A stretch of DNA of 45,772 nucleotides from a virus: positions 1 to 45,772 of the IMG/VR virus record IMGVR_UViG_3300045049_000036, one strand, 5' to 3'. The translations under genes were made by a program, and so were the position numbers. Under the pieces are notes generated by a model. That model did no database searches. It was not told where the DNA came from and saw nothing but the letters and a program-made list of their open reading frames with translations. This document shows, piece after piece, positions 1 to 45,772 of the stretch (position 1 is its first letter; each line of letters begins with the position of its first letter).

Positions 1-213
1 TAGCACGTGATTCTGTGCACTTGATTTAAAGTTGTGAATTGTATAGAAAGGAAGACGTACCCATGTGAACGCGCGCATCGATCTGACGATTGTTGTGCCA
101 TCAAACTCTGCATAAAACACGTTCTGTGGATTGACCAAAGCGGCCATTACTTCATTGTGATCCGAATAGATTGATTCTTGTACCGACAACCACGCGTCGT
201 CTTTTACTTTCAT
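1..213 (-). CDS. Hypothetical protein, C-terminus cut by window edge
   Basis: An open frame starts at an ATG at 213 and runs off the left edge of the window, giving 71 visible residues that begin MKVKDDAWLS. An in-frame TTG four codons upstream is a possible alternative start. The visible part has a beta-strand-like patch (FYAEFDGTTIVRSMRAFTWV) that loosely recalls the N-terminal half of a GNAT-like protein, but no diagnostic motif is visible. It lies 25 bases downstream of an oxygenase-like gene and is co-oriented with it, so it is probably the next gene of the accessory operon. The function is not recognised. Confidence 0.55.
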   Translation of the reverse strand, partial: MKVKDDAWLSVQESIYSDHNEVMAALVNPQNVFYAEFDGTTIVRSMRAFTWVRLPFYTIHNFKSSAQNHVL

Positions 214-238
214 CAAGCCCTTCAACCTATAGACGTCT

Positions 239-829
239 TTAAGATGATCTAGGTAGGCTGTTGTGTCTTTCCAATTCAGTCGTCTTATTGAGTTCATTGT
301 TTATTTCTTTCAAGATGTCGCGAGCTTGTTCGTATGTGAAGTTACGGCTAACACTCCAACTAATTACATGACGCTCTGCCTTAGAATTGTTCTTTACCGA
401 ATGCGGGATCTTTGTATTGAACAAGCATGGTGACTGCATAGAATATGAGAACAGAGAAGTCATCGCATCTTCATCGTATATACGATGCTTCTGATCTTCA
501 TCGATAGTCAGATCTATTGATGCTGTAGACCACCATGTTGTAGTGCTTTCTATTGATCCATACGACCAACACGGAAAGTTTATACACGCGGTTCTATCAT
601 CTACATGGATGGGCCACGACCCCAACGGTTTTACACGCATTAACGTGACTGTCTGCCCAGTGAATGACATTGCCCGGCCAATAAACGGCATGAACGTCGT
701 TGCATCAAGATATGTGTACGGTTCTTTAGATGCGTATAGATGGAATATCGTCTCAAAGTAGACTGGATCCCATCCAAAAGCCATTTCTAACTGAGACCCA
801 ATCGGATAGACATAGTTTTCTTCATTCAT
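239..829 (-). CDS. Putative 2OG-Fe(II) oxygenase-like protein
   Basis: The ATG at 829 overlaps the TGA of the preceding gene as ATGA and is chosen over a TTG at 883; the product is 196 residues. An IHVDD motif (His75, Asp77) is followed by IPHSVKNN (His143) and by Arg153 in RHVISW. This is the HxD...H...R layout of the iron and 2-oxoglutarate sites of cupin-fold dioxygenases. Such enzymes hydroxylate or otherwise oxidise amino acids, proteins, lipids or nucleobases, and the substrate here cannot be told. It is one of three such proteins in this accessory region and lies in the same operon as a radical SAM enzyme. The family call rests on motif spacing only; overall similarity to a named family was not recognised. 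Confidence 0.6.
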   Translation of the reverse strand: MNEENYVYPIGSQLEMAFGWDPVYFETIFHLYASKEPYTYLDATTFMPFIGRAMSFTGQTVTLMRVKPLGSWPIHVDDRTACINFPCWSYGSIESTTTWWSTASIDLTIDEDQKHRIYDEDAMTSLFSYSMQSPCLFNTKIPHSVKNNSKAERHVISWSVSRNFTYEQARDILKEINNELNKTTELERHNSLPRSS

Positions 830-1260
830 GTCCGCGGTACAGGAGAAGACATTGTATTGAATAGTTGGAGCGATGATGCCCAATTAACGGGCTCTACGTC
901 AGACTCACCTTCTCTGGTCTCCGTAGTGAAATTTAGTGCTGTCTTGATCGAAGTGCGCAAGTTCAAGAAGTCTACAAGATCCTTACAACTGTTGGCCCAA
1001 GCATCAAATGCTGCCTTGTCCGTGAACATGATGTGCGACATTACATTTTGGTTGTCTTCTGGATTGACGAACATCTCAAATGACAATGCGTCAGCACGCA
1101 AACTCGCGTCTACTTCTGCACCTGTAGCTATATACGATTGTAGAATTGTCTTATCTACGCCAGGAATATTTGCCGTAGCAAGAAGAGATTTGTCGACCAG
1201 CATCTGTGCATTGAACAGGTCTGGACTTTTGAAAACATATTGAACTAGAACATGATACAT
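826..1260 (-). CDS. Hypothetical protein, 144 aa
   Basis: The ATG at 1260 has AGGA about 6 bases upstream. The product is 144 residues, starting MYHVLVQYVF. The N-terminal 95 residues alternate short strands and helices (YHVLVQYVF, ALSFEMFV, HIMFTDKAAFDAWANSC) in a way that recalls a small ferredoxin-like alpha/beta barrel, as in ABM-type domains, but this is only an impression. The C-terminal 40 residues are polar and probably flexible. It sits 8 bases after the radical SAM gene and is coupled by ATGA overlap to the oxygenase-like gene that follows, so it may be a small partner of those enzymes. No function is assigned. Confidence 0.7.
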   Translation of the reverse strand: MYHVLVQYVFKSPDLFNAQMLVDKSLLATANIPGVDKTILQSYIATGAEVDASLRADALSFEMFVNPEDNQNVMSHIMFTDKAAFDAWANSCKDLVDFLNLRTSIKTALNFTTETREGESDVEPVNWASSLQLFNTMSSPVPRT

Positions 1261-1268
1261 GATGATTC

Positions 1269-2561
1269 CTACATAAATTGTAAAGCAGCAGCCTTGGGGA
1301 AAAGTGCGCGCCAGTTTGTGTTTCGCGTACCATCCAGATAGTCCATAAAAGCAAAGAACCTGTTGGCTTTATCCGGATTTTCCATGCGTGCAGGGGAGGA
1401 TCGTAAGTAACTTACGACTCTATGCGACCACTTGCTATGTGAACGCGTGTATTGATCTAGATAGTCTATCATAGCATTCTTTTGATTGGTGTTAAACACG
1501 CGTAGGTCCAAGTAGCCCGGAGTGTCAACAAATCTAAAATGCGCATCTTTACCTAGACGAATTTTGCTATACTGCTCGATGTCAAACACATCAAACACAT
1601 TTAGTGGTGTAATGCACGAGGTCAACAGCAATTCCACATTCGGCATCTTTCTCTGAACGATCTTGGCCACATTATCGTCAAAGATATCCCACTGTCCAGG
1701 GAATCTCATTACTTCGTACTTGGACCCTACGTCGTCTAAAGAAATACGCAGTTCAACGCGCTTGAAGTGTGGCCATAGATTGAGAATGCGGTCATTCAAG
1801 GCGCTCAGGTTAGTATCTAACTCAATAACAAACTCATTAGCAATACCTGCTTCAACTATCCGTTCGAGCATCGTCACGTGAGACTTGATCAACATCGGCT
1901 CGCCACCCGTGAAATAAATGTGCCTCAACGTCGGAAGTGCGTTGTCGAAACGTTTCCACCAGATATCTGATTCCCACCAAGGCACATCCCTGTCACCTAC
2001 CATTCCAGTGCCTAAGCGCTCGCCAGTAATCTTGATGATTTTGCCATTCCATGGAAAATGATCCTTTTCGTTGAAAGCCTGATACTCTTCATACCACTTA
2101 TCAGAATACCATGGACCGCAAGTCACGCACTTGTAGTTGCACAAATTACCGAATCGAAGATCTAACGAACGAATTGGCCCCATAAAACGACCGCTGCCGC
2201 TAGTCAATTCATCGCTGTTTTCTGGAGTCGGAAATTCTGGAATGTTCTCTGGCAACAACTTCATTAAGAAGGTGCGCCTACTATTACCTTGGATAGCATC
2301 TCTGTTATAGCAGCACTCGCACAAAGAACTCTTCTCATCGCAAACGTGTTTTGCTCGCAGATAAGAATGCCATTTGCTGTTCAAAGCATCTTCAAAAGAA
2401 TGTGTCCAAACACTCATTTCTTGCCCTGTTGCAACGTCCTTGCATCCTCCCATGTCGTGCTTCTGACTATTGGTCAGCGTACATAGCCTATACGAACCAT
2501 CTGGATTGATCACAACAGAACTATAAGGGATATTGCAATAAACGTCTTTATCCAGAATCAT
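1269..2561 (-). CDS. Radical SAM enzyme with N-terminal auxiliary cysteine cluster
   Basis: The ATG at 2561 overlaps the preceding stop as ATGA and is preferred to an upstream in-frame start at 2594; this gives 430 residues. The radical SAM signature CNYKCVTC (Cys141, Cys145, Cys148) binds the 4Fe-4S cluster that cleaves S-adenosylmethionine, and FTGGEPML is the usual GGEP glycine-rich SAM-binding motif. The first 90 residues carry six further cysteines (Cys9, 27, 74, 81, 83, 84), resembling a SPASM/twitch-type auxiliary cluster domain placed before the radical SAM core. Many twitch/SPASM enzymes modify peptides or proteins. Neighbours are an oxygenase-like protein and a fatty acid desaturase. 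Family identity is secure; the substrate is unknown. Confidence 0.9.
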   Translation of the reverse strand: MILDKDVYCNIPYSSVVINPDGSYRLCTLTNSQKHDMGGCKDVATGQEMSVWTHSFEDALNSKWHSYLRAKHVCDEKSSLCECCYNRDAIQGNSRRTFLMKLLPENIPEFPTPENSDELTSGSGRFMGPIRSLDLRFGNLCNYKCVTCGPWYSDKWYEEYQAFNEKDHFPWNGKIIKITGERLGTGMVGDRDVPWWESDIWWKRFDNALPTLRHIYFTGGEPMLIKSHVTMLERIVEAGIANEFVIELDTNLSALNDRILNLWPHFKRVELRISLDDVGSKYEVMRFPGQWDIFDDNVAKIVQRKMPNVELLLTSCITPLNVFDVFDIEQYSKIRLGKDAHFRFVDTPGYLDLRVFNTNQKNAMIDYLDQYTRSHSKWSHRVVSYLRSSPARMENPDKANRFFAFMDYLDGTRNTNWRALFPKAAALQFM

Positions 2562-3133
2562 GTTAAACCTAATCTTTGTTCTGTTTCGGACCACGATAGT
2601 GACTGCTTTGTCTGGCGGTCCACGAATCGTAAGCTGGCTAGTAGACGCGGCCCTATGATGACATCTACATTGTGAGGAACTTCTGGACGTACTAAAGTAG
2701 GTCCATTGATAGCTATCGTCTCGATCAATTCCACTTCGTCTGGTCTAAAGCTTATGTAGCTAGAAGTGCCTTCTCGTTTGGAGCCAGACCCCTTAGAAAG
2801 CGCTCGGTAGAAATGCATCAGACTGCATCCTTCTAGTTCCACATTGATAGCTGAATGTACTGGATTGTCCGGACTTGGCATGTCTATATGGATCAATCCA
2901 GGAATCTTGACGTTCTGCCGGTAGAAAAAGGCAATTGCGCTCCATTCCAGACTATGGATAGCGGCCCATTCTTTCACTGATGCAGACAACATAGTGGGCG
3001 GAACTATCGCCAGATCTTCGAGTCCTTTCGGTCTGTGCTTGAATCCTTCGACAAACATGTCAGAAGGAAAGTTGTGAACGCGATGATAGTAATTTACCTT
3101 GGTTTGCCAAGGAACGGAAGGAAAATCACGCAT
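2558..3133 (-). CDS. Putative 2OG-Fe(II) oxygenase-like protein
   Basis: The product is 191 residues. The ATG at 3133 has GGGAG about 8 bases upstream, so the 40-base overlap with the end of the desaturase gene is probably real. IHIDMPS (His82, Asp84) and EVPHNVD (His154), followed by an Arg at 163, give the HxD...H...R pattern of double-stranded beta-helix dioxygenases. The strand NVELEGC between the motifs fits that fold. It is the second HxD...H protein in the operon and lies between a desaturase and a radical SAM gene. The metal-binding assignment is inferred from motif and spacing; the substrate is unknown. Confidence 0.6.
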   Translation of the reverse strand: MRDFPSVPWQTKVNYYHRVHNFPSDMFVEGFKHRPKGLEDLAIVPPTMLSASVKEWAAIHSLEWSAIAFFYRQNVKIPGLIHIDMPSPDNPVHSAINVELEGCSLMHFYRALSKGSGSKREGTSSYISFRPDEVELIETIAINGPTLVRPEVPHNVDVIIGPRLLASLRFVDRQTKQSLSWSETEQRLGLT

Positions 3134-3897
3134 GGATCAAACTCCCACCATTTTCCACTTATACCTGAGCCTAGATTGAACGGCTTTGGGTCATAATGAT
3201 GGTTGTTATGCCAGCCTTGGCCGAACGCAAACCACCCAAGAAGAACATTATTTTGGCTGTTGTCTGGAGTATCGAACACACGATAGCCGATTAACCCCTT
3301 ACGATGACCGAAGACATTGACTAAATTGTCTTGCAGTAAAGCAAACCCGGTCGGAAGACAGAACCACGCTAGTGCGGCTTGCCAATCGTAGAAAAAGGCT
3401 ACGAAAAGAGGAACTCCCCAAAGCAATTTCATATTGTTGTTGTGGAACCAAACATGATTCGGTTTACGTAACAGATCAACCGAATATCGCATGCTGATGT
3501 TTGGGTTAGCCTCAGTGATTTTTGTTGTCCATCCGAAGAATGCGTGCCACGCACTGTATGCGACAGGGCTGTGAAGATCCTTCGGTGTGTCAGCATACGG
3601 ATGGTGTAAGCCACGATGGACAGCTACCCAAGTGATGGACGATCCCTGCCCGGCAAGCGCAGCAAAGAACAGAATGATGTTCTCTTTCCACCTAGGAAGA
3701 TCGTGTGTCTTATGGGAAAACACTCGATGGTATCCTGTAGCAATTCCAAGACCGGAGATCAGGAACCAGCCTACTAACGTTCCCCATAAGTAATGTAGGC
3801 TAATCGTTCCTTTTACCATTAAGATGATAGTCGCAAGAGCTAGTGTCACGAACGGAACAAAGCTAAACCATGAATAGAGTGAGATTTTCTTAAACAT
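3094..3897 (-). CDS. Membrane fatty acid desaturase (acyl-CoA delta-9 type)
   Basis: The product is 267 residues from the ATG at 3897, one base after the preceding stop; an in-frame ATG at 3912 is an alternative, and neither has a clear ribosome binding site. The three histidine boxes of the integral-membrane desaturase family are intact: HRVFSH (57-62), HRGLHH (94-99) and HNNHH (230-234). They are separated by hydrophobic membrane segments. These boxes hold the di-iron centre that inserts a double bond into an acyl chain at the membrane surface. Size and layout fit the bacterial acyl-CoA or acyl-lipid delta-9 group. Desaturases are rare in phages; this one could alter host membrane fluidity or supply a lipid substrate to neighbouring enzymes. 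Confidence 0.9.
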   Translation of the reverse strand: MFKKISLYSWFSFVPFVTLALATIILMVKGTISLHYLWGTLVGWFLISGLGIATGYHRVFSHKTHDLPRWKENIILFFAALAGQGSSITWVAVHRGLHHPYADTPKDLHSPVAYSAWHAFFGWTTKITEANPNISMRYSVDLLRKPNHVWFHNNNMKLLWGVPLFVAFFYDWQAALAWFCLPTGFALLQDNLVNVFGHRKGLIGYRVFDTPDNSQNNVLLGWFAFGQGWHNNHHYDPKPFNLGSGISGKWWEFDPCVIFLPFLGKPR

Positions 3898-3898
3898 T

Positions 3899-4477
3899 TT
3901 ACATGAATGCATTAGTGTCAATTACTTTGACGAAGCCACGAACAACCATGTCTTCAGTGTATAGCGTGCGTCCACACAGTATTTCCCAGAAGTCCGTGAA
4001 CTTTGGTCTAGTTAACGCCGGTATCTCCAAATCTACGTATGAGATATAACTCGCAACAGTCATAGCTCGCCTAAGATATTGGTAACCTTTCACATGGCGT
4101 GCAGGATACATGGCGTAAAAACGACGAAAGCCGTCAGCCTCATAGAGGGTGACAGCTTTATCCATCATAGCACCAAGTGCGGAGATTCCATTTGAAATGC
4201 CTTTACGCGTGTGCATTCTGATCGCATACCAGCAGGGTTGCTCTGACGAAACCGCAGTCAACAGCACTCCGTCCAATCTATTGTCTGAAAATGCACCGAT
4301 AATTCTACCTATCTGGTGACCACGATCAGATAGGGCTAACAAGTTGATCGTACTTAGATGAGCTTGTTGTCGCATCTTCTTCAACGACTGCTGATCGATA
4401 CCCAGTAGGTTGGTTCTAGACTCGATTACTTCTTTTATCGAGTCAGAATCGTTTGACGTAAGGATTCTTGTTTCCAT
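3899..4477 (-). CDS. Hypothetical protein, possibly GNAT-like acyltransferase
   Basis: The product is 192 residues from the ATG at 4477, with GAAGGA 5 bases upstream. A mixed alpha/beta pattern is visible: an N-terminal helix, strands (TINLLALSD, LDGVLLTAVS, CWYAIRMHT) and a helix ending in DGFRRFYAMYP, where an acetyltransferase would place its acceptor half. No clear acetyl-CoA loop (Q/RxxGxG/A) is visible, so the GNAT idea is weak. It lies 2 bases after the PP-loop ATPase and one base before the desaturase, implying co-translation with both. Confidence 0.65.
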   Translation of the reverse strand: METRILTSNDSDSIKEVIESRTNLLGIDQQSLKKMRQQAHLSTINLLALSDRGHQIGRIIGAFSDNRLDGVLLTAVSSEQPCWYAIRMHTRKGISNGISALGAMMDKAVTLYEADGFRRFYAMYPARHVKGYQYLRRAMTVASYISYVDLEIPALTRPKFTDFWEILCGRTLYTEDMVVRGFVKVIDTNAFM

Positions 4478-4479
4478 TT

Positions 4480-5403
4480 TTATCCTTCAAACTCTACTCC
4501 TAGATCGATCATGAAGTCGAGTAATGGTCTTCTGTAAACCTGCATAGGAATCATCTTGTCTTTTAACTTTCTGCGCACAAGATGATTCGACCACATGAGA
4601 TGTTCGTACCCATGCAGTTTGGTGTTAGCGTGTAACTTGTATCCAAGTTCCTTTTCAAACGCTGCGTTCTTGGTAGAGATCAAGGACAGTTTGTTAGGAT
4701 TCCGTCCGGTAAGAACATCTCGAATTAATGGACTATTTATCCACGAAGCCATCAATTCTGGTGTATAAGAAAACACTTCGTTGATGATTGGATGGCCGGT
4801 CGCCTTTGAATATCGATATGTGCTTCCGTCCTCGTCTTCACGGTAGGTAAAGAACCACTGTGGTTCAGAATGAACCGAAATGCTTGGCGTTTGGTGCTTC
4901 TGCACGTAAATTTCGCCGCCCATCAATACTGGATTATTTACACGTCTGGCATATTCTAAAACCGTGATGTATGCCAATTGGGTGCAGTTATATTTGAAGG
5001 CAACATCTAGATACTGTTCATCTGCAATGTAGGTATCAACGTCATGCTTCCACCTATTCACCTTTAGATCGTGCGCTTCACAGAAGGAGAAAGCGTGCAT
5101 GACCTCGGCACTATTTTCCCCGCCAGTAAACTCGATAGTGTGAACTTCTGGCCGCACTCCAAGCGCAAGCAGATATCGAAGCACAAGCTCGCTATCAGCA
5201 CCACCACTATAAAACAGAGACAGGCGTGAACCGTTTTCATCTACTAGTTTCTCCATCGCCAAATGAAACTCGACAGGCCAGCTCATAGGCTTTCTGACGC
5301 AACGCCCAACACCGACAGTGAATCTTTCCCAGGGGTAGAAACGCGTCCCAAACAAACGACCTTCAATGCCCCAGAATAGATGTTGGTTGTGTGTCAGGTT
5401 CAT
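4480..5403 (-). CDS. PP-loop ATPase, asparagine-synthase-like
   Basis: The product is 307 residues. The ATG at 5403 has AGGA 8 bases upstream and is preferred to an upstream in-frame TTG at 5427. The segment LFYSGGADS (SGGADS at residues 66-71) is the PP-loop that binds ATP pyrophosphate in N-type ATPases. This superfamily (asparagine synthase C-terminal domain, QueC, ThiI, TilS) adenylates a carboxyl, carbonyl or base before amide, thiol or amine transfer. The following stretch (VRPEVHTIEF, then a Trp-Lys-His-Asp segment) fits the alpha/beta fold. No glutaminase domain is present. A role as an amide- or bond-forming step in the local enzyme cluster is plausible; the substrate is unknown. Confidence 0.8.
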   Translation of the reverse strand: MNLTHNQHLFWGIEGRLFGTRFYPWERFTVGVGRCVRKPMSWPVEFHLAMEKLVDENGSRLSLFYSGGADSELVLRYLLALGVRPEVHTIEFTGGENSAEVMHAFSFCEAHDLKVNRWKHDVDTYIADEQYLDVAFKYNCTQLAYITVLEYARRVNNPVLMGGEIYVQKHQTPSISVHSEPQWFFTYREDEDGSTYRYSKATGHPIINEVFSYTPELMASWINSPLIRDVLTGRNPNKLSLISTKNAAFEKELGYKLHANTKLHGYEHLMWSNHLVRRKLKDKMIPMQVYRRPLLDFMIDLGVEFEG

Positions 5404-5411
5404 ATTATTTC

Positions 5412-5717
5412 CTAATCTTCGTACCAAACACCTTCATGCAGGTATCCGTGCCAACTTCTTAGGTCACCAGTCTTACTATTGCGGCCTGCTGTCACAAGAA
5501 TGCTCGGACTAACGGTAATAGTACCGTCTTCGTGTTCAGTGATATCATGATTGCTCAAGTTGGCAAAAATCGAATCGCCGTCTGGAAAGTCATGCGGCAC
5601 GCGAGCATACCAATGACCGTCGTGTGGATGCTTGCCATATTCGCCGGGTTGGAGATATGTAGTATCCGGGTCTGGATCACGGCGTATTCCTCGACCAATA
5701 TCGCGTCCTGCTTTCAT
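5412..5717 (-). CDS. Small DUF6527-like protein
   Basis: The product is 101 residues from the ATG at 5717, which overlaps the stop of the preceding 45-residue ORF as ATGA. It is rich in His, Asp and Trp, and its ending (ITVSPSIL ... WHGYLHEGVW) resembles the C-terminal signature (SPS..., H-G-x-L/V-x-x-G-x-W) seen in small phage and bacterial proteins annotated DUF6527. The zinc-ligand cysteines common in that family are not seen. It sits 8 bases before the PP-loop gene. The function of the family is unknown, and the family match is from memory of the motif. Confidence 0.65.
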   Translation of the reverse strand: MKAGRDIGRGIRRDPDPDTTYLQPGEYGKHPHDGHWYARVPHDFPDGDSIFANLSNHDITEHEDGTITVSPSILVTAGRNSKTGDLRSWHGYLHEGVWYED

Positions 5718-5851
5718 CTAAATCTTTCTAGACATTCGAGAATTGTTTTCTTTATCCTATTGAACAACGTTTCTTTCTGTTTTGAACATCTGCAAATAGA
5801 ATACCAGCATTTCGTGCAATAGAGACGAACGGGTTGGTAACTGTTACTCAT
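5714..5851 (-). CDS. Tiny cysteine-rich protein, 45 aa
   Basis: A 45-codon frame starts at the ATG at 5851 and ends in TGA overlapping the next ATG (ATGA), the same coupling used by several genes in this operon. The product begins MSNSYQPVRL and has CTKC followed five residues later by CRC, a possible small zinc-binding knuckle, then a basic and amphipathic tail. No clear ribosome binding site precedes it. It fills what would otherwise be a 160-base gap. The stop/start coupling and Cys spacing support a real gene, but it is short. Confidence 0.5.
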   Translation of the reverse strand: MSNSYQPVRLYCTKCWYSICRCSKQKETLFNRIKKTILECLERFR

Positions 5852-5878
5852 AAGATGGATTAAATGTGCAGGCCGTCT

Positions 5879-6070
5879 TTAGTTTTCGTCACCTTGAATC
5901 TTGCGAAGTTTTTCTTTCAGTTCCTCGTGCATCTTCGTAGTGCAGTGAGAACCTAGCTGCACAGAGCGACGGCATAGAACTGCAAAACATAGGCCAGCGA
6001 TATACCAATCTTTCTCTTGCATCAGTGATGATGCCAGCTCCGCTAAGTACGGAAATGGAACTGTTTCCAT
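5879..6070 (-). CDS. Hypothetical protein, 63 aa, possibly 5'-truncated by a frameshift
   Basis: The frame starts at the ATG at 6070 or an in-frame TTG at 6082; neither has a convincing ribosome binding site. The product has a hydrophobic helix with two Cys (WYIAGLCFAVLCRRS) and a charged amphipathic C-terminus (HEELKEKLRKI). The frame stays open upstream through codons for KLKAENKISELTTE, which look like coiled-coil coding sequence but lack a normal start. A GTG at 6137 in another frame would join it if one base were removed from the six-A run at 6110-6115. The real gene may therefore span 5879-6137. Function is unknown. Confidence 0.5.
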   Translation of the reverse strand: METVPFPYLAELASSLMQEKDWYIAGLCFAVLCRRSVQLGSHCTTKMHEELKEKLRKIQGDEN

Positions 6071-6141
6071 CTCTGTAGTCAATTCGCTAATCTTGTTTTC
6101 AGCCTTTAGTTTTTTGAAGTTGTTCTGTTGTCAACACGAGT

Positions 6142-6336
6142 TTATCTCTTTACGATGGTAGTAACTATCTTGAGGGAGCTAAGCAGGCCGAATATGGCTC
6201 CGCCTGCCGCACCAACGGCACGCACCGTTTCGGCAGAATGATCACCCCAGCCGAACACTGCACCGGCAACGACGGCGCCAAGCAGGGCGAACGAGCTAAC
6301 CATTCGCAGGGTGCGGATCGTCGTCTTACTGTTCAC
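6142..6336 (-). CDS. Small membrane protein with two hydrophobic helices
   Basis: The product is 64 residues. The start is a GTG at 6336 with GGGGGAAA about 8 bases upstream. After a basic N-terminus come two Gly/Ala-rich hydrophobic segments (FALLGAVVAGAVFGW at about 15-29 and AVGAAGGAIFGLLSSL at about 40-55), ending in a basic tail (KR). Size and topology would suit a class II holin or another small inner-membrane protein, but no family is recognised and the endolysin is 4.7 kb away. It is the third of three consecutive small membrane-protein genes. Confidence 0.65.
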   Translation of the reverse strand: MNSKTTIRTLRMVSSFALLGAVVAGAVFGWGDHSAETVRAVGAAGGAIFGLLSSLKIVTTIVKR

Positions 6337-6351
6337 TGGTTTCCCCCATGG

Positions 6352-6462
6352 TTATTTGTTCGGGCGAGTTTCAGTAGATTTTCTTGACTTTTTGCTTGGA
6401 ATGGCAGCCAAGCATAATGCCATCCCTACAAAGATGGCCAATAAGGTGAATACGGTTTCCAT
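6352..6462 (-). CDS. Tiny single-pass membrane protein, 36 aa
   Basis: A 36-codon frame starts with the ATG at 6462, one base after the stop of the preceding 24-codon ORF. The product has one hydrophobic helix (VFTLLAIFVGMALCLAAI) followed by a strongly basic tail (SKKSRKSTETR), consistent with an N-out/C-in inner-membrane peptide. No ribosome binding site is obvious, so translation is probably coupled to the ORF before it. It lies 15 bases upstream of the GTG of the next small membrane protein. The function is unknown; a holin, antiholin or membrane regulator is possible. Confidence 0.5.
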   Translation of the reverse strand: METVFTLLAIFVGMALCLAAIPSKKSRKSTETRPNK

Positions 6463-6463
6463 G

Positions 6464-6538
6464 TTAGATGATGTTGAACACAAGCAACAGAAAGACAATT
6501 GCAAGAGGAACACCAAGCAGCCAAAGTATGATAGGCAT
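6464..6538 (-). CDS. Tiny hydrophobic protein, 24 aa
   Basis: A 24-codon frame from the ATG at 6538 has GGAG 8 bases upstream, inside the last codons of the protease gene. Almost the whole product is one hydrophobic helix (starts MPIILWLLGV, ends LLLVFNII). Its spacing from neighbours (stop, one base, ATG) and good ribosome binding site suggest it is translated. It could be a membrane toxin-like or lysis-modulating peptide; no family is recognised. Confidence 0.5.
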   Translation of the reverse strand: MPIILWLLGVPLAIVFLLLVFNII

Positions 6539-6539
6539 G

Positions 6540-7340
6540 TTAATTCTCCATTGGTTTGACAAAGTCACTGATTGCAGAAACCCAAGCCGGATCGGCGACA
6601 GAACTCAATTCGAATCCAGTGATACCGATGCAATTCTTGAACGCTAGTACGCCAGCTTCTTCTGTAAGAGTTGGTCTGTAGTCTTGTTGGGGGACGTGAT
6701 CGCAAGTGCCCACTTCTTGATTGCATACACTGCATTCATAGCCGTTGACCCACGCACCCATTGAGTATGCATTAATCTCACCACTAACTATCTTTGCTAC
6801 ATAATCCGTATACTTCGATCTGTCGAAAGTGGCAAGCATCATCAACTTCCACACTTTGCCGCCGGCCCAACCCTTGAGCTTTTGCATCGAAGTGTCGGCG
6901 ATCATCCCGTGAGCTTGTGTCAGATCGTCGTTCTTGTGCTCACGATAAGTTGGTTTTCTGCGCCACGATTCGTATGCCAACTGCCCAGTCTCGGGATTCG
7001 CGGCCATCAACTGTTTGAGAGGAAACGCTACGCGATTACGATTGGGTAGATCGGAAGGAACTACGATAACCGGAACAATGATATAGTCTTTAGGATCACT
7101 GCTAATATGATACTGTGGTGCAAAGAAAGGCAGAACCTGTTCGAAATCTAGTGGGATACCACCGATGTCTGGGGAAGCTACTTGCACCATCATTTTATCA
7201 TCAACACGAGTGATGCTGCCGCTCTTTTTAGATTCTTTGTGTATATCGATGATGGGCAAATGAGATTCAACATCTGCGTACACGGCAATCTTTTTGCCTT
7301 GCACCATCTGTCTGCTTGCTCCTTCATAAATCTTAGTCAT
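6540..7340 (-). CDS. Prohead maturation protease with zinc-knuckle insert
   Basis: The product is 266 residues from the ATG at 7340, with AAGGA upstream. The layout matches phage prohead serine proteases: His135 in REHKND, catalytic Ser193 in AYSMGA, and a downstream ELSSVADPAW segment like the conserved ExSxVxxPA strand near the active site. Directly after the Ser motif comes CSVC...CDH (Cys203, 206, 213, His215), a zinc-ligand insertion seen in several T4-related head proteases. The enzyme would cleave scaffold and capsid N-termini inside the prohead before DNA packaging. Such genes normally lie beside portal, scaffold and capsid genes; here it is 35 kb downstream, after the lysis genes. 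Confidence 0.75.
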   Translation of the reverse strand: MTKIYEGASRQMVQGKKIAVYADVESHLPIIDIHKESKKSGSITRVDDKMMVQVASPDIGGIPLDFEQVLPFFAPQYHISSDPKDYIIVPVIVVPSDLPNRNRVAFPLKQLMAANPETGQLAYESWRRKPTYREHKNDDLTQAHGMIADTSMQKLKGWAGGKVWKLMMLATFDRSKYTDYVAKIVSGEINAYSMGAWVNGYECSVCNQEVGTCDHVPQQDYRPTLTEEAGVLAFKNCIGITGFELSSVADPAWVSAISDFVKPMEN

Positions 7341-7342
7341 CT

Positions 7343-7927
7343 CTATTCCTTGTATGCAGTAACTGTGAAGTGTATTCGTTCACGTGTAAGATGTGCGTTT
7401 ACTGCTGTATGAAACACATTAGTCTTCAGACTATACAAATGACCTACTTCCGGCATTCTATATAGTTTATCGTTTACGATGAAGAACGCATGCCAGTGTG
7501 TTTCGATTGGCATATGAATGCGATACTGTTCGTCGTCTCTATGGTAGGACAAGCACGCTTTCGGAGCCAGTCCTCTTATCATTGGACGACACCACTTGAA
7601 TCCTTGACTGGTCAAGAAATCTAGCACAGGCTGAATGAATTCCATTCCGGTGATCAGCTTAGTGAAGTCTCGATCAGTATATGGAATACCAAGCATTCTG
7701 AACGAGCCACAACCTAACTCAAGCTGATCTTTGTATGGCATTGTATCAGTATCTATATCTTGTGGGACTGATAAAGATACTTGACCGTAGCTAGACCCTG
7801 GACCACGCTCATGCCATAGTTCCAGTAGCATTGGTTGAAGGCTGCTAAACTTGGACGACAGACCAACAACTGGCGGCGTCTCTTGATTAACTGCCATACG
7901 ATGAGTAAGAGCCGACGGAAGAGTCAT
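7343..7927 (-). CDS. Aspartyl/asparaginyl beta-hydroxylase-like 2OG oxygenase
   Basis: The product is 194 residues from the ATG at 7927, overlapping the preceding stop as ATGA, with GAGG 8 bases upstream. The C-terminal half carries the family signature: LSYHRDD (His129, Asp131), RIHMP (Arg136, His138), VGHLY, FHTAVN (His173) and RERIHFT (Arg184). His129, Asp131 and His173 would bind Fe(II), and Arg184 would bind the 2-oxoglutarate carboxylate. Known relatives hydroxylate Asp/Asn in proteins or free amino acids and peptides. It directly precedes the prohead protease gene and follows a GNAT-like gene. The substrate is unknown. Confidence 0.8.
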   Translation of the reverse strand: MTLPSALTHRMAVNQETPPVVGLSSKFSSLQPMLLELWHERGPGSSYGQVSLSVPQDIDTDTMPYKDQLELGCGSFRMLGIPYTDRDFTKLITGMEFIQPVLDFLTSQGFKWCRPMIRGLAPKACLSYHRDDEQYRIHMPIETHWHAFFIVNDKLYRMPEVGHLYSLKTNVFHTAVNAHLTRERIHFTVTAYKE

Positions 7928-8430
7928 AAGTCTGCCTCACAGCAATACTGTTTTACGTGATTGATTTCCATCTCGCCGACAGGTCTGAATGCTTTCCAGA
8001 TCGGAGGTAGTTTATCTATGTGATTGACATAGATGTCGTAGATTCGTTTGTTCACCTCGTTAAAAGTGATCAACATCTTCTTACCCAACGGCTTGGCATT
8101 GACCAATTGTTCGAACAGTATATGTTGTCCTATCCAACGATTTTCCCATCCAGGCATCACGTAGAATCGTGTCATGCCCAAAACGTAGTATCCATCGTAA
8201 ACGTAGTATCCAGACCCACCTGCTAGCTTATCATTTTCATACAGAAGAAAGTAGTCCCCTAGACACGGTTTGAACACACCGTTGTAGAACTTCCATAGCA
8301 GCGTGTTGGGCTTTCCTTCCCAATCAGTGCTGTAATTTTCTTTGGCTCTGTTCTTGATGTCCTTTTCAGCAACTGCACACATGCGATGCAGTTCTTCTGG
8401 GCGCTTTCGGGCGCTTACAACACTCATCAT
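7924..8430 (-). CDS. GNAT-like N-acetyltransferase
   Basis: The chosen start is the ATG at 8430 (168 residues) because AGGAG lies about 9 bases upstream; an in-frame TTG at 8517 would overlap the preceding gene by 55 bases. Strands DYFLLYEN, KLAGGSGYYVY and YVLGMTRFYVMP followed by helix GQHILFEQLV resemble the central sheet and acetyl-CoA-binding region of GNAT proteins. It is coupled by ATGA overlap to the aspartyl-hydroxylase-like gene. The substrate could be a protein, amino acid or sugar amine. The family call is moderate since the pyrophosphate-binding loop is not canonical. Confidence 0.6.
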   Translation of the reverse strand: MMSVVSARKRPEELHRMCAVAEKDIKNRAKENYSTDWEGKPNTLLWKFYNGVFKPCLGDYFLLYENDKLAGGSGYYVYDGYYVLGMTRFYVMPGWENRWIGQHILFEQLVNAKPLGKKMLITFNEVNKRIYDIYVNHIDKLPPIWKAFRPVGEMEINHVKQYCCEADL

Positions 8431-8462
8431 GATCGAGCACTCCTCGCGGGTAAAACTGCTAC

Positions 8463-9092
8463 CTACGTTTCTATCTTCAGCCCGTATGTGAACCCTAATC
8501 TTGGGTTCTTGATCCAAAGATGCGAACGCTCTAAAACGCTATCCTGTACAGTCTGTGTTGGATTACGTCTCGTTAGAGTTGTTTGAAACAATGCTTCTAA
8601 GGAAAAATCTTTGTTAAGACCAAATATTGTTACTGGCGGAGCAACGCGTGTCATATCGTGCTCTACTCGTGACAATGTGTTGTTCTTTAACACGACCAGT
8701 ACATCTACTTGCTCGCTGTCTATCACAGGACGCAATCTAAAGTTGATTCCTATTGCTTCCGTCTTAGGTTCTAGTATCTGAGATACTGGAGCAAACGAAG
8801 GGGCTTTTTCAATCGGAGCATCTACATTGGTCTCTTCAACAGGTAATTCTTGTTGGTTTTCTTTACGATGTTTCTCGTATTCAATAACCAGTTCTACATA
8901 TCTTGTAGCCATCGACGGGTCTATAAGGAACTTCTTATAGACCTCGTCAGCCACAGGCATGTAGATTTTATGTTCGCGCGCTTCGTCCGCTGGATGAACG
9001 TGCAGTTTGCAACCTTGAAATTCGTAGACCGGACTTGGACTCGGATCGTCCTTCGTCGGAACACGCTTCTTTTTCTCGAACAGGACAAACAT
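8463..9092 (-). CDS. Hypothetical protein, 209 aa, with long overlap to the upstream gene
   Basis: The ATG at 9092 has GAGG and GGAAA just upstream. The product has an N-terminal charged region (FEKKKRVPTKDD), a helix with Tyr/Glu (YVELVIEYEKHRKEN), an acidic proline-rich linker and a C-terminal beta-rich part (FRLRPVIDSEQVDVLVVL). The first 125 bases overlap the 3' end of the glycosyltransferase-like gene in another frame. In that shared stretch this frame looks coding, while the other gives an Arg/Ser-rich tail. No family is recognised. Confidence 0.75.
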   Translation of the reverse strand: MFVLFEKKKRVPTKDDPSPSPVYEFQGCKLHVHPADEAREHKIYMPVADEVYKKFLIDPSMATRYVELVIEYEKHRKENQQELPVEETNVDAPIEKAPSFAPVSQILEPKTEAIGINFRLRPVIDSEQVDVLVVLKNNTLSRVEHDMTRVAPPVTIFGLNKDFSLEALFQTTLTRRNPTQTVQDSVLERSHLWIKNPRLGFTYGLKIET

Positions 9093-9888
9093 TTTCCAAA
9101 TCCTCTACGAAGTTGGGGTTCTTTATAAGTGTCTTGTCATAGTAGTGGAAAGGCGTACTGAGTCTCAATCCATCCACATACATACGACATTGATCGTCTA
9201 TCATAAAGACGATGTTTTTGGTCCATTCATTATCAGTCCATCCGTTTATCAGCGGCTTGGCGTGTATAAATTCGTTTCCGTCTATTCTGGACAAGCCAAA
9301 CACTTTTGCCCACGCCAACGAATACACTGTATCTGTTGTTGGGGGCAGCGGTGTCTCGGTCAGGTCCCAGATCTTCAGACGAAACCAATCCCTATAGAGA
9401 CGTTTGACTTCGTCAAAGAAGTTTTGAGTGCTCTCGCTGTGTTTGTTGAACGAAAAACATGCGCTGTATATGGAAGGAAGGCCGAGACTAGTCTCGACTT
9501 CCCTATACGCATTCCCGCGATGAGCTATTCCTCGTATGTCGGTCGGAACACCTGACGTGACAGGCAGGTGCTTGGCATGATAGAGAACAGAACCTCTGGG
9601 AAACAGCAGGTCTGCATCTGTTTTGTACGTGAGATCGTAAGGAGTTAAATCTAGTGCGAGCTGCTCGTATTCAAATTTATCCCACTTACCCTTCAATGGA
9701 ATGATACGAGCAACTGTCTCCAATTTCTTGTCTACAGGCTTGCCGTCTTCTACGACAACTGAGACCTCCATGTTCAAGTTTTTATCGGCTGTCAGCGCTT
9801 GGCAATACGCTTGCGTTTGATATTCACTGCCAAAAGCAAACGTGAGAATACCAACTTTATCACTTCTTGCGGTTGAGAGTAGTGTCAA
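8968..9888 (-). CDS. GT-A fold glycosyltransferase-like protein
   Basis: The start is a TTG at 9888 with GGAG 7 bases upstream; a GTG at 9894 is too close to that site. The product is 306 residues. The N-terminus VGILTFAFGSEY and later TYKTDADLLF fit a nucleotide-diphospho-sugar transferase, with the DAD triad at residues 91-93 as the metal/UDP-binding DXD motif. The last ~40 residues are Arg/Ser-rich and coincide with the next gene in another frame, so the original stop may have been lost or the overlap may be natural. It follows a second GT-A-like gene with a 29-base overlap. The acceptor could be virion proteins, host surface sugars or the product of the neighbouring enzymes. Confidence 0.7.
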   Translation of the reverse strand: MTLLSTARSDKVGILTFAFGSEYQTQAYCQALTADKNLNMEVSVVVEDGKPVDKKLETVARIIPLKGKWDKFEYEQLALDLTPYDLTYKTDADLLFPRGSVLYHAKHLPVTSGVPTDIRGIAHRGNAYREVETSLGLPSIYSACFSFNKHSESTQNFFDEVKRLYRDWFRLKIWDLTETPLPPTTDTVYSLAWAKVFGLSRIDGNEFIHAKPLINGWTDNEWTKNIVFMIDDQCRMYVDGLRLSTPFHYYDKTLIKNPNFVEDLENVCPVREKEACSDEGRSESKSGLRISRLQTARSSSGRSART

Positions 9889-10678
9889 CTGCACACTCCA
9901 AAATGGATTTTTTGTTCATCACATGCAGGTCTGAATGAATCGTGATCATTTCACATTCTTCGTCCCGCACGTCCGTTAATGCAATCAAAGGATCTAGGCT
10001 TTGCAGCATAGATCCCACGGTTAGTGTCGGAATCGAATATGGTAGATCGAAGTACCCATTTTCTGATGATCCTTTCATCATTTGCAGCGCAATCGTTACT
10101 GCAAAGTCATTGCGTACTGGGGCTGGATCGAATCCATACATTGTGCTATAGACCGAATACATGCGCACGACATTTGCCCAACGCGCAAAGAACTCTTGTG
10201 CCAATGGACTCTTATCGAAGCATATCACGGTAGCCCAATACATTTCGATTTTGTTCTTCAGACTGAGCCACTTACAGTCTGCTGGCAGTTCAAATCCGTC
10301 TACAGTATAAGACTGTTTTGTTAGTGCAATCCCGTTCCCAGACCATGCATCTACTATGTTTGATGTACTTACCAGGAAATCAACATCTAGTAGAATTGTC
10401 TGGGTGAAGGGTGTTATTGAAAACGCTTCGTGCCTATTTGTATTCCAATAGCTCAAAGCAGTTCCGTATTCGTGATACGGCTTCGTGTTCAAAACTGTCG
10501 GTCTCTCTACTTCCTTCCAGAAAACAATTCCTTTTGGAAGTTTGGCCGGTCTCGGAGCATCCGACACAATGCATGTCGGAATGTCCCAAAACTTGTGAAC
10601 CCGTTGCGCCGCCAGTTTTGCTAACTTGACGTAATCAACACGTTCGTTGTTGAACGCATATAGTAGAGCGCCTTTCAC
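9860..10678 (-). CDS. GT-A fold glycosyltransferase-like protein
   Basis: The start is a GTG at 10678 with GGAG about 6 bases upstream; the product is 272 residues. MKGALLYAFN and the segment QTILLDVDFLV match the beginning and DXD region (DVD, residues 98-100) of nucleotide-sugar transferases of the GT-A fold. The remainder (NKIEMYWATVICFDKS) fits the usual acceptor-side half. It overlaps the next GT-A-like gene, so two sequential or paired sugar transfers are possible. No sugar-nucleotide synthesis genes are seen in this window, so the donor would come from the host. Donor and acceptor are unknown. Confidence 0.7.
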   Translation of the reverse strand: MKGALLYAFNNERVDYVKLAKLAAQRVHKFWDIPTCIVSDAPRPAKLPKGIVFWKEVERPTVLNTKPYHEYGTALSYWNTNRHEAFSITPFTQTILLDVDFLVSTSNIVDAWSGNGIALTKQSYTVDGFELPADCKWLSLKNKIEMYWATVICFDKSPLAQEFFARWANVVRMYSVYSTMYGFDPAPVRNDFAVTIALQMMKGSSENGYFDLPYSIPTLTVGSMLQSLDPLIALTDVRDEECEMITIHSDLHVMNKKSILECAVDTTLNRKK

Positions 10679-10681
10679 CGC

Positions 10682-10990
10682 CTACTCCGTTTCTTCGTCG
10701 TCTGCGCGTTTAACCTCAGTCAGCCGGCTAAGATTCAACTTCCCCATTCGTTCGAAATAGTTCTTACGTGCTTTAGCGTAAGATTCAGTCAAAATGTGGT
10801 GGAGTTGCGAGCTATCATCAGATGATAATGGAACTGGATATCCATCTCTGTCTTCAATTGCATCTGGACTAGTTGGCAAAACTGCACGTGCCTCGAACAC
10901 AAATCCTTTGTAGGCAACGATGCATTCTTGTTTGAATTGTCGACGGATATTATCCAGCTCTAGCAATCGGTCAGAAGTGTTATTGTTCAT
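10682..10990 (-). CDS. Hypothetical protein, 102 aa
   Basis: The ATG at 10990 has no strong ribosome binding site. The product is a polar protein with helices at both ends (SDRLLELDNIRRQFKQE and AKARKNYFERMGKL) around a short beta-like segment (YKGFVFEARAVL). It lies between the endolysin gene and the first glycosyltransferase gene, 3 bases before the latter. No domain is recognised. Confidence 0.7.
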   Translation of the reverse strand: MNNNTSDRLLELDNIRRQFKQECIVAYKGFVFEARAVLPTSPDAIEDRDGYPVPLSSDDSSQLHHILTESYAKARKNYFERMGKLNLSRLTEVKRADDEETE

Positions 10991-11025
10991 AGCAGATCAT
11001 TTAATCGGTTGACCTACTTTACACG

Positions 11026-11682
11026 TCAGGAATAGTGTTCGTCCAATGCTTGACGAGCAAGTGCAGTAATTTCCTTGCGGTGCTCGATCCCGAACGTTCC
11101 ACCGTTTACACGCTTTGTGACCTTCACTACGTCACCGATGCAACTATCTGGTACATGACCTTCCCACCATGCAATAGTGGCCTGAAGTGCAAAATGCGGT
11201 TGCTCTAGTAGTTCAGGAGTTGATTCTAGATCTTCTCCGATTAGATTGCCGATATCGATATAACTGTTCTTAAATGTGATCTGGATCGGACCACGTCCAC
11301 GATACTTATATCCGTCCCCAGATTCTTCATCGCCGTTTCCACCGCGATTGGCGTATAGTGCGTTTCCTAACGCTTCTGGATTGTGTTCTAGTTCATCGGC
11401 TCGTTGGGCAACTGCATACCAGTGAGTTCCAGGCCCAGATGCGCGTCCCATCTGGCGAATACGATCCGCTGAATAATTCAGATTCTCAGACATGTGTTCT
11501 AACATGTCTGATTCATGAAGAACTTGACCAAGAAAGTCGTCTAGTTCTTGTTCACCCATACTGAATGCTTCGTCTGTCACCTCATCGGCAAAAGCATCGG
11601 CCCATTTTGTGGCCGTCGTTTCCTTGACTCCACAATCTATTAAGACTGCTTCCCAGTCTTCTGCTGTTCGTGTTACTGCCAT
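11026..11682 (-). CDS. Endolysin, GH19 chitinase-like
   Basis: The ATG at 11682 has AAGGA 7 bases upstream and is preferred to a TTG at 11748; the product is 218 residues. VLHESDML places a glutamate (Glu57) at the catalytic acid position of GH19 enzymes, SENLNYS is the usual helix that follows, and YKYRGRGPIQIT (GRG at about 129-131) is the GH19 signature. GH19 phage endolysins cut the glycan strand of peptidoglycan. No signal peptide is visible, so a holin is needed for access. It overlaps the membrane-protein gene before it by 10 bases, forming a lysis cassette. Confidence 0.9.
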   Translation of the reverse strand: MAVTRTAEDWEAVLIDCGVKETTATKWADAFADEVTDEAFSMGEQELDDFLGQVLHESDMLEHMSENLNYSADRIRQMGRASGPGTHWYAVAQRADELEHNPEALGNALYANRGGNGDEESGDGYKYRGRGPIQITFKNSYIDIGNLIGEDLESTPELLEQPHFALQATIAWWEGHVPDSCIGDVVKVTKRVNGGTFGIEHRKEITALARQALDEHYS

Positions 11683-12113
11683 ACAGATCCTTGCTGCGCG
11701 AAATGTGATGTTCCGGTCAAGACTGTTGTTGTCCCTAGCATCCACCAAACAGCGAATGAAAGGGGTGTGAACCAGCTAAGACCGAATCCGATTATAGATG
11801 ACAGCAAAGTGGTAGAAAATAGACAACTGAAACATAGACTCGGAGTTCGATCTCCAGACGACCCTACTAACAGAGCACCTACCAGACTGTAGGCAAACGT
11901 CACAACGAAAATCAGAGTCAAAACCGCGGATGTGATGTGCGACTCTGGCTCGGCATTCATTGCCACATTAGCAACTAGCAGACTATGGAAAGATGTTCCG
12001 CCAGCGTAGCGTGCTAGTAAAAGTGATCCAAATGCAAATAGCAGTAGAGCACCAAATCTAATCACGCCAGACAGGAAGAAGTCTAAACGTTTAATGTACT
12101 CAGTATTCATCAT
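11673..12113 (-). CDS. Four-helix membrane protein, holin candidate
   Basis: The ATG at 12113 overlaps the preceding stop as ATGA; the product is 146 residues. Four hydrophobic segments are visible (FGALLLFAFGSLLLA, AVLTLIFVVTFAYSLVGALLV, LFSTTLLSSIIGFGLSWF, FAVWWMLGTTTVL). It sits directly between the coiled-coil membrane protein and the endolysin, the position expected for a holin or lysis accessory protein, though four helices in 146 residues is long for a classical holin. No family is recognised. Confidence 0.75.
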   Translation of the reverse strand: MMNTEYIKRLDFFLSGVIRFGALLLFAFGSLLLARYAGGTSFHSLLVANVAMNAEPESHITSAVLTLIFVVTFAYSLVGALLVGSSGDRTPSLCFSCLFSTTLLSSIIGFGLSWFTPLSFAVWWMLGTTTVLTGTSHFAQQGSVWQ

Positions 12114-12418
12114 GATTCTGGCGGCCATCCGTCCATGGTGGGTAGATCTAGGCCCTTCTCACGCAAATAATTTTCAAGCTGAAGAATTCGTCTGAAATAT
12201 AGAGTTTCGCGTCTAGAAACGCTGTTCAACTGTTCGGTCAATGTTTTGATCTCACGTTCTAGATGAGTACGTAATTCTGACTGAGAAGCGTCTGCACGTT
12301 TCAAAGCCTCTTTTGTCTTTTCATCTATGTACGTGAGAATCCACTTAGCTGCTGTTCCTAAGCTAACAAGCAATGCACCGATGCCACTCAAAATGATCAT
12401 GATATCCTGAACTGTCAT
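12110..12418 (-). CDS. Membrane-anchored coiled-coil protein (i-spanin or holin-like)
   Basis: The product is 102 residues from the ATG at 12418 with AAAGG about 9 bases upstream. One N-terminal membrane helix (IMIILSGIGALLVSLGTAAKWIL) is followed by a long charged coiled coil (about 30-90: EKTKEALKRADAS ... LEREIKTLTEQLN). This is the architecture of inner-membrane spanins and of some small holins. I see no overlapping o-spanin lipoprotein frame. It is the first gene after a terminator and heads the lysis cassette. Confidence 0.75.
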   Translation of the reverse strand: MTVQDIMIILSGIGALLVSLGTAAKWILTYIDEKTKEALKRADASQSELRTHLEREIKTLTEQLNSVSRRETLYFRRILQLENYLREKGLDLPTMDGWPPES

Positions 12419-12483
12419 TTTGAATAGCCTTTACTTCGGAATTTATCCACGGCGTCCTCTTAGTTCTGTGTTGTGTGACACCA

Positions 12484-12520
12484 TAAAATTACCCCGTGTA
12501 GGTTGGAGTCTACACGGGGT
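12484..12520 (-). terminator. Rho-independent terminator
   Basis: An 11-base-pair perfect stem, ACCCCGTGTAG (12491-12501) against CTACACGGGGT (12510-12520), encloses an 8-base loop. Read on the minus strand it is followed by AATTTTA. It lies 7 bases after the stop of the 12528-12860 gene and separates the tail-fibre region from the lysis cassette. Confidence 0.85.
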
Positions 12521-12527
12521 CTGCTAG

Positions 12528-12860
12528 TTATTGTCGCCAGATATATGTCAAATCATCTTTCTTATGGACTACATTTTGAGTATGATCCAGCACGTAGTCA
12601 AATCCGTCGTCCAAGGTGGCGAGCAAAACAAATGTCGGAGGACTTGATATCGTTTGTCGGTAGGAAGACAATTTCAATTTAGTGGCGTCAGCCCCTGCAG
12701 CAATCAGGGCTTGATATTTCGCTATCGCAAACTCAGAAGCGTGCGGGAATTTGGTTAGTAAATCCTGCAGATTCTGAGTCTGATAGTAAAAGTCAAGGTG
12801 ATACTGATAAGGACCAACGTTCACTTGTGAATTGATATCTGTGAGTAACGTAATATCCAA
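12528..12860 (-). CDS. Degenerate transglutaminase-like (BTLCP-like) protein
   Basis: The start is a TTG at 12860 with a full AAGGAG 7 bases upstream, giving 110 residues. The stretch HASEFAIAKYQALIAAG followed by FVLLATLDDGFDYVLDH resembles the bacterial transglutaminase-like cysteine proteinase fold, in which GDCED...A and an HxVL...VLDN segment carry the catalytic Cys, His and Asp. Here Ser42 stands where the Cys would be and no His precedes FVLL, though Asp92 remains. If the match is right, the protein is catalytically inactive and may be a binding or chaperone domain. It lies 13 bases after the tailspike gene and ends at a terminator, so a role in tailspike assembly is possible. Confidence 0.7.
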   Translation of the reverse strand: MDITLLTDINSQVNVGPYQYHLDFYYQTQNLQDLLTKFPHASEFAIAKYQALIAAGADATKLKLSSYRQTISSPPTFVLLATLDDGFDYVLDHTQNVVHKKDDLTYIWRQ

Positions 12861-12873
12861 GATCTACTCCTTG

Positions 12874-15800
12874 TTATAGACGTTCAAGCATTCTGTATGC
12901 TTCGTCCACTGTAGGAATCTCAGGCCATTTTGAGATCACAGTGTCCGGACCGACTCCATTTGCTTTGCAATATTCGCCGGCACGACGTCCTTGTTCTGTA
13001 TGCGCAAAGCGATAGTCGCCATTGACTGGATCAACAAACACTGCCTGTATGCCGCGCGGATCGTTTGATACATCGATAAATAGCGAGTGTGCATCCATTC
13101 CTGAAATCGCTTTGTATGCATCCCAGTTTACGGCCGCACCACCGCCTTGACTCAGATTGGGGTTGAACAACATCTTTCCCAGCGGACAGTTAGACACAAT
13201 AAGGTTGTAATCTGATGTTCCATAGTTTGGATGCGCGGCAACATCCCAATTCAGATACACTGGCGAAATGTTTGCCCGAGTCGTGTCAAACATATCTAGG
13301 ATGACAATGTTGTATTGCCAACTTCCTCTTGGAGATCTGCAGAAAACAACGTTGTCTTCACTGTCGAGAGTGCCTGCAGTGCTCTTAACGTGAACTAGAT
13401 TGTGTTCTACAAATAGGGACGAACTTGCCTGCGTTGGGATAGTATTTCCAAATACAACGCCTCTTTGACCAACGTCCCCAGGATTAGACCACGAACGCAT
13501 TGCAAAGATATTGTTGCGGATGAAATATCTATTGTTTCCATACCAAGTTAAATTCAGACCGATCGCGACATCACGGAAAATGTTGTGCTCCATGTACAAA
13601 TCGTACGTCGGCTGAGCACCGCATCCTATGTAGTATCCTCCAAGGACATAGTTGTTTCTGAAGATATACGTGTCGCAGTTGAAACCGCCTGTCGCCTGTC
13701 CTGTCAGGACAGTACCCGATACTGGGTTTAGTCCAGCATCAAGAACACAATCTTCAATGATAGACTCAACAGCGTTTCCGCCACCAGAGTTGTGTGAATA
13801 CACAGCGGCTTGACGCGCGTTGCTGAAATAGCAATAACGGATGTGATTGTAGGTCCCAGCCGTGACTGCTGCATACCATGTCCATCCGATGTTGCCACTT
13901 GGGCTATCACTTGCTCCGTAGATGATAGAACGGGTTAATTTCCCCGAACCCACTACTGCCCCGTGTGTAGTGGCATGCTGGATAACTAGTCTATCACCTT
14001 CAAAGTAGTTAGGTCCAGCAAGTGCACCATATCCATGTGAGCCGCACTGGAGGCGAATTCCCGACATATAGCCATCGCGTCCATATTGGAACCAATCACA
14101 GGTTGAGAATCTGTTTACCACTTCATAACGATAAGTTCCAGATCCTGGAGCCAATCCATCTGTTGGATGTATCGTGATTTTCCAAGTCGTTGAGTTGACT
14201 ACCTCTAAGAAGCTAGTTCCTGCAGTCGCAATGCAAGTCGCCTTATCTTCGGTTTTAGGCATGCGGTTTGCCGACGAAATCGGATTCAATGCCTCTGCTT
14301 CTGTCGCAGTATTCACTTCAACAATGAATACGTTACTGTAGCCATCGTCTAAGAGCGTCTCAGGAGGAGTCCACGTATAGGAGTAAGTTCCATCCCCATT
14401 AGAGACAAAGCTACCATTGCTAACAGGAGCTAGTGCTGAAATGATTGGAAGCGGTCCACTACTTCTACCTTGACGAACATCGCGAATGGCGATCCCTGTT
14501 GGACTTGTTCCACCCTCAGACTGTCCGCCATTTCTCGGATCCTCTCTATGGAGAGAACCACGCCATAAACCGACGCTTTGGTTTTTCGTTAGAGCTGGTA
14601 ACGGAGTGAACGTAGCTTTAGGCGTATATGGATCTGTTCCATTATTGCTGTCGGATCCAGTTACGCTGTTTAAGAAATACGAGGACTGACGTTCGATCCA
14701 AGCGCGATCTCCAGCTGGAGAAGACGGAAATTGAAATTTCCAATCACGTTGTGGCAACTGCGGAGCAGGTGCATATTGCTTATAGTCTTCCAAAAGGCCG
14801 AACGTTGTAAGTCCAGCGTATGGAGTGAGGATTGTGATCGGACTAGATCCATTATTGGTGACCACCAAACGAATGTCTAATGTGTTTACGTTTTCTACAA
14901 CATAAACACCTTCCCACAATCCAGGAGCAGTCTGAGTCCACGTTTGTGGACTTGGCGGACCATAAGTAAGAACATTGAATGATAATCCGGTGACTGAAAT
15001 ATCAGGTTGGAAGACAGCAAAATACCGAGACGATCCTGGCCCCGGAACCAAGTTACCGTTTCCGCTTGGGGCAGCCCACGGACCATATGGAGCTCTACCT
15101 CCGAAGTGAGCGCCTAAATCCCATTTGATAGAGCCGCCCGCAGGAATCGTCCACGTTCCATCAGCATTTCGTACAGCACCTCCAGTAAAAGTGATTTGAA
15201 AGTCAGCTGCGGCTGTAGATAACTCAGCTATCCAGTTGCGGATGGCAAACAAATCTGTTTCACGGAAGCGTTCACGTAGTATTTGATACAAGCGTCGATC
15301 GTATGAGCCTTGTGAGATGCTTCCTACCAATGTGGCTGTCCCAGAAACATTCTGATAGACGTTATAAGATGTACTTCCACTGAGAACAGGGGTCAGGAAG
15401 TATTGTCCAGGTTGCACATTGACGCCAATGACTGCAACTGCAGAAGCGCCAATTAAGCCTGTGCTGTTCGTAAAGCTCAACGTCGGAGCGCTCGTATAGT
15501 TGCTTCCTGGAGATGTGATGACAATTCCAGTCAGCGCCCCACCAACAACAGTGAATCTGCCCGTCGCTCCAGAACCGCCGCCTCCGGTAAAAATCAAGTC
15601 AAACGTACCATTTGTTCCACCTGATCCGGCAACAAGAGTAGTTGTTCCAACTACTCCATTACTCAAAGCATCGGCTGTTGTTGGAAACAAACCTCTTGAT
15701 TGGAGAGCTGCATTAGCCGCACTTAGAGCTTGAGTAGATGAGTTTTGAGCTGCGGAAGCTTGATCAGTTGCCAATGATGCGCTTGCAGCTGCTGCATCGC

Positions 15801-15987
15801 GCGCAGCGTATAGTGCAGCTTGAGAGGCGTTGAATGCGTCCGTATTGTCCTTCATCACTTTAGCGAAGGAATCAACCAAGCCGCCTTCAGTTTCTACCGA
15901 CGTTGTGTTGTCTCCATGAATAATCTGGTGAGCAACATCCGCGTCCGTCATGAACTGCTGGATCTTTGTTTGAAATGGTGTTGTCAT
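12874..15987 (-). CDS. Tailspike with right-handed beta-helix
   Basis: The product is 1037 residues from the ATG at 15987. An N-terminal helical, Ala-rich stalk (about 40-95) is followed by a Gly-rich module ending GSNYTSAPTLSF, a repeat found in many phage fibres. The C-terminal 600 residues begin SVTGSDSNNGTDPYTPKATF and run through many short N/G-rich strand turns (IIEDCVLDAG, YIFRNNYVLGG, YFIRNNIFAM), typical of parallel beta-helix polysaccharide-degrading spikes. It probably binds or cuts a host surface glycan. It is the last of the fibre genes. The catalytic residues cannot be told by eye. Confidence 0.8.
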   Translation of the reverse strand: MTTPFQTKIQQFMTDADVAHQIIHGDNTTSVETEGGLVDSFAKVMKDNTDAFNASQAALYAARDAAAASASLATDQASAAQNSSTQALSAANAALQSRGLFPTTADALSNGVVGTTTLVAGSGGTNGTFDLIFTGGGGSGATGRFTVVGGALTGIVITSPGSNYTSAPTLSFTNSTGLIGASAVAVIGVNVQPGQYFLTPVLSGSTSYNVYQNVSGTATLVGSISQGSYDRRLYQILRERFRETDLFAIRNWIAELSTAAADFQITFTGGAVRNADGTWTIPAGGSIKWDLGAHFGGRAPYGPWAAPSGNGNLVPGPGSSRYFAVFQPDISVTGLSFNVLTYGPPSPQTWTQTAPGLWEGVYVVENVNTLDIRLVVTNNGSSPITILTPYAGLTTFGLLEDYKQYAPAPQLPQRDWKFQFPSSPAGDRAWIERQSSYFLNSVTGSDSNNGTDPYTPKATFTPLPALTKNQSVGLWRGSLHREDPRNGGQSEGGTSPTGIAIRDVRQGRSSGPLPIISALAPVSNGSFVSNGDGTYSYTWTPPETLLDDGYSNVFIVEVNTATEAEALNPISSANRMPKTEDKATCIATAGTSFLEVVNSTTWKITIHPTDGLAPGSGTYRYEVVNRFSTCDWFQYGRDGYMSGIRLQCGSHGYGALAGPNYFEGDRLVIQHATTHGAVVGSGKLTRSIIYGASDSPSGNIGWTWYAAVTAGTYNHIRYCYFSNARQAAVYSHNSGGGNAVESIIEDCVLDAGLNPVSGTVLTGQATGGFNCDTYIFRNNYVLGGYYIGCGAQPTYDLYMEHNIFRDVAIGLNLTWYGNNRYFIRNNIFAMRSWSNPGDVGQRGVVFGNTIPTQASSSLFVEHNLVHVKSTAGTLDSEDNVVFCRSPRGSWQYNIVILDMFDTTRANISPVYLNWDVAAHPNYGTSDYNLIVSNCPLGKMLFNPNLSQGGGAAVNWDAYKAISGMDAHSLFIDVSNDPRGIQAVFVDPVNGDYRFAHTEQGRRAGEYCKANGVGPDTVISKWPEIPTVDEAYRMLERL

Positions 15988-16015
15988 GATTGTGCGTAGT
16001 TGATAGTCGTTTAAC

Positions 16016-16510
16016 TTACACAGAATGCCATGTGGTTGGCATTGTCACATTGATAAGGGTACTTAGAGCATCCATAAGAAGAGCGTAGTTCTCATCTGGA
16101 AGCAGATAGTTAACGTAATAGTCAAGTTCGTCCATAAGAACAGAATCATCGGGGACAACATATGCTCCATCAAAACTGACTATGGCTATTGTAGAACCTC
16201 CAAGATTGGTTGCCGTTACTTGACATTGGATGGTACTAGCTAAATCAGAATTTTGCACCACATATTTATAACTTGTTGCACCAGTGATGGGGACATCGTT
16301 CAGTGTCCATTGATAGGTGAAAGTGATCGGACTGCCGTTACCATCCCACTGACCGATGTCCAGTAAAAGGTTCTGCCCTGCAGCATAAGTTCCAATAATT
16401 ATCCCCTGACGTATCATTGTCGGTACGAAGGGAATAAGTGGTGGATGCAGCAATCTGTGTAGAACTGCATGCGACGGCTGTAGTAATGCCGTCAAATGCT
16501 GTAGTCCCAT
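16016..16510 (-). CDS. Ig-like domain tail accessory protein
   Basis: The product is 164 residues from the ATG at 16510 with GAGGA upstream. Residues about 65-110 (FTYQWTLNDVPITGATSYKY, then QCQVTATNLGGS) form the classic YxW...G...C...A-N Ig-like/PKD pattern found in phage surface proteins. The C-terminal part is acidic and helical (DELDYYVNYLLPDENYALLMD). It precedes the tailspike and follows an MmcB-like nuclease gene. It is probably a weak carbohydrate-binding virion decoration or fibre accessory protein. Confidence 0.7.
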   Translation of the reverse strand: MGLQHLTALLQPSHAVLHRLLHPPLIPFVPTMIRQGIIIGTYAAGQNLLLDIGQWDGNGSPITFTYQWTLNDVPITGATSYKYVVQNSDLASTIQCQVTATNLGGSTIAIVSFDGAYVVPDDSVLMDELDYYVNYLLPDENYALLMDALSTLINVTMPTTWHSV

Positions 16511-16513
16511 GAT

Positions 16514-17074
16514 TCAATCCTCAATGAAGACGCGTTCGCGTTGGCGTTTCAATCTCTTTGAAAGATCTCCGGCTCTCCACGCTAATCGCGCCAATATAGA
16601 TATACGAGTTTCTGCCTCGACTGTCACTCGTTTTGCAGGCTTAGCTGTCTTCATGTATCCGTCATCGCCAAGCACCAAAATACCAACACGCTTTGGGATT
16701 CGAGCCTTGAGCTCATGATTGTTGTAGATTTTCTTGGCAACTTCTTTGGTAAATGCAAGATAGACTCGATCGGCAAACGGCAGATACTCTGTCCATTTAT
16801 CATCCGATCTAAAATCGGCTACAGAACTTTTAACTTCTATAAGAACAAGATCACCCTTAATCTTGCAGCCAATAACATCAGCACGACGACGGCCCCATGG
16901 TAAGATGCCTAACTCAAACGTAAGACTGAACCCGTATTTAAAGAACATCATTGCCGAAGCTTTCTTAAGAGCTTCCGCGGTTTCTGTTCTTGGACTAGTG
17001 TTACGAGCGTTCTTTAGAGATTCTATCTCTGTTTTGAGGTTCTTGTGCCTACGTTTGAATCTTCGACCCATCAT
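16514..17074 (-). CDS. MmcB-like PD-(D/E)XK nuclease
   Basis: The product is 186 residues from the ATG at 17074, which overlaps the preceding stop as ATGA, with GGAAAGA upstream. RRRADVIG followed by GDLVLIEVKSSVADFRSD and KWTEYLPFADRVYLAF matches the MmcB (DUF2161-like) DNA-repair protein signature, with Asp66, Glu80 and Lys82 forming a PD-(D/E)XK active site. The N- and C-termini are strongly basic, as in DNA-binding proteins. MmcB proteins are linked to mutagenic repair in alphaproteobacteria. Its place inside a tail-fibre/membrane gene block is unexpected. Confidence 0.8.
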   Translation of the reverse strand: MMGRRFKRRHKNLKTEIESLKNARNTSPRTETAEALKKASAMMFFKYGFSLTFELGILPWGRRRADVIGCKIKGDLVLIEVKSSVADFRSDDKWTEYLPFADRVYLAFTKEVAKKIYNNHELKARIPKRVGILVLGDDGYMKTAKPAKRVTVEAETRISILARLAWRAGDLSKRLKRQRERVFIED

Positions 17075-17595
17075 TCTTTCCGTTCTTTAGACAGTGCTTG
17101 TTCTCGTTCTAACTCTCGCCTACTTTCAGCACCTGTATCTCGCTCTATATGGGTTGGACGATCTTTGACCCTTTCGTCTTCATCATCTTCGCTATCACGA
17201 CGACGCCTGTCGGACATGTCGGCTTTATAATCAGCGCGTAGATTGATCTGTGCATTTGCATTCAGACGTGATAGATCCATCCACTTCGACGCCAATGCAG
17301 TACCGGACCAAGCTCCAAGGTATAGGCCATAGAACAAAGGATCAAGTCGAGAATTGTCGTCGTGAATCACCATATACATCAAGAGCCACGAACTAACGCC
17401 TCCACAAATCAGCACCATTACACGAGCGGCGCTTGGCTTCCCAGTCTCATCGCGGAACATGTCCGCAAAGTCAAAGTTATTATTTGGATTCTGCTGTATT
17501 CGGTACAAGACATAGAACATCAGTACCATTACAGCGACTAGCATTAGGGCCGGAAGATCTAAGATCTTCCATAGCCATGTAAAGAATTCATTCAT
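17071..17595 (-). CDS. Membrane protein with charged C-tail
   Basis: The product is 174 residues from the ATG at 17595 with AAGGA 5 bases upstream. Hydrophobic segments lie at about 13-31 (LPALMLVAVMVLMFYVLY), 56-77 (AARVMVLICGGVSSWLLMYMV) and 86-105. The last 60 residues are highly charged (DRRRRDSEDDEDERVKDR). Three helices plus a charged cytoplasmic tail would fit a class I holin-like protein, and the segment FRDETGKPSAAR before helix 2 resembles small phage membrane proteins near lysis genes. It is coupled by ATGA to the nuclease gene. The function is not established. Confidence 0.7.
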   Translation of the reverse strand: MNEFFTWLWKILDLPALMLVAVMVLMFYVLYRIQQNPNNNFDFADMFRDETGKPSAARVMVLICGGVSSWLLMYMVIHDDNSRLDPLFYGLYLGAWSGTALASKWMDLSRLNANAQINLRADYKADMSDRRRRDSEDDEDERVKDRPTHIERDTGAESRRELEREQALSKERKE

Positions 17596-17602
17596 GTAGT
17601 CC

Positions 17603-19660
17603 TTAGGTAAGACCGTTGAGGTTCGTGATACGCCATCTAGTTGCAGTCACTTTCAGCAGTGAACATTGACCTCCAGCAGCCAGTGTGCGCGATCCAGTTG
17701 ATCCAGAGCCAACCAATACTAACGTGTCTGTCGTTATAGAGATAGTCAGGGTTCCGGCACTTACATCATTGTCAATAAGGATATAGGTTCCGATAGGGAA
17801 AGGTACTGTGGCATTTGATGGAATGGTGATTGTGCGACCAGTAGTATCTGAAGACGGGTGATATAGATGACAGTCTGAGTCACTCGCAACTAACTGATAG
17901 TTACTAGTAATTATGTTCTGCTTGAGAACTCGTAATGCGATTTCAGCGCCCGGTGAACCTGTTCCAGTGCCATTCAGTGTTCCCACTAGTGTCGGCTGAT
18001 CAACAGATTGAACCAGACCGTCGAAATATACACTCATTGCAGATTCAGCATACGCTCCTGACATCTGCGTGGTGGATGCCGTTGGCGTTCCGTTATCTGT
18101 CCATGTAAAGCTGAACGTTCCTCTATTCGTTTTCCAGTTTGGAACAGCAGCATACCCATGGAATATACCCACTTGTGCAGCGTTAGGAAGTTCACCTTTT
18201 CGGCCTAAGAACGTCGGAACAGCATTTGCGTCGAAAAACTTGCGACGATTGGCCACTGTTCCGATCGACATGTAGTTCACAGGATCGAACCAAAGTAGAT
18301 ACATGTCTCCAGTGAACTTATTTGCCGTTCCTGAATCTGATCCTACATACCACGAGGCTGAGTTGTAGTTCAGTGTCTGTCCAGTAGTGAACGTTGTTTC
18401 TGTATAGTCAAGAACATCGTTCACATAGATCTTTCCAGTTGCTGGCGTAGTCAAATCCCATGCAATCAGAATGGTATAGAATCCAGCTGAAGCACAAGGA
18501 GCTTGACCAGTTGCAAACAACAGGACGGTCGTGCTCGAAGAATTCTTTCCAGTGACAACGATATCTCCAGTTGTTGCCCTTTGAACAGTGAATTTGTCAT
18601 TAGCAAGAAGCGTTTCCAACGTTCCGGCTGCGTTTGCGAATCGAACGGCTAGATACAGAGTACCTTTTTGTCCATTTGAGATGCCCATAGATGCAGCAGT
18701 AGCATTCATGTACATCGTACTGCCATCAAAAGACTTTCCTGGCAGCAGATATTGTGGGCTTGAAAGTACGTCTAATGCTAGAGCTGAACGAGCAGCACCC
18801 TTAGATGCTGCCTGCAGCACGTTAAGTCCTACAGTAGATCCAGCATCGAGAGCTTCTACATCAAACGACATGGTAGTGCCGTTGTCAGATACAAATCGGA
18901 ACAACAGGCTTTGTCCTGGAGTTAGAGACAAACTAAGTCCTGGATTGGCGTAGGACAATGACACAGACACGTCTGGATTGACAGTAACTGTGCTCGTACC
19001 ACGATTCGCCAACATGAATTCAGCTCCTGCAGTCAAAGTAGCAGGATTGAAGTTGACTCTATTCAAGTTTACTGTGGCAGCTGAAGAGTTTGTCATGCGT
19101 ACGAGCTTCTGCGCATACTGCTGCAGAATATCAAACGATGTGACACTCGTTGTGATCAACTGTCGTGGTTGAGCCTGTTGATTTTGGATGTCAACATACA
19201 GTTCAGCAATAGCGCCTTCAACAGTGGTTGCTGTGATGTAGTTATTGACATCGGCAATGCTCAGATCGCCCGCAACAAGAGTTGCGTTGCCAGTTTTGCC
19301 GTTGACCTGCGTTACGAACGTTCCCTGTGGAATGTCGCGCAAGAATCCTAACCAGCCAATTGGTGATTTGATTACATCAACAGCTGTCACGCTATTAGCC
19401 GCCAGATTGATACCTGAACCACCGACAAATGTGAGCTGTCCATTCCAGTTGATGGTGTGACCACCACTTGAATCTTGAACGAAAATCAACAGACCTTCTG
19501 TTCCAGTAGGATAGCCGGACCAGAAACCTCCAAATGTGATATTGGCTGTTAGAACCAGATATGAATAAGGAGGTTCCTTTGCCGTTCCGATTACGTAGCT
19601 GTCTGCATAAGTTGTCAGACTATTAGTCTTCCAACCTTTGACAAGTGCGCCTGCTGACAT
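17603..19660 (-). CDS. Tail fibre with LamG/concanavalin-like domain
   Basis: The product is 685 residues from the ATG at 19660 with GAGGA upstream. The N-terminal ~130 residues include WLGFLRDIPQGTFVTQVNGKTG, a common fibre attachment/linker motif. A middle region (about 310-460: KGTLYLAVRFAN ... FYTILIAWDL ... WYVGSD) resembles a LamG jelly-roll lectin domain. The C-terminus repeats a Thr/Ile-rich pattern (TGRTITIPSN ... RWRITNLNGLT) typical of fibre head or cap modules. A receptor-binding role is inferred. Confidence 0.8.
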   Translation of the reverse strand: MSAGALVKGWKTNSLTTYADSYVIGTAKEPPYSYLVLTANITFGGFWSGYPTGTEGLLIFVQDSSGGHTINWNGQLTFVGGSGINLAANSVTAVDVIKSPIGWLGFLRDIPQGTFVTQVNGKTGNATLVAGDLSIADVNNYITATTVEGAIAELYVDIQNQQAQPRQLITTSVTSFDILQQYAQKLVRMTNSSAATVNLNRVNFNPATLTAGAEFMLANRGTSTVTVNPDVSVSLSYANPGLSLSLTPGQSLLFRFVSDNGTTMSFDVEALDAGSTVGLNVLQAASKGAARSALALDVLSSPQYLLPGKSFDGSTMYMNATAASMGISNGQKGTLYLAVRFANAAGTLETLLANDKFTVQRATTGDIVVTGKNSSSTTVLLFATGQAPCASAGFYTILIAWDLTTPATGKIYVNDVLDYTETTFTTGQTLNYNSASWYVGSDSGTANKFTGDMYLLWFDPVNYMSIGTVANRRKFFDANAVPTFLGRKGELPNAAQVGIFHGYAAVPNWKTNRGTFSFTWTDNGTPTASTTQMSGAYAESAMSVYFDGLVQSVDQPTLVGTLNGTGTGSPGAEIALRVLKQNIITSNYQLVASDSDCHLYHPSSDTTGRTITIPSNATVPFPIGTYILIDNDVSAGTLTISITTDTLVLVGSGSTGSRTLAAGGQCSLLKVTATRWRITNLNGLT

Positions 19661-19679
19661 GAAATGTCCTCAAATGATG

Positions 19680-22556
19680 TTATGGTAGGGCGTTGGCCGC
19701 AACTACGGTCGCCAAGGCAGATGCAGATACTTGTTGATAGCCAGAATTTGTGTCATTACGTGAATCGATCACGAAGTACACTTTATCTGTGTTTCCACCA
19801 GTTCCGATCGCCAAATCCACTGTCATGTATGTTCCGTTTGTTCCACCGAGATCTGTTACTTCAATGAATGAGATCGATACAGTTCCACCGACGTTCTTCA
19901 AAGAAGCACGCACCTTCCAGCATTTGAATCCCAGAGCGTAGTTGAGTGTCACAATTCCGTCAATGCACCATGCAACTCCGGTAGGAACAATCATTAGGTT
20001 AGCACTCGATAGAGCTCCAGCATCTGTTGTCAATGCTAGTGTCGCGCTAGAACCGTAAGCAGAAGTAGAGATCTGGAACGTAGTTCCGGGCTTTCCTGCG
20101 CCATTCGATCCGCCGTTTGGCAAATAGTTGACAGAAGACTGATTAGAGCTTATGTCGCGATTACTTGTTACGTTGACGTAACTTCCACCAACAGTGACGT
20201 TCGTGCTGCCTGCTATATGATTGTTTGACGTGTTAGCCTGGACAGTAATATTGAAGCCACTCAAGACTATTGAGTAGCTTCCATACATCGAAACTGTCTG
20301 TGATGCGAACACAGAAACGTTTGTCGACGCCCCATCAACATACACGGTTTTACTATTGTAGACCCCGATGTAACGTCCATAAACTACTGTCGAATCTGAT
20401 GCATTGATTGTTGTGAACGCAGGACAGTTCGATAGACTTACAGCAGACTGTGGGACCAGTATGGCTGACAGAGTACTGTTGACGATAGAACTGTATTGTG
20501 GATACAAGTTTACGTTGTTCTGTGGATTGCCGATCGTATTACCGTACCCACCAACGATTTGCACATATCCACCGTTCACACGGTTTACTGCTCCACCAAC
20601 TACTCCAGAATAGTTACCTTGAGCGAAATTGTAAGCACCGGCGATCGAATATCCAGATTGTCCGCTTGCACTGTTCTGGAATCCCATAACAGTTGCACCG
20701 AAGCCTGCTCTGAAGATGCGATTGTTATTAGACGGAGTGTCGTAGTAATTCAGGTAAACAGCTTGCGTGTTGACTGAACTTGTCAGACCCGTGCTAGTTG
20801 TCCTGTAGAATGGGACCACACTCGACAGACTATCAAACAGAGTTGTAGTCGTCAGCGTAATAGACTGAGTGTTACCGCTACCTACTGTTTCGAAAATAAG
20901 TCCATATCCATTGTATGATAAAGCAGCAATGGAGTTCGACCCAAGGACACCCCACAAAGCAGAATTGAACGCTGATGTCAGTGCTGCGTACGTCTGCGCT
21001 GTATTACCAACAATCGAGAAGCTGAAGTTCGTTCCATTGACAGTTCCGGCTACTGCGTATGCAGTCGTATTGTTTGCCAATCCTGTTGCGGTTCCGCTCG
21101 AAACACCACCTGCGATTCCTATTAGAATCAGTGCTGGAGAATTCCATACTGGAGGTGCACTCATCGAACCAGACCAGACACTCAGACCACCGTTAGATGT
21201 CACTGCTAGCGGTGAGCTTGTAATGTCTGTCGTCGGTCCATTAATTGAACCTCCAGGAGCATACATCGGAATGAAGTTTCCGATGCTTAATGATCCTCCC
21301 AATGCCGGTGGGTATTTGTGTCTTGTATTTGCGTCTGGATTCTCCTGCAAGTCTACAGTGGACACGAAGTCCCACACTCCATTTGCCTTCTTAATGAACG
21401 CAAACGTTCCGTTGCTAGTGGGGATTGCAATCGGACTCGCTGGATTTAAAGTAGTTGCACCTGCGGTATTGATCGTAACTGTTGCGTTTTCATATCTGAA
21501 CAGAACCATCCCGCCGGCTGGGAATTGCGTGAACAGATCATCATCTAGAGTTACTGTAGGACTGGCATGTGTTAGTGTGATATATGTGTCATTATCTGTA
21601 TCCAAAACAGAATACGTAGATGCAGACACTGTTTTCAAACTGCTGAAATGCGGACTTACAACTCTATCGTAGTCAGATTGTTTCAGATGGTAGTATTGAC
21701 CGTTCTGACCACCCTGCAAATCACTTAATGTCGCATGATCACCAGTGAAATTCGTGCCAATTGTTGGGCCAAGAACTACGAAATGATCTCCGATGGCAGG
21801 AAGTGCCAATAGCTGAGTGCTCCACGTGCATCCACCATCGACCAACGTTGATAGACGACGGCAAACACCGCACAAAGCACCATCTACAAACTGAACGACT
21901 AGATCTGATTGAGATCCAAAGTACTCACCTGGAGATCCTGCTAGTGCAGTAGAACTTAATCCATAAGCACCTACAGCAGAGACTGTTCCAGAAAACCATG
22001 TCTTGTTCTTGCCAGTGAAGGACCATTTACCAGACGGATCTGAGAAAGCCAGATATGCGCTGTTGAAATCGCCGTCTCCGTAAACAACATACGCATTGTT
22101 CGTATCGGCTGCCGGTGGAATCAATAGATCTGGAGACTGTACACGCGGGAAGAAGTTACGTGTGAAACTGGATACAACTTCCCAGCTAGCAAAGCGTTGG
22201 CCAGAAACTAGATCTACATAGATATCTAGGCGATAGTCTGCTGTAGTTGTCTTCTGAATCTGCACTGTACTAGCACCAACTCCGATCAGAGTAGTGTTAG
22301 AGTACAGAGCAACTTCACCGAATGTGAATGCACTAACAACCGCTGGTATTAGCGAGGTAAAGCGCATGTTGTTCGTGTCTACAGCAACAGGACTGAAGTT
22401 CATTCCCGTAGTATAGACTACTGATCCAGTCAATCCTGTAGGATCCGAAGCTGGCACATAGTTGTATGCATCACCAAAGTCTACTCGTGTAATATTCGTG
22501 AGTAGACCATATGTATTGATGAGAGTACGTCCCGCAGTAGTTAACTGGAAAAGCAT
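19680..22556 (-). CDS. Tail fibre, collar-type N-terminus and beta-rich shaft
   Basis: The product is 958 residues from the ATG at 22556 with AAGGA upstream. Residues 1-115 (LTTAGRTLIN ... FGDAYNYVP ... TFGEVALYSN) are related to the N-terminus of the next fibre gene and to the DUF3751/collar fibre attachment domain. Around 255-305 are GDHFVVLGP and GQYYHLKQSDYDRV, a shaft motif. The C-terminal third is made of short Gly/Asn/Ser/Val strands (NYSGVVGGAVNRVNGG, NVTVGGSYVNVTSN) like a trimeric YadA-like or beta-helical stalk. It probably forms a long fibre carrying a receptor-binding tip. Confidence 0.8.
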   Translation of the reverse strand: MLFQLTTAGRTLINTYGLLTNITRVDFGDAYNYVPASDPTGLTGSVVYTTGMNFSPVAVDTNNMRFTSLIPAVVSAFTFGEVALYSNTTLIGVGASTVQIQKTTTADYRLDIYVDLVSGQRFASWEVVSSFTRNFFPRVQSPDLLIPPAADTNNAYVVYGDGDFNSAYLAFSDPSGKWSFTGKNKTWFSGTVSAVGAYGLSSTALAGSPGEYFGSQSDLVVQFVDGALCGVCRRLSTLVDGGCTWSTQLLALPAIGDHFVVLGPTIGTNFTGDHATLSDLQGGQNGQYYHLKQSDYDRVVSPHFSSLKTVSASTYSVLDTDNDTYITLTHASPTVTLDDDLFTQFPAGGMVLFRYENATVTINTAGATTLNPASPIAIPTSNGTFAFIKKANGVWDFVSTVDLQENPDANTRHKYPPALGGSLSIGNFIPMYAPGGSINGPTTDITSSPLAVTSNGGLSVWSGSMSAPPVWNSPALILIGIAGGVSSGTATGLANNTTAYAVAGTVNGTNFSFSIVGNTAQTYAALTSAFNSALWGVLGSNSIAALSYNGYGLIFETVGSGNTQSITLTTTTLFDSLSSVVPFYRTTSTGLTSSVNTQAVYLNYYDTPSNNNRIFRAGFGATVMGFQNSASGQSGYSIAGAYNFAQGNYSGVVGGAVNRVNGGYVQIVGGYGNTIGNPQNNVNLYPQYSSIVNSTLSAILVPQSAVSLSNCPAFTTINASDSTVVYGRYIGVYNSKTVYVDGASTNVSVFASQTVSMYGSYSIVLSGFNITVQANTSNNHIAGSTNVTVGGSYVNVTSNRDISSNQSSVNYLPNGGSNGAGKPGTTFQISTSAYGSSATLALTTDAGALSSANLMIVPTGVAWCIDGIVTLNYALGFKCWKVRASLKNVGGTVSISFIEVTDLGGTNGTYMTVDLAIGTGGNTDKVYFVIDSRNDTNSGYQQVSASALATVVAANALP

Positions 22557-22565
22557 CTCGTTTCC

Positions 22566-24320
22566 TTAGAACGTAGAAGTACCGAGCTGAACGCCGGAGT
22601 AATAGGCGAACGCAGGATTGTTTATCAGAGTAGTAACAGGACGACGCGCTGTTACCGCGATGCTCATCGATCCTGGAGTAGCAACAGAATATGGAGAACC
22701 TGTCATCGCAAATGTTAAACGGAACTGATAGGCTCCTCCACCTATAGTCTTACCTTCTAACTTCCACGTAGCTGTCGACGACAGGGCTGCAATCGTGTAG
22801 CTATAGGTATAGAGCTGACGTAGAGTGCTATCCATGTTAGCCACCCCATAAGATGAGCCGGCCCCTACTCCAGTGTTAGACGCATAGGTGGTTCCTCGAT
22901 CAACAACTATAGAGCCGACGTTTGTAAACAAAGTCTGCCATCCGGTAAAGAATGAAGATGCGTTGTTCGATGTTCCCGTAATGGTCAGTGCTCCGCCCCC
23001 GTTTGCAAGACCCAAACGTGTGTTCTCGTCAGGTTCGCTGGCAGTAAAGTCGTAATAAACAGTTGTCGAAAACGGTAGAGTCCGTGAACGATTCAGTGCC
23101 GCAACTGTTGCTGTCTCAAGATACGAGAGATTGACGTTATTTCGTGATCCATCAAGATTAGATTCAATAGCATTGACGATATATCCAAAATTCTGCATCG
23201 ACAAATACATGCCGATGCCATTCTGATTGCTCGGATCAACAATCCAGCTATCATCCAAAATCTGATTGATCTGTGTCGTAGAATAGTTCTGCAGCGTCAT
23301 CAGCTTACGCAACGAGGATGACAACAGAGTCCAGTCAGACAACATCGGTCTGCTAGTCAATGTCGGAATAGCAACTTGATTGATGCCCGCATTTGTCGCG
23401 CTGTAGGTCCCACTTGGAACGCTCCAGAAACGATTGAAATCTGCTGCAAGTTTGTTGTAGTCCCGCATTGTTGCCAATGGGATCTCACAACATGCGCCTT
23501 CATCTTCCCATACAGAGAACGCTCCTGATGGGGTGTATCCGAGAGTGCCTGTCCACGTAAGTTCGTTAGCGCCAGAAGAGCTGCTAATACGGCGAATATC
23601 ACCAGTAGAGAACTTGATGATATAGCGACTAGTTGATTCTGGCAGATTATACTTTGTTGCGTCAAGCGAAGGATGCGTGAACCCACTTGTGGTCATCACA
23701 CATCCGCCGTCTGTCGTATTGGCAGAAAATAGTTTTCTATATCCGACTACAGCCCATTCTGTATCTGAATCACGAATGACTAAGATTGAATCACCGCTGT
23801 AGTTCGATTCATGAACAATCGCAGCATTGGCATCATCCAGTTGATCCACTGGAGGAAACAAAGAAGTCCACCCCGGAACTTCCAACAACGTCATTGGATC
23901 GGATACTTGCACCACGCAGATTGCGGGTGCTTGCGCCAACTTCAAACGCGCGTGAATTCGATAACGGTTACCTGATTGAGTGCCAACTGCACGAATCTTT
24001 TCTTGCAAGTTACTAAATACACAAACAGCGAGCAGAACGTTTGATGGATCGTACAATCCAATTTCACCAAACATGAAGTCGCCGATATTGATATCGATCG
24101 GCAAAACAACGTCGATCGTATCATTATCTACAATCGTGTAAGTAGATGGAACTCCTGTGTAAAGAACACTTCCTTGCAAGGAAGTCTGTGAGCGAGATGG
24201 ATTATATCCGTAGCCGCCACCAACACGGAAACTTTGAATGACAATCTTTGGACCAGTTGGCGAGGCTAGAGATGCTTGCGCCAATCCTGCGTCAGTAAAC
24301 AGAAACCCGGAATTAGACAT
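22566..24320 (-). CDS. Tail fibre or baseplate-proximal adaptor, collar-type N-terminus
   Basis: The product is 584 residues from the ATG at 24320 with GAGGA upstream. The N-terminus (FTDAGLAQASLASPTGPKI ... FMFGEIGLYDPSNVLLAV) shares the layout of the DUF3751/collar fibre domain and of the following fibre protein, which suggests duplication. The C-terminal half is beta-rich (TTVYYDFTASEPDEN, WKLEGKTIGGGAYQF). Because it directly follows the gpI-like baseplate gene, it is the likeliest fibre to attach to the baseplate. Confidence 0.75.
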   Translation of the reverse strand: MSNSGFLFTDAGLAQASLASPTGPKIVIQSFRVGGGYGYNPSRSQTSLQGSVLYTGVPSTYTIVDNDTIDVVLPIDINIGDFMFGEIGLYDPSNVLLAVCVFSNLQEKIRAVGTQSGNRYRIHARLKLAQAPAICVVQVSDPMTLLEVPGWTSLFPPVDQLDDANAAIVHESNYSGDSILVIRDSDTEWAVVGYRKLFSANTTDGGCVMTTSGFTHPSLDATKYNLPESTSRYIIKFSTGDIRRISSSSGANELTWTGTLGYTPSGAFSVWEDEGACCEIPLATMRDYNKLAADFNRFWSVPSGTYSATNAGINQVAIPTLTSRPMLSDWTLLSSSLRKLMTLQNYSTTQINQILDDSWIVDPSNQNGIGMYLSMQNFGYIVNAIESNLDGSRNNVNLSYLETATVAALNRSRTLPFSTTVYYDFTASEPDENTRLGLANGGGALTITGTSNNASSFFTGWQTLFTNVGSIVVDRGTTYASNTGVGAGSSYGVANMDSTLRQLYTYSYTIAALSSTATWKLEGKTIGGGAYQFRLTFAMTGSPYSVATPGSMSIAVTARRPVTTLINNPAFAYYSGVQLGTSTF

Positions 24321-24363
24321 GTGGTCCTCTTTGGTATTTGAATCAAATTAGCGCACCGGCCTT

Positions 24364-25095
24364 TTACACCGATTCGATTACCATCAACACTTCAAATATT
24401 GGAAATCCAACAACTATATGGGCAAGTACTGGATCGTCCACCGAATGGATATTCAGGTTTCCTTCGAGAACCACATCTTTCAATACTAAATTGAAATTCG
24501 CAATTGTGTAGAAAAGACGAACCAACTTGGTCAGGCTAGGACTTGTGAACTTGAATGGATCGATTACAACGTTGACATGGGTGGTTGGAAACCAAGTACC
24601 GGCTTGCCAAACAGGAGATCCTATCCCAGGGTCTCCTTCAGGTAAGAAGGTGCCATACGATTTCCAGTCCAACGCATCTGCTGAATTAGACCATAGATTC
24701 TCTACCGAACACGCCGTATTCAGAACAAAACCCAAGAAGTCAATGAAATCGGGCTTTCCTTTGGAGTACCAATAGAGAGCAACGTTCCGCACAATTCGTT
24801 GATAGTCCTCAGACTCAATCTGATCAGTTTCTTGATAATCGAACCCGAGTTGAATAGCTTGCTTAATCAAGATCTCTTTTTCAGGAATCTCGAAATCGTC
24901 TATGGACAGAAGTTCACCACTATTAACTTTATCCAACGCAGTTGTTGTCAACAGCCACAAGAAACGTAGTTTGGACAACCATATTGTAGGATCGTCCACT
25001 GCTGTCTCAAATACTGCATCTATGAAGGAGATTAAGTCTTCCCAAATTGGGACATCCTCCATGTACGGAGGCAGGAGCACTGAACGATCAGTCAT
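24364..25095 (-). CDS. Baseplate protein, gpI-like
   Basis: The product is 243 residues from the ATG at 25095, 7 bases after the stop of the gpJ-like gene. It begins LPPYMEDVPIWEDLISFIDAVFE, with an acidic helical N-terminal half and a beta-rich C-terminal half (TTHVNVVIDP, FNLVLKDVVLEG). Immediately after a gp6/J-like wedge protein and before the fibres, this position is taken by P2 gpI-like proteins, which join the wedge to the fibres. The call rests mainly on context and size. Confidence 0.65.
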   Translation of the reverse strand: MTDRSVLLPPYMEDVPIWEDLISFIDAVFETAVDDPTIWLSKLRFLWLLTTTALDKVNSGELLSIDDFEIPEKEILIKQAIQLGFDYQETDQIESEDYQRIVRNVALYWYSKGKPDFIDFLGFVLNTACSVENLWSNSADALDWKSYGTFLPEGDPGIGSPVWQAGTWFPTTHVNVVIDPFKFTSPSLTKLVRLFYTIANFNLVLKDVVLEGNLNIHSVDDPVLAHIVVGFPIFEVLMVIESV

Positions 25096-25101
25096 GATTA
25101 G

Positions 25102-26811
25102 TTAACTACGAATATTACGATTTGTGTACTGCATCGTCAGGTTGATTGCAGTCAAATTCGGATAGTAAGCAGAGATAGTCGACTCAACAGGTACTGGAGG
25201 AGTAGGAGTCACTGCTCCGGTATCAGTGTATGTAAGAACGTTTCCCGGACTGGCAACTAGACCTAATGCAGGTCCTGTGATGCGACCCCAGACTCCATAG
25301 TTCGCGGCGTTAGGAACGCTCGGCCAATTTAGTAGAATTGCAGAGTTGTTAGCCGTAGTCGTAATAGACGCCCATTTTGCTGGTGCGGATGATCCACCCA
25401 GAGTGGAACTCACATTGATAGAATAGTCATAAGTTCCAATCGGAAGTGTTCCACCACCGAGCACCTCTGTCAAGGTGGGGGCTTCAACACCCAATGTAGA
25501 GAGCGCATAATCTATTGTGGGGCTAATAAGTTGGACAAACTCCACGTTAGAATCTGCTTCCTTGATTGTAGTGATGATGTCAGACATGTATATGTCTAAT
25601 CCAATCGATCCTTGACGTAATGCAAATAGATTTTGCAACGCTGCCTCAATCTCAGCCTGAACGTTTGTCAAGTTTGAGAACGTCTTACAGCTAACTATGG
25701 CGGTTACTGTAATGTTTACTGGTTGTGGATCACTACGAACAATGCGTGTACTGTACATTGTGCTATCGTTGAACCACGTTTCAAAATTGCTCCAGTCTGT
25801 TGGACTCCACGAACTTTCTGTCAGCAAAGACACTTTCATGGTGTTCATCCAGTTCAAGGCATAGGGATTTATTTCACGTTGAGACAAGACACGGGCATCA
25901 ATCACACCTGGATACTGAAGCGGCAGCGCCTTGTACTGAGTACCAGTCACTGCGCTATCAAACGCACCGAATAGAGCTGGAGTGACGTTCTTAAAGATGA
26001 CATAATCTGGCTCATTTCCACCGCCAGAAGGTCCACCTGATGGAGTTCCGCTTACAGTCGGGTCGCCATCCATTACGATTTGTTTGTTTTGCGTGACGAT
26101 GTTTGTCCCGTCTTGGCCAGCAGTCACTACATAGGTTAATTGAACAACATCATTGGCTCCAGGCTTTGATCCGTAGATGTCGTTCCCAAACAGGACAATC
26201 ATTCTCCCGTCTGGCAGTGTGAAATCTTGTACGCCAGCTTGACCTTTCTTTGTCCAAAGGCCTTTGATTATGACTGGAACGCTAACGTTGTTAATCAACA
26301 ACAAAACGTCAGTGTTAGACACTTGGAAACTATCTTCGGCACTGACAAATGCCTGGAAATCGGTTCCTTGCCCATACGCTGATTTGGTTACAACAGATCC
26401 TTGATATAGAGTGACAGATCGTGGGGTATTGGCAACAAACGTCAACGCATCTCTGTTGAACCAATTTGTGCCAGCCCCAACAAATTGAGTGTATGGATCA
26501 ATTGTTCGACTTGAGGTCGAAGTCATGTTGAAGGTGATCGATGCAGGGGATTTTCGTGCTACTCGAACACCCGCATAATTGGTTGCGGCGTAAAGGCTAT
26601 CTGCGTTCTTCGCGCTGTCTGGAAAGGCCTCTTGATACGAGCTCTCAATAGCGAATTGGGAATACGCACCAATGGCTGCGATCATTTCGATGATCGTTTG
26701 TCCTGTAGCTCCAGTTATACGATCTGTCCATGTGGGATATGTAGCTGCTTGAGTTTGAAGTTGTGAAACAAGCGAATCCCAGTCAGGGGCGATGTTTGAT
26801 AGTTGCATCAT
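25102..26811 (-). CDS. Baseplate wedge protein, gp6/gpJ-like, with inserted Ig/FN3-like domain
   Basis: The product is 569 residues from the ATG at 26811 with AAGGA upstream. The N-terminal TIIEMIAAIGAYSQFAIE and later segments (ARKSPASITFNM, VSCKTFSNLTNVQAEIEAALQ) match the gpJ/gp6 baseplate wedge family that forms the ring around the hub. Residues about 443-541 (EAPTLTEVLGGGTLPIGTYDY ... NWPSVPNAANYGVWGR ... TYTDTG) form an Ig/FN3-like domain placed near the C-terminus; the same type of domain occurs in the tail sheath of this phage. It lies between gp25-like and gpI-like genes, as usual. Confidence 0.85.
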   Translation of the reverse strand: MMQLSNIAPDWDSLVSQLQTQAATYPTWTDRITGATGQTIIEMIAAIGAYSQFAIESSYQEAFPDSAKNADSLYAATNYAGVRVARKSPASITFNMTSTSSRTIDPYTQFVGAGTNWFNRDALTFVANTPRSVTLYQGSVVTKSAYGQGTDFQAFVSAEDSFQVSNTDVLLLINNVSVPVIIKGLWTKKGQAGVQDFTLPDGRMIVLFGNDIYGSKPGANDVVQLTYVVTAGQDGTNIVTQNKQIVMDGDPTVSGTPSGGPSGGGNEPDYVIFKNVTPALFGAFDSAVTGTQYKALPLQYPGVIDARVLSQREINPYALNWMNTMKVSLLTESSWSPTDWSNFETWFNDSTMYSTRIVRSDPQPVNITVTAIVSCKTFSNLTNVQAEIEAALQNLFALRQGSIGLDIYMSDIITTIKEADSNVEFVQLISPTIDYALSTLGVEAPTLTEVLGGGTLPIGTYDYSINVSSTLGGSSAPAKWASITTTANNSAILLNWPSVPNAANYGVWGRITGPALGLVASPGNVLTYTDTGAVTPTPPVPVESTISAYYPNLTAINLTMQYTNRNIRS

Positions 26812-26822
26812 AATGACTGTCC

Positions 26823-27236
26823 TTATTTTCTCATAGCGAAGGAGAAATTCCCCTGCTGATCTAGACCTACGATGTTATAGACTACCTGTACTTGGAACGC
26901 AGCTAGTGCCACATTTGTGTCAACGCGAGTACGGCTTTGATCCACTTCGATCCGCGGCTCCCAACGTTGAATAGCTTGCACAAGAACCATTCGGATCTTG
27001 TTAGCTGTGATGTAATCCATAGGTTCTTCGAGTAGATTCATCAATCCAGTTCCATATTCTGGTTGGAAGATTGGACCACGCGCACCTATGTTACAGCGGA
27101 ACAAATTGTACAGACTATTGTTGATAGCTTGGATGTTTGCAACAAGATCAGGCTTTCCATTGATATCGATCTGCGTATTGACATCCAACCAGACCACTCC
27201 AGTAGTCTGATATTGTGGAAGTGATATAGTAGCCAT
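26823..27236 (-). CDS. Baseplate wedge protein, gp25/gpW-like lysozyme-fold
   Basis: The product is 137 residues from the ATG at 27236. NIQAINNSLYNLFRCNIGARGPIFQPEYGT followed by ANKIRMVLVQAIQRWEPRIEV is the gp25-like family pattern, including the EPRI motif. In T4 this protein nucleates sheath polymerisation at the wedge. No catalytic role is expected. It lies between PAAR and gp6/J-like genes, the standard order. Confidence 0.9.
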   Translation of the reverse strand: MATISLPQYQTTGVVWLDVNTQIDINGKPDLVANIQAINNSLYNLFRCNIGARGPIFQPEYGTGLMNLLEEPMDYITANKIRMVLVQAIQRWEPRIEVDQSRTRVDTNVALAAFQVQVVYNIVGLDQQGNFSFAMRK

Positions 27237-27238
27237 GA

Positions 27239-27502
27239 TTAATCGGCAAAAACACCGCTATCGCCAGTTGCAGTATGACCGCATGACGCTGAATCACCTG
27301 CGCGACATACCCCTACACCATTGATAAACACTCCAGACGAAGCAGTAGCCATTGTCGGATGTGAGTGCGGTCCCGTTCCATGTGGAGCTACTGGACCACC
27401 AAGAACTTCTACCAATGCTCCGTTTACATAGACATGTGAATTGCTTCCCTGCAACAACGTTCCACCTGCTGTGTCTACACCTACTCTTGCTATTCCTGGC
27501 AT
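27239..27502 (-). CDS. PAAR-repeat spike tip protein
   Basis: The product is 87 residues. The ATG at 27502 is chosen because GAGG of the TTGAGG stretch lies 6 bases upstream; an ATG at 27508 would be too close. MPGIARVGVDTAGG, SSHV/NSHVYVNG, GPHSHPTM and the C-terminal CGHTATGDSGVF are typical PAAR features, with His and Cys residues able to bind the metal ion at the tip of the spike. PAAR proteins sharpen the membrane-piercing spike and may carry effectors, but none is attached here. Confidence 0.85.
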   Translation of the reverse strand: MPGIARVGVDTAGGTLLQGSNSHVYVNGALVEVLGGPVAPHGTGPHSHPTMATASSGVFINGVGVCRAGDSASCGHTATGDSGVFAD

Positions 27503-27510
27503 AACCATCC

Positions 27511-28137
27511 TCAATTTGTGTGATCAATACGTGGTGCATTGTCTGTGATACTTGTATCCGAATGCTGAGTCATTGCACCTTCACTAGTAAATGACATGGC
27601 TCCGCCTGTAGAGAATGACATATCATCATCGCTATGAAAGTTGCTCTTTCCGGGTGTCGTAACCCAGAAGTCCCCGTTGTGATTCACAGTAAATACAAAG
27701 CCACTTACATGCTGGAACTTTACCTGCGGATCAACATCGTCTGTCGTATCAATGAAGAATAAGTTACCTTGCGGGTCTTTCCATCCATAACGTTTCAGGT
27801 AGTTGGTGACGAAATCATTAACGCGTTCATCAAGCTGATGTGGATATCCATCGTACATTGGATATAGAGGATTTCCCCTCTGAAAGAACACGTTGATCTC
27901 AGTTCCAATTGGCGGCACGAGGCCAAACACTCCAAAATCCGCAGTGTTAGGGAACCAGCCTGCCTTCTTTGGGCTAACCCACGGGAAATTAGTTGGATCA
28001 CCTTCAAAGATATCAGGAATGCTTACTTTAACTCGTTCCATCTTCTTTGGATCATCGTTGACTACAACTTTACCAATGAAGTACACACCTTCTAGGTCTG
28101 TGTTTTCTATATCCTGTGTTGCGCCTCTGAATCCCAT
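27511..28137 (-). CDS. Baseplate spike protein, gp5/gpV-like OB domain
   Basis: The product is 208 residues from the ATG at 28137 with GAGG upstream. Residues about 15-95 (GVYFIGKVVVNDDPKKMERVKVSIPDIFEG ... PPIGTEINVFFQRGNP) are the OB-fold of phage baseplate spike proteins. The C-terminal 60 residues (FWVTTPGKSNFHSDDDMSF ... GAMTQHSDTS) form a short repetitive beta-helix needle. It lacks a lysozyme domain, unlike T4 gp5. It sits between the hub and the PAAR tip, as expected. Confidence 0.85.
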   Translation of the reverse strand: MGFRGATQDIENTDLEGVYFIGKVVVNDDPKKMERVKVSIPDIFEGDPTNFPWVSPKKAGWFPNTADFGVFGLVPPIGTEINVFFQRGNPLYPMYDGYPHQLDERVNDFVTNYLKRYGWKDPQGNLFFIDTTDDVDPQVKFQHVSGFVFTVNHNGDFWVTTPGKSNFHSDDDMSFSTGGAMSFTSEGAMTQHSDTSITDNAPRIDHTN

Positions 28138-28144
28138 TTGGACC

Positions 28145-29266
28145 TCATACTTGGGTATCTTCGCGAATAGCGTTTGTGCCTTGACGAAAACATTCCACCT
28201 TTTGGTAGAAGTTCATGTTCTCTACGTAGACGACTTTGCTAGTCAACATGTACTTACCGCTCATTGCTTTTACCGAAGGTGCTCCTGGATTAGACAAATC
28301 ACAAGTAATGATGTCTAATAGATTGGCAGTCACCAGCTTTGGAGTGATAAACTCAACTCCAGTGGCAAAGAAGTTCGCAAGTCTCTCGTTTTGATATTTG
28401 GCTTTCTCGTAACTTTGACTTACATTCCCCACATCTATTGGAGAGAATGTGACTCTGTTCTGTGTCAGGCTCTTAACAAACGCCGAATTCAACATAAGCT
28501 TTCGCGTATTCTTTCTAACTTCCAAGTCTTTGGTGAAGTCATCATCCTTAAGAAATGACTGTCGTACTTGTTTGTCCTTGTAGCCAGACGTTGCGTTCTG
28601 AAAGCCTGCCTTGTTTATTACATTGAAGTCCGTTATCACATCTTGATTCTGGTCGCCAATGTTAGAGAACGACTGTGCAATTTGAAACTTCGTAAAGTCC
28701 GATACGTTACGCACTTTCATGGTCTTATCGAGCTGCACTCCCATTTGAATACAACTCTGATCATCTATATATGAGCGACCAACTACATAACGTGCGAACT
28801 CAGCACGACGACGATTTCGCGGAATCCAAATCTGTTGGTCGTTTGTTTTCACCCCATCGTATGTCATACTGCATACGTCACACATCTGACTCAACAGAGA
28901 ACTTGATGTGTCATTCACAATCTCATTTGTCGATTCCGTCCAATAGCGCGGTATGTCTAGATACGCATGTATGAGATACGAAGTGACGCCATTTTCTATG
29001 ATTGCTTTGTGAGAAAACAAACGGAATGGATAGATGATCTTTTTAGATTGGATGCCGATCGAGACAACGATCGTATCACCGTCGACCAATACTTCATTGC
29101 GTGTAAAGAACCTATTGATGTCCTTAATGCGAAGTGTCATCATTGGAACATACAACCTCACTGATTCAACAACGTGAAAGAAATCAATGAGGTTGCTTTC
29201 CAATTCTACTGACTTACCCCCAATCGCCATCTGGAAGTCCAGTCGGTCCTTGATTGAGTAAGACAT
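28145..29266 (-). CDS. Baseplate hub protein, gp27/gpD-like
   Basis: The product is 373 residues from the ATG at 29266 with AAGGAG upstream. It begins with a two-domain beta-rich region (VELESNLIDFFHVVESVRLYV, then DTIVVSIGIQSKK) and has the LLSQMCDVCSM and FVKSLTQNRVTFSPIDVG regions of hub proteins of the gp27/gpD kind. Its position between gp53-like and gp5-like genes supports this. It would form the trimeric hub that joins the tube to the spike. Confidence 0.8.
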   Translation of the reverse strand: MSYSIKDRLDFQMAIGGKSVELESNLIDFFHVVESVRLYVPMMTLRIKDINRFFTRNEVLVDGDTIVVSIGIQSKKIIYPFRLFSHKAIIENGVTSYLIHAYLDIPRYWTESTNEIVNDTSSSLLSQMCDVCSMTYDGVKTNDQQIWIPRNRRRAEFARYVVGRSYIDDQSCIQMGVQLDKTMKVRNVSDFTKFQIAQSFSNIGDQNQDVITDFNVINKAGFQNATSGYKDKQVRQSFLKDDDFTKDLEVRKNTRKLMLNSAFVKSLTQNRVTFSPIDVGNVSQSYEKAKYQNERLANFFATGVEFITPKLVTANLLDIITCDLSNPGAPSVKAMSGKYMLTSKVVYVENMNFYQKVECFRQGTNAIREDTQV

Positions 29267-29275
29267 ACGTGCTCC

Positions 29276-29620
29276 TTATACAATCACAGTCGAATTAGTG
29301 ATGTTTTCATCCTGACTAGTCAGGAAATTGTTGATATCGTTGATTGAGGGTAAGCGCAGGACAGTCCCTGGAGCTATCTCATCAATCGGATTCAGGATAC
29401 CATTGTACAGGCAGAGTATCCACCAATAGTCGCGATCTCCATAGATTGAAAACGCCAGTCCTGGGGCGTTTGCTCGATCCGTGTACGTCACGACATACTG
29501 CTGCCTAGGTTGCACCAAGAACTTGATGTTCTTGTACTTGGCGCTTAGATAGTTAAGACGATTTGAATCAACACTTGGCTTCAGGTAGGAAGCTCTGTGC
29601 AAATCAATGAACGCAGCCAT
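29276..29620 (-). CDS. Baseplate wedge protein, gp53/LysM-like
   Basis: The product is 114 residues from the ATG at 29620. The C-terminal segment YGDRDYWWILCLYNGILNPIDEIAPG then TVLRLPSINDIN is a LysM-like module as in T4 gp53 and P2 gpX, where it clamps the wedge or hub rather than binding peptidoglycan. It lies between gp48/54-like and hub genes. The call is from motif and order. Confidence 0.8.
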   Translation of the reverse strand: MAAFIDLHRASYLKPSVDSNRLNYLSAKYKNIKFLVQPRQQYVVTYTDRANAPGLAFSIYGDRDYWWILCLYNGILNPIDEIAPGTVLRLPSINDINNFLTSQDENITNSTVIV

Positions 29621-29625
29621 GATAG

Positions 29626-30600
29626 TTAGACGTTAGAATCACCAAAACCGGCATCACTGGAAGAACGTGCCAACAGTGCGTCGCGCGCGTTGCCAAATCC
29701 TGTAAGACCAGAACCCGACGATCCTTCTTGTGCAGAAGGGAACATGCTTTCGATATCGCGTTCTGTAGGCGTATAAAACGTACGGAACTGAACGACTACC
29801 GTTGCACGCAGCGGATTCTTATCGGGACCTAACACAACATCAAATGTTGGGCTCACATCGGTCACCACAACAGATGGAAAATATTGGAATTGACCGATAT
29901 ACAAACTGATGTTGTTTTTGACGCTGTTGACGATGGCGTTTGATACGGGCTTTGCCACATCGTTAGCTGTTTTCACCGCTCCATTAATTAGCGTAGAAAG
30001 TGCTCCTCCTGCGCCACCCCCGGAGAATATTGTCTTTCCGGCATCCATAAGTGTCGACGTAACGTCAGAGACAGCATTGGCTCCTATTTTCAATACATCA
30101 GTTACACCACCAGAGTTGAGAACTTTCTGTGGGTCGAGACGTGGTCCTGGAGCTTCTAGCAGACCCCCACCTTGTGGGTCTTTAGGCATCATGAGTTTCA
30201 TCAAGTCTTTGATGGGTTTCATGACGTCTGTAACACCACTAGACTGAGCCTGGAAAATCAGAGGCAATGAAAATTGGATATAAGAACCGCCTTGCCACAC
30301 TTGGATAGTCAATGCTTGTGTTGTTAAGCTGATGCCAGCGAAACGCGCGATCGAACCAAGATTTGGCATTCCGGTTCCAAGACCTTGTGCGAACGGTGTG
30401 TCATAGTTAGCGTTTATATCGACGTTCACTTGTTCAGGCAACCATGCTTCAACCAAGATGTTTTGTTCCTGGCAAACAATGAATGCCTTATATGCCAACT
30501 CCTTGATGTTCTCTTCTTTATTTCCATCAGAAGATCTACCTAAGTCGGCTAATGAATCTGTAAGTGGCTTGGAGAGAACTTCTCCGAATGTACTTGCCAT
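29626..30600 (-). CDS. Baseplate tube-initiator protein, gp48/gp54-like
   Basis: The product is 324 residues from the ATG at 30600 with AGGTG upstream. The C-terminus ends FRTFYTPTERDIESMFP, the region that characterises the T4 gp48/gp54 family, which caps the baseplate and starts tube growth. The two tube-fold halves are separated by a Gly/Ala/Ser-rich insert (about 160-235). A following Gly/Ser-rich tail of 25 residues is probably disordered. Confidence 0.7.
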   Translation of the reverse strand: MASTFGEVLSKPLTDSLADLGRSSDGNKEENIKELAYKAFIVCQEQNILVEAWLPEQVNVDINANYDTPFAQGLGTGMPNLGSIARFAGISLTTQALTIQVWQGGSYIQFSLPLIFQAQSSGVTDVMKPIKDLMKLMMPKDPQGGGLLEAPGPRLDPQKVLNSGGVTDVLKIGANAVSDVTSTLMDAGKTIFSGGGAGGALSTLINGAVKTANDVAKPVSNAIVNSVKNNISLYIGQFQYFPSVVVTDVSPTFDVVLGPDKNPLRATVVVQFRTFYTPTERDIESMFPSAQEGSSGSGLTGFGNARDALLARSSSDAGFGDSNV

Positions 30601-30608
30601 GATTGCAC

Positions 30609-31874
30609 CTAAGAATTGATGACGTAGACTCGATCGTCGCGCCCTCGTATAAGTTGAATGGATTGTTCTTGTTTTAGAGGTAGATGCAAATACGCTGCCG
30701 TATCTTGATCTACGTTACTTGTCCCAATATCGGTTGTGATATCAGGAGCCCTTTCATAATGAGCAGTTACTTCTCCTACTGGTTGAGAAATTGCTCTAGC
30801 AACATTTCCTACACTTCTGTTGTCTTGAGTAGTGCCAGATGTTGCAACGTTCGTGCCAGTTCGATTAATGCTGGCTTTCTGTCTGTCGGGGGTAACGACA
30901 GAAACTTGAATGTTCTTCGGACTTGCAGTAGACTCCGCGTATTGTGAATCGAGGTTGGGATCTGCGTCTTTCGCATAACTAAGGATCTTTCCTTCCTGCT
31001 TTGCTAAGATCTGTCTAAGCGTTAGCGGTTTAGTCTGATCACCTCTCTCGAAGAATACATTCGGATTTGCTTTTGCAGCCTTAGGAAATAATTCTGATCC
31101 TAGGGCGTTTGGACTTTTTTCTGTTGCTTTCAAAAAGCGAAGTGCCCCAGACGGTCCTAGAAAATAGCCCATATAGACTTCACCATACGAAGGCTTGCGT
31201 CCCAATCCTCGTTGTAAAGTTTCGTTGATGTCACGAACATAAAGTCCAGCAACTTGAGCACTTTTACGAGGATCGTTTCGATCTTGTGATGTATAGTCAA
31301 GTTTGTATTGATCACACAGATATTTCCAAGTGGAATCTGTGAACTGAAACAAACCTACTGCACTTGACGTAGTCGCTGAAGCTGTCTGCCTGAATGATGA
31401 TTCGGCCCCCGCAACTGCATATAACAATGCGTAGTCAACATTACGCCCAGAAGAAGCTTGCCGTATAGCGTCTTGAACGTCTTTATTAGGACGTGCTCCA
31501 TGCAGATTTTTAGGGACTTCTGGTGTAGTAAGAGGACTTGGACCTATCTGACTACCAATTGCTTCTTGTTCTTGTTGTTTTTCTTCCTTAGACTTAAATA
31601 GGTCTTTACTCCAGTCAGTGCCTTTATCCAGCAACGATGGCATTTCCTTACCATCAGGGCCCGAATGTGTAGTAACAAGAAAGGTTCCAATCGCAGCCGC
31701 TACGGCAGAAGATCCTGCTATCAGAGACTTGGTTAAAAGCTCTTGCCCACTTTGTTGCCGATCTTCAGAACTACCATGAAAGTCTAGGACATGTTTAATT
31801 GTTTCACTTCGTTTTCTGTCTGCATCAAACATTGATAACAGTCGAGAGGCGACTGCATTTCGAACTTCAAACAC
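30609..31874 (-). CDS. Virion protein with lytic transglycosylase (SLT) domain
   Basis: The start is a GTG at 31874 with GGGAGG 6 bases upstream; the product is 421 residues. A hydrophobic segment lies at about 50-68. The SLT domain spans about 130-270: YALLYAVAGAESSFRQTA contains catalytic Glu158, followed by SAVGLFQFTDSTWKYL and the usual GEVYMGYFLGPSGALRFL. Such proteins travel in the tail and open peptidoglycan as the genome enters. It lies next to the tape measure, which carries a second peptidoglycan-active domain. Confidence 0.85.
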   Translation of the reverse strand: MFEVRNAVASRLLSMFDADRKRSETIKHVLDFHGSSEDRQQSGQELLTKSLIAGSSAVAAAIGTFLVTTHSGPDGKEMPSLLDKGTDWSKDLFKSKEEKQQEQEAIGSQIGPSPLTTPEVPKNLHGARPNKDVQDAIRQASSGRNVDYALLYAVAGAESSFRQTASATTSSAVGLFQFTDSTWKYLCDQYKLDYTSQDRNDPRKSAQVAGLYVRDINETLQRGLGRKPSYGEVYMGYFLGPSGALRFLKATEKSPNALGSELFPKAAKANPNVFFERGDQTKPLTLRQILAKQEGKILSYAKDADPNLDSQYAESTASPKNIQVSVVTPDRQKASINRTGTNVATSGTTQDNRSVGNVARAISQPVGEVTAHYERAPDITTDIGTSNVDQDTAAYLHLPLKQEQSIQLIRGRDDRVYVINS

Positions 31875-31892
31875 AGAACACCTCCCTTTCTG

Positions 31893-34800
31893 TTAAATGA
31901 TGCCGGTGTTGAGAGCAAGGAAAACACCATCAGAACTGTCAAATGTTGGGATAGAACTAGCACTCACCCTAGAACCACCAGCACTGCCACGTGACGAAAT
32001 ATTCTGTTGAGCCAAAGCAGTTTGAGCACCGTTCATAGCATTTGACTTGGGAATTTCGTAATTAGCATTAGTGACAGATGGCGCGTTCTGCCGAGCAGTT
32101 GCCGTCGGAATCCTTTGTCCTTGATCGGTTGGCGCATCTGCACTAAACAAACCAGCTTTTGCCGCCGCAACAGAAATGCCCGCTGGTTGAATATGCCATT
32201 TCTCATTTGGAATGGGACGTGTGAATCCGTACTTCGATAGCAAACCGAGATTATCCAACTCATTGGCTTGAGTAGACGGAATATCTACAGCGAGACCAAA
32301 ATTATGTAGTGATGATCCAGGTTTTGCGGCCATTCCAGGAGGTTTGGTCCGGAACAGCTTGGATTGTTCATCCAGTGAGCGGAATGCAGAATTGAAGTTT
32401 AATTTCTTTCCAGTTGCTTCATAGTATTCCTGTCCCATCCTGGTCAACGAATCTTGCATCTGGGGATGCAAGCCGTCCGTATCAACACCACTGCTCTTTG
32501 AGAATAACTTGCCCATGAAGTCGCTTACGCGACCCCCAGAACCACCATCATTCTTTCCATATTGAGAACCTGCAGGCCCTCCATAGTCGTTTCCGATCGT
32601 GGCACTAGCTCGTTGTTCTTTTTGGCCGGTAACCGATACAGAAGGTAGTTGGACAGCGAATGCTGTCTTATCGTCAAGAACGGGACTTACTGAATTGCTA
32701 GGAGTCGGAGCTGTTTCTTGTTCAGGTTTAACGAAGTCAGGGTTGATTGATCCTCGTCCTGCATCAGCTAGAGACAATCCAGTCGCTGATAGGTCAGGCC
32801 CTTTCGCTGTCGCGCCTAATTTTGGTTTTGCTCCAGACTTGGACGCAAAATCACCTCTACCTGCCAGCATGTCACGGATCTTATCGTTATTCGTTTTCCC
32901 ACCAAACAAGTGAGTAGCGGCATCTCCAGTGGCTTCAAGTCCATTCTGAATATTGTCACCAAACTTGTTATAGATGAACTTCCCTGCTGCTTGTCCAGCT
33001 TCCCATGCTGCAAATACAGCTAGCCCCTTACCTAACATTCCCATCAGACCAGGAAGCATTTTTCCAAGACCGCCTATAGCATTGCTTAAACCGCCGAGTG
33101 TTGATGCCAAAGATCCCAGGTTTGAAGTTGATCCAGCAGTAGTTGCTCGACCCCGTAGTTCAGTTAGTAGACGTTGGTTAAATCGTTCTTGTGCCGCAGC
33201 ATGTGCTTCAAGAATATCGTTAAGACGCTTTGCTTCTCGCAAACTGTCTTCTTGGTAGTCGTTAGTCTTCTGTTGTGCTTGATCCTGATGAGTACTCACC
33301 GGAATAGGGAGCACAGAACTCGTTGCTGTCTTTGCATCTGGATTCTTAGTCGCTTGTGCTATAGACACGGGAGTCATTGATCCTGCTCTAAACGCACCTA
33401 CTTTATCCGGATCGAACTTGTTTCGCAACTCAATCATTGGTTCTTGCACATCCGCTGCATCTAATGCCGCACGTTGAGCAGACAGACGGGCTTCCATTGC
33501 AGCAGCAAAGCGATCCTTTGCTTTGCGAGCACCCATCTTGCCGCGTGGCATATTAGCTTTCCCAGGACGTACTGCATTCTTATCGTGACGTGCTTGTATT
33601 TCTTGTAAGCGGCGATCCATCTCGAGCATTTTTGTGTCGAGCCCAGATCGTACAGCTTCTGCCTGTTTCAAGTCCTCCAACTGATCAGAAATCTTTGCTA
33701 GGTCAGCATTTTGTGTTGGACTAGTTAGGCGTGCTCCGCGTTTTTTACGCGGATGTGTTAGTGGATCATCAGCATCATACTCTGCTGGTGGGATGGCCGG
33801 AGCTAATGGTGATAATGGAGTTGCACCTACTATTGGTTGAGGTCCGTTGTGCCGAATCATCGACCCAATAGCGGTAGGCGTGTGTCCTATTCCCTTTGCT
33901 CCAGCACGCAGAATACGTTGTGCTCCAAAGTATTGAGCAACAGATTTTCCTGCCCCATAAACTGCTCTTCCACCGCGATAAACACCAACTCCTGCACGAA
34001 CAGCATTACCCAACGTAAGTGGACCAACACCCATGAAGTCCAGAGCACGCATTCCAGTGCGCTTTCCCCAGCCCTTCATTTTTGCATGTGTGTCCGCAAG
34101 TAGAGCAGCCGCCTCACGCTGAGCAGTTATCAAAACTGCGGTTTGGTCTTCAATCTCATCGAGGCGACGCTGCAACTTTTCTGGCATAGCCTCTTGAAGA
34201 GTTTCAATCTTCTTCAAACTTTTGACCAACAATGCGTTGCGTTCGTGATCACTCGCATTTTCTGGCGCGTCTTTGATAGCACGTATCAAGTGTTGTTCCA
34301 ACAGACGCATTTCGCGGACTTGACGCTGTGACAGCTTTTCGTTGTTCTCTTGCATGTAGTCTTGCAAGGCACTTAGTCTGGCACCTGCGTCTGTCTGAAC
34401 AGTTTGAAACTGTTGTTGAGTCTTGATGAAATCCTTGTTGTCTTTTTCGATCTTCTTTAGTTCTTGAGTGGCAGTAGCAATAACACGTTTTAAGGCCAAT
34501 CGATCAGCAGCCGACAGTCCTCTTTGTCCGTATGCCGCTTGAGCGGCGGCTAGCCTTTGAAGTTGAGCTTTTGGTGCGTCTACTAAACGTTTGCGTAATT
34601 CAAACGTAAGATCATCATATACTTCTTCATCACCTATCTTGATACGACGAGGTGCGCTTGACGTCTTTTCTTTCTGACGTAGACCGCGCAAAACATTCTG
34701 ATTTCGACGTTTGCGCTCTTGATCTTCCTTCTTTTTGGCTGCTTCAATTTCTTTCTTGATTCGTTCAGCTTCTTTTGCAGCCTTCTTTGCAAGCTCGGCA

Positions 34801-34931
34801 GCTTTCTTGGCGTCTGATGCATCTTTACCTCCGCCCCCACCACCGCCACTGCCGCCGCCCGATCCACCTCCAGACGAAGGCGGACCATCGTTGTCGAAGA
34901 TGTCAGCGTCTGAAGGTTTTCTTGTAGCCAT
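31893..34931 (-). CDS. Tape measure protein with C-terminal M15 peptidase domain
   Basis: The product is 1012 residues from the ATG at 34931 with AGGAAG upstream. The N-terminus is Gly-rich then long, Lys/Glu/Ala-rich and coiled-coil-like (about 45-330 and 400-600), with Gly/Ala hydrophobic segments in the middle (LPGLMGMLGKGLAVFAAW), as in tape measures that set tail length. Residues about 830-918 form a VanY/M15-type D,D- or L,D-peptidase: SLHNFGLAVDIPS (His876, Asp883) and NEKWHIQPAG (Glu910, His913) hold the zinc site. The fusion would place a peptidoglycan cross-bridge peptidase at the tube tip. Flanked by the chaperone pair and the SLT protein. Confidence 0.88.
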   Translation of the reverse strand: MATRKPSDADIFDNDGPPSSGGGSGGGSGGGGGGGKDASDAKKAAELAKKAAKEAERIKKEIEAAKKKEDQERKRRNQNVLRGLRQKEKTSSAPRRIKIGDEEVYDDLTFELRKRLVDAPKAQLQRLAAAQAAYGQRGLSAADRLALKRVIATATQELKKIEKDNKDFIKTQQQFQTVQTDAGARLSALQDYMQENNEKLSQRQVREMRLLEQHLIRAIKDAPENASDHERNALLVKSLKKIETLQEAMPEKLQRRLDEIEDQTAVLITAQREAAALLADTHAKMKGWGKRTGMRALDFMGVGPLTLGNAVRAGVGVYRGGRAVYGAGKSVAQYFGAQRILRAGAKGIGHTPTAIGSMIRHNGPQPIVGATPLSPLAPAIPPAEYDADDPLTHPRKKRGARLTSPTQNADLAKISDQLEDLKQAEAVRSGLDTKMLEMDRRLQEIQARHDKNAVRPGKANMPRGKMGARKAKDRFAAAMEARLSAQRAALDAADVQEPMIELRNKFDPDKVGAFRAGSMTPVSIAQATKNPDAKTATSSVLPIPVSTHQDQAQQKTNDYQEDSLREAKRLNDILEAHAAAQERFNQRLLTELRGRATTAGSTSNLGSLASTLGGLSNAIGGLGKMLPGLMGMLGKGLAVFAAWEAGQAAGKFIYNKFGDNIQNGLEATGDAATHLFGGKTNNDKIRDMLAGRGDFASKSGAKPKLGATAKGPDLSATGLSLADAGRGSINPDFVKPEQETAPTPSNSVSPVLDDKTAFAVQLPSVSVTGQKEQRASATIGNDYGGPAGSQYGKNDGGSGGRVSDFMGKLFSKSSGVDTDGLHPQMQDSLTRMGQEYYEATGKKLNFNSAFRSLDEQSKLFRTKPPGMAAKPGSSLHNFGLAVDIPSTQANELDNLGLLSKYGFTRPIPNEKWHIQPAGISVAAAKAGLFSADAPTDQGQRIPTATARQNAPSVTNANYEIPKSNAMNGAQTALAQQNISSRGSAGGSRVSASSIPTFDSSDGVFLALNTGII

Positions 34932-34939
34932 TGCACTTC

Positions 34940-35086
34940 CTAACTGTTAAGTCGTTTTCGCACTCTAGCGTCTACAGCGTTAGAAACATGGATCAACAAC
35001 CGCAAATCCATATCCATCGACAGAAGTTGGTTATGCTCACGTAAAACCAAGTCTATTCGGTTGAATAGGTTCTCTTCTGTGATGCT
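34940..35086 (-). CDS. Putative +1 frameshift extension of the tail-assembly chaperone
   Basis: A 48-codon frame begins immediately past the TAG of the 35085-36347 gene in the +1 frame and has no ATG, GTG or TTG near its beginning; the first in-frame candidates are a TTG at 35050 and later ATGs, none with a ribosome binding site. The encoded residues look real (ITEENLFNRIDLVLREHNQL, later LLIHVSNAVDARVRKRL) and end 8 bases before the tape measure ATG. This matches the gene order of lambda G-GT, in which a frameshifted longer chaperone is made from the gene before the tape measure. If it is read by frameshifting, the joined product is about 468 residues. Confidence 0.65.
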   Translation of the reverse strand, partial: SITEENLFNRIDLVLREHNQLLSMDMDLRLLIHVSNAVDARVRKRLNS

Positions 35087-35093
35087 AGGGAAG
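35083..35093 (-). other. Candidate programmed +1 frameshift site (CTT CCC TAG C)
   Basis: The 0-frame reads CTT CCC TAG. Moving the proline tRNA one base forward re-pairs it with CCT, after which reading continues AGC ATC ACA into the 48-codon extension. A proline CCC followed by U and a slow stop codon is the type of +1 site described in Listeria phage PSA structural genes; E. coli prfB uses a comparable CUU-stop site. No pseudoknot search was possible. Confidence 0.6.
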
Positions 35094-36347
35094 AAACGTG
35101 AACGCGTCTACCGAGAGTTTAACTCGGTGAGACGCGCCACACTCCTTGCAACGAAGAACTGCCGATTCAGACACGCCGTAGCTAGTTACTGCCTCGATAT
35201 ACTTATCTAACTGAAAGATTTCATCTGCAGACATCTGCTTGACGATCTCGTTTCGTTCAAGAATAGTGTTGCGCCCTGGACCGCGACGCAAAAACACTGA
35301 ACGTGTTTGCAACCATTCTACTTCATCAAAAGATTCATCTGATGGTCCATCATCAATAGTAGCTGTTGTTTGTTCTGTACCGTACTGAGATTGAACTTCA
35401 GTTTCAGTCTCAGTCTCAGCTACAGTCTGCATATAGTAAGGTTCTTCTTCCTGCAGTTCTGAGAACTCCACAAGATCACGCATGGTTTCTACATGAAGAT
35501 CATACTTGTCGATTAGATCCTGAAATTCAGATAGATCTAACTCTTCAAGATATTCTGTTTTCAACGTTGTTGCATCAAGAATGGTGCTAATGTCCAGTGT
35601 TTCTGCCGCGAGATATTCAGGATTCTCTGGCTTCAGCAATGTGCGTCTTACGTGTTCCTTGTTAGTGCACGTAAATGGAATCATCTGTGGGTTCTTTGGA
35701 AACGACTGTAGACGATGCCAATATAGAAGGAAGTAAAAATCCTGTGGTGTCAAATCAAACGCTGAAACACCTTCACCAAGAGTAGAACTGATTGCCTCTA
35801 CTACATAGCGCATCTTGCGATCTTTTGTAGCTCGTGCCATCTTCGCCTGATGCATTCCCTTCAAGCAACATACGGTCAATGTAGAGAATGTATAGAACTT
35901 GGATTGAGATGGCAAACCAATGGACATGAATCCTGGATCGATTTCCGCCTGCGAACGAACTGCTGTATCATCAACAGTTAGGTTACGGCGTTGACGCTCT
36001 AACTCCAAACGCGTTGGACGGCGTTTGCCCACGGTTACGCTAACTGTTTGATTCCTTGGTTTTGAAGTTGTTTGCTGTAGCTGTTGTTCAAGACGCTCAC
36101 GAACAGGATGTCCTGGAGGCAACGAGTCGATCATTTGACGATCAGTCTTTTTCCGTTGTGACTGCTCGTACGCTTGTTGAGCCTTTGTTGTAGTAGCTCG
36201 CTGCGCACTTGGTTCACGATTTGGATCTGTGGAGTTTGGAGCTCGCGTTGCAGGGCCTTTCCGTTCGGAAGGGAACGCATGATGCTCTTCACCGAGAACG
36301 GTGATCTTAGGTGTTGGCCGCTGTGTGCCTTGGGATGGGTGTTGCAT
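35085..36347 (-). CDS. Baseplate hub / tape-measure chaperone, T4-type
   Basis: The product is 420 residues from the ATG at 36347 with GAGG upstream. The N-terminal ~125 residues are Gln/Thr/Arg-rich and likely disordered. A central block (FMSIGLPSQSKFYTF, then LTPQDFYFLLYWHRLQSFP and FTCTNKEH) resembles T4-type baseplate hub assembly chaperones. The C-terminus has an acidic region and CKECGASH, a possible zinc knuckle. Its position between tube-fold proteins and the tape measure is that of the tail-assembly chaperone. The gene ends at a CCC TAG with an open +1 frame beyond, described separately. Confidence 0.7.
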   Translation of the reverse strand: MQHPSQGTQRPTPKITVLGEEHHAFPSERKGPATRAPNSTDPNREPSAQRATTTKAQQAYEQSQRKKTDRQMIDSLPPGHPVRERLEQQLQQTTSKPRNQTVSVTVGKRRPTRLELERQRRNLTVDDTAVRSQAEIDPGFMSIGLPSQSKFYTFSTLTVCCLKGMHQAKMARATKDRKMRYVVEAISSTLGEGVSAFDLTPQDFYFLLYWHRLQSFPKNPQMIPFTCTNKEHVRRTLLKPENPEYLAAETLDISTILDATTLKTEYLEELDLSEFQDLIDKYDLHVETMRDLVEFSELQEEEPYYMQTVAETETETEVQSQYGTEQTTATIDDGPSDESFDEVEWLQTRSVFLRRGPGRNTILERNEIVKQMSADEIFQLDKYIEAVTSYGVSESAVLRCKECGASHRVKLSVDAFTFLP

Positions 36348-36373
36348 GCTGATCTGACCTCATTGGGTTTGTG

Positions 36374-37177
36374 TTAGAATGATAGATTTACAAAATTGGA
36401 AGGAAACACGTCTGGCAGCGCACTGATCATCGGTGGGAAATCCATACCGAAAGTGCTCATTGCAGAGGGGATGTTCGTGCTGTCAAACTTGCCAACTTTT
36501 ACGTTGAGTTCGTCGACGCTGAATTCACAACCTGCTACTATTCTTTCAGATTGAGAACTTCCAAAGTTGTATGATTCTGGTCGCATGGGCCACGCGCCGG
36601 TGTAATCTAAGCACATCACGGTTTGCTTGGCTACGTCTAGAATCCAGATTGAGATTGTTTTCTTGAAATCCTTTGGGAAGTAGTAGAGTCCGGTTCCTGT
36701 GTTAAGAACCATACTCTGCCATGTCTTTAGATACGATGCTACCGTGCCATAGCTATCTTCATAGAACTTGAGACTCAGTGTTCCTAGGCTATAATGATGC
36801 GGGAAGTGAAAGTTTTTACCTGCACGATAGTTGGAAATCTGTTCAAATTCAATGAACGGCAGTGTTGCTTCTTCAACATATTCCCAGCCTATTGCTGTAG
36901 AACCGTTCAAGATGGGCATATCGCACCACCAATTGAAATTCATCAACGGATCTGGGCGTGCTCTCGCAGCTGCTAACGGATCTTTCTGTCCAGATGGAAA
37001 CGAAGAGGTCTTTGCTAAACCAATTCCGTTTGATACATCGCTGAACACTTGTCCCTCAAGCTGACTAGCTGCTCCGTTAAGAAAGCTAGTCGCTGAGGAC
37101 AATGTCTGTTGAGCCAACGACTGCACTTGCCCTAGAGCCTGAGTTTTCAGATCATCTAGAGAAAATGGGAAGCCCAT
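36374..37177 (-). CDS. Second tube-fold (gp19-like) protein
   Basis: The product is 267 residues from the ATG at 37177 with AAGG upstream. An N-terminal helical region (TQALGQVQSLAQQTLSSATSF) precedes a core with tube-family features: NFNWWCDMPIL, TLPFIEFEQIS, KNFHFPHHYSLGTLSLKFYED, then SIWILDVAKQTVMCLDYTGAWP. This is the beta-barrel pattern of gp19-like proteins, as in the 37194-37700 tube gene before it. It may form the tube's terminal or adaptor ring near the baseplate rather than the bulk tube. Confidence 0.65.
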   Translation of the reverse strand: MGFPFSLDDLKTQALGQVQSLAQQTLSSATSFLNGAASQLEGQVFSDVSNGIGLAKTSSFPSGQKDPLAAARARPDPLMNFNWWCDMPILNGSTAIGWEYVEEATLPFIEFEQISNYRAGKNFHFPHHYSLGTLSLKFYEDSYGTVASYLKTWQSMVLNTGTGLYYFPKDFKKTISIWILDVAKQTVMCLDYTGAWPMRPESYNFGSSQSERIVAGCEFSVDELNVKVGKFDSTNIPSAMSTFGMDFPPMISALPDVFPSNFVNLSF

Positions 37178-37193
37178 TGGGAGACCTTAAAAG

Positions 37194-37700
37194 TTAATTC
37201 GTCTCATCAATCAGGTCGTAGCTGAATGTCACGCTTGTCATAACAACACCAGAGCTGCTGTTATCCATTTGTGAATCGTCTACTGTTTCAGGCCAGCAAC
37301 CGAGCAGCTTCAAACTAGCAATTTCTGACGGGATATCGTCATAAAGAACCAGTTCGATTGTCGTGCTGTAATCAGATTTATAGCTACCACTATTCGATTG
37401 CCAATCGCGGGCAAGTTTCTGCCAACGACGAAGCATGTTGCGAGTGCCGATATCTCGGGTCTCAATCAGTGTCACAGAGAATGAATGACTATAGTTTGCA
37501 CGACCAGCATAGCGCAATTCGACACCGTGAAGAGCAACCGGCACTTGTTCCAACAGGAATCCTGGAATAGAAGTCGATTGTGCTTTATAAGTGAACGAAC
37601 GGCTATCGCCAGTACCCGGCATATTGGCAATGATTACATCCCAGTTGTATGTCTGGAGAGGATCGACCAACGAGCGAACGTCTTGAAGAGATGTGCGCAT
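37194..37700 (-). CDS. Tail tube protein, gp19-like
   Basis: The product is 168 residues from the ATG at 37700 with AAGGA upstream. TYNWDVIIANMPGTGD, then KAQSTSIPGFLLEQVPVALHG and FSVTLIETRDIGTRNMLRRW match the T4 gp19 tail tube family of Hcp-like beta barrels. The size is close to T4 gp19. It directly follows the sheath gene, the universal order in contractile phages. Confidence 0.9.
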   Translation of the reverse strand: MRTSLQDVRSLVDPLQTYNWDVIIANMPGTGDSRSFTYKAQSTSIPGFLLEQVPVALHGVELRYAGRANYSHSFSVTLIETRDIGTRNMLRRWQKLARDWQSNSGSYKSDYSTTIELVLYDDIPSEIASLKLLGCWPETVDDSQMDNSSSGVVMTSVTFSYDLIDETN

Positions 37701-37723
37701 GAATGTTCCTTGTAGTGAATGAG

Positions 37724-37741
37724 GAGGTCCCGAAAGACCTC
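37724..37741 (-). promoter_or_regulatory. Stem-loop with UUCG loop between sheath and tube genes
   Basis: On the minus strand GAGGTC/GACCTC pairs perfectly, an added U-G pair closes a UUCG tetraloop, and the element lies 7 bases after the sheath stop. No T-tract follows, so it is unlikely to terminate transcription fully. A role in protecting or separating the sheath and tube transcripts is an inference. Confidence 0.45.
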
Positions 37742-37747
37742 ACTCGA

Positions 37748-39679
37748 TTACAGTTGGGAAATATTGATTTCCTTGAACGACACGCCAGCCTTCGTGATGA
37801 CGATATCGACTCCAATTTCGTGCACCGCAATCACTGGTGTGATAATCACGGTTACCTTCAAGATACCGAGATTGTATGCACTGTCTGGATTGTTCGAACT
37901 ATCTGAGATCACTTGGAAGTCAGAAATGCCTCTCGCATCTTTCCAGAACTGCAGATACTCAGTCAGGGCAACAACAATTTGACGACGCAGAAAATCATCA
38001 TTTGGTTCTTGCAGACTGTACATCAAGAAGTCTTTAACACCACCTTTGATGGTGTTGACCATGCGTCGTACATTAACCCATGACAGAGCACTCTGGTTCG
38101 ATTGCAGTGTCACTTGCTCGAATACGGCAGTCCCAGCTCCAACAAACGTACGAAGGTAGTTAACCTGCGTTTGGAACAGCTGAGTGCGTTGCGAGTCGTT
38201 GTAATTCTGTCTCAATGACAGAACGTCAACTTGTCCGCGATTCAAGCCAGCCGGTGCATACTGAGGTCCAGCAACACGATCTGTTCTAGCGTATACAGCA
38301 GCTACCTTACCTGAAGGTGGAACATACAACTGTTTGCCATTGTAAGTGTCGCTGACAAATACGTCACTCGTATAGATCGCAGCATAGCTGGTATTGGCAT
38401 TGAGTACCAATTGACGATAAGTAATCGCGTCTTGGTAAGCTTGCATCGTTGATGGCATGTCCAACACAGCAACTGCATCACCGCGACTAGAAGCCACTTG
38501 GATCATTGCTTGTTGGACCACAACTGACGAATAGCCGCCGTTGATCAGAATGTTGACGTTTACATGTTCACGATCTGAGAAAATGTTCGTCCATGCTGCT
38601 GCAATCTGGCTATTTGTCGGCGCAGTGCCAGAAGCGCCGCCTGCCATTGCTGTATTTGTCGTGTTCTTAACGACCGGCAACGAAACGAGCGAACTCGCAT
38701 ACGAAGCACAGTTGATGTAACTAGAGAACGCATTGATTTGCTGCGTTGCTTCTTGCTGAACACCATTTCCATCAACTTGATCGGTCAACGTGCAGAACCA
38801 ACTCTCCTGAGGAGTGCTCGTGTTGATTGTATTGTCATACACATCTACACGGAACACAGGAGTAGGTGTCGCCAAATTACTTGGGTTAGTGATCGGAGAT
38901 ACGTTTGCATTTGGTGTCAGAGTACCGTCATCGACGAATGACAGAGTACCTGCGCCAAGAGTTGCAAGCAGTTTCTCAGATCCACCTACACGACCATATA
39001 CGTTGTAGCCAATTGCACCTTCAACTGAAGGCCAAGAAATGGTTACCGTTCCGGTCGAAATCGAACCGCCGATAGTCACTGTCGCAGCATTGCTGGCAAG
39101 TGTCTCACCAACAGAACTGATGGCAGAAATCTTGTAGCTGTATGTTGCACTCACCAACGTGCCGCCAGTGTTAGCTGATTGCAGAGTTGGAGCCGACATC
39201 TGACTTAGGTTGGCGCTCGTTACGCGAATAGAAATACTATTCGCATAAGATCCTGGACCTGATTTTGGATAGAACAGTAGCATCGGCTTAGCGCCGCCGC
39301 CTGTCCATGTGTTCCATGCGATGTTTGTTGGATCAGAAATACCGCCGGAAATAGCCAGCAAGCTGGTTACTCCAGTTCCATCGTCTTTTAGCAGAACTGC
39401 ACTGTAAAGAGCGTCAGAGTTGACTACACGAACTACATCCAGGTAGTTGCCTTCGTCAAAGAAGTCTTTTGCACAGTAATGACCGAAGGACACAGCAGCG
39501 TTGCGTTCACCATATTCTGCAACGAAGTCTGTCCAAGTTGTTACGTTGAATCGTGATGTGCGTCCTTTATTGGACACTAGCACAATCGCCGCATTCGCAG
39601 TGCTTCGGCTACGCAGTGATTGACTTAAGTCAATCTCGCGAAAGCGAACGTCTGACGACTGTTGCGTAAGAGCTGGCAT
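37748..39679 (-). CDS. Tail sheath protein with Ig/FN3-like insert
   Basis: The product is 643 residues from the ATG at 39679 with AGGAG upstream. The N-terminus (FREIDLSQSLRSRSTANAAIVLVSNKGR) and C-terminal core (RTFVGAGTAVFEQVTLQSNQ, MVNTIKGGVKDFLMYSLQEPND) match contractile tail sheath proteins of the gp18 kind. Between them, residues about 162-262 (SAPTLQSANTGGTLVSATYSY ... SWPSVEGAIGYNVYGR ... SFVDDGTLTPN) are an inserted Ig/FN3-like domain that would project from the sheath surface. It starts the tail module and is followed by the tube gene. Confidence 0.9.
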   Translation of the reverse strand: MPALTQQSSDVRFREIDLSQSLRSRSTANAAIVLVSNKGRTSRFNVTTWTDFVAEYGERNAAVSFGHYCAKDFFDEGNYLDVVRVVNSDALYSAVLLKDDGTGVTSLLAISGGISDPTNIAWNTWTGGGAKPMLLFYPKSGPGSYANSISIRVTSANLSQMSAPTLQSANTGGTLVSATYSYKISAISSVGETLASNAATVTIGGSISTGTVTISWPSVEGAIGYNVYGRVGGSEKLLATLGAGTLSFVDDGTLTPNANVSPITNPSNLATPTPVFRVDVYDNTINTSTPQESWFCTLTDQVDGNGVQQEATQQINAFSSYINCASYASSLVSLPVVKNTTNTAMAGGASGTAPTNSQIAAAWTNIFSDREHVNVNILINGGYSSVVVQQAMIQVASSRGDAVAVLDMPSTMQAYQDAITYRQLVLNANTSYAAIYTSDVFVSDTYNGKQLYVPPSGKVAAVYARTDRVAGPQYAPAGLNRGQVDVLSLRQNYNDSQRTQLFQTQVNYLRTFVGAGTAVFEQVTLQSNQSALSWVNVRRMVNTIKGGVKDFLMYSLQEPNDDFLRRQIVVALTEYLQFWKDARGISDFQVISDSSNNPDSAYNLGILKVTVIITPVIAVHEIGVDIVITKAGVSFKEINISQL

Positions 39680-39735
39680 TAGGGTTCTCCTAAGTGGATT
39701 GCATCAAATTAGCTTGGCCTTAATGAGGCTCTTGG

Positions 39736-39987
39736 CTACGCTGCTTGTGTTCCAGATTCACCTGAACTTACCACAGTGTCGTCTGCTGTATCCGGAGTTG
39801 GAATAGCGTGTACGACAAGCCATGCTTTGTACGAGGCTTCTTTTGCTGGATTGATTTTCGATCCTGCTGGTGGAGTTGCACGGCCTCCAGGTTGCAGATT
39901 CATGGAATCGATTGTTCCGTTTGCCATCACGAGCTCTACTTCGCGCGTATGACCAGAACGATTTACGAAAACTTGTTTGATACCCAT
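39736..39987 (-). CDS. Hypothetical protein, 83 aa
   Basis: The product is 83 residues from the ATG at 39987 with TAGGAG upstream. Two beta hairpin-like segments (KQVFVNRSGHTREVELVM, GTIDSMNLQPGGRAT) precede an acidic Thr/Ser-rich C-terminal tail (TPDTADDTVVSSGE). It sits between a head-tail gene and the sheath. It could be a small neck or completion protein; no family is recognised. Confidence 0.75.
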   Translation of the reverse strand: MGIKQVFVNRSGHTREVELVMANGTIDSMNLQPGGRATPPAGSKINPAKEASYKAWLVVHAIPTPDTADDTVVSSGESGTQAA

Positions 39988-40003
39988 AGGGATTTCTCCT
40001 ACT

Positions 40004-40381
40004 TTAGACCTGGATTACGCGAAGCTGAACTGAAGTGCTTCCTGCGTTTGCAAAACTAAGTGATGCAACCTGAGTACTCAACACCAATAGATTACTAATC
40101 GTGAATGTCACTGTCGGTAATGTCAACACATCAGCTGGTGATCCAAACTGGAGAGTGACTCCCATTGGGCCGCCAGTCGTTTTGATGATAGTCATGCTAT
40201 TCGTTGACAACACTGGAACAGTTTGAGATCCACTTCCAGCGATTGTCGTGCTGAAGTCGGTAATCGAATTGTTTGGACTCTGATTGTTTGATGTGGCTAG
40301 AAGAATTGCACGTCGGATATTGTTATCCGCGGCAAATACTTCCAGCTCACATAGTAATGCTTTGTTTGCGAGACTTGGCAT
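40004..40381 (-). CDS. Hypothetical beta-rich protein, 125 aa
   Basis: The product is 125 residues from the ATG at 40381 with AGGA upstream. It has a short helix with Cys (LLCELEVFAADNNIRRAILL), then Thr/Ser/Val-rich strands (SMTIIKTTGGPMGVTLQF, TVTFTISNLLVLSTQ). Such small beta proteins in this position are often head-tail connector or decoration proteins, but there is no motif to name it. It is co-directional with and close to its neighbours. Confidence 0.7.
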   Translation of the reverse strand: MPSLANKALLCELEVFAADNNIRRAILLATSNNQSPNNSITDFSTTIAGSGSQTVPVLSTNSMTIIKTTGGPMGVTLQFGSPADVLTLPTVTFTISNLLVLSTQVASLSFANAGSTSVQLRVIQV

Positions 40382-40393
40382 CGTATGATCCTG

Positions 40394-41095
40394 TTAAGTG
40401 GTTGGGTCGTCGCCAACTGAAGCATCAGGACCGTTGACATCCGGCCACGCGTTCTTGAAGAGGAACACCTGCGTATTCGCATCTTCAGTACCAAGTTGCG
40501 CAACTTGACCTTCAATATCAAGCTCTACGGCAGCTTGACTAGTTTTCAGGTCATTGCTCATGTACCCGTTGACTGTCAGATTCGAAGTCATGATGTACTC
40601 CTTGATCTCTGTCACACCTCCTTCTCTAGAAGGAATCGACAGATCTTTCTGAAGTTTGACATCGATGTCAATTGCTGCTACACCATAAGTGACCGAGAAT
40701 TTGAGATCATTCTTAATGGAAGAAAGCAGCCATTTCTTGGACAAAAGCCGCAGACTTCGCATATCTTGCACGTAGAGTTCAATCTCATATGTGGTTATGA
40801 CTGGAATCAACTCTAGTTTATAAGTCAGAGTGAAATCATGACTAGAGTTTCCATGTAACCCACGTCTTGCGAGCGTATTCGGTTTGTACGATGTTGCTTC
40901 GTTGACAGCAAAACCTGTGGTTCTTGCCCTAGCGAACGGATAACAGTCTTTGAGTTCTTTTCTTAACTTGGCTGAAACGACGGCCTTCACGTCAGGGCCA
41001 TTGTAAAACAACAACGGGACTGCGAACGTTTTGTAAAAACGATCTGCCAGTCCCGTGTTGATGAAGTCCTCGATGGGATTCAGTGAATTGTCCAT
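40394..41095 (-). CDS. Head-tail joining protein candidate, 233 aa
   Basis: The product is 233 residues from the ATG at 41095 with AAGGGA upstream. It has alternating strands and helices (FAVPLLFYNGPDVKAVVSAKLR, TYKLELIPVITTYEIELYVQ) and an acidic tail (PDVNGPDASVGDDPTT). Position between the capsid block and the sheath, together with size, suggests a tail terminator or neck protein of the T4 gp3/gp15 kind. The assignment is by location, not motif. Confidence 0.6.
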   Translation of the reverse strand: MDNSLNPIEDFINTGLADRFYKTFAVPLLFYNGPDVKAVVSAKLRKELKDCYPFARARTTGFAVNEATSYKPNTLARRGLHGNSSHDFTLTYKLELIPVITTYEIELYVQDMRSLRLLSKKWLLSSIKNDLKFSVTYGVAAIDIDVKLQKDLSIPSREGGVTEIKEYIMTSNLTVNGYMSNDLKTSQAAVELDIEGQVAQLGTEDANTQVFLFKNAWPDVNGPDASVGDDPTT

Positions 41096-41195
41096 CTCTT
41101 CCCTTAGGAGAGATCCGATTGTACTTACGAGGTCTTGCGCTTCACACTAGGTGTGCAACGTGTTGAATGCGTTCATACAATCTGGACCTCTAGGG

Positions 41196-42203
41196 TTACT
41201 TCTTCGACGCAGGCTTCGCAGCGGTCTTTTTGGCAGCTTCAGCAGCAGCTTTCTTGGCAGCAGCGGCTTTCGCTTCTGCCTTCTTCTGCTTCAGAGTTTT
41301 GTCTACCAGACCTGCGGTTAGCACAGTCAGACGATCAATTGCAGACAAGTTGGAAATAGTGCGTGTGACATTAGCTTTAGCCTTTGCAGACTTCGCACCA
41401 GCATCCTCACTATCTTTCTTTACGAATGGAGGTGCTTTCTTACCTTCATCCTCTTTGTCTTCTTTTTCGTCTTCATCGTCATCATCAGACGATGCTTCTT
41501 CAGACTTGTCGTCTTCATCTTCATCAGATTCGGATTCGGATTCAGACTCATCATCTTCGTCCTCATCGTCATCGTCAGCGGCTGATACTTCGAAATCAGA
41601 CAAATCGCCAAGATCATCAAGATCTACGTCCATCAGATCGTCTTGATCTGTATCCAGTGACGACTCACCATTTCCTGGGCTCGGATCTGCATCAGCTACT
41701 GCCGGTGTAGGACGTTCGATGGCTTCCGGCACTTCACCGCCGTCATCTTTTCCATCGTCCGTCAAATCAAGCTTTGGATCAAGTTCAGCATCAGCAGAGT
41801 TTGCTTTCGTCATCTTATTGATGGTTTCATCAAACTCGTCATCTTGTACGTCAGCTGACTCAGATTTCTTGCCCTTGGATTTAACCTTGGCTTTCGTTTT
41901 CTCACGAGCAACTTGTAGATCCTTTAGGAATCCAGCCATTCGTGAGCCTGCAGTTTCCGGCTTCTTGTCTTTCTTTTCAGTCGAGGCTTCTGTCTTCTTA
42001 CCCTTTGTGCTGGCTTTTTCGGCCTTCGCAGCTTCAAGGGCTTCACCTTGAGCACGATCCAGTTGGCTTACTGTTGAAGCCAGATCTGGAGCGCGAAGAG
42101 CAGCGTCGAATAGCTTTGCAGCCTTTTCGTATTTGCCTTTGACAGATGCAGAAACGGAACAAAGAAGGAGGTCGAGCGCGATCGAATATTTTTGGTTCGG
42201 CAT
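41196..42203 (-). CDS. Highly charged protein with acidic Asp/Glu/Ser tract and Lys/Ala tail
   Basis: The product is 335 residues from the ATG at 42203 with AAGGAG upstream. The N-terminal ~65 residues are helical (KYEKAAKLFDAALRAPDL resembles a TPR-like helix pair). Residues 66-115 are Lys-rich, 184-254 form a very acidic tract dominated by Asp, Glu and Ser, and 306-335 form a Lys/Ala-rich tail like linker histones. The DNA of the acidic tract is low-complexity. It follows the capsid terminator, so it may be transcribed separately or at lower level. It may be an internal head protein or DNA-condensing/scaffold component; no family is recognised. Confidence 0.75.
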   Translation of the reverse strand: MPNQKYSIALDLLLCSVSASVKGKYEKAAKLFDAALRAPDLASTVSQLDRAQGEALEAAKAEKASTKGKKTEASTEKKDKKPETAGSRMAGFLKDLQVAREKTKAKVKSKGKKSESADVQDDEFDETINKMTKANSADAELDPKLDLTDDGKDDGGEVPEAIERPTPAVADADPSPGNGESSLDTDQDDLMDVDLDDLGDLSDFEVSAADDDDEDEDDESESESESDEDEDDKSEEASSDDDDEDEKEDKEDEGKKAPPFVKKDSEDAGAKSAKAKANVTRTISNLSAIDRLTVLTAGLVDKTLKQKKAEAKAAAAKKAAAEAAKKTAAKPASKK

Positions 42204-42233
42204 ATGTAAGCTCCTTGGGTTTCCGGGTTAAAC

Positions 42234-42271
42234 GAAACAAAGGGGATGTAGGACTGCTCCTGCCATCCCCT
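42234..42271 (-). terminator. Rho-independent terminator after the capsid gene
   Basis: An 8-base-pair stem AGGGGATG (42241-42248) with CATCCCCT (42264-42271) encloses a smaller AGGA/TCCT hairpin; on the minus strand it is followed by TTGTTTCGTTT. It begins 10 bases after the capsid stop, as expected for a strong unit terminator. Confidence 0.8.
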
Positions 42272-42280
42272 ATGCAGGTC

Positions 42281-43333
42281 TTACTTACGAATACCCTTGG
42301 CGATGGAACGCGGGTTCGCGATAACCATCGAATAGCTTTCCCACATCCACCAGCCCTTACCGGCGATCTTTTCAGTTGCGCCTGTAAGAACTTCTGTCTC
42401 GATACCGCCACGGTCTGTGTATTGACCGTGAGTTACCGGGTCAGAGATTGCGTAGAATTCACCAGCGCTCAGCACGCGGTGTTCTGGGTGACGATAAGCA
42501 TCAGACGTGATAGCCATACCGTACAGAACGGCAAGTTCACCAGTCATAACGAGTTCGTGACGTGCAACAGGTTCGATAGCTTGGATGAACGTTGAGTCAC
42601 CAACAATATCGATCCACATGTCGCTTGCCATCAACATTTGTGGAACTGGGAGGTCCCAGCTACCAACCATGTTGCGAACTTCCATCAGTGTCAGAGGCGT
42701 CAGCGTACCCGAAATAACTGTCAGGTCGTTGGCGATACCAACGAGGCTGTCAGCAGCATTCTTGTACAGACGGTCTTCTGCCACCATGATGGCTTCAAGC
42801 GCTTCAGCATACTTCTCATCGAGAACATCAGACACCGAAGTGTTGATTTCGCGTTGCTCAACGAATGGCTTCGCGTCGATGATGATTTCTGGAGGCATGT
42901 ACAGACGATCACGGATGATCTGGTGCTGTGTAGCCGTTGGCGAAGTAGCGTAAGCGGCTACGACGTCCTTCAGACGCATTTTCACTGTCGGGAATTGGCC
43001 CGGAACAAGATCTTGACGAGCAAGATACTTGCGGCTGAAGCCACGACGGTTAGCAGCCTGATACAGGTCACGAGCCATCACTTCACCGAGTTCACGGTGA
43101 ACTTCCTTCGAGTTGAACATGGCACGAACTAGCTCACGATTGCGCTGAGCACGTTCCATCTTCGCAGCAGTTGTGACCTCACCGTTAGCAGTAGCTGCGA
43201 GCAGCTTCAGCTGTTGGCTGAAAAGGTCTTTCTTGCTAGAGGCATTCAGTTCGCCGTTTGCGCCGACTAGGCGCTCGAGCGAGCCGGGCGCGCGGAAGTC
43301 GGTTGCAAGAACGGGGGTCTTGGCCTTGGACAT
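42281..43333 (-). CDS. Major capsid protein (HK97-fold candidate)
   Basis: The product is 350 residues from the ATG at 43333 with AGGAG upstream. Segment order fits a capsid subunit: a helical N-arm (about 35-95), REINTSVSDVLDEKYAEALEAIMVAEDRLY (spine helix region), then PQMLMASDMWIDIVGD and ELVMTGELAVLYGMAITSDAY, strands typical of the P- and A-domains of HK97-fold proteins. The strong ribosome site and following terminator fit very high expression. The identity is inferred from size, context and pattern, not from a single signature. Confidence 0.75.
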   Translation of the reverse strand: MSKAKTPVLATDFRAPGSLERLVGANGELNASSKKDLFSQQLKLLAATANGEVTTAAKMERAQRNRELVRAMFNSKEVHRELGEVMARDLYQAANRRGFSRKYLARQDLVPGQFPTVKMRLKDVVAAYATSPTATQHQIIRDRLYMPPEIIIDAKPFVEQREINTSVSDVLDEKYAEALEAIMVAEDRLYKNAADSLVGIANDLTVISGTLTPLTLMEVRNMVGSWDLPVPQMLMASDMWIDIVGDSTFIQAIEPVARHELVMTGELAVLYGMAITSDAYRHPEHRVLSAGEFYAISDPVTHGQYTDRGGIETEVLTGATEKIAGKGWWMWESYSMVIANPRSIAKGIRK

Positions 43334-43373
43334 TAATTACTCCTGTGTTAGGTTTGTCAGATCAGTCCAGTGC

Positions 43374-44042
43374 TTAGATCAGCATCAGACCAAGGTACGG
43401 GTTCGTCAGCGTCGGAACCGAAACGATCACGCAGTTGACTGTTGCACCATTGCCGCTCTGAACAAGCAGACCGTTTGCGCCAGTTTTGACGGTTGCGGTT
43501 TGGTTCCAGTTTAGCGTCGAGTCGTATTCTGTAGTGTAGACGGTACCCTTTTGGATGATACCAACTTGACCGATAGACGTACCAGCTGCACCTCCTGGAT
43601 ACACATCACCCATGATGGCGCGTGCTTCAACAGCAGATGGAGCGAACTTATAGACTGCACGCAGCGTGTGACCACGAAGCGCCGTATTCATCGTCAATGT
43701 CTTGCTCGACAGTGTGTAGTCTGTACCACCACCAGTCAGAAGAGCGTTTGCTGTCTCATCGTATAGAGAGAACGTTGAGCTGAGAGGCGTACGAGCCAGA
43801 ACCCAAGTGTCGGTATTTGGATCAACGAATTCTTCTACTTTGGGGTAAGAAGTCAGAGCAATTTGTTGGCTGACTGCAAGACCCAGGAAGATTTCGCCGC
43901 TGGTACCGGCAGAAGGGGCTACACCGAATACACCCAGAGGAGAAGCTCCTACAAGGGCTTGGCCTTCTGCCGCGATCGAGGCGCCGGAAGCGATTGGCAG
44001 CTCAGTGGAGATCTGCGGACGGCCGTTGGGGAAGTAAAGCAT
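43374..44042 (-). CDS. Virion head decoration protein candidate
   Basis: The product is 222 residues from the ATG at 44042 with AAGGAG upstream. The sequence is Ala/Gly/Thr/Ser-rich with short strands (IFLGLAVSQQIAL, DYTLSSKTLTMNTALRGHT, LRAVYKFAPSAVEARA), typical of capsid decoration or cement proteins. It lies directly before the capsid gene in the transcription order. No signature motif is seen. Confidence 0.6.
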   Translation of the reverse strand: MLYFPNGRPQISTELPIASGASIAAEGQALVGASPLGVFGVAPSAGTSGEIFLGLAVSQQIALTSYPKVEEFVDPNTDTWVLARTPLSSTFSLYDETANALLTGGGTDYTLSSKTLTMNTALRGHTLRAVYKFAPSAVEARAIMGDVYPGGAAGTSIGQVGIIQKGTVYTTEYDSTLNWNQTATVKTGANGLLVQSGNGATVNCVIVSVPTLTNPYLGLMLI

Positions 44043-44054
44043 GAATGCTCCTTA

Positions 44055-45629
44055 TTACGAAGAGAAGGATCCGTTGCCTAGAAGGACAGCAAGTTCTTGC
44101 GTCTTATAGGATCCGGTCACCGATTTATTAGCAGACTCGACGTGCTGGACGGGAGTTGCGATCGCAGCTACGATTGCTTCTTCCGTATTGTCATCATCTT
44201 CGTCTTCTTCACCCGCTTCTGGGTCACCATCTTTTGCATCCGCTTTCACCATAGTGAAAGGCACATACTCAGAAAGGTTCAACGCCTCAGCGAGACCATT
44301 GCGCGCCTCAACGGGCTTCGCTGCCACTTCACGTGCGAGAGCAATTACCTCACGCATTTGAGCGGCTCCATGTGCTGCATACACACGATTAACGAGACGT
44401 TCTGCCGAGCCATGTTTCATGCCAGCAGCGACGAGCTCAGTAACCAGAGCTGCCTTCACAGGATCTTGTCGGTTCTTCCAGAAGTTCTGGGCAAAACCAG
44501 CGGCTGCGATATCAGTAGCTTGTGCGAAGTCATCCGCAACTGACTTGATATTTGCAGTCACTTTCGACTGTTCGGTTTCCACGCTAGTTTTCACCAACTT
44601 GGCGATCTCAGCACTTGCCTTGATCTTCACCTTAACAGGTTCGAATTTATAGTGTGCAAGAGCTTCCTTCAGACCGAGAGTATCGATCGAATGCTTGACA
44701 GCAAGTTGGAAGTTCTTTTGGAACATTAGCTCTGCGTTGTCGCCAGCTAGTTCTGGAGTCAAGCTAGCAACAATCGTGTTACCAACCGCTACGTTCATCG
44801 TCTGACCTAGATAGACGAAAGCGATTTGCGGAGGTGTAGGAATGTTGTCTGGGCTGACATTTGGAGTTGGACGTTCAGTCACAACATCCATCATATTCAC
44901 TTCGATGTCCAAACCACCATCTTGCGTCATATTCTCAACAGCATTGTGGCGCTGTTCAGTATTAGAATCGCTTTCTGGGGCCGGGTCACCTTTCATGCCT
45001 GTATCCTCTAAAGCATCTGGCGGATTTCCATCAGATGGAGGAGCAGCTGTTTCGGTCGAACTTTCTTCGTCAAAAAGTTCGTCGCCGCTGTCGTCTTCTG
45101 CTACATCGTCATCATCTTCGATGTCAACAAGATCCATGTCATCCAAGTCTGTAGACTCGTAATCATTCATGGGCATCTCGTCTGCATCTGCTTTGACCGT
45201 ATCAGAGGCGGCAGTAGTAGAGGTGGTTTTGTAATTCATCTCATGTCCACACGCCGAGCAGTTCAGTTGAGAAACGGAAGCCACTACAGCACCTGGAAAG
45301 ATGTTGTGAGTGGAGCACGAACCGCACGTAACGAGCGCGAGGTTGTTGTCAGACGGAATTTCGAGTTTGGCCGTCGTGGCTTCTGCCTTGGTAGTCGGTG
45401 AGCCGCAAGAACTGCAATGATATTGCAATCCAGAGGCTGGAACCGCAGAGAAGGCGTGACCGCAGTCCGTGCAAGCGTGCTGAGCATACTTGAATTTGGA
45501 CAGTACGGCGCTCACGTTCTCCGCGTCACACAGAGCAGGATCACGAGTAGCAAACACGAACATACCACCTGCCTTTTTCGCCGTTTCAGCGATTTGTGCA
45601 GCCTTCTTCGAAGGGGTTTTTCTGTTCAT
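44055..45629 (-). CDS. Zinc-ribbon and acidic head protein (scaffold or core candidate)
   Basis: The product is 524 residues from the ATG at 45629, with a perfect TAGGAG 5 bases upstream. Two CxxC...CxxC zinc ribbons lie near the start (Cys53, 56, 72, 75 and Cys102, 105, 124, 127). Residues about 155-230 are an acidic low-complexity region, then an Ala/Lys-rich helical domain (about 290-450) and another acidic stretch (GEEDEDDDNTEE). Position upstream of the decoration and capsid genes would suit a prohead core or scaffold protein that the protease digests, but the ribbons are unusual for that role. Confidence 0.65.
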   Translation of the reverse strand: MNRKTPSKKAAQIAETAKKAGGMFVFATRDPALCDAENVSAVLSKFKYAQHACTDCGHAFSAVPASGLQYHCSSCGSPTTKAEATTAKLEIPSDNNLALVTCGSCSTHNIFPGAVVASVSQLNCSACGHEMNYKTTSTTAASDTVKADADEMPMNDYESTDLDDMDLVDIEDDDDVAEDDSGDELFDEESSTETAAPPSDGNPPDALEDTGMKGDPAPESDSNTEQRHNAVENMTQDGGLDIEVNMMDVVTERPTPNVSPDNIPTPPQIAFVYLGQTMNVAVGNTIVASLTPELAGDNAELMFQKNFQLAVKHSIDTLGLKEALAHYKFEPVKVKIKASAEIAKLVKTSVETEQSKVTANIKSVADDFAQATDIAAAGFAQNFWKNRQDPVKAALVTELVAAGMKHGSAERLVNRVYAAHGAAQMREVIALAREVAAKPVEARNGLAEALNLSEYVPFTMVKADAKDGDPEAGEEDEDDDNTEEAIVAAIATPVQHVESANKSVTGSYKTQELAVLLGNGSFSS

Positions 45630-45706
45630 GCAGGCTCCTAGTTAAAATCCTCCAGGATTATTACTGGCGGACTGAACTCAAAATAGGGTTTGCAGCAAAT
45701 GCTCCG

Positions 45707-45772
45707 TTAAGCTCCTTTGGACAGGTTGGGAAATAAATCAAAATCAATTAATGTAAATAGGTCGGTGGAAGG
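45707..45772 (-). CDS. C-terminal end of an upstream gene, cut by window edge
   Basis: An open frame enters from the right edge and ends in TAA at 45707-45709. Visible residues are PSTDLFTLIDFD followed by LFPNLSKGA. They look like a protein C-terminus, and the frame is followed by about 75 bases of leader before the next ATG. The gene could be the portal or another head protein, but nothing identifies it. Confidence 0.45.
   Translation of the reverse strand, partial: PSTDLFTLIDFDLFPNLSKGA

Follow-up and report, generated by a model that had tools for sequence, protein, structure and literature searches.

Locus layout and the two reading frames

The analysed stretch, referred to here as the window, covers positions 1 to 45,772 of the IMG/VR virus record IMGVR_UViG_3300045049_000036 (45,772 nucleotides). 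The whole site lies on its minus strand and consists of a tail chaperone gene, placed between the tail-tube genes and the tape measure, a shift site, an extension in the +1 frame and the tape measure gene. The features are the following.

36347..35085, minus strand: tail chaperone gene, zero frame, short form of 420 aa (open reading frame; phrog_13792, E 9.7e-23)
35098..35142, minus strand: extended hairpin, in which GUG/CAC and GG/UU pairs form the lower stem (minimum free energy -26.8 kcal/mol, z -5.54, 0/200 shuffles)
35103..35136, minus strand: core 5' hairpin CGCGUCU-c-ACCGAG ... CUCGGU-AGACGCG (z -4.5 versus synonymous shuffles; covariation; frozen codons)
35085..35096, minus strand: putative shift site TTT CTT CCC TAG, slip on CUU_C or CCC_U (conserved slip element)
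34940..35086, minus strand: +1 frame extension, 48 codons plus stop (codon-position bias, predicted helices, homology to in-frame paralogue C-termini)
31893..34931, minus strand: gene of the 1012-aa tape measure protein, next in the downstream direction (position and size; C-terminal VanY-type domain)

The zero-frame product terminates with ...CKECGASHRVKLSVDAFTFLP-stop, the last codons being TTT (35096-35094), CTT, CCC (35090-35088) and TAG (35087-35085). The +1 frame reads P-SITEENLFNRIDLVLREHNQLLSMDMDLRLLIHVSNAVDARVRKRLNS-stop, with 48 codons beyond the proline; its stop at 34942-34940 is located 8 bases upstream of the tape-measure ATG at 34931, and the long form would comprise 468 aa (P0004). 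A check on the sequence confirmed the coordinates and counts of the original prediction, which had described both the CTT CCC TAG with which the gene preceding the tape measure ends and the +1 frame that stays open behind it. The window protein had no Pfam match at E <= 0.1, and no gpG-named family appeared in its family searches (PHROG, Pfam).

As regards the surrounding genes, two adjoining ones at 36374-37700 (minus strand) both match gp19-type tail tube families, and the larger of them may be a tube initiator. The tape measure (31893-34931, minus strand) carries a VanY-type carboxypeptidase domain in its C-terminal third (residues 821-891), and a lytic transglycosylase domain was found in the gene next to it (30609-31874). 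No tRNA genes were detected in the window.

Within the extension, substitutions between the window and L017, an IMG/VR relative with ~65% protein identity to the window gene, are distributed 11/5/30 over the +1-frame codon positions 1/2/3, a bias which indicates that the extension is translated in the +1 frame. The AlphaFold2 model of the 468-aa long form reached a mean pLDDT of 80.8, and the extension was predicted to form two helices (pLDDT 89-97), in line with the helical domain initially proposed for it. Foldseek matched this model to the long paralogue of PaBG (target TM 0.74), to hub proteins of the T4-type baseplate at E 2e-5 and 5e-5 and, weakly and within the extension, to a small ORF of phage Motura (target TM 0.72, prob 0.91, E 2.1), and a fold search of the PDB with the same model yielded no match. 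Given the codon bias, the recurrent junction described below and the confidently predicted helices, the open frame of the extension is beyond chance.

Comparison with homologues demonstrates that the joining in the +1 frame is conserved. In 39 distinct homologues (27 from the first round and 12 fetched later), the extension follows at a common F-[F/L]-P position. Two close relatives, the IMG/VR contigs L001 and L002/L017, share about 60-65% protein identity and have kept CTT CCC TAA, and more distant ones identified by tblastn and alignment searches are Achromobacter phage Motura, Burkholderia phages BcepSauron and BcepSaruman, the Xanthomonas PhiXhv phages, Rhizobium phages, phiXF1 and QdP_Psa3. 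In addition, 38 IMG/VR loci were found, near-copies among them. No relative was obtained by a DNA-level search of phages, nor was any relative found in bacterial genome contigs. The later loci, which had not been used in forming the idea, served as an out-of-sample test, and the +1 extension and hairpin were present in 12/12.

Slip codon and upstream hairpin

A slip element is likewise established by comparison. In 27/27 first-round +1 loci, the first Phe codon is succeeded by CTT or TTT and then by C or T, and the joint probability of this YTT_Y pattern is ~1e-20 from each gene's own codon usage, a figure that ignores the relatedness of the loci. The variants seen are CUU_CCC_UAR, UUU_CCC_UAA, CUU_UCC, CUU_UAA and CUU_UGA, the last of which is the shift site of E. 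coli prfB and stands behind a hairpin in L025. CCC follows in 16 of the 27 loci and was therefore rejected as a universal slip codon. The originally proposed +1 slip on a proline CCC is supported in its direction and in the presence of CCC_UAG, whereas YUU_Y is the invariant part and the slip need not take place on CCC; the homologue alignment that had been suggested as a check bore out the conservation of the +1 frame but not that of CCC.

The slip codon in this phage may be CUU_C or CCC_U, either of which would yield ...FLPSITEEN; YUU_Y occurs in 27/27 first-round loci and CCC in 16/27. Within the frameshift model, the proposal that the slip occurs on CCC_U rather than on CUU_C has a little less than an even chance. 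CCC_TAR is found in the three-member clade of the window (with L001 and L017) and, independently, in L006, L007 and L009, and CCC is rare in the window (28/405 Pro codons). Moreover, Listeria phages use CCC_UGA, and CCC_UGA of E. coli pheL shifts at 15% (PMC5009743). Two of the 12 later loci are off the YUU rule, namely L186 (CUA CCC U, near 2373), where a slip is possible solely on CCC or the first UUU, and L181 (single UUU_U, near 2289); both keep the hairpin and the +1 extension while YUU is missing at the usual codon, which makes them useful for locating the slip codon. What speaks against CCC_U, besides the invariant YUU_Y, are the loci with CUU_UGA or CUU_UAA, in which the slip must occur at CUU or earlier.

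The upstream hairpin is the strongest evidence for programming. The original prediction had named the right site, but overlooked this strong 5' structure (35098-35142). In the window, the core hairpin is the top-scoring fold in its gene and has its 3' end 9 nt upstream of CUU and 12 nt upstream of CCC. An mRNA hairpin of 12-16 bp is located just 5' of most +1 sites, and in most +1 loci the best fold of the gene is a hairpin with a core ending 9 nt before YUU. Over 27 +1 loci, its mean z is -2.3 (synonymous shuffles), with z <= -1.6 in 20/27, and the signal is localised, with a mean z of ~0 elsewhere in the gene and of -0.36 at other gene ends of the window. In this gene-end control, the 3' end of the gene at 25102-26811 (minus strand) gave an outlying fold score (z about -8) that may be a low-variance shuffle artefact.

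The ungapped alignment of 22 loci revealed that pairing within the outer six pairs amounts to 85.6%, compared with 67.5% for shuffles and no more than 47% for slid positions, and that 23 pair cells are doubly changed versus 6.2 in shuffles (0/500), numbers that are not independent tests because the loci are related. A 15-pair version of this covariation count agrees with the six-pair version. RNAalifold returned a weak consensus for the 22-locus alignment because bulge positions vary among loci, and the count on the named structure was used instead. Furthermore, where residues are conserved, the choice among synonymous codons agrees in 93% of comparisons for the last 20 zero-frame codons, against 47% for the gene as a whole, which suggests that the nucleic acid itself is under a further constraint. 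The reading of the hairpin as a by-product of the GAS...DA protein motif, which favours GCNTC/GAYGC complementarity, was rejected, since synonymous shuffles correct for the motif; it is also ruled out by loci with other residues (L005, L028, L039 and L045).

The hairpin is not universal among the +1 members, its significance being absent in L037, L051, L052, L006, L007 and L009. No 3' stimulatory structure was found (mean z -0.56), and Rfam gave no match. An AAGGAG run resembling a Shine-Dalgarno sequence is present at 35147-35142 (minus strand), ~50 nt before the slip site, where it codes for part of a CKECG zinc motif; it recurs in many homologues and is possibly mere codon choice for Lys-Glu.

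Whereas the conservation of the hairpin is a result of the comparison, its stimulatory role is one that we infer: it probably drives the +1 slip. We regard it as unlikely that the hairpin serves another purpose, such as an autoregulatory protein site, mRNA processing or termination, and that slippage proceeds via CCC_UAG or CUU_C and slow termination alone, a situation that the Rhizobium phages, phiXF1 and QdP_Psa3 may exemplify with CCC_UAA and a +1 extension in the absence of a significant hairpin. The fixed distance to the slip site, the sharp localisation, the loss of the hairpin in both -1 sub-branches described below and its absence in -1 cyanophages (mean z -0.29) argue against such a purpose, and an intrinsic terminator is unlikely, given that a U-run directly after the hairpin is missing.

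Other routes to the extension and the relation to T4

In three loci from two sub-branches, the extension lies in the -1 frame, all with T_TTT_TTC at the equivalent place and with the hairpin missing (z +1.1, -0.1 and -0.4); in the tree, whose root is undetermined, they are placed at two positions inside the +1 group. Frame, slip motif and hairpin therefore change together, which neither a separate gene nor chance would predict. Tandem paralogues were identified in Pseudomonas phages Lu11 and PaBG, phage NCTB and an Erwinia Y3-type phage. In these duplicated lineages, the first copy ends near the short-form end and the second runs on in frame. In an hhalign comparison (E 6.4e-20), the profile of the fused +1 products matched the long paralogues of Lu11, PaBG and NCTB across the junction and as far as the extension reaches, and this homology is the strongest evidence that the fused long form is a real protein.

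GenBank presents either a separate ORF of 50-64 aa after the gene (Motura, BcepSauron/Saruman, PhiXhv and Rhizobium phages) or nothing at all, and some loci have an ATG ~10 codons into the extension, a few of them with an SD-like run. That the extension is a separate small gene with its own translation or with reinitiation at UAG is nevertheless very improbable. As had been noted early on, the extension has no start signal nearby: no ATG, GTG or TTG occurs in the window +1 frame before codon 15, no Shine-Dalgarno was found at its start, and an SD-backed start is missing in 21/30 loci. In the DNA, no stop interrupts the +1 frame across the junction, the two frames meet at one and the same residue in every case, the direction of the shift follows the slip motif, relatives encode the extension fused in frame, and frozen slip codons and a hairpin would be needless for a separate gene. 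The small GenBank genes at L003:4755-4949, L004:4914-5066, L005:4863-5015 and L006:4962-5129 start inside or just past the junction and are probably mis-annotated, representing the +1 extension. Homologues in which the extension is a separate gene, which the original prediction had considered as the opposing case, thus exist in annotation only, and the DNA joins the frames everywhere; the real alternative seen among relatives is a duplicated gene of which one copy carries the extension in frame. An open frame shifted one base after a stop resembles an indel error, but a sequencing error or a decayed gene is hardly conceivable and was rejected, as dozens of independent genomes repeat the architecture with different bases.

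Judged from intermediates, the window gene is a distant relative of T4 gp26/gp51. The link relies on them since a direct hhalign of the window-family C-terminus with T4 gp26/gp51 was weak; a direct Pfam search for this family with the window protein gave no hit either (E <= 0.1). Relatives of the window gene match PF12322, the T4 gp26/gp51 family, with the PaBG and NCTB long paralogues above the cut-off, and T4 gp26 matches the PHROG of the window at 9e-4. Together with the fold matches, these intermediates support the relation to T4-type hub chaperones that had been considered from the beginning. T4 gp26 ends ...EFFELL, about where the short form ends, and gp51 has an extra C-terminal stretch of ~45 aa; in contrast to the window gene, which has no Pfam match of its own, T4 has two separate genes and no frameshift.

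In T4-like cyanophages, a short gp51 ORF follows gp26 in the -1 frame, and T_TTT_TTC stands just before the gp26 stop in 80/80 IMG/VR cyanophage loci (34 distinct junctions); Rhizobium phage IC12 has the same -1 gp51 ORF and T_TTT_TTC. The apparent -1 join of gp26 to the gp51 ORF is located at L070:2974-3890, L071:2980-3860 and in L072-L151 (cyanophages and Rhizobium phage IC12). The fused cyanophage product aligned end to end with T4 gp51 (E 3.2e-17). An ATG is also present after the gp26 stop in cyanophages, so that independent translation of gp51 is possible there. In the light of the -1 joining, T4 appears to have the short form as gp26 and the long form as gp51, each in a gene of its own.

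Proposed mechanism and significance

We consider it highly probable that one gene of this large tailed phage gives rise to two tail-assembly chaperones by a hairpin-aided +1 slip, with roles like those of G and GT. Most ribosomes would halt at UAG, a stop codon read by RF1, resulting in the 420-aa short form, while a fraction would slip one base forward on CUU CCC UAG and translate 48 more codons to give the 468-aa long form with an added two-helix C-terminal domain. In the P site, tRNA-Leu would re-pair with UUC instead of CUU, or tRNA-Pro with CCU instead of CCC. The hairpin would refold at the mRNA exit, ~4-12 nt behind the P-site codon depending on the extent of the lower stem, and bias the ribosome 3'-ward, thus taking the role of the internal Shine-Dalgarno in prfB. 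By analogy, the short form may serve as a coat of the tape measure, and the long form, as the rarer one, may add a function, e.g. the recruitment of tube or hub proteins. That ribosomes shift frame at this site, how efficiently and on which codon they do so, and that the products act like G and GT, is inferred.

Working with an E. coli 70S system, Huang et al. (2018, PMC6321510) found +1 frameshifting at CUUUGA to be stimulated by a stable hairpin placed upstream, which mimics the internal SD, and this hairpin-driven shift appeared only without RF2 (PMC6321510). Given the UAG in the window, we counted this dependence on RF2 against our model. Effects of refolding hairpins fall with distance and are best closer to the site (2013, PMC3639245); the core hairpin spacing here, 9-12 nt, exceeds the experimental optimum, and the extended stem shortens the gap.

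The locus displays a conserved +1 ORF under coding selection, a conserved re-pairing site and a 5' hairpin in most members, as expected of programmed +1 frameshifting. Its placement between tail tube and tape measure and its shifted C-terminal extension are of the lambda type, and the originally proposed G/GT-like arrangement of a short form and a +1-shifted long form is supported by the gene position and the conserved extension. As in lambda, the gene lies directly before the tape measure and would encode a short and a C-terminally extended frameshifted form; the shift is -1 there, in contrast to +1 with a 5' hairpin here, and the likeness is one of position and architecture. According to a 2016 review (PMC5009743), long-tailed phages other than T4 conserve the G-T frameshift, and the tail chaperone of the haloarchaeal myovirus HSTV-2, whose host is an archaeon, very likely uses a +1 shift. 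Listeria phages PSA, A118 and A500 shift +1 at CCC before a stop, CCC_UGA (PMC5009743). A CCC_UAG is present in the window, although CCC occurs in 16/27 loci versus 27/27 for the preceding YUU_Y; the shift in the Listeria phages concerns capsid and major tail proteins, and its stimulator is a 3' pseudoknot or the stop instead of a 5' hairpin. The prfB (RF2) gene shares the CUU slip codon, in L025 exactly as CUU_UGA, and a 5' stimulator on the exit side, but depends on an internal Shine-Dalgarno 3 nt away (PMC5009743), whose place the hairpin would take here. For T4 gene 60, a 5' stem loop zipping outside the mRNA exit has been proposed to pull the ribosome forward (PMC5009743), yet this is a 50-nt hop with a nascent-peptide signal and a matched landing codon, unlike the one-base shift considered here.

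Frameshifted tail chaperones are known, whereas their occurrence in the gp26/gp51-type family and the 5'-hairpin stimulator provisionally appear to be new. In the open-access literature searched, no report of frameshifting in gp26/gp51-type chaperones was found, nor any of a natural +1 site with a 5' hairpin from bacteria or phages, and we know of no earlier natural set of +1 sites carrying a 5' hairpin. It seems probable to us that these sites represent a natural bacterial +1 class in which an exit-refolding hairpin replaces the Shine-Dalgarno, that the gp26/gp51 superfamily switches between +1 with hairpin, -1 with T_TTT_TTC and no hairpin, and duplication, and that T4 gp26 and gp51 are the separated forms.

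With dozens of natural +1 sites carrying a 5' hairpin, the prfB-type CUU_UGA included, the upstream-duplex model becomes testable by comparison. In several jumbo-phage and T4-like genomes, a small gene annotated at this place is probably the shifted tail of its neighbour. If true, the reading of T4 gp26/gp51 would remove the known exception to the G/GT rule: T4 may appear as an exception because it makes the two proteins by another route, and the family would bring T4 under the rule and offers a way of testing gp26 and gp51 function.
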